Source: Nitrospira sp.
GTDB lineage: Bacteria; Nitrospirota; Nitrospiria; Nitrospirales; Nitrospiraceae
Direction: 5' to 3'
Assembly (NCBI GenBank): GCA_024330925.1
Contig: JANDJK010000010.1
Location: 1 to 51,285, forward strand
Length of the DNA: 51,285 nucleotides
Position numbers and translations under genes: made by a program. The notes beneath the pieces are model-generated. The model made no database searches, had not been told where the DNA came from, and was given only the letters and a program-made list of their open reading frames with translations. Positions 1 through 51,285 of the stretch are shown here, piece by piece (positions within the stretch are counted from its first letter, which is position 1; each line of letters starts with the position of its first letter).

Positions 1-1418
1 GCCCGATCAATCAGGCCGGTTTTCGGCTTCCGGCATTCGCAGCCCTCATCGGGATGATGTGGGCACACATAAATGCCATCGAGGGTCACCCCCGCTTCAC
101 CCAGGAGGCGGGCGAGTTTTTCGTGAATCGCCTCCAGATCCCTCATTGACAGAAACCCTCTGGCCACCCCCGACTGGTTCGTCACGACAATCAATCGAGC
201 GCCGGCCTGCGTCAGCTTCGCCAGGGCCTCCGGCACTCCCGGGAATAATTCAAACTGCTGCGGGGACTTGATATAGCCGGGATCGGGATTCAAAGTACCG
301 TCGCGATCTAAGAAGATGGTTACACCGGAAAGAATGTTTGTTCGATCTGTTTTGTCTGTCTTGTCTATTCCGTTCTGACGAGACAGACCGGAGAGACCAG
401 ACAGACGAGATAGACCAGCCTCATACACCTTCTCCACCGACACCCGCGTCATGCAACGATGATCGATCGGACATTCCCGCAGCAGGCAGGGAGCGCAATC
501 GACCGGCTCCCGCACGATGCTGCTTTCCTGCCCATAGGGGAATGTCGTACGCCAATCCGTCGGGCCGAAGATCGCTGTGACCGGCACGCCGAACGCCGCG
601 GCGATGTGCATCGGTCCGGTGTCATTGGTGAGCAGCAGATGACAGCGTTTGATCACCGCCATCAATTCGCGAATCGTCGTCGTCCCGGACAAGACCGCCG
701 TTCGTGCATTGATCTGCGTCGCGATCTCTCGGCCCAATGGTTCTTCCCCCTTGGCGCCGATGATCACGACCGCCGCCTCTTTTCCCTCGTCCTCTCGCAA
801 TCGTCCGACCAGGCGTCGCGCAACCTCCGCAAAGCGATCGGGCAACCATCGTTTGGCCACTCCATAGGTAGAGCCAGGGTTGAGCCCAATGACACAATCC
901 GACGTGGAGATACCTGCTAATGCCAGTCGCTCTTCTATCATTCGTTCCTCATCCAGCAAGACAGTCAGCGCCGGAGCCATCGGCTCTCCGTTTAGCCCCA
1001 GCGGTTTGAGGAGATTCCAGTAATAGGCGACTTGATGAACGGGTCTCCGGAGGTCGGGAACCGCGACCGGATCGGTCAGGAACATGGCGCGCCCATCGGT
1101 GGCATACCCGTATCGGCGCGGGATGCCGGCCAGCCAAGCCAGAAACGCCGCCTCAAACGCATTTTGAAACAGGACGGCCAGATCAAACCGATGTTGACGC
1201 AACGTTTCGGCAAACACCCATTTTCCGGCTACCCCCGCATGAAGACGCTGCTTGTCGTAGCGCACAACATGGGTGACGCTCGCATGATTTGAGAACAGCT
1301 CCGCAACAGAGGGTTTGGCCACCAAGGTTAGTTCCGCTTGGGGAAACAGCGACCGGAGCCCACGCAACGCCGGCTCGCACATGACAGCGTCACCAATCCA
1401 ATTCGGCGCCCGCACCAT
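1..1418 (-). CDS. Heptosyltransferase II - GmhB-type phosphatase fusion (partial, runs off left edge)
   Basis: Two enzymes of LPS inner-core heptose metabolism lie in one open frame. Residues 1 to about 320 are an ADP-heptose:LPS heptosyltransferase: the N-terminal RAPNWIGDAVM motif, NPGSTYG, TNDTGPMH and a Cys-rich tail (CAPC, CPIDHRCM) are all visible. After a linker of about 40 residues the frame continues without a stop into a HAD phosphatase with the DRDGTLNPD nucleophile motif, VVTNQSG and the zinc-loop motif CPHHP...CECRKP typical of D-glycero-D-manno-heptose-1,7-bisphosphate phosphatase. The 3' end is outside the window. The ATG at 1418 overlaps the lpxK stop (ATGA); a GTG at 1445 would add VRKAQVKRL and sits 2 nt after AAGGAG, so the start is not settled. 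No usable start codon lies between the two domains apart from the ATG of the heptosyltransferase CM motif at 452, which supports a true fusion. Usually these are separate genes (waaF, gmhB). Confidence 0.88.
   Translation of the reverse strand, partial: MVRAPNWIGDAVMCEPALRGLRSLFPQAELTLVAKPSVAELFSNHASVTHVVRYDKQRLHAGVAGKWVFAETLRQHRFDLAVLFQNAFEAAFLAWLAGIPRRYGYATDGRAMFLTDPVAVPDLRRPVHQVAYYWNLLKPLGLNGEPMAPALTVLLDEERMIEERLALAGISTSDCVIGLNPGSTYGVAKRWLPDRFAEVARRLVGRLREDEGKEAAVVIIGAKGEEPLGREIATQINARTAVLSGTTTIRELMAVIKRCHLLLTNDTGPMHIAAAFGVPVTAIFGPTDWRTTFPYGQESSIVREPVDCAPCLLRECPIDHRCMTRVSVEKVYEAGLSRLSGLSGLSRQNGIDKTDKTDRTNILSGVTIFLDRDGTLNPDPGYIKSPQQFELFPGVPEALAKLTQAGARLIVVTNQSGVARGFLSMRDLEAIHEKLARLLGEAGVTLDGIYVCPHHPDEGCECRKPKTGLIDR
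349..411. repeat. GACAGA-type imperfect inverted repeat inside the fusion linker
   Basis: The arm at 349-366 (GTTTTGTCTGTCTTGTCT) pairs with 394-411 (AGACCAGACAGACGAGAT) at about 14 of 18 positions around a 27-nt loop. The whole stretch from about 345 to 416 is built from GTCTGTCT/AGACAGAC-like hexamers. It encodes the linker between the heptosyltransferase and phosphatase domains, read as LSRLSGLSGLSRQNG followed by IDKTDKTDRT. The repetitive composition differs from the flanking coding sequence and looks like an intergenic-type repeat captured in frame. Confidence 0.6.
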
Positions 1419-2539
1419 CAGCCGTTTGACTTGGGCTTTTCGCACAGCTCCTTTTCCTCCCCACTGGCCTGTCTCGTTTGCCAAGGGGTCCCCAGTACAA
1501 GCCGTCGTAGTCGCTCAAGTCCGCTCGTAATGTCCGCGCGAATCCGGAGGGCCCACCACAGCTCAGTCGGCTCAAGGAACGCCGACAATTTCCCCGCATC
1601 TTTCTCTGTTGTGAGCACCATCTCGGCGCCAGAGGCCTTTGCCTGAGCGTCAATCCAACGAACTTCTTCCATGCTATAGCGGTGGTGGTCGTCAAACACC
1701 GTCTCGCCAACAACAGTACTTTCGACCGCTTCAATAGACTGGCGAAACGATTGACTGTTGCCGATGCCGCTGACCAACCACACTCGTTTCCCTTTGGCTC
1801 CTTCCAGCGACCGATTTTCTCCACTCACCACCGACACCAACGATTCGGGTTTGAATGTCACCTGAATCGGGTCGTTCTCAACAAGGCCTGCGTGATGAAG
1901 CCGGCGCTTCACCGCCGCAACGTTTTCTGGGGAATCCGCCCTTGTTATAGCCACAACCGTCGCACGAGTGAGACTCTCTAATGGTTCTCGTAGGCGACCA
2001 GCCGGCACCAGCGCATCAAGGCCCTCCGCATCGGTTGCATCAAGCAACACCACATCCACATCCCGGTAAAGCCCCCGATGTTGAAAGCCATCGTCCAAGA
2101 CCACACAATCAACCTTGTAGCGATCGAAGACCCATCGACCCACCTCACTTCGCTTTGCTCCCACCGCCACGATCGCAGAAGGGCATCGCTTCGCAATGAG
2201 ATACGGTTCATCTCCCGCCTCCAACGGCCCCGCTAGTAACCTGACCCCGTCGGAAACCAACAAGCGATCAGCTCCCCGCAAGCGTTTATAGCCTCGACTC
2301 AGCACAGCGACGTTCATGCCTTGAGCCACCAACCACTCCACAAACAAAATAACAACAGGTGTCTTGCCGGTTCCTCCGAGTGTCAGATTGCCAACGCTTA
2401 TGACCCGACAGGGTAAGTAAGCTGGTTTCTCCCACCCTCGATCGTACCACCACCCCCGCACTCGTACGGCCACCCCATAGAGAAAGGCGGCCCCCGCGAG
2501 CCATCTGCGGACCGGCTGCCCAGGCTGCAAGAGCGCCAT
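1418..2539 (-). CDS. lpxK: Tetraacyldisaccharide 4'-kinase LpxK
   Basis: Phosphorylates the 4' position of the tetraacyldisaccharide-1-phosphate lipid A precursor at the inner membrane. The protein has an N-terminal hydrophobic stretch, the family P-loop GNLTLGGTGKTP near residue 50, LSRGYKR just after it, and the LDDGFQH motif. About 373 residues, slightly longer than the usual 320-340. The start at 2539 was chosen because the ATG begins one nucleotide after the TAA of the small upstream ORF (stop at 2541-2543), an arrangement expected for coupled translation. The same frame stays open to a GTG at 2596, which would add 19 residues. The stop overlaps the start of the downstream heptosyltransferase. 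Confidence 0.93.
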   Translation of the reverse strand: MALLQPGQPVRRWLAGAAFLYGVAVRVRGWWYDRGWEKPAYLPCRVISVGNLTLGGTGKTPVVILFVEWLVAQGMNVAVLSRGYKRLRGADRLLVSDGVRLLAGPLEAGDEPYLIAKRCPSAIVAVGAKRSEVGRWVFDRYKVDCVVLDDGFQHRGLYRDVDVVLLDATDAEGLDALVPAGRLREPLESLTRATVVAITRADSPENVAAVKRRLHHAGLVENDPIQVTFKPESLVSVVSGENRSLEGAKGKRVWLVSGIGNSQSFRQSIEAVESTVVGETVFDDHHRYSMEEVRWIDAQAKASGAEMVLTTEKDAGKLSAFLEPTELWWALRIRADITSGLERLRRLVLGTPWQTRQASGEEKELCEKPKSNG

Positions 2540-2540
2540 G

Positions 2541-2702
2541 TTAGATTGCGCGATCCATGACATGAACAATAGGGAGGACAACGCGAGGGAAAACACAACT
2601 GTCCCTCACCATCATCGGCTCCCGGGGGGTTGGCAGCTCGCATTTCTCTCTACAGAAGTCCACAGCCTCGCTGTCCATGCAAATAACCAGACACGTGGCC
2701 AT
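2541..2702 (-). CDS. Small ORF (53 aa) coupled to lpxK, unknown function
   Basis: A 53-residue frame starting MATCLVICMDSEAV and ending HVMDRAI. The chosen ATG is preceded by an excellent Shine-Dalgarno (AAGGAGG, 7 nt spacing), better than that of most neighbours. It contains three Cys residues, two of them in EFCREKCE-like context (FCREKCELP). The stop lies one base before the lpxK ATG, so it may be a real small protein, a translational coupler for lpxK, or both. In other bacteria a Trm112-like ORF often sits next to lpxK, but this sequence does not look like Trm112. No family recognised. It fills the 230-nt space between waaA and lpxK. Confidence 0.55.
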   Translation of the reverse strand: MATCLVICMDSEAVDFCREKCELPTPREPMMVRDSCVFPRVVLPIVHVMDRAI

Positions 2703-2770
2703 AGCCATCCCTCCTTGCCTCCCCTTTTTCAAATGGCCCGTGCCAAGGCACAGGACAGAATCGTTTTCCC

Positions 2771-4060
2771 TCAATGATGACCGACAGAAGCCAGGCATGA
2801 TTCGATCAATTCCAGACTACGCTTTAATGCCCCTTGATTTTCCAGCACAACACGCCGCGCGGCCTGTCCGGCCTGTTCACGCGCCTGCGCATTAGCAAGC
2901 CATTCGTCGCAGGCGCGGACCAACTCGTCTATGTCTTTGACACGCCTGCCTCCACCCGCCGCTTCCAGCATGGTCGCCACTTCGGCACAGTGATCGGTAT
3001 AGGGCCCAAACAGAACCGGTTTACCCCACGCCGCTGGCTCTAATAAATTATGGCCCCCCACCGGCACTAATGTCCCCCCCACAAAGGCTACCGTTGCCTC
3101 ACGATAGGCACGTGCCAATTCTCCCCTGGTATCAAGAATGATTACACGAGAACCTGTTCCCGTGGCATTCACATGGCTCTTCCGTTCCACAGCCAGCCCC
3201 ATGCCACGGACCATGGATTCCACCTGTCCCACCCGTTCGATATGCCGCGGCGCCAGCATCAGAACTGCTAACGGATGAATGTCTAGCATTCGGCGATAGG
3301 CAGCGACCAGTATCTCTTCTTCTCCCCCGTGCGTACTTCCCGCCAAAATCAGCATCTCTGATCGGTCTAATCCAAAGTCACGATCCTCCCTTGCCCGCGC
3401 CTGTTCAACCGGCAGAGGTTGATCAAACTTGATGTTGCCGGTCGTGTACACACGAGTCGGATCAGCTCCCAAGGCGATAATGCGCTGCCGATCTCGCTCC
3501 GACTGCATCAGGCACAAGGTAATTGACTGGACAACCGACTGATACAACGACCGCACGCCCAGTAGGGTTTGCCGACGGAATGAGCGAGAAGAAAGCCTTC
3601 CATTAACCAGAATCACAGGAACTTGTCGATCGCGCAACATCCAGAGCACATTGGGCCACAACTCGGTTTCAAGAAACAGATAGGCACGAGGCCGCCATCG
3701 ATTGACCATACTCGCCACCGCCCAGGGAAAATCGAGCGGGGCATATTGGTGCTCGGCCACTCCTCCCAACCGCTGCTCAACCGCCTCTCGCCCTGTTTCT
3801 GTCACCGTCGTGACGATATACCGGAATTCGGGATGATGTTGTTGGAGCGACTTGACAAGCGGTGCCGCTGCGACCGCCTCTCCTAGGGAAACGGCGTGCA
3901 CCCAGATGACTGGCCGATCCTCATGGCATTTGTCTGATGCGTGGGCTTGCCACCCCATCCGTTGCAGAAGCCCTCTGCGGCAGCGGGGCTTCACAAGCAA
4001 CAGAACGATCACGATCGGCATCGAAACCAGAAGACCAAGATTGTACAGAAGACGCCACAT
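2771..4060 (-). CDS. waaA: 3-deoxy-D-manno-octulosonic acid (Kdo) transferase WaaA
   Basis: Transfers Kdo from CMP-Kdo to the lipid A precursor on the cytoplasmic face of the inner membrane. The 429 residues match the family length of about 425. A membrane anchor occupies residues 5-25 (LGLLVSMPIVIVLLL). The catalytic-glutamate motif HAVSLGE is near residue 57, LETELWPN near 125, the GSTHGGEE nucleotide-side motif is in the C-terminal GT-B domain, and the signature FVGGTLVPVGGHNLLEPA...GPYTDH follows. It lies 24 nt after the DUF374 gene and is followed by the small ORF and lpxK, the usual biosynthetic company. Whether it adds one or two Kdo residues cannot be read from the sequence. Confidence 0.95.
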   Translation of the reverse strand: MWRLLYNLGLLVSMPIVIVLLLVKPRCRRGLLQRMGWQAHASDKCHEDRPVIWVHAVSLGEAVAAAPLVKSLQQHHPEFRYIVTTVTETGREAVEQRLGGVAEHQYAPLDFPWAVASMVNRWRPRAYLFLETELWPNVLWMLRDRQVPVILVNGRLSSRSFRRQTLLGVRSLYQSVVQSITLCLMQSERDRQRIIALGADPTRVYTTGNIKFDQPLPVEQARAREDRDFGLDRSEMLILAGSTHGGEEEILVAAYRRMLDIHPLAVLMLAPRHIERVGQVESMVRGMGLAVERKSHVNATGTGSRVIILDTRGELARAYREATVAFVGGTLVPVGGHNLLEPAAWGKPVLFGPYTDHCAEVATMLEAAGGGRRVKDIDELVRACDEWLANAQAREQAGQAARRVVLENQGALKRSLELIESCLASVGHH

Positions 4061-4084
4061 GGCAGCCGCCAGCCACCGATTGGG

Positions 4085-4834
4085 CTACATGCTCGACGTT
4101 GTCCCCGCATCGCCTACGCCGCGCTGTCTCGCGGAGGCGGGGGCTTGACTTCGAACCACCTCGCGCTCTGCCTGCTCCGTCAACCGATTCAGTGTCCTTT
4201 CCAACGCCACGCGAGCGGCTTCGAGCGCCTCGTCATCCGCCTCTTTAGGAACCCACAAAGGCTCCCCATAGAGAAACAACCCTTTGGAGAAGGGGTGCGG
4301 AACCATATATCGATCCCAACTTGCAAAGAGTGTTTTTTGGGAACAGGCAAAGGCAAGGGGAACGATTGGCATGCCTGTCGCCTTCGCCAACTGGATAACG
4401 CCGAGCTTGGCCACCTGGCGAGGTCCCTTGGGACCATCCGGTGTCACCACGACGTCGCGCCCCGACCGGCCCACTTTAATCAAGGTACGAAGCGCGCCGG
4501 CACCTCCCCGCGTGCTGGATCCTCGCACCGCTTCGTGACCGAAACGAGCAATGATACGCGCGATGATCTCTCCGTCGCTATGTTGACTGATCAACACATG
4601 GGCCCCCGTACCCCGGTAGCCCATTGGAATCATTAACTGTTGGGCATGCCAAAACGCCAGGACGATGTGACGGCCGTCTTGGTAGAGGGCATCGACTGCC
4701 TCATGGCCACGGGTTTCGCAACGCATTGTGAGGAACAAGATGCGAATCAAGGCTGCCGCCACCGGTGGCAGCAACGAACAGGCTGCCCACCGTGTCATCC
4801 GCTTGCGCAGGCCATTTTTCTTCGTCTCGTTCAA
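4085..4834 (-). CDS. DUF374 lysophospholipid acyltransferase family protein
   Basis: A 249-residue protein with an N-terminal hydrophobic helix (SLLPPVAAALIRILFL) and the DUF374 motifs FWHAQQL, ISQHSDGEIIA, RGSSTRGGAGAL and TPDGPKGP; the His and Asp of these blocks resemble the catalytic elements of LPLAT/GPAT-type acyltransferases. It probably acylates a lipid A or phospholipid intermediate at the membrane. DUF374 genes commonly sit beside msbA and waaA, as here, so a role in lipid A acylation (replacing LpxL/LpxM) is a reasonable inference. The start is a TTG at 4834 overlapping the msbA stop (TTGA); an ATG at 4798 is the alternative. The last 15 residues are low-complexity and carry no motif. 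Confidence 0.85.
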   Translation of the reverse strand: MNETKKNGLRKRMTRWAACSLLPPVAAALIRILFLTMRCETRGHEAVDALYQDGRHIVLAFWHAQQLMIPMGYRGTGAHVLISQHSDGEIIARIIARFGHEAVRGSSTRGGAGALRTLIKVGRSGRDVVVTPDGPKGPRQVAKLGVIQLAKATGMPIVPLAFACSQKTLFASWDRYMVPHPFSKGLFLYGEPLWVPKEADDEALEAARVALERTLNRLTEQAEREVVRSQAPASARQRGVGDAGTTSSM

Positions 4835-6597
4835 TACTCAGCCCTTGTCATGCTCTCAGAGATGATGTCGTGAAACTGCATAGTATAGAGGCGATGATAG
4901 AGGCCTCTCCGCCGCAACAGTTCTTCATGAGTTCCCATTTCGACAATCGACCCACGATTTAGCACGACGATACGGTCAGCGTTTTGCACGGTGGACAATC
5001 GATGCGCGATGACGAGCGTCGTTCGATTTTTCATCAAATTTGCCAAGGCCAGTTGTACCATCCGCTCGGATTCTGTATCCAACGCCGACGTCGCTTCGTC
5101 AAGAATTAGTAGAGGCGGATCCCGCAAAATCGCCCGAGCGATTGCCAGTCGTTGCCGTTCGCCGCCCGATAACTTCACTCCCCGTTCGCCAATGACCGTA
5201 TCGTAGCCCTGAGGAAGACGCACAATAAAGTCGTGCGCATAGGCCGCCTTTGCAGCCCGTTCGATTTCGACCATCGTCGCCCCCGCTCGCCCAAAAGCCA
5301 AATTGTTTTTCACCGTATCGTCAAACAGAACTACATCTTGGGACACAACACCGATCTGCGCACGCAACGACTGCAACTGATACTCTGTCAGGGGTCTACC
5401 ATCCAACAGAATCCGGCCCTCCGTCGGCTCATAAAACCGAGGCAACAAGCTGATCAACGTTGTCTTACCGCTTCCGCTGCTCCCCACCAACGCCACCACC
5501 TCGCCGGCTTTGATTGAAAGGTCGATCCCCGCCAGCGCAGGTACCGCATGATTGTCGTAGCGCAACGACACCCCCTGAAACTCAACGCCGATGCCGATCT
5601 TTTCAAGTGGAACAGCCCCCGGCTCCTGCAATCGTTCTGGAGGCAGGTCCATCACGTCGTAGACTCGTTCGGCAGCGGCCAACGCTTGCTGGATAATATT
5701 GTTCGCCCCGGACAGTTTGCGGATCGGTGTATAGGCCATCAGCATGGCGGCCATAAAAGAAAACAACGAGCCGGGAGTCATGTCGCCATGAATCACCAGG
5801 TATCCCCCATACCAAATGATGCCTGCCACGCCGATCACCCCGATCACTTCTATATGCGACGACCCGATCGACCAGACTTGATTCGCCTTTAAAGTCGTCG
5901 CCAAGAACGCGTTGTTGTACTCTTTGAACCGGGCTGCCTCGGCATCCTCTCTTCCAAACGCCTTCACCATCTTGATTCCCGCCAGGGTCTCCTGCAACCG
6001 AGATGAGAGGTTTCCCATCTGCTCCTGTCCACTCATTGCCAGCTTCCGGAGCCGTTTGCCGATGCGGACCATCGTCGCTGCCGAGAGGGGAATGACGACC
6101 GCCGAAATCGCCGCTAGTTTCCAGTTTTGATAGAAGATGACTCCCACCATAGCCACAAACGTCAACACATTCTGAAAAATATCTTTTAAGACGTTTGACG
6201 CCGCGCCGGCCATCAAGTTGACGTCATTGATCACTCGTGATACGAGTCGCCCAGAGGTGTTGGCATCGTGAAATCCAACCGGCAGCCGGACCAGATGCTG
6301 CACCAGCTCCTGTCGAATATCGGCCACAATACGATTGGTTACATAGGCCATCAGATAGCCGACGCCATAGCTGAACAGCGCTTTGCACGCGGCCACGCCT
6401 ATCAGAGCCACAGGCAAGAGCAACCACAGATGTTCATTTTTCTCGATAAAGATCCCGTCCAGCACCGGTTTTGCGAGCCAGGCATAGACTCCGCTCAACA
6501 ACGCCACCATCCCCGAACAAGCTAACGCCCCTATGAATCGCCCCCGATAGGGCTTGACATACCGCAGAAGCCGTCTGAATCGATCTATCCCCGACAT
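4831..6597 (-). CDS. msbA: Lipid A export permease/ATP-binding protein MsbA
   Basis: ABC half-transporter that flips lipid A core across the inner membrane. The N-terminal six-helix exporter domain (about residues 1-310) is followed by a nucleotide-binding domain with Walker A GSSGSGKTT, the Q-loop (VVSQDVVLFD), signature LSGGERQR, Walker B LLILDEATSALD and the H-loop IAHRLST. About 588 residues, matching the family. The ATG at 6597 was chosen over the longer open frame to 6675 because MSGIDRFRRLLRYVKPY is a typical start; GGAGG lies 13 nt upstream. It overlaps the lpxB stop by 13 nt. Its position after lpxB and before DUF374/waaA supports MsbA over a general multidrug exporter. Confidence 0.93.
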   Translation of the reverse strand: MSGIDRFRRLLRYVKPYRGRFIGALACSGMVALLSGVYAWLAKPVLDGIFIEKNEHLWLLLPVALIGVAACKALFSYGVGYLMAYVTNRIVADIRQELVQHLVRLPVGFHDANTSGRLVSRVINDVNLMAGAASNVLKDIFQNVLTFVAMVGVIFYQNWKLAAISAVVIPLSAATMVRIGKRLRKLAMSGQEQMGNLSSRLQETLAGIKMVKAFGREDAEAARFKEYNNAFLATTLKANQVWSIGSSHIEVIGVIGVAGIIWYGGYLVIHGDMTPGSLFSFMAAMLMAYTPIRKLSGANNIIQQALAAAERVYDVMDLPPERLQEPGAVPLEKIGIGVEFQGVSLRYDNHAVPALAGIDLSIKAGEVVALVGSSGSGKTTLISLLPRFYEPTEGRILLDGRPLTEYQLQSLRAQIGVVSQDVVLFDDTVKNNLAFGRAGATMVEIERAAKAAYAHDFIVRLPQGYDTVIGERGVKLSGGERQRLAIARAILRDPPLLILDEATSALDTESERMVQLALANLMKNRTTLVIAHRLSTVQNADRIVVLNRGSIVEMGTHEELLRRRGLYHRLYTMQFHDIISESMTRAEY

Positions 6598-7715
6598 GAC
6601 GCCAACACAACCTCCGCGGCTCTCCGTGACGCCCCTGGTTGGCCCAGCGCCGCACGCACCTTTGCCAAACTGCACTTCATTTCATCATAGGCGCATCGAT
6701 CTTCCAAGAGTCGCCGGGTCTCCTCGTACAACCGCTCGCCCGTCGCATCCCATTGAATCAGCTCTGGCACGACAGTTCGGCCTGCCACCAAATTGACCAG
6801 TCCAATCCATTGCACCCGAATCAGCACACAGGCCAGCCAGAACGTAACGGCATTGGTTCGGTAGATCAAAATCAGCGGGGTGCCAATGACTGCAGCCTCA
6901 AGAGTAGCGGTCCCCGACGCAACCCAAGCCAAATCGGCTGCTGCCATGGCGTCACCAGTCCGTTCTTTGACAATCTGAATAGGGACTTTCGCTCTTTGGA
7001 CCAACGACTCGATGAAGTGATCGTTGATCGTGGGAGCCTGCGCCAACAAAAATTGTGCGCGCGGGTCCCGCTGCGCTAGTTTTTCTGCCGCCTCGATCAA
7101 TACCGGTAACAACAATTCCACCTCCCGCTTCCGGCTGCCAGGCAACAAGGCAATCACTACCCCATCGGATAGCAAGCCAAACGACTGGCGGAGCCTCTCA
7201 CGGTCATGCCGAGGAGACACCGTATCCAACAAGGGATGGCCCACAAAGGTGCAGGGAATCTTTGCCCGATCATACAGAGCCTTTTCAAACGGCAGCACAA
7301 CCAAGACGTGATCAACCCGCCGTTTGATCCAATGAATGCGTCCCCTTCGCCATGCCCAGATTTGTGGAGCGATGTAATAAAACACACGTAATCCAGCCGC
7401 CTTTGCAAAATAGGCATACCGCAGGTTTAACCCTGGATGGTCAATAAACACGACCGCATCCCATGGCTCGGCCTTAAACAAACGTCGCACCGCCCAAAAT
7501 CGTCGGATCACTCTGAGTATCATCAGAGGACCAACCGCCCCTATCACGTCGAATCCCCCGAATTCCTCAACCAGCCGCACTCCCGCTTCTTTCATCGCCG
7601 CTCCCCCGATACCTGCTACTTCGACGGTGGGATCACACGTTTTTAATGCTTTGGCAAGGCTTGCACCATGCAGGTCACCGGAGGCTTCACCTGCGATGAT
7701 CAGAATGCGTGGCAT
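6585..7715 (-). CDS. lpxB: Lipid-A-disaccharide synthase LpxB
   Basis: Condenses lipid X with UDP-2,3-diacylglucosamine to form the lipid A disaccharide. The 376 residues match the family length. Visible motifs are GEASGDLHGASLA at the N-terminus, FIDHPGLNLR, GSRKREVELLLP, and the C-terminal ASGTATLEAAVIGTPLILIY block that binds the nucleotide sugar. ATG at 7715. Upstream lies 242 nt to the dehydrogenase gene, the largest gap inside this cluster, partly occupied by a doubtful ORF. The gene overlaps msbA. Confidence 0.96.
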   Translation of the reverse strand: MPRILIIAGEASGDLHGASLAKALKTCDPTVEVAGIGGAAMKEAGVRLVEEFGGFDVIGAVGPLMILRVIRRFWAVRRLFKAEPWDAVVFIDHPGLNLRYAYFAKAAGLRVFYYIAPQIWAWRRGRIHWIKRRVDHVLVVLPFEKALYDRAKIPCTFVGHPLLDTVSPRHDRERLRQSFGLLSDGVVIALLPGSRKREVELLLPVLIEAAEKLAQRDPRAQFLLAQAPTINDHFIESLVQRAKVPIQIVKERTGDAMAAADLAWVASGTATLEAAVIGTPLILIYRTNAVTFWLACVLIRVQWIGLVNLVAGRTVVPELIQWDATGERLYEETRRLLEDRCAYDEMKCSLAKVRAALGQPGASRRAAEVVLASCRG

Positions 7716-7791
7716 GAGGAGACATTCGGAACAGACTGTGGGCTCGATCGGTCAGGACAAGCCCCCGGATTCATCATTCCTCTATAACCTA

Positions 7792-8007
7792 TCATCCACG
7801 GAGGAGAAACATGAATGAGGTCACTCGCTTCATCGCGAGCCAGAATCCTGTGGTCCAGAGTTCGGGGACGGTTTGCCGCACTCCCCACAACAGCTTCTCC
7901 CAGAAACCACCCCGTCGATCAATTTTTAAGAGAGCAGTACCGGCCTGAGTCAAATTGCTATACGATTGCAGGGCCCTCAGTGCCTCTTCCCATGGACGCC
8001 TCACCAT
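7792..8007 (-). CDS. Doubtful 71-aa ORF between the Gfo/Idh gene and lpxB
   Basis: An open frame starting MVRRPWEEALRALQS that overlaps the end of the dehydrogenase gene by 50 nt and ends 76 nt before lpxB. The sequence has many Trp and hydrophobic residues (GFWEKLLWGVRQ, FWLAMKRV) but no family I recognise. The initiation region (GGGTGG just before the ATG) is a poor ribosome site. It is listed because it fills the only sizeable gap in the lipid A cluster. It may equally be non-coding spacer or a remnant. Confidence 0.25.
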   Translation of the reverse strand: MVRRPWEEALRALQSYSNLTQAGTALLKIDRRGGFWEKLLWGVRQTVPELWTTGFWLAMKRVTSFMFLLRG

Positions 8008-8953
8008 CCACCCAGCGCTGAATGAACGAGGCGATTGCGGCCAAAATTTGATGGGCGAGCGCCACCGCCGCCACTCCTTCTTCGCCAGACACAGCGGGGG
8101 GAGTGCCGGTACGTACGGATCGAACGAACGATTCGAGTTGCACTTTCAAGGGTTCCTCCTCGCTACCCTTGTATTCTTCGATTGTGAGTCCCACTGGGTT
8201 CCCTGCTTTCACTGTTCTCCGTCCAACAATTCCTTGCCGAGCCTGAAAATCAACCGACACGTAACTGTCACGTTGAAACACTCGCAATCGCCGCATCTTT
8301 GCAAGGGAGACCCGGCTGGCAGTCAAGTTGGCCACGCATCCGCTTCGAAATTGAATGCGAGCATTGGCAATATCGATGGTGGGCGATAACACCGGCACTC
8401 CCGCTGCACGTATCTCTTCCACCGACCCCGGCTGAAACGAGAGCACCAGATCAAGATCGTGAATCATCAAATCCAATACCACATCCACATCCGTGCCTCG
8501 TTCGCTGTAAGGACCAATGCGGTGGCCTTCTATGAAAGCCGGCTGCCGAATATGCGGTCGCATCATCTGCATGATGGGGTTAAACCGTTCGCTGTGCCCC
8601 ACCTGTAACACACAGCCGCGGAGGCGGGCCAGTTCAACCAGTTCCTCTGCCTCAGCGAGCTGTGCGGCCAGCGGTTTCTCGACCAAGACATGTTTGCCAG
8701 CCTCTAGGCACGCTCGGGCTACGGAGTAATGGGCTAATGTGGGAACTGCCACGCTCACGACATCGACAAGCGGAAGAAGATCGGCCACGCGCTCGAAGAC
8801 TGTAGCCCCATAGCGGCTCGCTATCAGCTCGGCCCGTTCGCGATTCTGATCCACCACCCCCACAAGTGTCACGTCGGGCAACGTCGCATACAGGCGGGCA
8901 TGATGTTGCCCGAGATGGCCAACACCGATGACTCCAGCACGCAAAACAGTCAT
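7958..8953 (-). CDS. Gfo/Idh/MocA family dehydrogenase, GnnA-like by context
   Basis: NAD(P)-dependent sugar dehydrogenase of about 331 residues. The Rossmann motif GVIGVGHLGQHHARLY is at the N-terminus, followed by the EKPLA motif near residue 95, GHSERFNP, and the C-terminal alpha/beta domain with DLMIHDLDL. It lies between lpxI and lpxB. In Acidithiobacillus and Leptospira a member of this family, GnnA, oxidises the 3-OH of UDP-GlcNAc and the aminotransferase GnnB then makes UDP-GlcNAc3N for amide-linked lipid A. Here no aminotransferase is adjacent, so the substrate is unproven. The ATG at 8953 is chosen; an in-frame GTG at 8965 is possible. The 148 nt upstream to lpxI show nothing recognisable. 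Confidence 0.85.
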   Translation of the reverse strand: MTVLRAGVIGVGHLGQHHARLYATLPDVTLVGVVDQNRERAELIASRYGATVFERVADLLPLVDVVSVAVPTLAHYSVARACLEAGKHVLVEKPLAAQLAEAEELVELARLRGCVLQVGHSERFNPIMQMMRPHIRQPAFIEGHRIGPYSERGTDVDVVLDLMIHDLDLVLSFQPGSVEEIRAAGVPVLSPTIDIANARIQFRSGCVANLTASRVSLAKMRRLRVFQRDSYVSVDFQARQGIVGRRTVKAGNPVGLTIEEYKGSEEEPLKVQLESFVRSVRTGTPPAVSGEEGVAAVALAHQILAAIASFIQRWVDGEASMGRGTEGPAIV

Positions 8954-9112
8954 CGTTTCTTTCACCCGTTAGAGAAGCCCCTTTGCTCTCGCACCATACT
9001 CCAGTCTTGCGCACGCAACCTGATCCCCCTCTGCTCCGGATGGCCTCGCACAAGAAACGAGAAACGCAATCCGATGCTCAGACGGGGACAGAGGCGGGCC
9101 ATTGAAGAATAG

Positions 9113-9964
9113 CTAGAATTCGCTCTCCACATCCTTGGCCGCCACACCAATTACCGCAATCCTTGCCCGCTCCGCCTGACGCACCAGTTCATCGCGATCC
9201 AGCATCACCGTCCGTCCCGACTCCACCGCCAACACCGTTGCTTGGACCGAAGCCATAACTTCAATCGTTCGTGGACCAACGGCCGGCAAATCAAAACGTA
9301 AGTCTTGTTGGGGCTTGCTGCGCTTGATCACGACCGCCCCTTCCTTGGCTAGTTCTCCTCCTCGCCTGATCGCACCATCAGTGCCTTCGACGGCCTCCAC
9401 CGCCACCACCACCCGATCCTTGACCACCACACATTGACCGATATCGAGACGGCCGACTTCCTTTGCAATCTCCCATCCATATCGAATGTCGTTCCATTCC
9501 CTCTTATTCGGACGGCGGGACGTGAGTGGCCCTTCCTCGACCAAAATCCCTTGCAATCCGAACGTGGACTCACAAATGGAAATGCCCTCCCGTTCCAATT
9601 CGGCAGCGATCTCCCGTAAAATGTCGTCATCCTTCCACAGTGTCAACCGTGCCGCCAGTGCCAACGCGCGAAAATCCGGCCGAACGGTGCTGTACACATG
9701 GGTCTTCCTGATCCCGCCCAGCATGACCGCCTGCCGAATTGCATCGCCCTTCAGGGCATTGATGAGCTTATTGAGTTGCCCTATCTTAATCCAATGGATG
9801 CGATCGACGTGTCGCTCCAGCTCTGGCTCCGTTTCACCCTCGTGCGCGACCGCCGAGACGAACAAGCCCATCTTTTTAGCATTGTCCGCAAAAATGATAG
9901 GAAACCGGCCGTTACCGGCGATCAATCCAATGCGCCCATCTGACAGAGGGATTGGGTCCGCCAT
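9113..9964 (-). CDS. lpxI: UDP-2,3-diacylglucosamine pyrophosphatase LpxI
   Basis: Hydrolyses UDP-2,3-diacylglucosamine to lipid X and UMP, the step done by LpxH in enterobacteria. The 283-residue protein has the LpxI family (DUF1009) pattern: GLIAGNGRFPIIFA at the N-terminus, VMLGGIRK, and the conserved C-terminal block VEAVEGTDGAIRRGGEL carrying the metal-binding Asp, followed by DLPAVGP. The start at 9964 (MADPIPLSDG) lies 13 nt after the lpxA stop with an AAGAGA-type ribosome site; the frame is open further upstream but that part overlaps lpxA. Its position between lpxA and lpxB is the usual one. Confidence 0.95.
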   Translation of the reverse strand: MADPIPLSDGRIGLIAGNGRFPIIFADNAKKMGLFVSAVAHEGETEPELERHVDRIHWIKIGQLNKLINALKGDAIRQAVMLGGIRKTHVYSTVRPDFRALALAARLTLWKDDDILREIAAELEREGISICESTFGLQGILVEEGPLTSRRPNKREWNDIRYGWEIAKEVGRLDIGQCVVVKDRVVVAVEAVEGTDGAIRRGGELAKEGAVVIKRSKPQQDLRFDLPAVGPRTIEVMASVQATVLAVESGRTVMLDRDELVRQAERARIAVIGVAAKDVESEF

Positions 9965-9977
9965 CTGCAATCTCTTT

Positions 9978-10793
9978 TCATTCTTGATCGAACTCGATAT
10001 CCAGATCAACGTTGACGACGCGAGAGATGCCGCGTTTGGTTCCTTCCATGAAAGTCAGAATCTTGGCCACATCCGGATGGCCCTTGAATTCTTTTCGTGC
10101 TAACCGGATGGCTTCGGCGATGCGGTGCCCCTCTCGAAAAAGCAAATCAAATGCTTTTCTTAGTACAGCGATTCGCTCCATGGAGAAACCATGTCGTTGC
10201 AAGCCCACGGTGTTGGGTCCGTAGAGATGGGCACGATAACCGCCAGCTGCTCGCATGAAGGGAGGAACATCCTGTCCAATGGCACAACAGCCGCCGATCA
10301 TCGCATACTCCCCCACTCGCACATATTGGTGAATGCCTGTTAAGCCTCCAATAATCGCGTAGTCATCAATCGTGATATGCCCGGCCAAGCTTGCCGCGTT
10401 GGCCATAATCACATAGTTGCCGATTCGGCAATCATGCGCGATGTGGACATACGCCATCAGCACATTGTGTGACCCCACCGAGGTAACCCCTCCGCCCTGC
10501 ACCGTGGCTCGATTGATCGTCACGTATTCGCGAATCACATTGTCGTTGCCGATTACAACCTTCGTGGGTTCTCCACGATAACCGAGATGTTGGGGAGGGC
10601 CGCCGATTGATGCAAATGGATGCACCACGTTTCGCTCTCCGAGCTCCGTCCAACCGTCGATGCATACATGGGATAACAGTTTGGTGCCCTTGCCGATCAC
10701 GACATGTTCGCCAATGATGCAATAGGGACCGATTTCGACATCGTCGGCGAGATTTGCCTTGGGATGGACAATCGCTGTGGGGTGGATTTTCAC
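9978..10793 (-). CDS. lpxA: UDP-N-acetylglucosamine acyltransferase LpxA
   Basis: First lipid A enzyme; transfers a hydroxyacyl chain from ACP to UDP-GlcNAc. The protein is a left-handed beta helix of hexapeptide repeats (IHPTAIVHP, DVEIGPYCIIG, and so on) with the catalytic-His segment AHIAHDCRIGN and the C-terminal helical domain. About 271 residues (E. coli 262). The GTG at 10793 was chosen because GGAGG sits 6 nt upstream and the protein then begins KIHPTAIVHPKA, the usual LpxA start. The frame is also open to an ATG at 10871 that shares a base with the fabZ stop, which would add 26 untypical residues. Confidence 0.95.
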   Translation of the reverse strand: MKIHPTAIVHPKANLADDVEIGPYCIIGEHVVIGKGTKLLSHVCIDGWTELGERNVVHPFASIGGPPQHLGYRGEPTKVVIGNDNVIREYVTINRATVQGGGVTSVGSHNVLMAYVHIAHDCRIGNYVIMANAASLAGHITIDDYAIIGGLTGIHQYVRVGEYAMIGGCCAIGQDVPPFMRAAGGYRAHLYGPNTVGLQRHGFSMERIAVLRKAFDLLFREGHRIAEAIRLARKEFKGHPDVAKILTFMEGTKRGISRVVNVDLDIEFDQE

Positions 10794-10870
10794 GCGCAAC
10801 CTCCGCAATGAATGCTTCATAATAGATAACGGTCCGGCATCCGAACGAGCGCTCGGCAATTCGCCCCGCA

Positions 10871-11347
10871 TTATTTCTCTCCCTTCATCGACTCCTTGGC
10901 CACCGCTTCCTTGTCCTCGGCCACCATGGCCGTGACAACCGCTTCGCAGACCATTTCATTATCGACATATGCCTTTCCTTGCATTTTCCAAAACGGCGGA
11001 CGTTTCTTGAGCACCTCGATTTCAAACCGCAATTGATCGCCGGGCACCACCGGTTTTCTGAACTTCGCTTCATCAATGCCCGTCATATACACCACTGGCT
11101 TTCCGGACGGCCAGCCGGACTTGAACACCAACACGCCACCAGCTTGTGCCATCGCTTCGATGATCAAGACTCCCGGCATGACTGGCCGTCCAGGAAAGTG
11201 TCCCTGAAAGAACGGCTCATTGACCGTGACGTTTTTGATCGCGGTTACCCGCACGCCTGGTTCCAATTCTTTGACACGATCCACCAGCAAAAAGGGATAG
11301 CGATGTGGAAGAAATCCTTGAATTTCGACTTGTTCAACCTTACCCAT
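10871..11347 (-). CDS. fabZ: 3-hydroxyacyl-ACP dehydratase FabZ
   Basis: Dehydrates 3-hydroxyacyl-ACP in fatty-acid elongation and thus competes with LpxA for hydroxyacyl-ACP. The 158-residue hot-dog protein shows [13 protein letters not shown], the catalytic His motif [12 protein letters not shown], the catalytic Glu in IEAMAQ, and [11 protein letters not shown]. The ATG at 11347 has GAGGAGG 8 nt upstream; the open frame continues to 11425 but that part overlaps the preceding ompH gene. The C-terminal tail after VTAMVAE is Lys/Glu-rich. There is no fusion to LpxC, and lpxD is not next to it. Confidence 0.95.
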
Positions 11348-11396
11348 TGGCGCTGCCTCCTCTCCGGACGGTGTTCCACCGCGATGCACATTGGGT

Positions 11397-11945
11397 TTAT
11401 TTCGCCGTTGCATTCTGACGATCAAATTCTTTAATGACGAGATCGGTCACGTCCAACGTTGGTTTGTGATAGAGCACGATCCGAAATATCGCCTCGTTCC
11501 CCTTGTCTAAAATAGCCGTATAGCCTTCTTTTTGAGCGACCGCCTTGGCCGCCTCGGCAATCTTCTTGCCGTACTCTTCGACCATGCTCCGCTGTTTTTC
11601 CTGAATCTCCCGATTGAAATCCTGAACCCGCCGCTCATAGGCGGCAAGCTTGGTCTGGAACAACTCCTGTTTTTCCTGCTTAGCACTCTCGCTGAGCTTG
11701 CTGTTGGGATCCTCTAGAATTTGCTGGAGGTCTCTCAGTTCCCGTTCATCATCGTCGATGATCTTCTGCCTGGTCATCGAATACGTGCGAACCTCGTCTA
11801 AGGCGGCCTTGCCGGCCTTGGAATTTTCCATCACCCTTTGGGTATCCATCACCCCAATCTTCATCGACGAAGCGGCCTCGCCCCCCAACGTCCAGCCCCC
11901 TGTCATGAAGAGCGCCACCGTTGCAACGATGCCCGCCTTCTTCAT
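11397..11945 (-). CDS. OmpH/Skp-family periplasmic chaperone
   Basis: Periplasmic chaperone for unfolded outer-membrane proteins on their way to BamA. About 182 residues (E. coli Skp about 160). A signal peptide occupies residues 1-25 ([20 protein letters not shown]), followed by the family start [14 protein letters not shown], a long charged coiled-coil region (about 55-145), and the C-terminal strand segment with [12 protein letters not shown]. The ATG at 11945 has GGAGG 7 nt upstream. It follows a related lipoprotein gene, so it looks like one half of a tandem duplication. Confidence 0.9.
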
Positions 11946-11966
11946 CACCACACCTCCACGGCCATT

Positions 11967-12533
11967 TTATGGATATTCCTGATCGAATTCTTCAATCACC
12001 AATCCCGAGATGTCGAGTGTCTCATCATGATACAGAGTCGGCCCGCCCTTGCTCTTGTCCACGATAATCTGCAGTCCCAGTCGCTTGCCAACCTTCGCCG
12101 TGACGAGCTCAACTTTTTCTCGAAAGGCTTCCAGCACATCTTTTTGCTTTTCTTGGACTTCGCGATTGAGCTCTGCAACTTTCTGTTGATAGTCTTGCAG
12201 ACGCCGCCGGAATTGCTCTTCCCGCTCGCGTCTCGCAGATGGACTGAGCACGCTGGATTGCTTCATTAAATCTTCTTCCAGCCGGCGCAATTCCTTCTCT
12301 TCCAATTCCATCAGCGCTTGACGGCCTTTTGAGAACGACAAAAGGTTTTCCTTGGCTTTCTTTCCTGCATTGGTCCGTTCGAATACTCGTTGTGTATCGA
12401 CGACACCGATTCGACCGTCGATCCTGCGCTCGACTTTCAACCAGGGAGACGCACAGCCCGTCACCACCAGTGCCGCCACCAGCGCTGTGCTTGCCGTCCA
12501 CCTCCCCTTCTGTTCAGACCAGCCGAGACTCAT
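11967..12533 (-). CDS. OmpH/Skp-like lipoprotein
   Basis: Second member of the OmpH/Skp family, with the same layout as its neighbour: RIGVVDTQRVFERTNAG, a charged coiled coil (KELRRLEEDLMKQ onward), EVQEKQKDVLEAF, and a C-terminal LQIIVDKSKGGPTLY. The N-terminus differs: residues 13-27 (STALVAALVVTGC) form a lipoprotein signal with lipobox VTGC followed by AS, so it should be membrane-anchored instead of free in the periplasm. An ATG at 12533 is chosen, 44 nt after the bamA stop; a TTG at 12581 overlapping that stop is less likely because it would bury the signal peptide. A role in BAM-substrate handling is inferred from family and position. Confidence 0.85.
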   Translation of the reverse strand: MSLGWSEQKGRWTASTALVAALVVTGCASPWLKVERRIDGRIGVVDTQRVFERTNAGKKAKENLLSFSKGRQALMELEEKELRRLEEDLMKQSSVLSPSARREREEQFRRRLQDYQQKVAELNREVQEKQKDVLEAFREKVELVTAKVGKRLGLQIIVDKSKGGPTLYHDETLDISGLVIEEFDQEYP

Positions 12534-12577
12534 ACCGTCGCCTGGTTCGTGACGATCCCTAACCACCCAAGGTTTGC

Positions 12578-14896
12578 TCAAAAAATCGATCCAATCGTAA
12601 ATTCAAAGACTCCGCGCCGCTCACCGGAACGGGGATCCAAATTGATTCCATAGGCAGCACGCAGGGGACCAAACGGTGAAATCCAACGTCCTTCCACCCC
12701 CGCCGTTTTCCGAAGATCCAAAGACAGCGCTTCGTTTTCATCAAACCCTTTTCCGTAATCGAAGAAGATTACCCCGTTCAACTTGGCTTCTGACGAAATG
12801 GTGAAGATCAGATCAGCATTGAAAATAATTTGTTTGGCAGCACCAATCGTCGTGTGCGTCGACGGCACAACCGGCCCCGCCCGCCCAAATACAAATCCTC
12901 GCACTGTGTTGATGCCACCAACATAGAACCGCTCACTAAGCGGCACCGGTTTCCCTTCGAACGCTCGAATTTCACCGAAGCGTCCCCGAAGCGAGAGTCT
13001 CATATCGAAAGGCAGCGGTGTCACCTTGATCACATCCGCCATGTACTTGATGAAATGGTTACTGCCGCCCATCCATGGCGTGCCCCAATCAAATCCGCCG
13101 CCGATTCGCCAGCCAGACCGGGGATCAAGAAAGTAATCGCGGGTATCTCGAAATGCGCTCACCCGGAATCCCGTGGTGGATTGAAATCCCAGTTGCGCGC
13201 AAATATCGGGTCGTGACTCACACACTCCCACCGCCGGACTCCGATAATTAATTTCTTCGCCAAAGATGCTGATACTCCCCGTGTTGTATTCGGACAGCCA
13301 TCGACCGAGCGTGATGCTTCCCCCCGTCCGGCTCTCAAAAAACGACAGGAAGTTCGTGATGGTTCGATAGCCATCAATCTGAAACGATGTTAACGAATCA
13401 TTGAGGTACGGATTACGAAACGTAATAGTCCCCATGCTTCGCCGCTGACCGAGCTGTCCGCTAATGCGTCCCATGTAACCGTAACCACCAATGTTGCCTT
13501 CGGTGATGTTCGCGATGGCCATTAGCCGATCCAATGAGCTAAACCCACCCCCGATACTGAACTGTCCAGTCGGCTTCTCTTTGACACGGACGTTCAGGTC
13601 CACCTTGTCTGGTGCAACCTTTTCGGGAAGAATTTCAACCGTCTCGAAGTAATTCAGGTTATTCAACCGCTGAAAGCTTCGTTTGAGCGATGGGGTATCG
13701 ATCACATCCTGCTCATCCACCCGGATTTCCCGCCGAATAACATTGTCGCGGGTTTTGTTATTGCCGAAAATATTGATTTGGCGGATGCGCATCATCTCCC
13801 CTTCTTTGATGTTGAAGATGATACTGACCGTCCGCTCCACGTCGTTGGGAATGACGTTGGGGGTAACCTCGGCAAACGAATACCCTCTGCCCCCATATTT
13901 GTCCGTCAATCGGGCGATTTCATCACGCAGCTTGGCTCGTTGAAAAATTTCGCCGACCTTGAGTGTCATCCCTTCGCGCAACTCGTCCTCTTCAAAAACC
14001 GTATGCCCACGAAACCCTACCTGGCCTACCGTAAATGGTTCCCCCTCGAAGATATTGAAGGTCACCACGAACCATTGTTTGTCTTCCGTCAACTCAACCG
14101 ATGCCAAACTCACTCTCGCATTAAAGTAGCCCCTATTAAGCAACACTTCCCGGATCCGTTCCACATCATTCGACAATTCTTCGCGTTTCAGCACGCCAGC
14201 GTCAGAAATAAATGACGGAAGAGCAAAGCGTGTAAAGAGGCCATACCACGGCACCCATTCGCGCGTGCTTAAGACTTTGAATAGCTCATCCCGCGAGATG
14301 GTGCGCAGGCCGTCAAACACCACTTGTTTGATTCTCGCCTTCTTGCCTTCCTTGATAAAAAAGGTTAGCCGCTTGCGATCCTGATCCAACGTTTGAATAA
14401 CCGGGATGACTTGGCAGTTGAAATACCCTTCTTTTTCGTAGGCCAATCGGATGTTTTCCGCACTTTCCTTGACCTGTTGGAGATCCAGAAACGTTTGGCT
14501 TCTGATGACAGTTTTTTCCTTGAGCTTCTCGTCGCTTAGCTGTTCATTCCCGTCATACACAATCTCAGTGATGAACGGTTTTTCTTGTACAACAAAAATC
14601 ACTGCTACCCCGTCCGCAACTGATTCGGTCTCCACCCGCACATCCTCAAAGAAGCCGGACTCATACAGAATCTTGACCTGTCCACGTACAACCTCCTGCT
14701 CATAGAAGTCGCCAACTTTCAGCGTCAGGCGGCCGAGAATGGCAGGCACTTCGATGCGTTTATTACCTCGAATCTCTATAGACTGTACCCTGACCCCCGT
14801 CGTCTCGGAAACCGCTTCACACCAGAGGGACAAGGTGAATCCCATCACGGCCAAGACCAGCAGCCATCGAAATGGTTTCAGAAGAATTGTGGTCAC
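12578..14896 (-). CDS. bamA: Outer-membrane protein assembly factor BamA
   Basis: Central pore and insertase of the BAM complex. About 772 residues. A signal peptide lies at the N-terminus (LLVLAVMGFTLSLWCEA), then five POTRA repeats (IEIRGNKRIE, VVFDGLRTISRDEL, VGFRGHTVFEEDEL, INIFGNNKTRDNVIRRE and so on, to about residue 400), then the 16-strand Omp85 barrel with the conserved loop-6 segment YVGGINTVRGF and the terminal Phe (TIGSIF) of the beta-signal. The GTG at 14896 starts MTTILLKPFRWLL, a good signal peptide; a TTG at 14926 would add ten residues. It is the first gene of the lipid A/outer-membrane cluster and lies downstream of a near-consensus promoter, with a leader of about 145 nt. 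Confidence 0.95.
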   Translation of the reverse strand: MTTILLKPFRWLLVLAVMGFTLSLWCEAVSETTGVRVQSIEIRGNKRIEVPAILGRLTLKVGDFYEQEVVRGQVKILYESGFFEDVRVETESVADGVAVIFVVQEKPFITEIVYDGNEQLSDEKLKEKTVIRSQTFLDLQQVKESAENIRLAYEKEGYFNCQVIPVIQTLDQDRKRLTFFIKEGKKARIKQVVFDGLRTISRDELFKVLSTREWVPWYGLFTRFALPSFISDAGVLKREELSNDVERIREVLLNRGYFNARVSLASVELTEDKQWFVVTFNIFEGEPFTVGQVGFRGHTVFEEDELREGMTLKVGEIFQRAKLRDEIARLTDKYGGRGYSFAEVTPNVIPNDVERTVSIIFNIKEGEMMRIRQINIFGNNKTRDNVIRREIRVDEQDVIDTPSLKRSFQRLNNLNYFETVEILPEKVAPDKVDLNVRVKEKPTGQFSIGGGFSSLDRLMAIANITEGNIGGYGYMGRISGQLGQRRSMGTITFRNPYLNDSLTSFQIDGYRTITNFLSFFESRTGGSITLGRWLSEYNTGSISIFGEEINYRSPAVGVCESRPDICAQLGFQSTTGFRVSAFRDTRDYFLDPRSGWRIGGGFDWGTPWMGGSNHFIKYMADVIKVTPLPFDMRLSLRGRFGEIRAFEGKPVPLSERFYVGGINTVRGFVFGRAGPVVPSTHTTIGAAKQIIFNADLIFTISSEAKLNGVIFFDYGKGFDENEALSLDLRKTAGVEGRWISPFGPLRAAYGINLDPRSGERRGVFEFTIGSIF

Positions 14897-15047
14897 GGAC
14901 AAGTGATTCCGTTCTGGAACGACCAAGAAACAACCAATCAGTCGTCGCGATCCTTGGTGTGTTCTGTGCGCTGCTCACGCACCATCACCCTGTCGTCATG
15001 CACCCATCGCCATCCCAGTGCCGACTCATACCCGATAAAACCGCCAG

Positions 15048-15076
15048 ATTATATTGATGCTCCGACTTATTGTAAA
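15048..15076 (-). promoter_or_regulatory. Sigma-70 promoter for bamA and the lipid A cluster
   Basis: On the minus strand TTTACA (15071-15076) is separated by exactly 17 bp from TATAAT (15048-15053), matching 5 of 6 and 6 of 6 consensus positions. Transcription would begin near 15041, leaving a leader of about 145 nt before the bamA GTG. It is the best promoter match noticed in the window and the only one noticed for the 14-kb minus-strand cluster. Confidence 0.75.
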
Positions 15077-15097
15077 GAATCGCCCTGCAGAACTCGC

Positions 15098-15128
15098 ACG
15101 AGCGAATAGTACGAGGTTCTTCGCTCGT
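15098..15128. repeat. Perfect 9-bp inverted repeat between the bamA and galU promoters
   Basis: ACGAGCGAA (15098-15106) and TTCGCTCGT (15120-15128) are perfect reverse complements separated by 13 nt. The element lies about 22 bp upstream of the bamA -35 box and 100 bp upstream of the galU -35 box. It could be an operator for a dimeric regulator of either promoter; it is not followed by a T-run, so a terminator is less likely. Confidence 0.5.
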
Positions 15129-15227
15129 CGTGCCACAGTGCCCGCTTCTACCAACGTGCTAAAGCGTTTCAGTGTCCGGTCCCAAGCGCAAGCGGATTGC
15201 CTTCTCGCTTTTCACATTGCCCTTTTC

Positions 15228-15256
15228 TTGACATCCCTCTCTCCTTTCCATACTAT
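15228..15256 (+). promoter_or_regulatory. galU: Sigma-70 promoter for galU, leaderless geometry
   Basis: TTGACA (15228-15233), a 17-bp spacer, then TACTAT (15251-15256): 6 of 6 and 5 of 6 consensus matches. Only 7 nt separate the -10 box from the galU ATG at 15264, so transcription should start at or next to the A of the ATG. No Shine-Dalgarno is present, which agrees with a leaderless mRNA. Confidence 0.7.
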
Positions 15257-15263
15257 CCGGGCC

Positions 15264-16160
15264 ATGTCTCCTGCGACCGTCAGAAAAGCTGTACTGCCCG
15301 CCGCCGGCCTCGGCACCCGTTTTCTTCCAGCGACCAAAGCCTCTCCGAAGGAAATGTTGCCGCTGGTGGACAAACCGCTGATTCAATATGCGGTGGAAGA
15401 AGCAGTGGCCTCAGGGATCGAGGACATTATTGTGATCACAGGCAGGGGAAAGCGGGCAATCGAGGACCATTTCGACCGCTCAGTCGAGCTCGAAGAAAAT
15501 TTGAAAAGCGCTGGCAAGAGTCAGATGCTGCACCAGATCCGCCACATCTCAACCTTGGCCAACTTCTGCTATGTCCGCCAGCCTGAGGCGTTGGGATTAG
15601 GGCACGCTGTCTTGTGCGCCCAGCACTTGATTGGCGACGAGCCCTTCGCGGTGATACTCGGAGACGAAATCATCGACGCCGAGGTGCCGGCCCTTGCTCA
15701 ATTAATTCATGTCTATCGAAAACGCCAGGGAGCGGTCTTGGGTGTTCAGAATGTCGCCAAAGCTGATGTCAGTCGATACGGGATCGTCGCGCCCAAACGA
15801 GTGGCCTCCGGTCTGTATCGGGTTGAGGATATGGTCGAAAAACCGTCACCGGCCGACGCGCCCTCCACTTTAGCCGTCATCGGGCGCTATATTCTGCCGG
15901 CGGAAATTTTTCCCATTCTGCGGAAGACCCCTCCGGGGAAAAACGGGGAAATTCAGTTGACCGACGCCCTCAAGGCATTGAGCAGAAAATCACCGATGTT
16001 TGCCCATGAAATCCAAGGGCAACGCTATGATGCCGGTGACAAACTGGGATTTCTCATTGCAACCGTCGAGTTTGCGCTCAAGAATCCGGCATTGGGCGCG
16101 GACTTTCGCGAATACCTGTTGACTCGTACCCGGACAATGGTTCAAAACCGTCGCTCGTAG
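15264..16160 (+). CDS. galU: UTP-glucose-1-phosphate uridylyltransferase
   Basis: Makes UDP-glucose for LPS and other glycans. The 298 residues match the family. Motifs include the nucleotide-binding loop [42 protein letters not shown], the metal/substrate segment ILGDEI, MVEKP, and GEIQLTDAL. The frame is open upstream to 15054 but that stretch contains the promoter and no homologous sequence, so the ATG at 15264 ([10 protein letters not shown]) is used. It is the first gene of a plus-strand run that continues into lon 79 nt later. Confidence 0.95.
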
Positions 16161-16239
16161 GCTCCGCTGGCTCAGCCCTTATCCCGTCCAGGGAGGTCGT
16201 CACCTTGACCGCCCCCAATCAGAAAAGGAAGCACGTGCC

Positions 16240-18732
16240 ATGACCAATCCAAACGAACGAGACGAGCAAGAAGTCCACCTTCCTCACAATATCGACATCC
16301 CTACCCAACTGCCCTTGCTGCCGGTTCGTGACATCGTGGTATTTCCCTACATGGTGCTTCCCCTGTTCGTGGGACGCGAGATGTCGATCAAGGCCATCGA
16401 GGCGGCCTTGGCCGGCAACCGCATGATCTTTTTGGCCACCCAAAAGGCCCTGGACGTGGAGAGTCCTTCTCCCGACGACATCTACACCGTCGGTACAGTC
16501 GGCATCATCGTGCGCATGCTTAAATTGCCTGACGAACGGATCAAGATCCTGGTGCAAGGCCTAGTGAAGGGCAAGATCATCAAGTACATCCAGATTGACC
16601 CCTATTTCTCGGTTCGCATTGAGAGACTAGCCGATACGCAACCGACTGCTCCTCCTCTGGAAGCTGAGGCGGTCATGCGCACAGTGAAGGAACAAATCGA
16701 ACGACTGGTCAGTCTGGGCAAGACCATGATCCCCGACGTCATGGTCGTGATCGAAAACTTGGAAGACCCAGGGCGATTGGCCGATATGGTGGCATCGAAC
16801 CTCGGGCTCAAAGTGGACGTGACGCAATCTGTGTTGGAGGTCCTCGACCCCCTTCAACGTCTCCGCCGCGTCAGCGAAATCCTCGCGAAGGAAATCGAAG
16901 TGCTCTCGATGCAGCAAAAGATCCAAGCGCAGGCGAAGGGGGAAATGGACAAGACACAGCGTGAGTACTTCTTGCGCGAACAACTCAAAGCGATTCAAAA
17001 GGAACTGGGTGAATCAGACGAGCGTACCGAAGAAATCGCCGAATTTCGCAAACGCATCGCTGAGGCCAACATGCCGGAAAAAGTGCTCAAGGAGGCTGAA
17101 AAACAGCTCAAACGGCTTGAAAAAATGCACCCAGACACTGCTGAATCGGCTACGGTCCGCACCTATTTGGAATGGCTGGTTGAACTGCCCTGGTCTAAAC
17201 GTTCCAAAGACAACCTTGACTTGAAAGCAGCAGCGAAGGTTTTGAACGAAGACCATTACGATCTGGAAAAGGTCAAAGAGCGGATCTTAGAATACCTCGC
17301 CGTTCGCAAGCTCAAAGAGAAGATGAAGGGCCCCATTCTCTGTTTCGTCGGTCCCCCAGGGGTGGGCAAAACCTCGCTGGGCAAGTCCATCGCCCGAGCG
17401 CTGGGACGGGAATTCGTCCGTATCAGCCTGGGCGGCATCCGCGACGAGGCAGAGATTAGAGGCCACCGTCGTACCTATGTTGGAGCATTGCCCGGTCGCA
17501 TCATCCAGAGCTTAAAGCAAGCAGGAACCGCCAACCCCGTCTTCATGTTGGATGAAGTTGACAAGGTTGGCATGGATTTTCGTGGCGATCCTTCTGCTGC
17601 GCTCCTCGAAGTGCTGGACCCAGAACAGAATTCTTCGTTCACCGACCATTACTTAGGGGTACCCTTTGACTTAAGCGAAGTGATGTTTATCACCACCTCC
17701 AATTTGATCGACCCAATCCTCCCCGCCTTGCGCGACCGCATGGAAATCATCGAAATCCCCGGCTATACAGAAGAAGAAAAGGTGGGCATCGCACAAAAAT
17801 ATCTCATCCCCCGTCAGTTGGAAGAACATGGCATCACCAACCAGCATGTCCAAATCACCGAACCGGCCATTAGGAAAATCATCTCACATTACACGCGGGA
17901 AGCCGGTGTGCGGAATCTAGAGCGGGAGATCGCCAACATCATGCGCAAAGTGGCCAAGAAGGTCGCTGAGGGCAAAGGGCGGGGATTTGTCGTGGATACC
18001 ACCAATCTTCACAAGTATCTGGGGGTACCCAAACATGTTCCAGAAGCCGATCTGGAAAAAGACGAAGTCGGCGTGGCCACTGGCCTTGCCTGGACCGAAA
18101 CCGGTGGCGACGTGTTGCACATCGAAGCCACCGTCATGAAGGGAAAGGGCCAACTAACCCTGACCGGCCATCTGGGCGACGTCATGAAAGAATCAGCACA
18201 GGCGGCACTTTCCTATGTTCGATCCCGTGAAAAGACGTTGCACCTCGCCCCCGACCTCTTCACCAAACAGGATCTACACATCCATGTACCGGCCGGCGCC
18301 ATTCCCAAGGATGGTCCTTCAGCAGGCATCACCATGGCCACGGCCATCGCTTCAGCGCTGTCTGGCATTCCTGTCCGTAGGGATTTAGCCATGACAGGAG
18401 AAATCACTTTGCGCGGACGGGTATTACCGGTTGGTGGGCTCAAGGAAAAAATTTTAGCCGCCAAACGAGCCAAGCTGACCACGGTCATTCTCCCCCGACG
18501 CAACCAAAAAGATCTGGAGGAGATCCCCAAACATCTTCTGAAAGGCATTCGTATCCTCTTCGTCGAGACCATGGACCAAGTGATGAAGATCGCACTCCAT
18601 CGGAAACCCAAGAAAGCACTAAAGCCCAAGCCAACTCCGACTTCAGGGAAGACGGCCGCCTCTCCCGCTGGTCACACAGAGAACCGGCGGCCGAAGCAAA
18701 CCGATGCACCGGAGCTACCCGCCATGCTCTGA
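16240..18732 (+). CDS. lon: ATP-dependent protease Lon
   Basis: Cytosolic ATP-dependent serine protease degrading damaged and regulatory proteins. 830 residues (E. coli 784). An N-terminal LON domain ([13 protein letters not shown], about 25-215) and coiled coil are followed by the AAA+ module with Walker A GPPGVGKT (residues 371-378) and Walker [10 protein letters not shown], then the protease domain with KDGPSAG catalytic Ser694 and KEK Lys737. After the protease domain there is a Lys/Pro-rich tail of about 45 residues ([13 protein letters not shown]), which explains the extra length. The ATG at 16240 has AGGAAG about 9 nt upstream. thiL begins within or just after its end. Confidence 0.97.
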
Positions 18733-18784
18733 CGAGTCGCAGATCCTGGCAAGCATCACTCTTCGAACCTCGCTTGAGCAACCG

Positions 18785-19831
18785 GTGGCAAAACAAACAG
18801 AACAACCCCTCACAGAGTTTTCTTTGATCCGCGCAATCGCACGTCGATTTGGCAGAGATGCTCGTCGGCTCATCAAGGGAATCGGCGACGATGCTGCCGT
18901 CATTACTCCTCCCCCATCGGTTTGGTGGCATGTCACAACTGATCTGCTGACCGAAGGCGTACATTTTGACCTCACGACGGCCGATCCCTACACTGTCGGG
19001 TACCGGGCTGCTATCGCCAACCTCAGCGATCTTGCCGCTATGGGCGCAACACCTCGTTACCTCTTCGTGGCGTTGGCAATTCCGCGGGGCTTCACATCAC
19101 AGCATATTTTTTCGCTGTACGATGGCTTGATGGAAGGCTGTCGCAACCACCGTGTCGTCCTGATCGGGGGCGACACCTCTGTGTCACGTGGTGGTTTGTT
19201 TGTCAGCATCACCCTCATGGGAACCTCAGCAGCGGGACAGGCGTTGTTTCGCCATGGCGCTACCATTGGTGACCACATCTACGTGACGGGAACGTTGGGC
19301 GATTCGCAAGCTGGCCTACAGTTGCTCAATGAACCCCGATCCTTTCGAGCGACCAGCCAACGGAAATGGTCCCTGTCGGCCAAGGACCGTCAGTTTCTCA
19401 TCAAGCGCCATCTACGTCCATCGGCTCGGCTTCGGGAAGGGCAATGGCTCAACGGGAAGAACCTTGCTACGGCAGCCATTGATCTCTCCGATGGTCTTTC
19501 AGGTGATCTGCAACATCTCTGCGAAGAAAGCGGTGTGGGAGCCGAAATCGATAGCGGTGCTCTTCCTATTTCTGCGGCTTGCCGGGCCTATGCCGCCGCC
19601 TACGGTGTCTCCCCGGTTGATCTTGCCCTCAAAGGAGGCGAAGATTACGAATTATTGTTCACGGTGTCGCCGTCGCAGCAAACCACCATCGAACGACAGG
19701 CTCGGCGACGGGGTTTTCAGGTTACCCGCATTGGCGTCATCAGGCCCCGGCAGTTCGGCATTCAGATAACACAAGCCAGTGGCTTCCCCCGTCCCATGCC
19801 TATCACTAGTTACGAACACCGTTTTTCATGA
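18785..19831 (+). CDS. thiL: Thiamine-monophosphate kinase ThiL
   Basis: Phosphorylates thiamine monophosphate to thiamine diphosphate. About 348 residues. Family motifs are FSLIRAIARRFG at the start, the Mg/ATP-binding GIGDDAAV, TTDLLTEGVHFD, ANLSDLAAMGATP, GGDTS, and AIDLSDGLSGDL plus LKGGEDYELLFT in the C-terminal PurM-like domain. The GTG at 18785 is preferred because it gives the usual distance to GIGDDAA; an ATG at 18704 inside the end of lon is possible and would add 27 residues. Its stop overlaps the ATG of the next gene (ATGA). Confidence 0.93.
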   Translation: MAKQTEQPLTEFSLIRAIARRFGRDARRLIKGIGDDAAVITPPPSVWWHVTTDLLTEGVHFDLTTADPYTVGYRAAIANLSDLAAMGATPRYLFVALAIPRGFTSQHIFSLYDGLMEGCRNHRVVLIGGDTSVSRGGLFVSITLMGTSAAGQALFRHGATIGDHIYVTGTLGDSQAGLQLLNEPRSFRATSQRKWSLSAKDRQFLIKRHLRPSARLREGQWLNGKNLATAAIDLSDGLSGDLQHLCEESGVGAEIDSGALPISAACRAYAAAYGVSPVDLALKGGEDYELLFTVSPSQQTTIERQARRRGFQVTRIGVIRPRQFGIQITQASGFPRPMPITSYEHRFS

Positions 19832-20343
19832 GGATTTTCAGCAAACAACCGTTGGGCTCCCCCCCTCGTTCCTTTCGAGCCCTCCTTCGCCAGCTCCTCC
19901 GGCTAGAAGAGCCTCCGGAACGGACTGCACTGGCCTTTGCCATAGGCGTGTTCATTGCGTTTTGCCCGGCCTACGGACTCCACACGGCACTAGCACTTCT
20001 CTGTGCATGGCTGTTCGGTCTCAATGTGGTAGCGCTTCTGGCCGGTGCCTTTGTCAACAATCCCTGGACGATCTTGCCGATCCTGGGAGCCACCTATTGG
20101 ACAGGGGCACGTCTGTTGGGACAGACAGAGACTGCGCCATTGAGGTGGGATGATCTCAGCATGTTTGGAATTTACACCCAGATTGCTCCCTATCTCACCC
20201 CCTTCATAGTGGGGGGAATGGTCTTAAGCCTGATCGGCGCATGTATTGCGTACCCGCTAGTCTACATCTTGCTCGTTCGGTACCGATCCGTCCCCCAGCA
20301 GGATCCCCCTCCCTCGTTGCCGCACTCTGATCAAGTAGGCTAA
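19828..20343 (+). CDS. DUF2062 membrane protein
   Basis: A 171-residue protein with the DUF2062 pattern: EEPPERTALAFAIGVFIAFCPAYGLHT, then hydrophobic helices including ALALLCAWLFGLNVVALLAGAFVNNPWT and a C-terminal pair (FIVGGMVLSLIGACIAYPLVYILL). Probably three membrane segments in the inner membrane. Function of the family is not established. It overlaps thiL by 4 nt and ends 12 nt before the HD-domain gene, so it is co-transcribed with both. Confidence 0.8.
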   Translation: MRIFSKQPLGSPPRSFRALLRQLLRLEEPPERTALAFAIGVFIAFCPAYGLHTALALLCAWLFGLNVVALLAGAFVNNPWTILPILGATYWTGARLLGQTETAPLRWDDLSMFGIYTQIAPYLTPFIVGGMVLSLIGACIAYPLVYILLVRYRSVPQQDPPPSLPHSDQVG

Positions 20344-20355
20344 GATCGATCTCGT

Positions 20356-21774
20356 ATGGACCAGCCGGAGCGATCGGAGGACCCTTACGACGGATCGGCG
20401 CTCATCGCTGATCCCATTCATCGTTACATCTCCTTTACAGTTCCTTATGCGGCTCCGGATCCCTGTGAATGTACTGAGAAAGATCTGATTGATTCACCCT
20501 GGATCCAGCGGCTCCGCTACATTTACCAATTGCAGAGCGCCCGTTGGGTCTATCCCTCCGCCGAGCATAGCCGGTTTGTCCATTCTTTGGGCACCATGCA
20601 CGTTGCAGGACGGTTCGCTCGTCACCTCTATCCGTTTCTTCGGAAGGTCGCACCTGATGTTCCCTCCGCCAACTACGTGGAAGCGTGCCTACGCATCACC
20701 GCACTGGTCCACGACATCGGCCACGGCCCCTTCTGTCACTTTTTCGATGAGAACTATCTCCACAACTTTGACCTGACCCATGAGCGCCTGGGACAGATCA
20801 TCATCCGCGAACACTTGGGCCCTCTCATCAGAAAAATCCGCCGCAGTCCCTCAGGGCCCTTTGCCGAGGGAGAGGAGTTGGACCCGGACCAAATTGCTCA
20901 CCTCATCCTCAAAGAGAAAGGAAAGGACAACTCACGGCTACCCCGTTGGCTTGACCTGCTCCAGCCTGTGATCTCCGGCGCTTACACAGGCGACAACCTC
21001 GATTACGTGCTACGAGATTCCTACATGTGCGGGGTGGCTGTTGGTCCTGTTGACCTCACCAGACTCATCCACTACACAATCGTAACCGATAAAGGGTTCA
21101 CGATCCACAAAACTGGCCTCCCCGCACTCCACATGTTTCTCAATACCCGCATGTACCTTTACTCCAACGTCTATTTTCATCGAACGACCAGGGCCATTGA
21201 CATTCACTTGCGAGATATTTTCGGCGAGACGATGAAGCTTCTGTTTCCTTACGACCCACGTAAACACATGGATAAGTACCGTTTACTCACAGATTGGTCC
21301 TTGCTAGAGGAGGTTCGGTCTTGGAAACGCAGTAGAATCAAGGCTCGCCGACGGCTGGGAGAAGAATGGAGCCGTATTTTGGATCGAAATGTGAAGTGGA
21401 AAATGGCCTATAGCACCTCGCTGAAAGCACGACGGGACGCCCGAGGAATGGCTTTCCCTGATCCTCGTCACTTTGAACGCCTCATTGTCAAGGAATTGCC
21501 GAAGCAATTACGGAATGTCGCGTTCCGGGTGGATATGGCTCCCCTCGATCCCCGACCCGACCCCCAAGATCACCGCAGTCATCCCCTCTACGTCTATGAT
21601 CCGGGAACCAAGCAGGTCTCCACTGAGCCTCTGGAAGAATCTCTCGATCTACTGCCAACTAGGTTGATTCTCTTTCGCATCTACTCCCTGGATCATCGGT
21701 ATGACGCCGTCCTTTCTCGCGCGGCTGCAGCCGTTCTCAATAAAGCGCCGTCCGGCCTTGAATCCACCTATTAG
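20356..21774 (+). CDS. HD-domain phosphohydrolase, SAMHD1/dGTPase-like
   Basis: A 472-residue cytosolic protein with the metal-binding HD pattern: SRFVHSLGTMHVAG carries the first His, ALVHDIGHGPFCHFFDE carries the HD pair, and GDNLDYVLRDS carries the final Asp. The start (ADPIHRYISFT...LIDSPWIQRLRYIYQL) is the signature of the SAMHD1/YpgQ-like HD family, whose studied members hydrolyse dNTPs or other nucleotides. Substrate here is unknown. It is the last gene of the galU run and converges on the minus-strand gene at 21792, with only 17 nt between and no clear terminator hairpin. Confidence 0.82.
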   Translation: MDQPERSEDPYDGSALIADPIHRYISFTVPYAAPDPCECTEKDLIDSPWIQRLRYIYQLQSARWVYPSAEHSRFVHSLGTMHVAGRFARHLYPFLRKVAPDVPSANYVEACLRITALVHDIGHGPFCHFFDENYLHNFDLTHERLGQIIIREHLGPLIRKIRRSPSGPFAEGEELDPDQIAHLILKEKGKDNSRLPRWLDLLQPVISGAYTGDNLDYVLRDSYMCGVAVGPVDLTRLIHYTIVTDKGFTIHKTGLPALHMFLNTRMYLYSNVYFHRTTRAIDIHLRDIFGETMKLLFPYDPRKHMDKYRLLTDWSLLEEVRSWKRSRIKARRRLGEEWSRILDRNVKWKMAYSTSLKARRDARGMAFPDPRHFERLIVKELPKQLRNVAFRVDMAPLDPRPDPQDHRSHPLYVYDPGTKQVSTEPLEESLDLLPTRLILFRIYSLDHRYDAVLSRAAAAVLNKAPSGLESTY

Positions 21775-21791
21775 ACTGTACCACCCAAACG

Positions 21792-22556
21792 TTATGCCGC
21801 CACATGGCTGGGCTTATTTTTCTGCAACAGTGCTTTCTTCCTTTTCATCCCATGGCGTTGCTCTCTGGTGGGGAAATACAGCCCCTGCCTCGATTCTGGA
21901 AACCGCGACTCAAAACGCTCAATGACCTCTAACACATGATTGATCTCCTTTGAACGCATCAGAAGGTGTGCCAATCGAAGATAAGCAGGAACGACCCAGC
22001 ACAGATGCCGAATGTCTTTTGCTTCCTCAGCCACATAGCGATAGCCCGCTATAGACACGGCTGGATTGATTGTTTCGTAGCAAATGGCTTCGAGCATTCG
22101 GACCCCCATCCGATCGGTGTCAGCGCTGATACTCTGCTCCCACGGCCCGTCCACCAACGCCCGCAGAGCCTCTGGCGACAACTGCATCCATCCTTTGGAA
22201 GACCTGGACCGTAACTGTTGCACAATCTCCCGTGCTTCGGGCCACGCGCCATACAGTCCAATTAAGACCCCGGTGCAGGGAACTTGTCGCCGACATCGCT
22301 CCGGAAGCGGCACGAAGCCTTTTTTCACAATATACGAGGGAAGAAAGGCCCTCCTGTTCACAGTTGAACAAACTTCACACACATTCTCATCTTCCGGTAC
22401 GGCATAAATGTACATTCGAATACCGGAACGATCGAGAATATCAATAGCCATGATCCGCCCGGCCAAGACCTGCACACGATAAAACCGCCACACCACCAAG
22501 AGCGCCAGAACGGCGACCAACTGAATCACGATGTCGGGGAATTCAAAATCAAACAT
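21792..22556 (-). CDS. Unknown membrane-anchored protein with CxxC motif
   Basis: A 254-residue protein. Residues 8-26 (IVIQLVAVLALLVVWRFY) form one membrane segment. Next comes AIDILDRSGIRMYIYA and a possible metal-binding motif (CEVCSTVNRRAFLPS, with further Cys in PERCRRQVPC), then a helical region with repeat-like leucines (LRLAHLLMRSKEINHVLEVIERF) that may be TPR-like. The C-terminal tail is basic. I do not recognise the family. It stands alone: convergent with the HD gene on one side and a gene-poor stretch upstream. Confidence 0.6.
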   Translation of the reverse strand: MFDFEFPDIVIQLVAVLALLVVWRFYRVQVLAGRIMAIDILDRSGIRMYIYAVPEDENVCEVCSTVNRRAFLPSYIVKKGFVPLPERCRRQVPCTGVLIGLYGAWPEAREIVQQLRSRSSKGWMQLSPEALRALVDGPWEQSISADTDRMGVRMLEAICYETINPAVSIAGYRYVAEEAKDIRHLCWVVPAYLRLAHLLMRSKEINHVLEVIERFESRFPESRQGLYFPTREQRHGMKRKKALLQKNKPSHVAA

Positions 22557-23441
22557 GGAAACAGCGGATGCTGTGGCGAACCGTGCCCAGGATAGCAGCT
22601 CCTCCGGTTTTCACCTAGAACAATTGCGCTTCTTGTACCAATCGAGCCATTTGCATTTGGCACCTATCTCTCTCCTAGGTAAACACCCTATTGCTCACAC
22701 CTCGTGAGCCTCACACGCTTGTCTTAGGTGACCACCATTACCTATCCAGTTCGGCACTCCATCGGAGCCTACCAGCTTGGCGAGGGCAAATCTATCATCG
22801 CCGGTCCTATCCGACCCGTTTTGCCCCGGAGTGTGTAGAGGAGTATTGCCCGTACCAGTACAACAGGCGCCATTCTTTCGCACCGTGAGCCATGGTGGAA
22901 CATTGTATGGTCCCGCAACGACCGACCAACTCCGACATTACCTACGACCAAGTGCGCTCGATGGCGAGATGTGCTTCAAAGGGCGGGAGGACATCATCGT
23001 TCTTCATTACGCTCTCGTTACCCGCTACGGATCGACGGCTGGAAGGGTTTCACTCCCCTTTTCTCAATATAGCCCCATTGAGGGGAGCAATCCGGGCCTC
23101 TTTATTTTTCTTGTGCTGGCCCTCTTATTGTGGAATTTCTCGGCCTGTGAATTCCGCCAGGCGTCGGCACATTTCTCGGACAATCGCCAACTGCGTTCGC
23201 GATGCGGCGGAAATCCTCAACGATTACCCGTTCTATCGGAAAAGAGGCTCACACGTCCTACCGTCGCCCATGTTTATCAGCACGAATCCTGAATGCCAAT
23301 GCTGGCGGAACAGCACCACCACCGGAGAACAATTTCCTGCGCCGTTTGTTGTGTTAGGCGCGCTGACACAATGCAGTCCGACTTATCCACAGACCAACCG
23401 GTCGAAGGACAAAAGCCCTTAGGGCAGCTTCCACTGCAATT
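22557..23441. other. Gene-poor stretch of about 0.9 kb, possibly a decayed gene
   Basis: No frame here gives a protein I can place. On the plus strand open stretches move between frames: one has a Cys-rich segment (FAPECVEEYCPYQY, ending at 22888), a second has a GYF-like segment followed by a hydrophobic helix (22777-23292), and a third has helical-looking sequence (CVRDAAEILNDYPFY, within 22892-23422). Shifting coding character of this kind is what a frameshifted old gene leaves behind, but it could also be chance. No promoter or terminator of note. Confidence 0.4.
22777..23292 (+). CDS. Doubtful ORF with GYF-like segment and one membrane helix
   Basis: 171 codons from a TTG. Residues around 33-55 (FFRTVSHGGTLYGPATTDQL) resemble the GYF_2 pattern of aromatic, G, G-P and L spacing, and residues 127-141 (LFIFLVLALLLWNF) look like a membrane helix. 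The ends of the frame do not look like protein. GGAG lies 9 nt before the TTG. It may be part of a decayed gene rather than a working one. Confidence 0.25.
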   Translation: MARANLSSPVLSDPFCPGVCRGVLPVPVQQAPFFRTVSHGGTLYGPATTDQLRHYLRPSALDGEMCFKGREDIIVLHYALVTRYGSTAGRVSLPFSQYSPIEGSNPGLFIFLVLALLLWNFSACEFRQASAHFSDNRQLRSRCGGNPQRLPVLSEKRLTRPTVAHVYQHES

Positions 23442-24128
23442 CTAGGCTGGACTGATGAGAACGTGCGATTCGTAGGGAGTCCGGTCAAAGCCGCCATCGA
23501 TATAAACACGACGCCCTTCGACGCGGAGGCGGCCTTCGGCAAAAAGTTGCACAGCGCGAGGATAGATCTTGTGTTCTTGAACCAAGATGCGGGCGGCAAG
23601 GGTGTCGGGGGTGTCGTCATCAAAAACCGGCACAGCAGCCTGGATGATGATTGGCCCCTCATCCACACCCTCTGTTACAAAATGGACGGTACAGCCGGCT
23701 AGTTTGCAACCCCAGTCCAATGCCTGTTTCTGGCCATGTAAGCCGGGAAACGACGGCAGTAAGGATGGATGAATGTTCATCATCCGGTTTTGGTAAGCGT
23801 TCACCAGCACGGAGGTTACAATCTTCATGTAACCGGCAAGCAATACCAATTCAACATCATGTTGGAGAAGAATCTCCAAGATGGCTCGATCATAGGCTTC
23901 ACGGCTGTCGGGCAATCCAGCAAAGAGCTTCGGATCGACAAAGAGATCAGGCACTCCATGGTTTCGCGCCCGCTCCAAGGCCTGCGCATCCTTTCTGTTA
24001 CTGATGACGGCCACAACTCTGGCTTCGACTTGGCCAGCTTCAATAGCATCGATGATCGCCTGCAAATTGGATCCACGGCCTGACGCCAACACGGCCACAC
24101 GTAAGGGCGCCGTCCGCTTAAGCCACAT
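23442..24128 (-). CDS. purN: Phosphoribosylglycinamide formyltransferase PurN
   Basis: Third step of purine synthesis: formylates GAR with 10-formyl-THF. 228 residues. Motifs are the phosphate-binding [30 protein letters not shown], the catalytic Asn-His-Asp set in [16 protein letters not shown] and [10 protein letters not shown]. The ATG at 24128 overlaps the end of purM by 11 nt, so the two are translated together. The C-terminal tail of about 30 residues is ordinary for the family. Confidence 0.96.
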
Positions 24129-25155
24129 ATTCCACCTCCGGTTCCGCCGACTGGGCTGCCACGATTTCGCCGATCACCTGCGCCTGTTCGCCTAGAGCAA
24201 CGGCACGAGACACCACCGACTCCGCAACATGCGGCGGCACAACGACGATCATGCCGATCCCCATGTTGAACACGCGGTACATTTCCGGTTGCGCAATCTT
24301 TCCCAGTCTGCCCAGCAGCGTGAAGACGGGGGGAACAGACCATGTCCTTGGGTCGATCCGTGCGTTGACACCGGGAGGAAGCACCCGCGGGAGATTCTCC
24401 GTAATCCCACCACCGGTAATATGAGCCAGGCCTTTAATGGGCATCTCACTGCACAGAGACAGAATTGATTTCACATAGATTTTGGTCGGGATGAGTAGTT
24501 CTTCGCCCACCGTTCGACCAAGCTCCGGTACCACGCTATCCACTGTCAGCCCTGCCTGTTCAAACAGGACGCGGCGCACCAGCGAGTAGCCATTGCTATG
24601 CAGACCGCTCGAAGTCAAGCCAACTACGACGTCGCCCGGCATAATGGAACGACCATCGATGATCTTAGATTTTTCGACGACTCCTACTGCAAAACCAGCC
24701 AGATCATATTCGCCATCGCGATAGAACGACGGCATCTCGGCTGTCTCGCCGCCAATCAACGCACATCCAGCTTGACGACATCCTTCAGCGATACCTTTGA
24801 CTACATCCTGCGCGATTGCAATCGACAATTTGCCTGTCGCGAAATAGTCTAGAAAAAACAGCGGCTCGGCTCCGCTCACCACGAGATCATTCACGCACAT
24901 GGCCACAAGGTCAATGCCAACTGTGTCGTGACGGTCCATCAAAACAGCAATCTTTAGCTTGGTTCCGACTCCATCGGTGCTGGAAACCAGTACCGGTTCC
25001 CGGTAACAATCGGCATTGAAGCGAAACAGGCCGCCAAATCCCCCTAGATCGGTGAGCACTTCAGGCCGAAAGGTGGAACGCACGAGTGGCTTGATACGAT
25101 GGATAAATGCATCGCCGGCATCGATATCCACTCCTGCTTCTCGATAGGTGGTCAT
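24118..25155 (-). CDS. purM: Phosphoribosylformylglycinamidine cyclo-ligase PurM
   Basis: Forms AIR from FGAM with ATP, fifth step of purine synthesis. The 345 residues match the family. Motifs are [13 protein letters not shown] at the start, [65 protein letters not shown], and [16 protein letters not shown]. The ATG at 25155 has no good Shine-Dalgarno and lies 9 nt after a candidate -10 box. purN follows with an overlap. Confidence 0.97.
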
Positions 25156-25164
25156 GGGCGCGCT

Positions 25165-25194
25165 ATCTTAGAGGAGGGGCCCAGAGAGGGTCAA
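25165..25194 (-). promoter_or_regulatory. Candidate promoter for purM-purN, near-leaderless
   Basis: On the minus strand TTGACC (25189-25194), an 18-bp spacer and TAAGAT (25165-25170) precede the purM ATG by only 9 nt, so the leader would be 0-3 nt. Matches are 5 of 6 and 4 of 6. It is weaker than the galU promoter but has similar geometry. Confidence 0.45.
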
Positions 25195-25287
25195 CGGTGG
25201 GGAGGGTCCGTTGGTGTCATGTGCACAGCTCGGCTGAACCACCGTGATCGCCGCTGCTCCTCGCGAAAAGATGACCAACCGTGCACT

Positions 25288-26685
25288 CTATCCCTCTGGC
25301 CTCATCTCCACATCCAGCAACTTGATCTTGCGATGGAGGTGGCTGCGCTCGATCTTCAGATCCTCCGCGGTACGTGAAATATTCCAATGGTGTTCTCGTA
25401 ATTTGCGGCTGATGTATTCCTTCTCAAACGCATGGCGGGCATCCTTTAAGGAATTGTACGACCGTGAAAAGAGCGCAGCAGCCAGCCGCCCATCAGCCTG
25501 CACCGAGGCCGCGGAACTCACTTTGACATGGATCGACATCGCAACGTGAGAGGCTTCGATCACCGGACCTGATACCATGATCATTAATCGCTCAACCAAA
25601 TTGCGCAGCTCGCGAATATTGCCAGGCCACTCATACTGTTGAAGCACCGCCATCGCCTCTGGCGTCACCTCTTTTTTTCTCAATCCTTGTTCCTCGGCAT
25701 GAATCTGCATGAAATGGTGCACCAGCGCCGGAATATCCTCCCGCCGCTCACGCAGCGGTGGAACAATGATGGGCACAACGTTTAACCGATAGTAGAGATC
25801 CTCGCGAAAATTCCCCTTCTGAATTTCAGTCTCCAAATCCTTATTCGAAGCGGCTAACACCCGCACATCTACCTTGATCAGTTTGGTACCTCCCACACGT
25901 GTAAATTGCTGCTCTTGCAACGCGCGTAAGACCTTGGCTTGGGTGTTGAGGCTCATATCGCCAATCTCATCGAGGAACAACGTTCCTCCGTCGGCTTGCT
26001 CAAACTGGCCCCGTTTCATCGAAGTAGCTCCGGTAAAAGCACCCTTTTCGTGGCCAAACAGTTCGCTTTCAATCAATGTCTCAGGAATGGCCGCGCAATT
26101 GACAGCGATGAAGGGGCGTGTGGCTCTGGCACTGTGCAGATGAATCGCTCGCGCAACCAACTCCTTGCCGGTGCCGTTCGCTCCGCTGATCAACACCCGG
26201 CTGTTCGTCGGGCCAGCAGTCTCAATCAACTGCCGCAGCCGTTGCATGGCCGGTGATTGCCCAACCAACTCAAACTTTCGCTGGACTTTGGTGCGTAGAG
26301 CCCGGTTCTCCTGCTCCAAGCGAAACTGTTCCAGGGCATGTCTCACCCGCAGGGTGACACTCTCCAAAGACAGCGGCTTCTCAATGTAATCATAGGCACC
26401 AAGCTTGATGGCTTTGACTGCCGTTTCGATCGAGCCATGCCCAGACATCATCATGACCTGCGAGGCTGGCACCAATTCCTTCACTCGGCGTAACGTCTCC
26501 AAGCCATCCATCTCCGGCATCCAAATATCCAGCAGCATCAGATCAGGAGGATCGGTGCCATAGATTTTGACCGCTTCCATCCCACTAGACGCCACTGTCA
26601 CCTGATACCCCTCGTCTTCAAGAATGCTACGCAACGACGTCCGAATCGCCTCTTCGTCGTCCACCACCAAGATCGATGCCGGCAT
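25288..26685 (-). CDS. NtrX-type sigma-54 response regulator
   Basis: Transcription activator for sigma-54 promoters, 465 residues. The receiver domain is residues 3-118 with acidic DD at 9-10, phospho-acceptor Asp53 (LLDIWMP) and Lys in EKPLS. The AAA+ domain (about 143-375) has Walker A GANGTGKE, the sigma-54 contact loop GAFTGAT, and Walker B GGTLFLDEIGD. The C-terminal Fis-type helix-turn-helix ends RTAEDLKIERSHLHRKI, as in NtrX. The ATG at 26685 has GGGGAGGAG just upstream; the frame stays open to 26934 inside the kinase gene but that part is not domain sequence. Partner kinase is the gene immediately upstream. The regulon is not evident here. Confidence 0.92.
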   Translation of the reverse strand: MPASILVVDDEEAIRTSLRSILEDEGYQVTVASSGMEAVKIYGTDPPDLMLLDIWMPEMDGLETLRRVKELVPASQVMMMSGHGSIETAVKAIKLGAYDYIEKPLSLESVTLRVRHALEQFRLEQENRALRTKVQRKFELVGQSPAMQRLRQLIETAGPTNSRVLISGANGTGKELVARAIHLHSARATRPFIAVNCAAIPETLIESELFGHEKGAFTGATSMKRGQFEQADGGTLFLDEIGDMSLNTQAKVLRALQEQQFTRVGGTKLIKVDVRVLAASNKDLETEIQKGNFREDLYYRLNVVPIIVPPLRERREDIPALVHHFMQIHAEEQGLRKKEVTPEAMAVLQQYEWPGNIRELRNLVERLMIMVSGPVIEASHVAMSIHVKVSSAASVQADGRLAAALFSRSYNSLKDARHAFEKEYISRKLREHHWNISRTAEDLKIERSHLHRKIKLLDVEMRPEG

Positions 26686-26737
26686 CGTCTCGCTCCTCCC
26701 CTGATTCGCTTCCACAGACTGGGCAGCCCTCGTTCCA

Positions 26738-29083
26738 CTACACTGGCAACTCAAACGTGAACACTGCCCCCTTTGGTTGATTGTGCCCAGCTTGGATGTG
26801 TCCATCATGGTCCGTGATGATCCGTCGTACAATGGCAAGACCCAAGCCAGTGCCGCTCTTCTTCCTGGTAAAGTAAGGGACAAACAGCCGCTCTTGATCT
26901 TCGGGCGGAATACCAGGCCCCTCATCCGCCACAATCACCACCGCCCGTTTGCGCTTTGTTTCATACTTTGTGGTGACCCAGATTCGACCCTCGTGATTCA
27001 TCGCATGAATGGCATTGTCAAAGAGGTTGATAAAAACCCGCTTGATCTGTTCCCGATCGAAATTAAGGAAGGGCAAGTCCTCGTCCAATTCTAAAATGAC
27101 GTCAATATTCTTTTGTACTGACCGATACATCGCCGCCACTTCCTGGATGACCTCGTGCAATGATTGGCGCGCCATCTGCGGAACCGGCATCCTAGCAAAT
27201 TTTGTAAACTCATCCAGCAAATGCTTGATCCCTCCCACTTCGTTGATGATGACGGTCGTGGCTTCATCAAACACCCGATCAAAATCGGGCGACCGCTCAG
27301 CGAATTTCTTGCGTAAGCGTTGCGCAGACAACTGAATAGGAGTCAAAGGGTTTTTGATCTCATGGGCAAGCCGCCTGGCCACTTCCTGCCACGCCGCGAC
27401 TTTCTGGGCCTTAATCAGCTCAGTCAAATCTTCAAAGATTAACACGAAGCCTAGGTCTTGATTCGTCTCATCGGTCATCCGCGATCCACGCAACCGGATC
27501 ATGATCAATGTGCCGTGGACATCCAACTGTCCCTCGACACTCACTTCATGTCGCTCCCCAGCCAAGAGACGGTCATAGACCGTCTGAAACACATCAAGGC
27601 CGAATTCTTTAAAAACTTCATTAGCAGGGCGATGGCGCAGTTGATCACCGGCGAGTCCGAGAATGCGCTCACCTGATGGATTAAACGTGGTCACGATGCC
27701 TTGCCGATCAATCGAAATAAGGCCTGTGGGAATCGTGGCCACTACCGTCTCAATGTAGGCCCGCCGGCGATCGAGCTCAACGTTGATGTGACGCAATGTG
27801 AGGTTCGTCTCTTCCAACTTAGACTTGCTGATGAGCAAATCCTGCGTCATACGGTTGAAGGATTCAATAAGGGTCCCGATTTCGTCAGTCGCTTTGGCAT
27901 CGATTTGGACGGTCAAATTTCCTTGTGCCACTGCCTCCGTCGCCTCCGCCAGCCGTTGGATCGGCACAGTGATACCGCGAGCCACGTAAAATCCAAACCA
28001 GGTCGCGCTAAACAGAATCATGACCGTCACGATGGCGATCACGAGATAGGCGCCTGCCTTGATGGGATTTTTCATCGCCTTGATCTGCTTGTACTCTTCA
28101 TACTGGCGACTGATGCTTTCCATTTTGTTCAGCAACGATTCCGACATATAAGTCTCAACGACTACCACACCAGCCACTTCGGCGCTTTTGGTCCCTGATG
28201 GCACTGGGATGGCAGCTCGCACAAGGCGCCCTGACTGGGCCTCTTGGACCGAGGTGGACTCTTGCTTACCGTTGATCACCTGCAGAACAAGTTGACTAAC
28301 CGGCAGATCAAGCACGCCTTCCGGCACACTCGTATCAAAAGTCCTGGCCAGCACCTCCATCTTGTTGGAAAAGACCTCGATCCCAGCCACGTCATATTCC
28401 GCACGTTTCCGCGCCATCGCCGCGATGAGGAGATCCCGCTGTTCCGGCAGCAACATGTCCTCTCGATAGATTTCCTGGCTAATCGCCCGTGCACTGTTGA
28501 CTGCCAACGCGATGTGGCCCGCCTGCTGCAGTTTGGCGACTTCATAGGAATCTCTCATCACATTTTCAATTCGCTCGCTGAACCACACATCCACCGCCTT
28601 GTTGAGAAACCCGCTGGCGACAATCGCCAACAATACGGTCGGAATCAGCGAGAATCCAATAAACGCCGCGATGAGCTTGGTACGGAAGCCAGAACCGACG
28701 AGCCGATGGCGGCGCTCAAAATACGCTTTGATCAGATTCCGAGACAGGAGCAAAGTCAGGACAACCAGCCCGATCAAGTCCAGGTTGACCAGCAGGAGCA
28801 CAAGGGCATAGCTAGCCGATGGTAAGAGTGATCCTTTCTCTTCGCCACCTGGAACCGCCACATACGCGTAATAAAACGTTAGCCCTAGACAGGGGATGAG
28901 GAGGAGAAGAACAATCCACACAGGCCGCAAGTGGGGTTTTTTTCTCTCGGATTGCGTGGAGGTTCTGGACGGAGTTGGACTCAGCCGGCTATCACCGGTC
29001 TGCGTGGTACCCGCGGAGAAATAGCCGGAAGGCAGAGCTTCCGGTGGGGGCTGTTCGTTGGTCACAGAGTGCGATTCTGGCAT
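26738..29083 (-). CDS. NtrY-type sensor histidine kinase
   Basis: Membrane sensor kinase of about 781 residues. A proline/serine-rich cytosolic N-terminus is followed by membrane helices (PVWIVLLLLIPCLGLTFYYAYVA, SYALVLLLVNLDLIGLVVLTLLL, FIAFIGFSLIPTVLLAIVA), a periplasmic sensor region, a further helix (LVIAIVTVMILFSATWFGFYVA), HAMP (ITVPIQRLAEATEAV), PAS (VATIPTGLISIDRQG), the HisKA box RRLAHEIKNPLTP and the ATPase domain with DNAIHAMN, DEGPGIP and SGTGLGLAIV. The layout is that of NtrY. The ATG at 29083 is used; GGAGGAG lies 12 nt upstream, and a TTG at 29110 is the alternative. It lies 52 nt before its response regulator gene. Confidence 0.92.
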   Translation of the reverse strand: MPESHSVTNEQPPPEALPSGYFSAGTTQTGDSRLSPTPSRTSTQSERKKPHLRPVWIVLLLLIPCLGLTFYYAYVAVPGGEEKGSLLPSASYALVLLLVNLDLIGLVVLTLLLSRNLIKAYFERRHRLVGSGFRTKLIAAFIGFSLIPTVLLAIVASGFLNKAVDVWFSERIENVMRDSYEVAKLQQAGHIALAVNSARAISQEIYREDMLLPEQRDLLIAAMARKRAEYDVAGIEVFSNKMEVLARTFDTSVPEGVLDLPVSQLVLQVINGKQESTSVQEAQSGRLVRAAIPVPSGTKSAEVAGVVVVETYMSESLLNKMESISRQYEEYKQIKAMKNPIKAGAYLVIAIVTVMILFSATWFGFYVARGITVPIQRLAEATEAVAQGNLTVQIDAKATDEIGTLIESFNRMTQDLLISKSKLEETNLTLRHINVELDRRRAYIETVVATIPTGLISIDRQGIVTTFNPSGERILGLAGDQLRHRPANEVFKEFGLDVFQTVYDRLLAGERHEVSVEGQLDVHGTLIMIRLRGSRMTDETNQDLGFVLIFEDLTELIKAQKVAAWQEVARRLAHEIKNPLTPIQLSAQRLRKKFAERSPDFDRVFDEATTVIINEVGGIKHLLDEFTKFARMPVPQMARQSLHEVIQEVAAMYRSVQKNIDVILELDEDLPFLNFDREQIKRVFINLFDNAIHAMNHEGRIWVTTKYETKRKRAVVIVADEGPGIPPEDQERLFVPYFTRKKSGTGLGLAIVRRIITDHDGHIQAGHNQPKGAVFTFELPV

Positions 29084-29237
29084 GGGATGAGCGTCTCCTC
29101 CTGAGGGCAACGGCTCGGATACCTATGAGCGACCACAAGCTCGCGACCATGATCGAACAGGGACCGGATACGCCGCTGTTGGGGAAGAGATTGCGCACAA
29201 CGGAGTCCCACCCCTAACAGGCTAAACCGCGATCCCT

Positions 29238-29645
29238 CTATTTGGACGGAGCCAGCGCGACGTATTTCATCCGAAGCGCATAGAGCATGTCGCGGAGGAC
29301 CGTTTGCTCCTCGGACGTGAGATTCCCCTTGGTCTTTTCTTCCAAAATCGAAAGGAGATCGATGATTTCCTTCGCCTGGGGCAAGTTGACCGGCATGGCT
29401 TCTTGACGAGGATCCAGCCGTTCTCCCATCAACATCAAGGCAGACGACCCTAACGAAATCACAAAGGACGAAAAGGTAACCGGTAACGACGCCTCCTGCG
29501 GTGCGCTGGTACTAGGCCTTGACGAGGATGTCGTGGGCTTCTCTTCAGCAGCAGATTGCTCTTGAGCGGCAGATGGTCCCGTTGTCGCCGACACACCAAT
29601 CCCTCGCCGGTCCCTCACTACAAACCCTTGTTCCTGCTCACTCAT
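29238..29645 (-). CDS. DUF1844 protein
   Basis: A 135-residue protein whose C-terminal two thirds match DUF1844: LPVTFSSFVISLGSSALMLMGE, NLPQAKEIIDLLSILEEKTKGNLTSEE and LRDMLYALRMKYV. The N-terminal 55 residues are low-complexity Ser/Thr/Ala/Glu. Family function is unknown. A very strong ribosome site (GGGGGAGGA) precedes the ATG. It is the first gene of the minus-strand group that continues with the NtrY/NtrX pair after 154 nt, a gap in which I see nothing definite. Confidence 0.8.
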   Translation of the reverse strand: MSEQEQGFVVRDRRGIGVSATTGPSAAQEQSAAEEKPTTSSSRPSTSAPQEASLPVTFSSFVISLGSSALMLMGERLDPRQEAMPVNLPQAKEIIDLLSILEEKTKGNLTSEEQTVLRDMLYALRMKYVALAPSK

Positions 29646-29891
29646 TCATTCCTCCCCCTCACACGCGTTGTTGGCCATCTCCTTAGCTGGATGCTAGCAG
29701 ATGGGTGGTACCCTACCATAGGGGCTGTTACCCCGCAAGCCGACGGCCGCGACAAGCCGGCCGCAAAATGATGGTGGGATGTCATCCTTGAAATCACCAC
29801 AGATCCGGCGCATGACCCCGAACCTGAGAAACGTACACCACTGCTCGAGCCCGCACAAAAGCTGCGGCGTGAATGACCGTATTAAGGCCGG

Positions 29892-30110
29892 TCAGGCCGG
29901 ATACCACGGGAGCCTGTGAGGTAATTTTTCTAAATAATTGCGATCAGAGAGGTGGTTATCCAGATATTCGATCTGTTTGAAGCGGGCCTTGAGCTGTTCT
30001 TTATATTCAACGAAGCAGTATCGATATTTCGGCTCACCGGCTACATCGACGGAGACGTGGATCAGGCCATCTCCCCCTTCGATAGAAGACGACGGTGGGT
30101 CATGGTTGTC
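29892..30110 (-). pseudogene. 3' fragment of an unknown protein (no start codon)
   Basis: A 72-codon open stretch on the minus strand reads as a convincing protein tail: GGDGLIHVSVDVAGEPKYRY, then CFVEYKEQLKARFKQIEYLD, then DRNYLEKLPHRLPWYPA and a stop. It is bounded upstream by an in-frame TGA at 30111-30113 and contains no ATG, GTG or TTG usable as a start. The charged, aromatic-rich sequence is unlike random read-through. I interpret it as the end of a gene whose 5' part has been lost or frameshifted. Family not recognised. Confidence 0.45.
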
Positions 30111-30270
30111 TCAGCGTCCCAGACACTCGGAATCGGCCGATACCTCAAACAGCCCTCAAGCAAAGCAGCGGCAAACGCACACCCTGTTCATCCGGCCAAG
30201 CGCAACGCTCGCGTGCTTTGTCGGCCGATTCATGTTTACCGTCAAGTCCTATGGTCATCTGCCGCCGACA

Positions 30271-30298
30271 TTGAAGAAACAGCCGCTCTCGGTATAGA
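30271..30298 (+). promoter_or_regulatory. Possible mazG promoter
   Basis: TTGAAG (30271-30276), 16-bp spacer, TATAGA (30293-30298), about 40 nt before the mazG ATG. Each box matches 4 of 6 consensus bases, so this is a modest candidate. Confidence 0.3.
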
Positions 30299-30345
30299 GT
30301 GACGACGCATCGGGGTCTCATTGATCTGACGGAGCGAAGCGGATC

Positions 30346-31242
30346 ATGTCGGAACTCTTCGACAAGGTAACGGACATCATGGCGACGTTGCGCGCTCCCA
30401 ACGGATGCCCGTGGGATCGCAAACAGACCCATGACTCGCTCAAGCCATATCTGCTTGAAGAAGTCTATGAAGTTCTGGAAACGATCGACGAGGGTAACGA
30501 GGCCAAGCTGCGGGAAGAACTGGGCGACGTGCTGTTGCAAGTGCTGTTTCACAGCCAGATCGCCGCCGAAGCCGGCACCTTTACCATCGACGACGTCTTG
30601 AAGACGCTGGCGGAAAAGCTGATTCGCCGACACCCCCATGTGTTCGCCACGGATGGCCAGCCAGGCTCCGTCACTACCAGCGAACATGTCCTCAGCCAAT
30701 GGGAACAGATCAAACGGGCCGAGCGCGAAGCGGCAGGAGCCCCCCGGTCAGCCCTCGATGGAGTCCCGAAGACCCTTCCAGCCCTCCTGCGGGCCTATCA
30801 GATCCAAGCCAGAGCGGCTCGCGTCGGATTTGATTGGCCGCACAATGCAGCGGGTCTCGATCAAATTTTCGGGAAGATCACAGAAGAAATCGGCGAATTG
30901 AAACAGGCCTTGGGGGATGCCGAAATGGACCCTGCCTCCGCCCAGCCGACCAAGCAGACCGAGGTCGAAGCGGAACTGGGAGATATCCTGTTCTCGCTCG
31001 TCAATCTGGCCCGTTTTCTCAAGGTGAACCCGGAAGAGGCTCTTCGGCGGGCTACGAATCGGTTTGTCGATCGCTTCCACTTGATTGAAGCTCTGGCCGT
31101 GGAACAAGGACGATCCCTCTCGGATATGACCTTGGCTGACATGGATGTCCTGTGGGAAGAGGCGAAACGGCGCCTCGCCGATTCCCCGCCGGACCAATCT
31201 ACACCTGCACGGCCCGTTTCGGAGAAAGGCAGCCGCGGATGA
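30346..31242 (+). CDS. mazG: Nucleoside triphosphate pyrophosphohydrolase MazG
   Basis: Hydrolyses (d)NTPs to monophosphates and PPi; a housecleaning enzyme. 298 residues with two MazG domains: the first contains LRAPNGCPWDRKQTHDSLKPYLLEEVYE and the metal site REELGDVLLQVLFH; the second contains KITEEIGELKQAL and EAELGDILFSLVNLARF. These Glu/Asp helices are the family's Mg-binding sets. The C-terminal 30 residues are a loose tail. GGAG lies 11 nt before the ATG. The stop overlaps the next gene by 4 nt (ATGA). Confidence 0.95.
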   Translation: MSELFDKVTDIMATLRAPNGCPWDRKQTHDSLKPYLLEEVYEVLETIDEGNEAKLREELGDVLLQVLFHSQIAAEAGTFTIDDVLKTLAEKLIRRHPHVFATDGQPGSVTTSEHVLSQWEQIKRAEREAAGAPRSALDGVPKTLPALLRAYQIQARAARVGFDWPHNAAGLDQIFGKITEEIGELKQALGDAEMDPASAQPTKQTEVEAELGDILFSLVNLARFLKVNPEEALRRATNRFVDRFHLIEALAVEQGRSLSDMTLADMDVLWEEAKRRLADSPPDQSTPARPVSEKGSRG

Positions 31243-31856
31243 GCGACCAACAGGGTCCTTACGAAGAGGGGAAACGGGCCGGCCTGCATCCACTGGTCGT
31301 CATGTTTGGAGTGCTGGCGGGATTGTGGCTGTTCGTCGCCTTGATTGTCCCGACTTCCCGCAATAAACAGGCGACCGGTACGGAGGGACCTGCCATCTCG
31401 TCAATTGAAGACCCTGATGCGGCTCCTGTCATGTTTACCGTGCAGGCTGTTGTACCCGAGATGAATGCCGTTGGATTGGTCGTACCGCCGCAAGCAACAG
31501 ATAGCCAAATTGTTGCCCTGTTAAAACGTCTCAAGGAACAGCGACTAGCCGGCACCCTGGGTGATCAACTACCCGCTACCTCGCCAGGCCATCCATTAGG
31601 CGATCACGCTGTCGCGAATATCTACATTTTTGCCGATCACTCATATGCGGAGGCGGAACCCCTTCGCACATTGACTAGAGGGGCCCACGCCCCGGGCAGT
31701 CTCTACCCTGGTGCTATCCCGTTTGAAGTGATCATGGAAGCAGTACGAGGCCATTACCGGATTGATTTGAACGACACTGCCAATCCGGATACCGGCTCAC
31801 TCGGATTCGCCGATGAATCAGGCATCCATTCCAAACGCTATCGACGAATTTTCTAG
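31239..31856 (+). CDS. Unknown membrane-anchored protein downstream of mazG
   Basis: 205 residues, starting at the ATG that overlaps the mazG stop. A single membrane helix is at about residues 19-38 (VVMFGVLAGLWLFVALIVP). The rest would be periplasmic: QAVVPEMNAVGLVVPPQAT, QIVALLKRLKEQRLAGTLG, a segment rich in His/Asp (GDHAVANIYIFADHSYAEAE) and GAIPFEVIMEAVRGHYRIDL. I do not recognise a family. Translational overlap says it is made with MazG but gives no functional clue. It converges on the next minus-strand gene with a 4-nt gap. Confidence 0.65.
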   Translation: MSDQQGPYEEGKRAGLHPLVVMFGVLAGLWLFVALIVPTSRNKQATGTEGPAISSIEDPDAAPVMFTVQAVVPEMNAVGLVVPPQATDSQIVALLKRLKEQRLAGTLGDQLPATSPGHPLGDHAVANIYIFADHSYAEAEPLRTLTRGAHAPGSLYPGAIPFEVIMEAVRGHYRIDLNDTANPDTGSLGFADESGIHSKRYRRIF

Positions 31857-31860
31857 CCAT

Positions 31861-32277
31861 TCAAATCCCCACCCGCCTTCGGATCTCCTCTCGAACGGTC
31901 CTCTGCTCCTTGTCAAACCATTCTTCCAACTTAGGAAGCAGATGCGACCACGGTCCAACAAACGGTGCCAGCATCACATCACCCCGTTCCGCCAAGAGAC
32001 CCTCTTCTTCAGCTATCTTAATCTTCCAGTCAGCAATCTTCTTCGAAAGGATATTATTAATCATCAACTGACGCCCTGGGGAACAGGCAACCGATCCCAG
32101 CAACCGTTCTCGAAACACCACCAGCTCATCGGGGATGGAGACCTTGACGCGAATCCCATGGGGAGTTGGCCAGGTTGATCGCTGAATGGAATAGTCATAC
32201 GACAAAACCTCTTCCCTGGGCTCACGAAACGGCCCACCAGCCTCAATGACTGTCAGGTTGTTATCAATGGACTGCAC
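31861..32277 (-). CDS. Unknown 138-aa cytosolic protein
   Basis: Starts MQSIDNNLTVIEAGGP and contains a conserved-looking core (TPHGIRVKVSIPDELVVFRERLLGS) and a charged C-terminus (KLEEWFDKEQRTVREEIRRR). No signal peptide or membrane helix. No family recognised. The coding bias of the reading (charged amphipathic segments, no low complexity) supports a real gene. Convergent with the membrane protein gene. The 268 nt between it and the Sel1 gene show only a weak promoter-like pair for the latter (ACGACA 32491, TATACT 32515). Confidence 0.6.
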   Translation of the reverse strand: MQSIDNNLTVIEAGGPFREPREEVLSYDYSIQRSTWPTPHGIRVKVSIPDELVVFRERLLGSVACSPGRQLMINNILSKKIADWKIKIAEEEGLLAERGDVMLAPFVGPWSHLLPKLEEWFDKEQRTVREEIRRRVGI

Positions 32278-32545
32278 GGTTCAACCCTCCATCCTGTTCA
32301 AGTGGTTTTGGCTTTTTCGTGTTATAGAACCTTCTTGCCCCAGAGGGAAGTAGGGAGAGCACCAGTCGGTCTCCTCCCAGAGGTAGGTATCATCTCTCCA
32401 CGACGCTCACTGCCATCTCTCATCGTTCAACCACACCCCAGAGGCACTTTATCGTCTTCTCTCTTCTTCATTTATTCCATAAAGAGCTCCACGACAATGG
32501 GGAGGAGATCGTGATATACTGAGGCCTGGGTTTCTGGGAGCAGGT

Positions 32546-33538
32546 ATGGACAAGCAGGGCTATCCCGGGCTCGTTCTCGTTCCTCCTAGCGATCGCCAAA
32601 TCGCCAGGCGTCGATTGAGGCGGTGGGCCCTGCTCACCATTGGATGTGTGGGAGGTCTTTCCGCGCTGAATATCTGGTTGCCGGTCCCCCATGAATCTAC
32701 CGGGTGCCCACAGAGTCTAGACCTTAATCTCTCTACCACTCTCCCTTCACCGTGTCAGCCAGTGGACCAGGCTTCGTCTCCACAGGAAGGAGATCCCCCT
32801 GCTCCTACCACCGTAGCCGCTCTTGGCATTCCAACAGACCCTGAGAAAGACCGGCCCGGACGGGATCAGAAGATTGCAGGGGAACGGTCGAAGGCAAAAC
32901 AGCTTCCGACCCAACAAAAGACCGGACAAGTCCCTGTACCCCCGTTGGCTTCGTCTCTGTCCAGAACTCCGAGAGACGAAAAGCACCATTCGCTTCCTCC
33001 CCTCGCCGCTCCAACAGCCAAAGCGGCGGCTTCTGTAGCGAGTCAGCAGAAGACACAACCGGAAACACAATTATCCCTCCATGCCTCCACTCATCCATCG
33101 GCTGTCGCTCGCCAACCAGCGCAGCCAGAACAACCATCCGTCGTGCCGACTTCTACTGTCACGTCAGCCCCGCCTTCCGGCGGAGTCGGACATCGCACCC
33201 GTGACCATGAGCTGGCCGAGCGCGGCGATGCCTTTGCTCAATACCGCCTCGGACGATTTTATGCTCAGCGGGATGGTCAACAGGCGCCCGAATCCATCGC
33301 TTGGTATCGAAAAGCTTCCGCTGGCCTTCGTCGTTTGGCAGAAGCAGGCAACGGAGAGGCTATGTACGTGCTCGGCGTGATGTATGCGTTCGGGCGAGGC
33401 GTCAAACGTGATGCCGACGAAGCCCGCCGCTGGTTAAGCCAGGCCATCAACCACCGTGTCTCTGCCGCACGCCCCGTGCTGGCCAGTGTGGAGCGACACT
33501 ACCTCACAGAAGTATCGCGCTCAGACCACGATAGCTAA
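32546..33538 (+). CDS. Membrane-anchored Sel1-like repeat protein
   Basis: 330 residues. A basic N-terminus (RRRLRRWALL) leads into a membrane segment at about 28-46 (LTIGCVGGLSALNIWLPV). Residues 50 to about 215 are a long Pro/Ser/Thr/Gln-rich stretch, presumably an extended periplasmic linker. The C-terminus has two Sel1-type repeats: GDAFAQYRLGRFYAQRDG...ESIAWYRKA and GNGEAMYVLGVMYAFGRGV...EARRWLSQA. Sel1 repeats mediate protein contacts, often in envelope complexes. The ATG has GGAG 6 nt upstream. Specific role unknown. Confidence 0.75.
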   Translation: MDKQGYPGLVLVPPSDRQIARRRLRRWALLTIGCVGGLSALNIWLPVPHESTGCPQSLDLNLSTTLPSPCQPVDQASSPQEGDPPAPTTVAALGIPTDPEKDRPGRDQKIAGERSKAKQLPTQQKTGQVPVPPLASSLSRTPRDEKHHSLPPLAAPTAKAAASVASQQKTQPETQLSLHASTHPSAVARQPAQPEQPSVVPTSTVTSAPPSGGVGHRTRDHELAERGDAFAQYRLGRFYAQRDGQQAPESIAWYRKASAGLRRLAEAGNGEAMYVLGVMYAFGRGVKRDADEARRWLSQAINHRVSAARPVLASVERHYLTEVSRSDHDS

Positions 33539-33564
33539 AGGAGCCTTTTCTCGAGTCTTTGCAA

Positions 33565-33582
33565 GAACCAACCCGTTGGTTC
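33565..33582. terminator. Short hairpin after the Sel1-like gene
   Basis: GAACCAAC-CC-GTTGGTTC is a perfect inverted repeat 27 nt after the stop of the Sel1-like gene. No U-tract follows, so a rho-independent terminator is only one reading; it may stabilise the mRNA 3' end. Confidence 0.35.
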
Positions 33583-33721
33583 GTCTCCGCGGCAAACAAG
33601 GGGACGACGAAGCGAAGCACTATCCGCTGTAAGTGAGGCCTACCACCATGGATGCCCATCCCCCCTCTTGTGTTAGGCACGTTTCTATCCGGCATTGCGT
33701 TCATAGCAAATCCACCGTATG

Positions 33722-34462
33722 ATGGAAGCCTCCATGGCGGCTGTGACCCGTATCAAGACCATTTCGCCCGTTCCCTATACACTCATTCAGATTGAGCCGG
33801 ATACGCACGACACCAAGACGTTCCGGTTTGAACTGCCCGCCAATGCAACGCTTGATCTGGCGCCAGGCGATTTCCTCTATGTCCATACCACCATCAATGG
33901 CAAGTCAGTGAAGCGGGCCTATACCCCCTCCTCCCTACCGGGCGTCACAGGCTATTTTGATTTGACTGTCAAACGGTACGAAACCGGTCTCATCTCCCGC
34001 TACCTCCACGATCGGCGCATTGGCGACACAGTCTTGATGAGCGGTCCGAACACCGGCGGTCATTGGGTAGATGGCATGGCCACGCACGTGGGGTTCGTAG
34101 CAGGAGGCACTGGTATTACCCCGATGATCGCCATCATCCGTTGGATCCTCTCTCAACAGATCAAGGCCGAGCTGTTTCTAATTTTTGCTAACAAGACCGA
34201 TAAGGACATTATTTTCCATCGCGAATGGGATCGGTACATTCAAGAGTTTCCCAATTTTCACTGTTACCATCTTTTGGAATACCCTCCTGCCGGATGGCAA
34301 CAAGGAACTGGCCGTGTCACACCTGACGTGTTGCGCCAACACCTTCCCGCGCCAGGACCGGAGACACGCATTTTCTTGTGCGGTCCTCCCCCCATGGTCG
34401 ATGCGGTGGAAACTATGCTCCGGGACTTGGGCTACCCGCAAGACACGATTATTCTGCCTTGA
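33722..34462 (+). CDS. FAD/NAD(P)-binding oxidoreductase, ferredoxin-reductase/cytochrome b5 reductase-like
   Basis: About 246 residues, the FNR module alone. The FAD-binding barrel has the RAYTPSS motif (RxYTxxS type) and LTVKRYETGLISRYLHD; the NAD(P) domain has GGTGITPMIAIIRW, LFLIFANKTDKDIIFHREWD and the C-terminal CGPPPMVDAVETML. No ferredoxin or haem domain is fused. Such modules pass electrons from NAD(P)H to a separate carrier or oxygenase. It lies 187 nt before a cyclopropane-fatty-acid synthase and 5.5 kb from an acyl desaturase, so lipid modification is a possible but unproven context. Tandem ATGs at 33719 and 33722, with no clear ribosome site; an ATG at 33734 is the alternative. 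Confidence 0.85.
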   Translation: MEASMAAVTRIKTISPVPYTLIQIEPDTHDTKTFRFELPANATLDLAPGDFLYVHTTINGKSVKRAYTPSSLPGVTGYFDLTVKRYETGLISRYLHDRRIGDTVLMSGPNTGGHWVDGMATHVGFVAGGTGITPMIAIIRWILSQQIKAELFLIFANKTDKDIIFHREWDRYIQEFPNFHCYHLLEYPPAGWQQGTGRVTPDVLRQHLPAPGPETRIFLCGPPPMVDAVETMLRDLGYPQDTIILP

Positions 34463-34649
34463 CTTAGTCCTCGTAAGGCGTATTACTTTCTGACCGATTA
34501 ACGCTACCCTTCCTTCAAAGTGCAAAATGCCTCTATCCTTGCCGCTATTTTCATAGGCAGGCATTTACGCTAAGATCGTTCGTACAATTGGCATTGCATC
34601 TCATCAGGGTCGAAGGGAAACCTTTTGCACAACTGGAGGAAGGGACTGG

Positions 34650-35912
34650 ATGTCTCACCGAGAACGGTTCTCGCATGTCACAAAATGGATCTTCGATAAG
34701 GCCCTGGGGCATCGCATTGACCACTTGGCGGACATGCTCCGCGCCCATGGCGGACAGCCAATAGACATTGTGTTGCCAGACGGACTGCGATTCAACTTGG
34801 GATTACCCACAAGGGCTACCCTATTTATTCACGATCCGGCTGCCCTCTCGACCCTGGCCCACCCAACACTGGGAGCACTTGCCGAAGCCTTTATCAACGG
34901 ACAGATTGACATCGAGGGAGATATCACCACCGCCATTGTTGCCGCTGAGCAGCTCGTGGCGGCCAGCGGTTCGCCAGTAACCTCACGTATTGAGGCAACA
35001 CGCAGAGATCACCTGCCTCATCAAGATCGCGCCGATATCCAACACCACTACGACGTCGGTAACGAGTTTTACCGCCTCTGGTTAGACGAACGGATGGTCT
35101 ATTCCTGCGCCTATTTTGAAACCGGCGAGGAGACGATCGACGTGGCACAACTGGCCAAGTTGGATCATATTTGCCGCAAACTCCGGCTGAGTCCGGGTGA
35201 ACGATTCCTGGACATCGGCTGCGGCTGGGGAGGATTGATTATCCGCGCTGCTCAACGCTATGGAGTTCATGCCGTCGGCATTACCCTGTCGGCCAATCAG
35301 TTCGAGTTAGCTCGTGAGCGCATTCGGCAAGCTGGTCTCGAGGGGCAGGCGGAGGTACTGCTTCTCGATTATCGGGATGCCCCGGCACAATTCGGAGAGC
35401 GATCGTTTGACAAGATCGCAAGCGTTGGTATGTTTGAACATGTGGGGATCAACAATTTTCCCATCTATTTCTCTGCCATCCGCCGCCTACTACGCGATCG
35501 CGGCTTGCTACTGAATCACAGCTTTACGTCATCCGACATCGATGGACGCCCTGTCGGATCGGGTGTCAGCGAATTTATCGACACCTACGTGTTTCCCAAC
35601 AGCGAACTAGCTCACCTCCACACAATGATCCGGGAGCTGGGAGCCCAGCAATTTGAGATTTACGACGTCGAAAGTCTACGGCCACATTACGCTCGTACGC
35701 TTACCCTCTGGTCCCAACGGTTGGAACAGCAAGTGGATGCCGCCCGTCAACTGGTCGGAGAAAAGACCCTGCGCATTTGGCGGGTCTATCTCGCCGGCAC
35801 ATCGCTGGGATTTCACCGCGGTTGGATGAACGTCTATCAAGTATTGGCCAGCCTGCAAGAAACAGAAGGGCCGACCGAATTGCCACTGACGAGAAGATGG
35901 ATATATGAGTAA
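34650..35912 (+). CDS. Cyclopropane-fatty-acyl-phospholipid synthase (CFA synthase) family
   Basis: SAM-dependent methylene transfer to unsaturated acyl chains of phospholipids at the membrane. 420 residues, near the family length of 380-420. An N-terminal domain (about 1-125) precedes DIQHHYDVGNEFYRLWLDERMVYSCAYF, the SAM motif LDIGCGWGG, GITLSANQFELAR, the catalytic block SVGMFEHVG, and the C-terminal ELGAQQFEIYDVESLRPHY...TLTLW. GGAGG lies 10 nt before the ATG. The upstream 187 nt contain a loose inverted repeat but no clear promoter. It converges on hemG with a 58-nt gap. Confidence 0.92.
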   Translation: MSHRERFSHVTKWIFDKALGHRIDHLADMLRAHGGQPIDIVLPDGLRFNLGLPTRATLFIHDPAALSTLAHPTLGALAEAFINGQIDIEGDITTAIVAAEQLVAASGSPVTSRIEATRRDHLPHQDRADIQHHYDVGNEFYRLWLDERMVYSCAYFETGEETIDVAQLAKLDHICRKLRLSPGERFLDIGCGWGGLIIRAAQRYGVHAVGITLSANQFELARERIRQAGLEGQAEVLLLDYRDAPAQFGERSFDKIASVGMFEHVGINNFPIYFSAIRRLLRDRGLLLNHSFTSSDIDGRPVGSGVSEFIDTYVFPNSELAHLHTMIRELGAQQFEIYDVESLRPHYARTLTLWSQRLEQQVDAARQLVGEKTLRIWRVYLAGTSLGFHRGWMNVYQVLASLQETEGPTELPLTRRWIYE

Positions 35913-35970
35913 GTCTCTGGCGCCCCTCACAACCAGCCCTTCGCACCTGGCGCCTTACAAACGCTGAGCT

Positions 35971-37431
35971 TCACCTCACTGCTTTTCCGTGGCGGCCGCC
36001 TGCAAGATCGGCCAGCACCTTTTCCGCCGCCGCGGTTCCGTCCCTGATACAATCCGGAATCCCAACTCCTCGGTAGGCTGCTCCCACCAGTACCAAGCCC
36101 CGATAACGGCTCAAGGCTGCTTCCAACTGAGCAAGCCGGTCCAGATGCCCAATCGTGTATTGCGGCATGGCCTTCCACCAGCGATTGACCTCGGTATAGT
36201 GCGGCTTCTCCTGGATGCCGCAAATCCTAGCCAACTCGCCGTGCACCCTTGTCACAAGGGTATGATCATCGACGTCGAGCGTCTTTTCCCGTCCGACCCC
36301 TCCGACGTAACAGCGAACCAACACCTGATCGGCTGGCGCGCGATAGGGCCATTTGAGCGATGTCCACGTTGCAGCGATGAGATCGCGCCCCTCTTTCCGT
36401 GGAACCACAAAGCCAAATCCCTGAATTGTCCCTACAACATTCTTGGCTGGATACGCTAGCGCAACGGTCGCCGTCGAGGCATAGGGAATCATGTCTAAGA
36501 GCCCCCCAGCAATCGGCGACAGCGGTCGCACCAACTCCGCCGATACGTAGGCTGGTGTCGCCAACACCAGCCCATCAGCAGAAAGCGCCGACCCATCTTC
36601 AAGAAGAAGGTCATACATCCAGCGACCTGGTTCGTGGGACCGAACTCGGAGTGCTTCAACCTTGCACCGTAATCGAAGATCCACTCCCTGTTCCCTTAAC
36701 CGGGCAGTCAAGGCGGACACCAGGTCGCCAAGACCGTTCTTGAGACTCACAAACATCGTATGGTGAGAGCCAGCTCCCTTGGTTTGGGAAGCTGCTCGTG
36801 TGGCCGCCACCATGCCTCTGATAACACTGCCATGTCGTTGCTCGAGCTCAAAAAATCTCGGGAACGTCGCCCGGAGGCTCATCTGCTCCGCATCGCCCGC
36901 ATAGATTCCCGCCATGAGAGGTTCCAACACCCGCTCAAACGCTTGACGGCCAAACCGTCTGCGGCAGAACGACGCCAACGATTCCTCTCGTCCAGGGACT
37001 CCTCGTGGGATGACCGTCTCAAGACCCAGCCGAGCCAGCCCGCTCCAACTCAGCAGACCACTCCGCAACAAAGGCGTCCACTGTTGCGGCGCAAAGGAAA
37101 TCAAGCCGTCTGGCAAATCATAGAGCCTGCCGCGCCACAAAACACAGGCTTTCTTCTTCGTGTCGTTAGTATTGATGAGCTGCTCTGTCAAGCCAAGCTT
37201 GGCACAGAGATCCAAACCTGCTGGTTTTTGGGAAAGAAACGAATCCGGACCGGCCTCGGTAAGAAGGTCACCAGCTCGATGCGTAACAATCTTGCCTCCC
37301 CAGTAAGACGCAGCTTCGAGCACAGTGCAATGGCAGGCCAGCCCCTTCACCACCGAGGCTTCCTGTATGACTAAGGCAGTAGCAAGCCCTGAGATGCCAC
37401 CGCCAACAATGACGATGCGGAGTGGTCTCAC
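35971..37431 (-). CDS. hemG: Protoporphyrinogen oxidase (HemG/HemY type, FAD)
   Basis: Oxidises protoporphyrinogen IX to protoporphyrin IX, using O2. 486 residues. The dinucleotide fold IVIVGGGISGLATALVIQ is at the N-terminus, then LEAASYWGGKI, AGPDSFLSQKP, the substrate-domain segments VPGREESLASFCRRRFG and MAGIYAGD, and the C-terminal FAD block VGAAYRGVGIPDCIRDG. The annotation uses the HemY-type flavoprotein, which many databases name hemG. The ATG at 37431 overlaps the hemH stop by 4 nt, so it is the last gene of hemE-hemH-hemG. Confidence 0.93.
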   Translation of the reverse strand: MRPLRIVIVGGGISGLATALVIQEASVVKGLACHCTVLEAASYWGGKIVTHRAGDLLTEAGPDSFLSQKPAGLDLCAKLGLTEQLINTNDTKKKACVLWRGRLYDLPDGLISFAPQQWTPLLRSGLLSWSGLARLGLETVIPRGVPGREESLASFCRRRFGRQAFERVLEPLMAGIYAGDAEQMSLRATFPRFFELEQRHGSVIRGMVAATRAASQTKGAGSHHTMFVSLKNGLGDLVSALTARLREQGVDLRLRCKVEALRVRSHEPGRWMYDLLLEDGSALSADGLVLATPAYVSAELVRPLSPIAGGLLDMIPYASTATVALAYPAKNVVGTIQGFGFVVPRKEGRDLIAATWTSLKWPYRAPADQVLVRCYVGGVGREKTLDVDDHTLVTRVHGELARICGIQEKPHYTEVNRWWKAMPQYTIGHLDRLAQLEAALSRYRGLVLVGAAYRGVGIPDCIRDGTAAAEKVLADLAGGRHGKAVR

Positions 37432-38390
37432 TGTTGAGGAGCGGAGAGGGCGTGATGCGTCATCACGAGGTCGGCCAAGACCTCGACCAACGCTGGCTGG
37501 TCATTAAGCATCGGCATACGTTCCAACCTCATTCCTAAGCGGGTCGCCCGTTGCTTGAGCTCAATATCGAGATCATACAGCGTTTCAACATGGTCACAGA
37601 TAAAGCCAATGGGTGCCACGATGACCTGCCTATGTCCAGCTTGGTAGAGCAGAACAAGGGTGTCTTCCACAGTTGGTCCCAACCAGGGTTCAGATGAACG
37701 TCCTTGACTTTGATAGGCAAACGCCGTGGGTTGCGTCCCCAAATGGGCCGACACCGCCTCAACAGTGGCTTTGACTTCATCGGGATACGGATCCTTCATC
37801 GCCACCACCCGTTCCGGCAGACTATGCGCGGTGAAAAGCACCGGAACGTGCTGCCGCTCACAGGGTGGAAACCTATCCAACGTCTGTTTGATTTGATCCA
37901 CAATGGCCGTAATCAGTTTCGGATGGGTATTCCACGAACCCACAAAGCTGACCGGCACAGTGCTCTGCAACACTGCTCGTGCTTCTTCCACCTTTCTCTT
38001 GTACGCACCAGTGCTGAGCGACGACTGTTGAGGCGCCAGACAAATCCCGATCACACAATCAGGATTTTCCTTCAACAGTTCCGCATAAGCCGTTTTGATA
38101 AAAGGATGCCAATGACGCATTCCGATGTGAACTCGGTATCGTTCTGTTCCTGCTTCATTTAAACGTCGCTCCAACTGATCGGCAATTCGTCGTGTAATGT
38201 CTAATGCTGGTGACTTTCCTCCCGTCGCTCGATACCTTTCACGAATTTCTTCAACCAGTTCCGGTGGCGTCGGACGCCCTCCCCGCACATCCAACAAAAA
38301 AGGCTCGACGTTTTCCAGACAATCAGGCCCCCCCATCGCCATCAGCAACACAGCACTATGACGTTTCTGATTCCGCATTGGGAAATCCAT
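37428..38390 (-). CDS. hemH: Ferrochelatase HemH
   Basis: Inserts Fe2+ into protoporphyrin IX. About 320 residues. Seen are AVLLMAMGGPD at the start, YRATGGKSPALDIT, GMRHWHPFI, the metal-site His in FTAHSLPERVV, the Glu-bearing QGRSSEPWLGP, and the conserved APIGFICDHVETLYDLD. The ATG at 38390 is chosen; GTG at 38414 and ATG at 38378 are in frame and none has a clean ribosome site. It lies 78 nt after hemE and overlaps hemG. Confidence 0.95.
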   Translation of the reverse strand: MDFPMRNQKRHSAVLLMAMGGPDCLENVEPFLLDVRGGRPTPPELVEEIRERYRATGGKSPALDITRRIADQLERRLNEAGTERYRVHIGMRHWHPFIKTAYAELLKENPDCVIGICLAPQQSSLSTGAYKRKVEEARAVLQSTVPVSFVGSWNTHPKLITAIVDQIKQTLDRFPPCERQHVPVLFTAHSLPERVVAMKDPYPDEVKATVEAVSAHLGTQPTAFAYQSQGRSSEPWLGPTVEDTLVLLYQAGHRQVIVAPIGFICDHVETLYDLDIELKQRATRLGMRLERMPMLNDQPALVEVLADLVMTHHALSAPQQ

Positions 38391-38468
38391 ACCTTTCAGC
38401 GGAAGGCAAGCCACAGCCTCGTGCGAACCATGGAATAGACATGGGACACCCAGAGGGCTCTAGCAGCT

Positions 38469-39494
38469 TCACCGTTGGCTGAGCTTATGGACCATGTCAA
38501 TCGTTGCAGCGACATGATCAACCGGCGTTGTTGGAAGAATACCATGCCCGAGATTGAAAATATGCCCTGGCCTGCCGGCAGCCCGTCGGAGGATATCCTC
38601 GACACGACGTTCAATTTCCGGAAGTGGCGCAAAAAGGACGAGCGGATCCAAATTGCCCTGCACCGCCCGATCGTAACCTACCCTCGCCCACCCCTCATCG
38701 AGATGAACTCGCCAATCAAGCCCGATCACATCTCCTCCGGCCTCACGCATCAGCCGAAGCAACGAGGCTGTCCCCGTGCCAAAATGAATCATTGGCACTC
38801 CCTCCCGCTTAAGTCCTGCAAAAATCAACTGGACATGGGGCAACACATACTCCATGTAGTCATTGGGAGACAGGCATCCAACCCAGCTGTCGAAGAGCTG
38901 AATCGCTTGAGCCCCGGCTCTGATTTGCTGCCGGAGGTAACCGGTAATGACCCGCGCGAATTTATCCATCAACTTGTGCCACGCCGCAGGATCACCATAC
39001 ATCATCTGTTTGGTGTGGAGATAGGTCCGTGAGCCTCCCCCCTCTATGGCGTAACTGGCAAGGGTAAACGGTGCCCCAGCAAACCCGATCAACGGCACCT
39101 TTCCATCAAGCGCTTGCCGCACTAGTTTGATGGCATCCGCGACATAATCAAGTTCGTCTCCATCCGTCACCTTTAAACGATCCACGGCAGCGCGGTCCCG
39201 GATCGGTTCACGAATGACCGGTCCTTCCCCACGAGCAAACTCCAGGTGCAACCCCATTGGCTCAAGGGGAAGCAGAATATCTGCAAAAATGATGGCTGCA
39301 TCGAGGGGAAATCGATTGATCGGCTGGAGCGTCACCTGCGCGGCCAGCTCCGGCGTCTTGCACATCTCCAAGATGGAATGTTTGGCCCGGAGGGCCCGGT
39401 ATTCGGCCATGTAACGGCCGGCTTGTCGCATGAACCAGACCGGCGTGCAATCAACCGGTTCACGTCGGCATGCTTTTAGAAAACGGTCGTTCAT
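38469..39494 (-). CDS. hemE: Uroporphyrinogen decarboxylase HemE
   Basis: Decarboxylates uroporphyrinogen III to coproporphyrinogen III. About 341 residues. The signatures CTPVWFMRQAGRYM and GFAGAPFTLASYAIEGG are intact, with the catalytic Asp in IIFADILLPLEPMG and the conserved QLFDSWVG and FNLGHGILP. I chose the ATG at 39494 (MNDRFLKACRRE), the usual family start; ATG 39503 would lie inside the candidate -10 box. No Shine-Dalgarno is present. First gene of the haem operon. Confidence 0.95.
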   Translation of the reverse strand: MNDRFLKACRREPVDCTPVWFMRQAGRYMAEYRALRAKHSILEMCKTPELAAQVTLQPINRFPLDAAIIFADILLPLEPMGLHLEFARGEGPVIREPIRDRAAVDRLKVTDGDELDYVADAIKLVRQALDGKVPLIGFAGAPFTLASYAIEGGGSRTYLHTKQMMYGDPAAWHKLMDKFARVITGYLRQQIRAGAQAIQLFDSWVGCLSPNDYMEYVLPHVQLIFAGLKREGVPMIHFGTGTASLLRLMREAGGDVIGLDWRVHLDEGWARVGYDRAVQGNLDPLVLFAPLPEIERRVEDILRRAAGRPGHIFNLGHGILPTTPVDHVAATIDMVHKLSQR

Positions 39495-39501
39495 TTGCGA
39501 C

Positions 39502-39530
39502 ATTCTAGCAGGGCGCGGAACCACTATCCA
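39502..39530 (-). promoter_or_regulatory. Candidate hemE promoter, leaderless geometry
   Basis: On the minus strand TGGATA (39525-39530), 17-bp spacer and TAGAAT (39502-39507) match 4 of 6 and 5 of 6. The -10 box ends 7 nt before the hemE ATG at 39494, the same spacing as for galU, so the transcript should begin at the start codon. Confidence 0.5.
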
Positions 39531-39814
39531 GCGCTTTTGACCGAAAGCATGTGGCCCAAAACGTTGTTCGCCGGCTGCTCCCTCCCTCAAGTTTTATTGA
39601 GCTTCAATTGAGATTGGCGCCGAGAAACGGTCGTGGCTCTCTCAACGTTCTCACCGGCAGCAACATGCTTTCTTGCTTTTTTCAACGCTCACCGTTCACA
39701 TCCGATCTCTCTAAGAGAAACCAATGAAACCCATCGACATTGATTGGATCTTCACGCCAGGTTATTACTCTCAACATCATCCTCTAGACTGTTTTTTTTT
39801 CTTGGCATCGCATG
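39531..39814. other. Divergent intergenic region between hemE and the desaturase
   Basis: About 280 nt without a supportable gene. It contains a run of nine T at 39792-39800 and a short frame (MKPIDIDWIFTPGYY, from 39724) whose end overlaps the -10 box at 39815. Nothing else definite. Confidence 0.5.
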
Positions 39815-39820
39815 TATAAT
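39815..39820 (+). promoter_or_regulatory. Candidate -10 box (TATAAT) for the desaturase gene
   Basis: A perfect TATAAT preceded directly by TG lies 135 nt before the desaturase start. The region where a -35 box should be (39792-39797) is only a T-run, so recognition may depend on an activator. A 5' leader of about 130 nt would follow. Confidence 0.35.
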
Positions 39821-39955
39821 GCGCCCCTATCGTGATTCGAGTTCTGCTGGACACATCGTTTTCACCGACACAAACTGGCGGACAAGGTTCGCGACAGACG
39901 ACCGTTTCATCTGTTGCCTGACAACATTGATGATACGGCAAACGGAGGTACGTGC

Positions 39956-41023
39956 ATGGCCGATACAATGACATCCCCCCCTGCTACTCCACCCAATTCG
40001 AAAGGCCGGAATCTCTGGTATTCGTTTCTCCGCTGGTTCGATTCGTGGGCCGGTTTAGAATATATAAAAACCGACGGCCCTCCCAAGTTCGACTGGATCC
40101 GCAGCATTCCGTTCATCGCGGTCCATCTTATGTGTCTGGGAGTCTTTTGGGTAGGCTGGAGCTGGACAGCCGTCGGCGTTGCCGTGGCGTTTTACTTCAT
40201 CCGTATGTTCGCCATCACCGGCTGGTATCACCGATATTTTTCCCATCGCACATTTAAGACGTCCCGCGTCACTCAATTCGCTTTCGCCGTACTGGGCGGC
40301 ATGTGCGTCCAACGAGGTCCCCTTTGGTGGGCAGGTCATCATCGCCATCACCACATTGCCTCGGACACACCCGATGATGTTCATTCTCCCCGCCAGAGAG
40401 GATTTTTATGGTCTCACATGGGATGGTTTACGTCCCAAACCCATTTTGCTCCCCGGTTTAAAGCAGTCTCGGATCTCTACAAGTTCCCCGAACTCCGATT
40501 CCTCGACCGATTTGATGTTGTCGTACCGGTACTGACCGGATTTGCCATGTTCGGCCTGGGGTACGTATTGGAAATTTCCGCTCCGCATCTTGGCACAAAT
40601 GGCCCCCAAATGCTCATTTGGGGATTTTTCATCTCCACAGTTGCCTTAGCCCATGGAACCTTTACGATCAATTCACTATCCCATGTCTATGGGTCCCAAC
40701 GCTACGATACTGGTGATGACAGCCGGAACAACTTCCTCCTTGCCCTTATCACCATGGGAGAAGGGTGGCACAACAATCATCATTACTACCCCGCCTCAAC
40801 CAGGCAAGGATTCTACTGGTGGGAAATTGATCTCACGTATTACTGCTTGAAACTGCTGGAGCGGCTTGGCTTGGTATGGGATATTCGCGAAGTCCCTGAT
40901 TATGTGCGGGAGGGTAAACCAAAGCGCAAGACGCTCAAACAGGAAGAGGGTCATAGCCTCCTCAAACACCCCGTCGACATAAGTATTCCAGTTCAAGCCG
41001 CGGCAGAAAACAGCCCAGCGTGA
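39956..41023 (+). CDS. Membrane acyl-CoA/acyl-lipid desaturase (delta-9 type)
   Basis: Inner-membrane di-iron desaturase of about 355 residues. The three His boxes are present: HRYFSHR, HHRHHH (in WWAGHHRHHHIASD) and HNNHH (in EGWHNNHHYYPAS). Hydrophobic pairs flank them (FIAVHLMCLGVFWVGWSWTAVGVAVAFYF and MLIWGFFISTVALAHGTF). The family introduces a double bond into long-chain acyl groups using O2 and two electrons. The ATG at 39956 has GGAGG 7 nt upstream. The ferredoxin-reductase-like gene at 33722 is a possible electron donor in trans. Confidence 0.92.
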   Translation: MADTMTSPPATPPNSKGRNLWYSFLRWFDSWAGLEYIKTDGPPKFDWIRSIPFIAVHLMCLGVFWVGWSWTAVGVAVAFYFIRMFAITGWYHRYFSHRTFKTSRVTQFAFAVLGGMCVQRGPLWWAGHHRHHHIASDTPDDVHSPRQRGFLWSHMGWFTSQTHFAPRFKAVSDLYKFPELRFLDRFDVVVPVLTGFAMFGLGYVLEISAPHLGTNGPQMLIWGFFISTVALAHGTFTINSLSHVYGSQRYDTGDDSRNNFLLALITMGEGWHNNHHYYPASTRQGFYWWEIDLTYYCLKLLERLGLVWDIREVPDYVREGKPKRKTLKQEEGHSLLKHPVDISIPVQAAAENSPA

Positions 41024-41065
41024 TTTCCGGCCGGTCGGTGTTTGCAGGATATAACAGGCGAAGAA

Positions 41066-41230
41066 ATGAGTTATCCTGTCCCGATGAAAATCACGTATGG
41101 AATCGGGGTAGAAGAGGGGGGTCGGTTTCATGCTACAAGACAGTACAACGACATTGGGCAGCTTCGGAGGCTAGATCTCTTTTCGATCAGAATCAACGAG
41201 AGGTGGCTTAAAAACGAGATTCGTGAGTGA
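41066..41230 (+). CDS. Possible 54-aa ORF after the desaturase gene
   Basis: Starts MSYPVPMKITYGIGV and ends INERWLKNEIRE; the composition is protein-like (charged C-terminal helix, no low complexity). It begins 42 nt after the desaturase stop with a weak ribosome site (GCGAAGAA). Its last 60 nt run antisense to the end of the gene at 41171-41641, so one of the two C-termini may be wrong. No family recognised. Confidence 0.35.
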   Translation: MSYPVPMKITYGIGVEEGGRFHATRQYNDIGQLRRLDLFSIRINERWLKNEIRE

Positions 41231-41641
41231 TGCACGAATTTTCTGGCTTTCTTGGTCAATCATCGCCAGCTCTGCCGCTTGGACTATCCAAGCCTCACCT
41301 ACACTTAACTCAAACCGATAATGCTCTCCTTTCTGGGAAAACCATTCCACATAGGGATGTGGCATAAGATTGGGATGAGGATCAAACGAGATGAGATAGA
41401 CTGTTCCCAGTTGGGGGTTTTCCATGTCAGCGAGGACATGTGCAGCCATGTCCTCCTCTTCAAATCGACTGTTGCGAAAGCGAATCACATTACCCGCAAT
41501 ATCGGTCTTGAAGTCGCCCCGTAAGAAGAAATCCACTGCCCCAATACCAGCGAAGACAACCCGGCCCACGACAGTCCCTGGTACGCGGTTATCCAGAAAC
41601 CCTTCTTGCACCCACCGGCCATTTGCAAATTTTTGTGCCAT
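41171..41641 (-). CDS. Unknown 156-aa protein
   Basis: Starts MAQKFANGRWVQEGFLDNR and contains VGRVVFAGIGAVDFFLRGDFKTD, IRFRNSRFEEEDMAAHVLADM and a repeated Pro/His segment (FDPHPNLMPHPYVEW). No signal peptide or membrane helix. A strong purine-rich ribosome site (GGGAGGAGGGG) precedes the ATG, which supports a real gene. No family recognised. It lies between the desaturase and the permease genes, transcribed opposite to the desaturase. Confidence 0.6.
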   Translation of the reverse strand: MAQKFANGRWVQEGFLDNRVPGTVVGRVVFAGIGAVDFFLRGDFKTDIAGNVIRFRNSRFEEEDMAAHVLADMENPQLGTVYLISFDPHPNLMPHPYVEWFSQKGEHYRFELSVGEAWIVQAAELAMIDQESQKIRASLTNLVFKPPLVDSDRKEI

Positions 41642-41751
41642 CCCCTCCTCCCTCTGTGAGGCCTGTCGTCGTTTCTACCCTTCACCCCAGTCATCTCGCC
41701 CCTCGACCCCACAAGCACGACTGCTTTCGTTCGCCTCTTCGTTCACCGTTC

Positions 41752-42615
41752 CTACCGTGCATCAGCCTCCACGGGCACGGCGACCGCTGACCGATTGACT
41801 AGCGCCCCCATGACCACTGATGCGACAATCAGTGCGCTGCCAATCCACCCTTGGACATCTAAGGTCTCTCCCAAAAAATACCATGAAAACCAGGCGGCAT
41901 ACACTGGCTCAGAAGCAAACACCAGTGCCACCTGCTGCGCGGGGACAAACCGTTGAGCCCATAGTTGCACCGCAAAGGCACCGGTGGCCAACACTCCTGT
42001 TACTCCCAATCCGATCAACAGAACAGGAGTCAGCTCAAACGCTTTCACTGGTACCCGTTCCCACAGCGCCAACAATACAAACAACAGTGTGACGGCCAGG
42101 AGCTGCCAGACCAACAGCGACCAGGCATCGTGGTGACGAGTGAAGCGTTCCAAACAAATAATGTGACCAGCAAAGGCCGCGGCACAAATCAGAGTCAGCA
42201 GATCACCGATGTTCATTCCCATACTGGGCTTCACCAGCAACCATAGTCCAGTCACAGCCCCGGCGGTCGCCAAGAGGGTTTGCCCTCCCCATCGTCTTAA
42301 AAACAACGGCACAAAAATCACGTAGAGCGCTGTGAGAAACGCGGAATTGGAAGCACTGGTATAGCGGAGCCCAATGGTTTGCAACACATAGCCGAGAAAT
42401 AGAAAGACTGTGGCCACCCCACTAGCCACAAGCAAAGACCTGCCCCGTTCGATCACTCTGTGCACCACGGCCAACGACAGCCCAACAACAAGGGTCCCGA
42501 GAACAAATCGTAGACACAAAAACGAGAGGGGAGGAATTTGCTCAAGAGCCGCCTTGGTTGCCGGGAACGTCGCCCCCCAAATCACCGTCGTCATAAGCAA
42601 CATGAGGCGCGGCAT
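41752..42615 (-). CDS. EamA/DMT-family permease
   Basis: Inner-membrane transporter of about 287 residues with ten hydrophobic helices in two EamA repeats: MLLMTTVIWGATFPATKAAL opens the first repeat, and AAFAGHIICLERFTRHHD then SLLVWQLLAVTLLFVLLAL lead into the second, which ends VQGWIGSALIVASVVMGALVN. Substrate unknown; the family exports amino acids, nucleotides or other metabolites. The ATG at 42615 follows GGGGGA closely; a GTG at 42630 is an alternative. Confidence 0.85.
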   Translation of the reverse strand: MPRLMLLMTTVIWGATFPATKAALEQIPPLSFLCLRFVLGTLVVGLSLAVVHRVIERGRSLLVASGVATVFLFLGYVLQTIGLRYTSASNSAFLTALYVIFVPLFLRRWGGQTLLATAGAVTGLWLLVKPSMGMNIGDLLTLICAAAFAGHIICLERFTRHHDAWSLLVWQLLAVTLLFVLLALWERVPVKAFELTPVLLIGLGVTGVLATGAFAVQLWAQRFVPAQQVALVFASEPVYAAWFSWYFLGETLDVQGWIGSALIVASVVMGALVNRSAVAVPVEADAR

Positions 42616-42672
42616 CGTTTCCCCCGGCACACATGACGTACTCTCTCATCATTCGTCACGCAGAGTGTACAA

Positions 42673-42876
42673 TTATGGTTTGCAGAGAGGACACCGTCGT
42701 TGTTCACCCACGCCCGCCTGCTCCATGGCGTGAAGAGCCCGTTCTTTGTCAGGGTAGTCAAACCACCCTCCCTCCCAAAAATCACTGGAAGTCACATTGG
42801 AGGGAATTTCCGAACACCGATCACGATGTAACGTCACCCGATCAATCGATCGGGCGACGTGAATCCAGTAGGCCAT
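42673..42876 (-). CDS. Small Cys-containing protein (67 aa), unknown
   Basis: Starts MAYWIHVARSIDRVTLHRDRC, contains FWEGGWFDYPDKERALHAME and ends RRCPLCKP. The arrangement of one upstream Cys, a Trp/Phe core and a C-terminal CxxC looks like a small metal-binding or RNA/DNA-facing fold, but I cannot name a family. It follows the 58-residue gene below by 34 nt. The frame is open further upstream (to 42942) through the end of that gene; the ATG at 42876 was chosen because YWIHVARS is the first protein-like segment. Confidence 0.5.
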   Translation of the reverse strand: MAYWIHVARSIDRVTLHRDRCSEIPSNVTSSDFWEGGWFDYPDKERALHAMEQAGVGEQRRCPLCKP

Positions 42877-42910
42877 AAACCAGTCAGTGAGGGCAGGAGC
42901 ACGGATAGTC

Positions 42911-43087
42911 TTACGGAAGCAGTTGCCACTCGTCTTTTTCAATAAAGACCTTCTCGCCCGTCTCTAATTTCTTTAAGTCATCTTTTTCGAACAGCCGTTT
43001 GTATCGTTCGATGCGATCCTCATCATCGATCCGTTCTTCCTGCATGATTCCATGTTGCCCCTTATACCGTCTGATCAGCACCGCCAT
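42911..43087 (-). CDS. Small protein (58 aa), unknown
   Basis: Starts MAVLIRRYKGQHGIMQEE and continues as a highly charged sequence (DDEDRIERYKRLFEKDDLKKLETGEKVFIEKDEWQ). GAGGAGG precedes the ATG by 6 nt, a very strong ribosome site. Length and ribosome site support a genuine small protein. Transcribed divergently from the FmdB gene and followed by another small gene. Confidence 0.55.
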   Translation of the reverse strand: MAVLIRRYKGQHGIMQEERIDDEDRIERYKRLFEKDDLKKLETGEKVFIEKDEWQLLP

Positions 43088-43130
43088 CTTTTTCCTCCTC
43101 TTTGGTAAACGGTTTGGACCAAAATCATGG

Positions 43131-43136
43131 TACAAT
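43131..43136 (+). promoter_or_regulatory. Possible -10 box (TACAAT) upstream of the FmdB gene
   Basis: TACAAT matches 5 of 6; no convincing -35 box at 16-18 bp. It would yield a transcript carrying the 25-residue frame and then the FmdB gene. Confidence 0.3.
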
Positions 43137-43166
43137 AAACGCATTACAACAATCCGGTCAAGAGTG

Positions 43167-43244
43167 ATGGAACCCACGATTCTACATGAACAGGATGTTC
43201 TCCGTGTGTGGGCCCAAATCTGTTTAGATCGTGGCGCAGTATGA
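43167..43244 (+). CDS. Possible 25-aa leader ORF before the FmdB gene
   Basis: Reads MEPTILHEQDVLRVWAQICLDRGAV and stops 14 nt before the FmdB start. It lies just downstream of the TACAAT box. No ribosome site better than AAGAG. It could be a small gene or leader peptide; chance is not excluded. Confidence 0.25.
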   Translation: MEPTILHEQDVLRVWAQICLDRGAV

Positions 43245-43258
43245 AGAGAACATAGGCC

Positions 43259-43588
43259 ATGCCCGTCTACGAATACCGATGTGAAGTTTGTTTCACCCAG
43301 TTTGAAGCCACGCAGTCCGTTTATGACCGCATCGAAGATACAGAATGTCCTTCATGCCATGCGAGGCAAGCCACCAGATTGCTCTCCTCTTTTTCATCAA
43401 AGATTGTGGGAACCCGCAAACCCGGCTTCGCGGAGATGAAAGCGTCGGCCATGAACCAGGAGCGCATGGAGCGATTCGCCAAACTTCCGCCTCTTGATAA
43501 AAAACGAAACACACCTCGTCCCAACACCTTTTTCGGATGGGAGTCCGCCTCCCCACCGGACGGTTCCTCCGATTCAGCCGAATCGTGA
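43259..43588 (+). CDS. FmdB-family zinc ribbon protein
   Basis: 109 residues. The N-terminus is the FmdB/CxxC_CxxC_SSSS zinc ribbon: PVYEYRCEVC, FEATQSV and TECPSCHARQATRLLSSFSSKI. The rest is a loose, polar C-terminal region (FAKLPPLDKKRNTPRPNTFFG). Family function is poorly defined; such proteins are often small putative regulators. Its stop shares a base with the next start (TGATG), so it is co-translated with the binding protein downstream. Confidence 0.85.
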   Translation: MPVYEYRCEVCFTQFEATQSVYDRIEDTECPSCHARQATRLLSSFSSKIVGTRKPGFAEMKASAMNQERMERFAKLPPLDKKRNTPRPNTFFGWESASPPDGSSDSAES

Positions 43589-44487
43589 TGATAGTCTGGT
43601 CCCCTCACAAGTCCTTCCGGCATCATTTCCATGATCATCATCGCCCATTTCCGTCGCCTGCTCGCCGACGAATCCCCCTCACAACCACCCTGAGTGCCAT
43701 GATATGGTTCATGGCATGGGGGACAAACCTCGTTCTCGCCGACAACCTGGCAGGAAACTTGGTCGTGGTGGGGAATGGCCCGGAACAAACCCTCATGGAA
43801 AGATTGGCTCGAGCCTTTGAAAAGATCCATCCGCGGGTCTACATCGACGTCTTATGGGATCAACAAAACTCAGCCGAGATGGTCAAAAGTGGTCATGCTC
43901 ACCTTGCCAGTGGATCTCGCCCTCACCCTGACCTTACCCACACGCAAATCGGATGGGACGGCATCGGCCTCCTGGTCCACCTATCAAACTTCACAAAAGA
44001 ACTCTCTAGTCAGCAGGCCTCCCTTCTTTTTACCGGAGCGATCACGGAATGGGCTGAGGTCGGGGGACCGGAAACAAAGGTGCTCATTATTAACCGCCCA
44101 TCCGATCATCCCCTTCGCACAGCCTTTGAATCCTCTTTGGGCATTACCGGCAACATACCCTCCACTGCCAGAGTCATCGACTCTGATGATCAAGTGATTA
44201 AAACCGTAGCAGGCACATTGCCCCCTCTGTCGGCTATTGCATATATCTCGTTAAATGCGGGACTATCTGCAGTCTCGAGTGGCGTCGCTGTCCGTTTGTT
44301 GCCCCTCGACAAAGTGGAACCGGAGGCGCCAACAGTGCGGGACGGTCGCTATAGCTTGCGTCGACCACTACTATTGTTGTCCAGACCAGACTCCAATTCT
44401 CTGGTACAAGCCTTTCTGGCATTTGCCTTGTCGGCATCTGGTCAATCAATCATTGGAAGTGAGTACATTGCACTCAAAAGCGAATGA
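43588..44487 (+). CDS. PstS-like periplasmic substrate-binding protein
   Basis: About 299 residues. After a long basic N-terminus, a signal-like hydrophobic stretch (IPLTTTLSAMIWFMAWGTNLVLA) precedes LVVVGNGPEQTLMERLARAFEKIHPRVYIDV, GWDGIGLLVHLSNF, LFTGAITEWAEVGG and SVASYISL-like IAYISLNAG, the pattern of the phosphate-binding PBP-like family. The usual SGT phosphate-loop residues are not all evident, so the ligand is uncertain. No PstCAB genes are nearby. The ATG at 43588 is accepted because of the stop/start overlap; the true start could be the ATG at about 43699, which would begin at the signal core. Confidence 0.7.
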   Translation: MIVWSPHKSFRHHFHDHHRPFPSPARRRIPLTTTLSAMIWFMAWGTNLVLADNLAGNLVVVGNGPEQTLMERLARAFEKIHPRVYIDVLWDQQNSAEMVKSGHAHLASGSRPHPDLTHTQIGWDGIGLLVHLSNFTKELSSQQASLLFTGAITEWAEVGGPETKVLIINRPSDHPLRTAFESSLGITGNIPSTARVIDSDDQVIKTVAGTLPPLSAIAYISLNAGLSAVSSGVAVRLLPLDKVEPEAPTVRDGRYSLRRPLLLLSRPDSNSLVQAFLAFALSASGQSIIGSEYIALKSE

Positions 44488-44509
44488 TAGAGCTCCCTGG
44501 GAGGTTTCC

Positions 44510-44971
44510 ATGCGTCTTCATCGATGCTCATTGACCATCGCGTCATTCCTGGTTTGTCTGCTCCTTGAGCCACTGCCTATCCGATACAGTTACGCCGAGG
44601 AGGGCTCCATCGTCGATGGGGCAGGGTTTACGTTGTATGACATGAAGTCCATTGAGGGCTCTGACGAGCGCGTCATTGAGCAAGACCCAGTCTGCGATCG
44701 CAGCAAACGGCCGAAGATTCTCTCCGTAGAGCCGGACGAGGCCAAACCGGGCGAGAAAGTCACGATCAAGGGGGAAAATTTCGGAACCAAGGAATGTTTT
44801 CACGGCGTCGCGTTCAGCGCCGCCGGCGCGGCAACGATCGACTACACCTTCATCAACGACACGACCATTGAGGCCACGGTGCCCGATGTTCCATCCGGCA
44901 TGTCCTTCATCGACATTGTGGCGGGAGGAGGCAACGCCAGGTCGAAAGCTTTCCTGGTGCTGGCGAAGTGA
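44510..44971 (+). CDS. Secreted TIG/IPT-domain protein
   Basis: 153 residues. Residues 1-30 are a signal peptide (SLTIASFLVCLLLEPLPIRYSYAEE). The C-terminal 85 residues form one IPT/TIG Ig-like domain: PKILSVEPDEAKPGEKVTIKGENFG and TTIEATVPDVPSGMSFIDIVAGGGNA. GGGAGG lies 5 nt before the ATG. It follows the PstS-like gene by 22 nt. TIG domains act as binding or scaffold modules; target unknown. Confidence 0.75.
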   Translation: MRLHRCSLTIASFLVCLLLEPLPIRYSYAEEGSIVDGAGFTLYDMKSIEGSDERVIEQDPVCDRSKRPKILSVEPDEAKPGEKVTIKGENFGTKECFHGVAFSAAGAATIDYTFINDTTIEATVPDVPSGMSFIDIVAGGGNARSKAFLVLAK

Positions 44972-45338
44972 CTCCTCTCATCATGCGGACGGCAGAGAAG
45001 AGACCGGCGCAGCTGAAATTCCCTAAATGGAATTCCATACCCGCAGCAGATCGAGCGTCAAACTTGCGCCAGTTCAAGCCGATCTTATTTGAGATGGTCG
45101 AATCGTATCTGGATCCATAACCGTCCGTCGGCGTAAACCGATTGAGGGTCAGCCCGGCAACCACCGTGGAATACTGATCCGGGAAGGACAGGCTCCCCCA
45201 ATGAACGGAGGGCGCCGGACTTTCTCCCCACGCCGATACATGGTTGAACCCTACGAATGCCAGGATGCCAAGAATCCGCGTCCAACGTGTCGAGAAACGA
45301 CCCCACCTTCCGACATACCGACGAGACCGTTGCATCAT
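44907..45338 (-). pseudogene. Truncated secreted protein gene
   Basis: The frame starts MMQRSRRYVGRWGRFSTRW, continues with a signal-like helix (ILGILAFVGFNHVSAWG) and then WGSLSFPDQYSTVVAGLTLNRFTPTDGYG, which reads as the beginning of an outer-membrane or secreted protein. After SRYDSTISNKIGLNW the sequence loses protein character (Met/Arg/Pro-rich) and runs antisense through the end of the TIG gene. I read it as a gene that has lost its 3' part. Family not recognised. Confidence 0.4.
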
Positions 45339-45414
45339 GACAGCCAATGCGAAAAATTCCATTTCGTTAGAGACGCGACCGACGAGCGATGCTTCCATCT
45401 GCTTGCCGAACAAT

Positions 45415-45452
45415 CAGACCTGCCCCGCAGACCTGCCCCGCAGACCAGACCG
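45415..45452. repeat. Tandem repeat of a 13-bp unit
   Basis: CAGACCTGCCCCG occurs twice in tandem (45415-45427, 45428-45440) and a third partial copy CAGACCAGACCG follows. It lies upstream of the truncated gene. Its CAGACC core is loosely like the GACAGA repeat near the left end of the window. Confidence 0.6.
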
Positions 45453-45609
45453 ATTGAAGCCTGAACCTTTTGCACAAGCATGTCAACGGTGGACCGGTGC
45501 CCCTCCATTCTCCTCATCTGTTCTCACGCAATGATGTTCCCTCTCTCGACAGATGATTTCATCCTATGTTAGCCTAACGCGCTTGTTCTCCTGTGGGGCT
45601 GATAAGGCC

Positions 45610-47028
45610 ATGTTCAAGAAAATTCTGGTCGCCAACCGTGGAGAAATCGCCATGCGCATCATCCGCGCTTGTCGGGAGCTCAACATCGCCACGGCTGCGA
45701 TCTACTCAGAAGCAGATTCAACAGGTATTTATGTCAAGAAGGCGGATGAGGCGTATCTCGTCGGCCCTGGCCCGGTCAAGGGCTTCTTAGACGGCCCACA
45801 AATCGTGGGTCTCGCCGTTCGCATTGGTGCCGACGCCATTCACCCTGGGTATGGGTTTCTCTCGGAAAACGCGGAGTTTGCAGGGCTCTGCCGAGATGCC
45901 GGTATTACTTTTATCGGTCCCTCCCCCTATGCCATCACCATGATGGGCAGTAAGGTCAAAGCGCGTGAGATCGCTCGGACTGTCGGGGTACCGATCGTCC
46001 CCGGTACAGACACAGCGATTACCGATGTGAAAGAGGCCATGGCCTTCGCAAGAGAGGTCGGCTATCCCCTCATGATCAAAGCCAGCGCTGGCGGAGGCGG
46101 TCGTGGCCTCCGCGTTGTTCGATCAGATGAGGAGCTCCGCGAAAACATCGAAGCCGCATCACGCGAAGCCCAAGCCTCTTTTGGGGATGGCAGTGTGTTC
46201 ATCGAAAAATACATTGAGCGCCCCCATCATATTGAGTTCCAGATCCTAGGCGATCGCTACGGGCACATCATCCATCTCGGCGAGCGAGACTGCTCAATCC
46301 AGCGTCGACATCAAAAGTTGATTGAGATCGCCCCGTCGTTAGTCTTAACGCCAGCGCTCCGCGAAGAGATGGGACATGCAGCGATTGCCATTGCACGAGC
46401 CGTGAACTATGACAATGCCGGCACCGTGGAATTTTTGCTCGATCAGCAGGGCCGCTATTACTTCATCGAGATGAATCCGCGATTGCAGGTGGAACACACC
46501 GTCACAGAGCAAATCACGGCCATCGACATTGTCCGCCACCAAATCACAATCGCGGCGGGCCATCCCTTGGACCTTCAGCAAAAAGACATCCTGCTCCAGG
46601 GGCATGCGATTCAATGCCGGATCAACGCGGAAGATCCCAAGAACAATTTCATGCCGTCCACGGGCACTATCACGGCATACCTTTCACCTGGAGGAATTGG
46701 AGTCCGAATTGATGGGGCCGTGTACAAGGATTACACCGTACAGCCCTATTACGATGCTCTTTTGGCCAAACTCACGGTACGAGGGCGCACCTGGGAAGAA
46801 GCCGTCAGCCGCATGCGCCGCTCGCTTGAAGAATATGTTCTGCGCGGAGTAAAAACGACCATCCCGTTCATGGAAGCCATTATGCAGGAGCCAGATTTCA
46901 TCGCTGGGCGGTTTGATACGTCGTATTTGGAAACCCACCCGGAACTGTTCTCGTACCATGAATATCAGCAACCGGAGGATTTAGTCCTGGCAATTTCCGC
47001 AGCCATTGCCGCTTACGAAGGGTTATAA
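45610..47028 (+). CDS. pycA: Pyruvate carboxylase subunit A / biotin carboxylase
   Basis: ATP-dependent carboxylation of biotin. 472 residues. FKKILVANRGEIAMRIIRACREL opens the biotin carboxylase N-domain; the ATP-grasp domain has KASAGGGGRGLRVV, the HHIEFQILGD segment, ERDCSIQRRHQK, and EMNPRLQVEHTVTE; the C-domain has GHAIQCRINAEDP. The ATG at 45610 is the family start; the frame is open 19 codons upstream. AccC is possible by sequence alone, but the next gene encodes a carboxyltransferase with a biotin domain, so the two-subunit pyruvate carboxylase is preferred. GTTAGCCTAAC at 45569 is a short palindrome of unknown meaning. Confidence 0.9.
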   Translation: MFKKILVANRGEIAMRIIRACRELNIATAAIYSEADSTGIYVKKADEAYLVGPGPVKGFLDGPQIVGLAVRIGADAIHPGYGFLSENAEFAGLCRDAGITFIGPSPYAITMMGSKVKAREIARTVGVPIVPGTDTAITDVKEAMAFAREVGYPLMIKASAGGGGRGLRVVRSDEELRENIEAASREAQASFGDGSVFIEKYIERPHHIEFQILGDRYGHIIHLGERDCSIQRRHQKLIEIAPSLVLTPALREEMGHAAIAIARAVNYDNAGTVEFLLDQQGRYYFIEMNPRLQVEHTVTEQITAIDIVRHQITIAAGHPLDLQQKDILLQGHAIQCRINAEDPKNNFMPSTGTITAYLSPGGIGVRIDGAVYKDYTVQPYYDALLAKLTVRGRTWEEAVSRMRRSLEEYVLRGVKTTIPFMEAIMQEPDFIAGRFDTSYLETHPELFSYHEYQQPEDLVLAISAAIAAYEGL

Positions 47029-47076
47029 ACCACCACGAGCAAGACTGCGTTCGCGAGCACTTCTCATTCACTCGTT

Positions 47077-49026
47077 ATGGCAACCATCCGCTCTTCCAAA
47101 AGAAAACAACCCGCATCTCCCCGATCAGTTGGCCCCAGCAGCCGACGACCAAAGGCCATTCCCTCACGCCCACAGGAATGGACCATTCGTCCTGCGCCAG
47201 GGAAGCGCCTGATGATTACGGAGGTCGCACTACGAGATGGTCATCAGTGTCTGTTGGCCACCCGTATGAGAACGGAGGACATGTTGCCGATCGCCCAGAA
47301 ACTTGACGCGGTGGGATTCTGGTCACTGGAAGTATGGGGCGGTGCCACATTCGATACCTGTCTGCGATATTTGAGGGAAGACCCCTGGGAACGGCTCCGC
47401 GCTTTGCGCGCGGCCATGCCCAACACCAAATTACAAATGTTGCTGCGTGGGCAAAACCTTGTCGGCTACCGGCATTATGCTGACGACGTCCTGGAGCGGT
47501 TCATTGAGCGGTCTGCAGCCAATGGAATCGACGTCTTTCGTATTTTCGATGCGCTGAACGACGTGCGCAATCTCGAGCGGGCCGTACGCGAGGTGCGAGC
47601 CTGCGGTAAACACGTCGAGGCCGCCATCAGCTACACCGTCAGCCCTGTCCACAGTATCGATCGGTTCGTCGAGCTGGCCAAACGGCTGGAGGACCTTGGC
47701 ACCGACACACTCTGCATCAAGGACATGGCCGGCCTCTTGACACCGTTTGATGCCTATCGCCTGGTCAGTCGCCTCAAAGCTTCCGTCTCGGTTCCTATCC
47801 ACTTGCATTCTCACGACACAGCCGGCATGGGCAGTATGTCGGCCTTGATGGCGGTGCTGGCCGGTGTCGATATTGTGGATACTGCCATTTCTCCCCTCTC
47901 TGGCGGCGCATCGCATCCCCCCACCGAGTCTATCGTCGCCGCCTTGCAACACACCCCCTACGATACCGGCCTTGATCTCACCGCTCTGCAGCCGATTGCA
48001 GATCATTTTCGTACAGTTCGTCGCAAGTATCGGCAGTTCGAGAGCGACTTTACCGGCGTGGATACAGCCATCCTCACCTCACAGATTCCTGGCGGCATGT
48101 TGTCGAACCTTGCCGCACAACTGGCCGAACAACAGGCACTGGAACAAATGAAAGAAGTGCTTGACGAGGTGCCGCGCGTGAGAAAGGAGATGGGCTATCC
48201 GCCCCTCGTCACGCCAGCCAGCCAGATTATCGGCACGCAGGCCACATTAAATGTGTTGACCGGCGAACGATACAAGGTAATCACGACCGAGACCAAGAAT
48301 TACTTCCTCGGCCTGTACGGGCGCCCGCCCGGTCCGCTTGACCCAGAGGTCATGGTGCGCGCTATTGGAGACGAAGAGCCAATCAAAACCAGACCGGCCG
48401 ACCGATTGGAACCGGAACTCAAAGCCATCAAACAAGAACTTCCAGATGCCTCTATCGAAGATCAACTCTCCTTCGCCCTCTTTCCAACCATCGCACGGGA
48501 ATTTTTCGAGGTGCGCAAGAAAGGTGACCTGACGCCTCCCCCGCTTGAAACGACTTCTCCCAAGGCCCCGGCCGTCGCCCACGAACTGCATCTAGCACCA
48601 GTCGAGTTCAACATCACGGTGCACGGTGAAACCTATCACATCAAGGTATCCGGTTCTGGCCGCAAGGTAGACGGCCGTAAACCCTATTACATCCGCATCA
48701 ACGATCGGTTGGAAGAAGTGTCGCTCGAACCGATCCAAGAAGTCTTCGCCGGAGTGCCGGAGACTCATGAAGCCGACAAAACCACCCAGGCAAAGCGACC
48801 GAGGCCATCACAACCCGGCGACGTGGCGCCGCCTATGCCGGGCCGGGTCGTCAAAATCCTGGTATCGGTCAATGACCGTGTCAAGGCTGGTGATTCGCTC
48901 TTGATCATCGAGGCCATGAAAATGGAAAGCCGCGTGCCAGCGCCTATGGATGGCACCGTTACAGCCATCTTGGCAGCAGAAGGAGAACACGTGAAACCGG
49001 ATGAAACTGTCATTCAATTGCAATAA
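47077..49026 (+). CDS. pycB: Pyruvate carboxylase subunit B (carboxyltransferase + biotin carrier)
   Basis: Transfers the carboxyl group from biotin to pyruvate, giving oxaloacetate to feed the TCA cycle. 649 residues. The carboxyltransferase TIM barrel has ITEVALRDGHQCLLATRM, FWSLEVWGGATFD, RGQNLVGYRHYADD, FRIFDALND, IKDMAGLL and HLHSHDTAGM; the C-terminal biotin domain has EAMKMES with biotinyl-Lys615. The first 45 residues (SSKRKQPASPRS...) are basic low complexity, and the usual family start corresponds to the ATG at 47212, which has a better ribosome site (AGGGAAG); both are possible. The close relatives are oxaloacetate decarboxylase alpha subunits; no sodium-pump subunits are nearby. 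Confidence 0.9.
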   Translation: MATIRSSKRKQPASPRSVGPSSRRPKAIPSRPQEWTIRPAPGKRLMITEVALRDGHQCLLATRMRTEDMLPIAQKLDAVGFWSLEVWGGATFDTCLRYLREDPWERLRALRAAMPNTKLQMLLRGQNLVGYRHYADDVLERFIERSAANGIDVFRIFDALNDVRNLERAVREVRACGKHVEAAISYTVSPVHSIDRFVELAKRLEDLGTDTLCIKDMAGLLTPFDAYRLVSRLKASVSVPIHLHSHDTAGMGSMSALMAVLAGVDIVDTAISPLSGGASHPPTESIVAALQHTPYDTGLDLTALQPIADHFRTVRRKYRQFESDFTGVDTAILTSQIPGGMLSNLAAQLAEQQALEQMKEVLDEVPRVRKEMGYPPLVTPASQIIGTQATLNVLTGERYKVITTETKNYFLGLYGRPPGPLDPEVMVRAIGDEEPIKTRPADRLEPELKAIKQELPDASIEDQLSFALFPTIAREFFEVRKKGDLTPPPLETTSPKAPAVAHELHLAPVEFNITVHGETYHIKVSGSGRKVDGRKPYYIRINDRLEEVSLEPIQEVFAGVPETHEADKTTQAKRPRPSQPGDVAPPMPGRVVKILVSVNDRVKAGDSLLIIEAMKMESRVPAPMDGTVTAILAAEGEHVKPDETVIQLQ

Positions 49027-49046
49027 GCCGTGGAAGGGACTGTTCT

Positions 49047-49988
49047 GTGGGAACGCCGCATCGTGGTCCGGCCCCATTCTGTCTAGGGCCCATTCTTGCC
49101 ATCGCTGCTTGCTCTTCTCCGCCGGCAATTCCCCCTCATTTTGAAGTCTTTGAACGTATTCCCATCCAGATTGTCACCGTTCAGGACTACCGTATCGCCT
49201 ATTTAGACAGAGGCATGGGTCATCCTCTCATTCTCTTACATGGCTTCAGCGGATCCATGTGGCAATGGGAACATCAGCAGCAGCCCCTGGCTCAACACTA
49301 TCGCGTCATTACACCAGACTTGCTCGGCTTTGGTCTTTCAGACAAGCCGGACATCGACTATCGACCGGACCAACTCGTGGACTTTTTGACCAACTTCATG
49401 GATGCGCTTGCAATCCCACAGGCGACATTGATTGGGAACTCCATGGGCGCCGGCCTGGCAATGGCTATGGCACTCGACCGTCCAGAACGAGTAGATAAGC
49501 TGGTGCTAATCGGTGGATTGCCGCCGAACATTCGCTTGAATGTCACCAGCCCCATTGTCAAACGGACTCTTGATACCCAGGCACCGTCATGGTTGCTCTC
49601 CCTCGGCAACCGACTCTTTGGCGGTTGGCTAGCCCAATCTGTGCTTCGTGAGTTAATTTACGACCACTCCTTGATCACTCCCGCCGTTCTTGAACGATCC
49701 ACCCGCCATCGACACAATCCCGGCTTGATCAAATCGATGCTCGCCGTAAAAGAATCGATTGGGCTGTGGGAGTCCAACTATGCGGTGCGCCTCCATACCA
49801 TACGGCATCCCACCCTCATCATCTGGGGAGAGGAAGACCAGGTCTTCCCCCTATCGGTTGGCGAAGAGCTTCATCGTCTTATCGCCGGCTCTCAGTTTGT
49901 CTCCGTCCCACTGGCAGGACATATCCCTCAATGGGAACGGCCAGACCTCGTCAACAACGTGCTCATTGCGTATATTGAGTCTTCGTAA
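49047..49988 (+). CDS. Alpha/beta hydrolase, probable lipoprotein
   Basis: 313 residues. The N-terminus (LGPILAIAAC, Cys22, then SSPP) has a lipobox-like sequence, so it may be a lipoprotein. The hydrolase core shows the oxyanion segment LLHGFSGSMWQWEHQ, nucleophile elbow GNSMGAG (Ser132), acid GEEDQV and catalytic His AGHIPQWERP. The family includes esterases, lipases and C-C hydrolases; substrate cannot be read. A GTG start at 49047 with GGAAGGG upstream is used. It lies 20 nt after pycB. Confidence 0.85.
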   Translation: MGTPHRGPAPFCLGPILAIAACSSPPAIPPHFEVFERIPIQIVTVQDYRIAYLDRGMGHPLILLHGFSGSMWQWEHQQQPLAQHYRVITPDLLGFGLSDKPDIDYRPDQLVDFLTNFMDALAIPQATLIGNSMGAGLAMAMALDRPERVDKLVLIGGLPPNIRLNVTSPIVKRTLDTQAPSWLLSLGNRLFGGWLAQSVLRELIYDHSLITPAVLERSTRHRHNPGLIKSMLAVKESIGLWESNYAVRLHTIRHPTLIIWGEEDQVFPLSVGEELHRLIAGSQFVSVPLAGHIPQWERPDLVNNVLIAYIESS

Positions 49989-50059
49989 TAAAAAGAAGGT
50001 TCCCAAGCCGGGTAGGAGTATGGCTCATCAACAGAAACGCCAACCGAAAGGAGCGGATC

Positions 50060-50725
50060 ATGAGGGGAAGAAGATACGTGATCGACGGTGCTGCAATGAG
50101 TCTTGTGTTCGCCATGGCTAGCTGCACCGGTTTAGGTATCTCGAGGGAGGCAGGCTTTACCTATAAGGACATCACCGTGGCCAGCGGCACCGCTCTGGCT
50201 GGAGAAGGCAACAAAGTCCTGTTGAAGGGCGAACCATTCATACTGTCTGGAACGGCCATCAAGGTAGGCGACATCTTGCGCGATGTCCAGTTGACTCAAA
50301 CCGACTTATCGTCAGTCACTATCACCCGTACCAAAGGAACAGGAAAAGTCCGCATTATCAGCATCGTGCCGTCACTTGATACACCGGTTTGCGAGCAGCA
50401 GACCCACTATCTCAGCGAAAAGAACAACGGCCTCGACAACATGATCGAGCTGATCACGGTGAGTATTGACACGCCGTTCGCTCAGAAACGCTTCGCACAA
50501 GAAGCCAAGATTAACAATGTCACGTTCCTGTCCGACTATCGTGGAGCCGAATTCGGCAAAGCGCACGGCCTCTTGGTAAAAGACCTTCATATATTGGCCA
50601 GAGCCGTCATGGTCGTGGACAAGGACAACACCATTCGTCACCTTCAAATCACACCGGAGCTCAAACAGCTGCCGGACCTGGACAAAGCGTTCCAGGTCGC
50701 ACGATCCTTGATTTCGGCCAGTTAA
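50060..50725 (+). CDS. tpx: Thiol peroxidase Tpx family, probable lipoprotein lacking the resolving Cys
   Basis: 221 residues. A lipoprotein-type signal (SLVFAMASC, Cys22) suggests export and anchoring, unlike cytosolic Tpx. The fold matches Tpx: VGDILRDVQLTQTDLS, the peroxidatic motif SLDTPVCEQQ (Cys111) and ITVSIDTPFAQKRFAQEAKINN. In E. coli Tpx the latter block carries the resolving Cys (RFCGAEG); here that position is Ala146, and no other Cys remains in the mature protein. It should therefore act as a 1-Cys enzyme needing an outside reductant. AAGGAG lies 7 nt before the ATG. A strong hairpin follows the gene. Confidence 0.88.
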   Translation: MRGRRYVIDGAAMSLVFAMASCTGLGISREAGFTYKDITVASGTALAGEGNKVLLKGEPFILSGTAIKVGDILRDVQLTQTDLSSVTITRTKGTGKVRIISIVPSLDTPVCEQQTHYLSEKNNGLDNMIELITVSIDTPFAQKRFAQEAKINNVTFLSDYRGAEFGKAHGLLVKDLHILARAVMVVDKDNTIRHLQITPELKQLPDLDKAFQVARSLISAS

Positions 50726-50726
50726 T

Positions 50727-50769
50727 CTGCACCTCCAGCTCAACTCACTTTGAGCCGGAGGTTGTGCAG
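50727..50769 (+). terminator. Hairpin between tpx and the transhydrogenase gene
   Basis: CTGCACCTCC...GCTCAA pairs with TTGAGC...GGAGGTTGTGCAG (outer arms 50727-50743 and 50750-50769, small bulges), giving a strong stem just after the tpx stop. No U-run follows, so it may be a weak terminator or an mRNA stabiliser. Confidence 0.55.
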
Positions 50770-50820
50770 ACCCTATCACGGTTCATTTTCCGTTACCGGA
50801 ACATCTGCGGGAGGGGGCCG

Positions 50821-51285
50821 ATGGCGCATTACGACATGTTGGTGATCGGAACAGGACCAGCCGGCCAAAAAGCCGCCATCCAGGCAGCTAAGCTCAACAA
50901 GAAGGTCGGCATCGTCGAACGAAAGAGAGTCGTAGGCGGTGTCTGCATCAATACCGGCACCATTCCCAGCAAAGCGCTGCGCGAAGCGGTGCTGTACTTG
51001 TCCGGATTTCGTCAGCGAACGATCTACGGCGCCTCGTATCGATTGAAAAAGACGATCACGGTCGAAGACCTGGCCTTCCGTGCCCACCACGTCATCAAAA
51101 ACGAAATTCTGGTGGTGCAGGATCAAATGGCCAGAAACGGCGTCGATCTGTTTTTCGGATCAGCGAGCTTCGTCGATCCGCATCGGCTGCGGATCGACTC
51201 CGATCGGGGTTTGTTCGAGCTGACGGCGGATTTTATCGTCATCGCAGTGGGTACGGAACCGACCAGACCCTCACACGTCCCGTTC
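50821..51285 (+). CDS. sthA: Soluble pyridine nucleotide transhydrogenase, SthA-like (partial)
   Basis: The first 155 codons of an FAD-dependent disulfide-reductase-family enzyme; the 3' end lies beyond the window. The FAD motif is VIGTGPAGQKAAIQAAKL. The redox loop reads VGGVCINTGTIPSKALRE: one Cys is kept and the second is Thr, as in SthA, and unlike dihydrolipoyl dehydrogenase (CxxxxC). SthA exchanges hydride between NADPH and NAD+. GGGAGGGGG directly precedes the ATG. Confidence 0.88.
   Translation, partial: MAHYDMLVIGTGPAGQKAAIQAAKLNKKVGIVERKRVVGGVCINTGTIPSKALREAVLYLSGFRQRTIYGASYRLKKTITVEDLAFRAHHVIKNEILVVQDQMARNGVDLFFGSASFVDPHRLRIDSDRGLFELTADFIVIAVGTEPTRPSHVPF

Follow-up and report, generated by a model that had tools for sequence, protein, structure and literature searches.

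The tpx Locus and Its Neighbourhood

The window (the whole stretch of 51,285 nucleotides of Nitrospira sp. DNA analysed here) contains, at 50060–50725, a gene for a thiol peroxidase (tpx) that opens with an ATG at 50060. Its features and those of its neighbours are as follows:

45553–47028, + strand, PycA/AccC-like biotin carboxylase (conserved cluster member)
47077–49026, + strand, PycB/OadA-like pyruvate carboxylase subunit B (conserved cluster member)
49047–49988, + strand, alpha/beta hydrolase with a lipoprotein-like N-terminus (conserved upstream neighbour)
50047–50053, + strand, AAAGGAG, ribosome-binding-like, 6 nt 5' of the ATG at 50060 (read from the sequence)
50060–50725, + strand, tpx, predicted exported 1-Cys thiol peroxidase of 221 residues (Redoxin and thiol peroxidase profiles; peroxidatic cysteine kept, Ala at the resolving position)
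50060–50125, + strand, lipoprotein-type signal, residues 1–22, with Cys22 as predicted lipidated residue (PS51257-type pattern; kept in orthologues)
50369–50392, + strand, PSLDTPVC, residues 104–111, PxxxTxxC motif with the peroxidatic Cys111 (homologue alignment)
50495–50497, + strand, codon of Ala146 at the Tpx resolving-cysteine position (alignment; helix 139–149 in the model)
50600–50602, + strand, codon of Arg181, the catalytic Arg (homologue alignment)
50764–51285, + strand, SthA-like FAD transhydrogenase, cut by the contig end (N-terminal MAHYD from about 50821)

The surroundings of tpx were compared at 58 loci, some of them cut by contig ends, and the conserved order is pycA-pycB-alpha/beta hydrolase-tpx-sthA-tenA, tenA being a presumptive label given to the downstream neighbour from its sequence. 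The arrangement pycA-pycB-alpha/beta hydrolase-tpx-sthA(-tenA), at 45553–51285 in the window, is conserved through the Nitrospiraceae and much of the order. Upstream, the hydrolase lies next to tpx at 51/58 loci (a total in which L116, at −607, joins the 50 that satisfy the counting rule), accompanied by pyruvate carboxylase subunits B (49/58) and A (46/58), while downstream the SthA transhydrogenase, present as full-length copies in relatives, is found at 40/58 loci and TenA at 45/58. None of these neighbours accompanies tpx at four loci of the class outside the order (L064, L065, L067, L068) and two within it (L050, L052). The hydrolase of the window shows a lipoprotein-like N-terminus (AIAAC), and it is one of the 32 among 45 cluster hydrolases that match a lipoprotein pattern when this is applied without its position rule.

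The adjacent transhydrogenase had initially been regarded as a possible hint at redox balancing. This clue was not supported: sthA follows tpx at 40 of the 58 loci, but tenA comes immediately after tpx at several loci from another family of the order, suggesting that SthA is dispensable to the gene arrangement and arguing against it as a partner of the peroxidase.

Family, Fold and Active Site

The tpx product matches the Pfam profiles Redoxin and AhpC-TSA and scores 148.7 bits against the NCBIfam thiol peroxidase profile NF001808, above its curated cut-off of 123. Tpx chains ranked first upon its comparison by sequence with solved structures, and the top 23 rows of a Foldseek search with its AlphaFold2 model were Tpx or Tpx-like structures. 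The model, of moderate confidence (mean pLDDT of 68.8, with residues 1–30 below 50), is consistent with a Tpx-like thioredoxin-superfamily fold. Profile score, active-site motif and fold thus place the protein in the Tpx subfamily, as stated in the initial annotation. A link to selenocysteine proteins through NF045827 (Prx-SUH) was discarded, given a score of 113 bits versus a cut-off of 298 and a Cys as peroxidatic residue. The gene is the only tpx found in the source genome, where the next-best match in the protein search is a weak hit of 27 percent; the other six Redoxin matches there correspond, on reading their sequences by eye, to three TlpA/CcmG-like, two BCP-/peroxiredoxin-like and one other thioredoxin-fold protein.

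The peroxidatic site is intact (P104, T108, C111 and R181), in agreement with the Tpx motif PS(I/L/V)DTx(V/T/I)C (here PSLDTPVC) and the catalytic Arg. In known Tpx structures the resolving cysteine sits in helix alpha-3, according to the excerpt available of a study that also gives the Tpx motif (PMC5302317). This helix lacks it in the window protein, the resolving Cys95 of E. coli Tpx aligning to Ala146 within QKRFAQEAK. Only two cysteines occur in the whole protein, C22 and C111, confirming the earlier reading of a lone peroxidatic cysteine and of Ala at the resolving position, and the predicted mature chain would be that of a 1-Cys peroxiredoxin. The sequence thereby rules out the 2-Cys mechanism of Tpx, with its disulfide inside one chain. 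A resolving cysteine supplied by a dimer partner, also contemplated at the outset, finds no residue to provide it apart from the peroxidatic cysteine itself, that is, a disulfide between two such residues. The P, T, C and R positions are kept in all 104 distinct homologues aligned, indicating that the peroxidatic half is under selection and ruling out a decayed gene or pseudogene.

Export Signal and Start Codon

The N-terminus is built like that of a bacterial lipoprotein, with a charged n-region followed by a hydrophobic segment and a lipobox Cys. The lipobox of the window protein (FAMASC) passes the lipoprotein rule applied, a pattern of the PROSITE PS51257 type, even though it is weak, with Met at −3. 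Close orthologues carry clear LAGC/VAGC lipoboxes, and it is mainly for this reason that the protein is predicted to be exported. This rule is passed by 72 of 81 orthologues, the window included, and the other nine show a Cys after a hydrophobic stretch without satisfying its strict form. Both the signal and the Cys at the lipidation position are conserved throughout the clade of lipoprotein-type orthologues, in line with the export originally proposed.

This conservation also led to the rejection of a cytosolic start after residue 30, one of the two circumstances named at the outset as refuting the observation. An internal functional start, for example at the GTG of residue 40, which in the window is preceded by AAGGA, would leave the protein in the cytosol. 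However, a start-like codon near this residue exists in only 37/81 orthologues, and across the class the N-terminal signal is kept together with a Cys at a fixed site, making the upstream ATG much the likelier start and the internal one highly improbable.

Distribution of Exported Forms and Phylogeny

Homologues were collected from family matches and more distant ones as 129 loci, 128 of which gave a protein (104 distinct); L002, a weak match of the source genome, had no tblastn hit and stands outside the counts. Whole-genome searches covered the Nitrospirota, other phyla being represented by one Phycisphaeraceae locus and by plasmids. Within the family, 173/175 genomes contain some tpx match, strong in about 157 (table read by eye) and weak, partial or absent in the remaining ones, among them the near-complete G161 and G173.

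All 81 distinct lipoprotein-type orthologues, from the class Nitrospiria, combine Ala or Ser at the resolving position with a single non-lipid Cys, and of the 72 that pass the lipoprotein rule, 68 have Ala there and the remaining 4 have Ser. The same combination is displayed by the four sequences (L075, L079, L081, L082) of a second exported paralogue found in some Nitrospirales genomes, which has the motif LNTPVCDEQTH, no resolving Cys and, by eye, an ordinary signal peptide. The survey of exported 1-Cys Tpx proposed in the initial annotation thus shows the form to be lineage-wide in the class (81/81 plus 4/4). In all 85 exported Nitrospirota forms a single Cys lies between 60 residues before the peroxidatic one and the C-terminal end, none occupies the resolving position, and a His is found five residues after the peroxidatic Cys (CP+5). 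Cytosolic comparators were the better-scoring matches of a longer list, hence a non-random sample, and 18 of these 19 (18 from Nitrospirota, 1 from Phycisphaeraceae) keep the resolving Cys, CP+5 being Arg in 17, Lys in one and Met in one.

The lone cytosolic exception, the Nitrospirota protein L076, has Leu at the resolving position; two other Cys are seen upstream of its peroxidatic one. On Vibrio plasmids (L147:2456-3573, L148:2456-3570) a tpx of cytosolic type stands in tandem with the gene of an exported redoxin, both products being without resolving Cys, the cytosolic-type one having Val there. A strict rule by which exported forms lack the residue and cytosolic ones keep it is therefore broken by L076 and by the cytosolic-type proteins of both plasmids.

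A maximum-likelihood tree was built from 70 rows (41 of the 81 lipoprotein-type, 4/4 other exported, 19/19 cytosolic and 6 plasmid proteins). Its 47 exported rows, including two Vibrio plasmid proteins, fall on one side with support of 100/100, and this split stays at an SH-aLRT of 100 upon removal of the resolving-cysteine column and of six divergent rows. The divergent Vibrio, L067/L068 and paralogue rows join the exported side on long branches, a kind of placement that the program flagged as possibly spurious. Within this sample, export and loss of the resolving cysteine map to the same single branch and have the appearance of one event. They provide one independent contrast in the tree, too few for a statistical link between both traits, and cause and effect are inseparable.

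Candidate Electron Donors

A different, periplasmic reductant, as advanced in the initial annotation, is plausible for a protein with this predicted location. It is the location outside the cytosol, rather than loss of the resolving cysteine, that would force a new donor: 1-Cys BCP proteins are reduced by thioredoxin or via GSH/Grx, as stated in the available part of PMC8945050, and loss of this residue alone does not impose one. No thiol reductase was seen, by annotation, among the recurrent or clustered neighbours of the compared tpx loci, and a donor encoded next door was accordingly dropped.

Elsewhere in the source genome, three exported TlpA/CcmG-like thioredoxin-like proteins with CxxC are encoded (L130, L131, L135), L135 in an apparent cytochrome c maturation region, and one of the three (C69) directly precedes CcdA. 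A TlpA query matched in 41/41 family genomes, CcdA was found in 56/60, and both lie side by side in G000, G056, G067, G121, G007 and G048 (coordinates compared by eye). DsbC_N, for its part, appeared in 3/41 family genomes, and neither family of the gamma-glutamylcysteine ligase GshA was found in the source genome, which is 90.6 percent complete. DsbG-type or glutathione routes thus look less likely, and the exported TlpA/ResA-CcdA pair is the best candidate reductant, favoured by elimination only. Both members of this pair also have a part in the maturation of cytochrome c. Moreover, at least two near-complete genomes that lack a strong Tpx match encode CcdA (G161 and G173, the latter also with TlpA). 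Given this other role and such occurrences, the presence of TlpA and CcdA does not in itself point to Tpx.

Proposed Mechanism and Alternatives

The protein is probably a lipid-anchored 1-Cys peroxidase facing the periplasm and recycled by TlpA/ResA-CcdA. Following Sec export, this Tpx-family peroxiredoxin would receive a lipid on Cys22 that keeps it on the periplasmic side, probably anchored in the outer membrane given the rarity of Asp at +2 (1/81 lipoprotein-type orthologues). Cys111 would then reduce H2O2 or an organic peroxide, becoming a sulfenic acid. With no closure available inside the chain, an external thiol would have to attack this sulfenic acid directly, the putative donor being TlpA/ResA, a thioredoxin-like protein of the periplasm to which CcdA would relay electrons from thioredoxin in the cytosol.

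Other fates of the oxidized Cys111 deserve consideration. It might form an intermolecular Cys111-Cys111' disulfide to be reduced by a periplasmic thioredoxin-like protein, as suggested by the absence of any other cysteine in the window protein and by PDB entry 3hvx, an E. coli Tpx with its resolving Cys changed to Ser whose title, the part of the entry on which this likeness stands, mentions an intermolecular disulfide. Nonetheless, membrane anchoring would limit encounters of dimers, and the two peroxidatic cysteines lie far apart in A-interface Tpx dimers, making this route unlikely. The oxidizing equivalent might instead be handed on, with the protein acting as a peroxide relay or sensor whose sulfenic acid oxidizes a partner in the envelope, giving it a disulfide of regulatory or structural use, scavenging being secondary. 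The lone peroxidatic Cys, its strictly conserved surroundings and the His at CP+5 (85/85 exported versus 0/19 cytosolic forms) suggest a specific partner surface, and the adjacent lipoprotein-like hydrolase, conserved at 51/58 loci, is in keeping with it. Conservation near the peroxidatic Cys is, however, also expected of a plain peroxidase, and the proposal, with its hypothetical partner and a merely conjectural redox role for the hydrolase, is one that we regard as rather improbable. Still less probable is reduction of Cys111 by periplasmic low-molecular-weight thiols or persulfides: use of GSH/Grx by other 1-Cys peroxiredoxins (BCP), described in the accessible text of PMC8945050, speaks for it, while the missing gamma-glutamylcysteine ligase families speak against it, although absence from a genome of this completeness is no proof.

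The reading that we prefer, recycling of an envelope peroxidase by TlpA/ResA-CcdA, can be tentatively extended. Export, loss of the resolving cysteine and, in Nitrospirota, gain of the CP+5 His may possibly reflect one event that gave rise to an ancient, dedicated envelope branch of Tpx, a class-wide periplasmic peroxide enzyme in Nitrospiria that would either receive electrons via CcdA-TlpA or be used for oxidation of a specific envelope partner. If true, it would be one of the main defences of nitrite-oxidising Nitrospira, N. defluvii included, against peroxide outside the cytoplasm.

Relation to Known Systems

Tpx is generally regarded as a 2-Cys enzyme, and an exported 1-Cys clade conserved in main nitrite oxidisers offers a natural test of both Tpx function without resolving Cys and extracytosolic electron supply. 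The clade also bears on peroxide defence in Nitrospira, N. defluvii being reported in PMC8115632 and PMC3578206 to be without catalase and SOD and N. marina being credited in the former with catalases, SODs and various peroxiredoxins. Tpx has been labelled bacterial periplasmic thiol peroxidase in the text seen of PMC5719442. In literature searches of partial coverage, none of the titles and abstracts seen dealt with an exported 1-Cys Tpx, weak evidence that the lineage-wide clade is apparently undescribed.

The window protein shares with E. coli Tpx (PDB 1qxh, 3hvs) family score, fold, the PS(I/L/V)DTx(V/T/I)C motif and the catalytic Arg, but differs in lacking the alpha-3 resolving Cys and in having a signal peptide, a predicted lipid anchor and the CP+5 His. 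The E. coli C95S mutant (3hvx) is likewise a Tpx without resolving Cys, though engineered and cytosolic-type, whereas here the loss occurs in nature and is shared across a class. Catalysis by the peroxidatic Cys alone with an external resolving thiol is also the property of 1-Cys peroxiredoxins (Prx6, e.g., AnPrx6; 1-Cys BCP/PrxQ; AhpE), which, however, belong to other subfamilies, and no description of them as exported lipoproteins was found in the excerpts available. A cell envelope peroxiredoxin linked to ScsB, attributed to Cho et al. 2012, reportedly receives its electrons from a DsbD-like carrier in the membrane; its likeness to the window protein is one of description, not of compared sequences, and its carrier is ScsB rather than CcdA. 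Finally, the exported redoxin of the Vibrio plasmids (L147, L148) has a signal peptide and no resolving Cys (Ile instead), and groups with the exported clade, but it lacks the Pro of PxxxTxxC, the lipidation Cys and the CP+5 His, and lies on a long branch and in another gene context.
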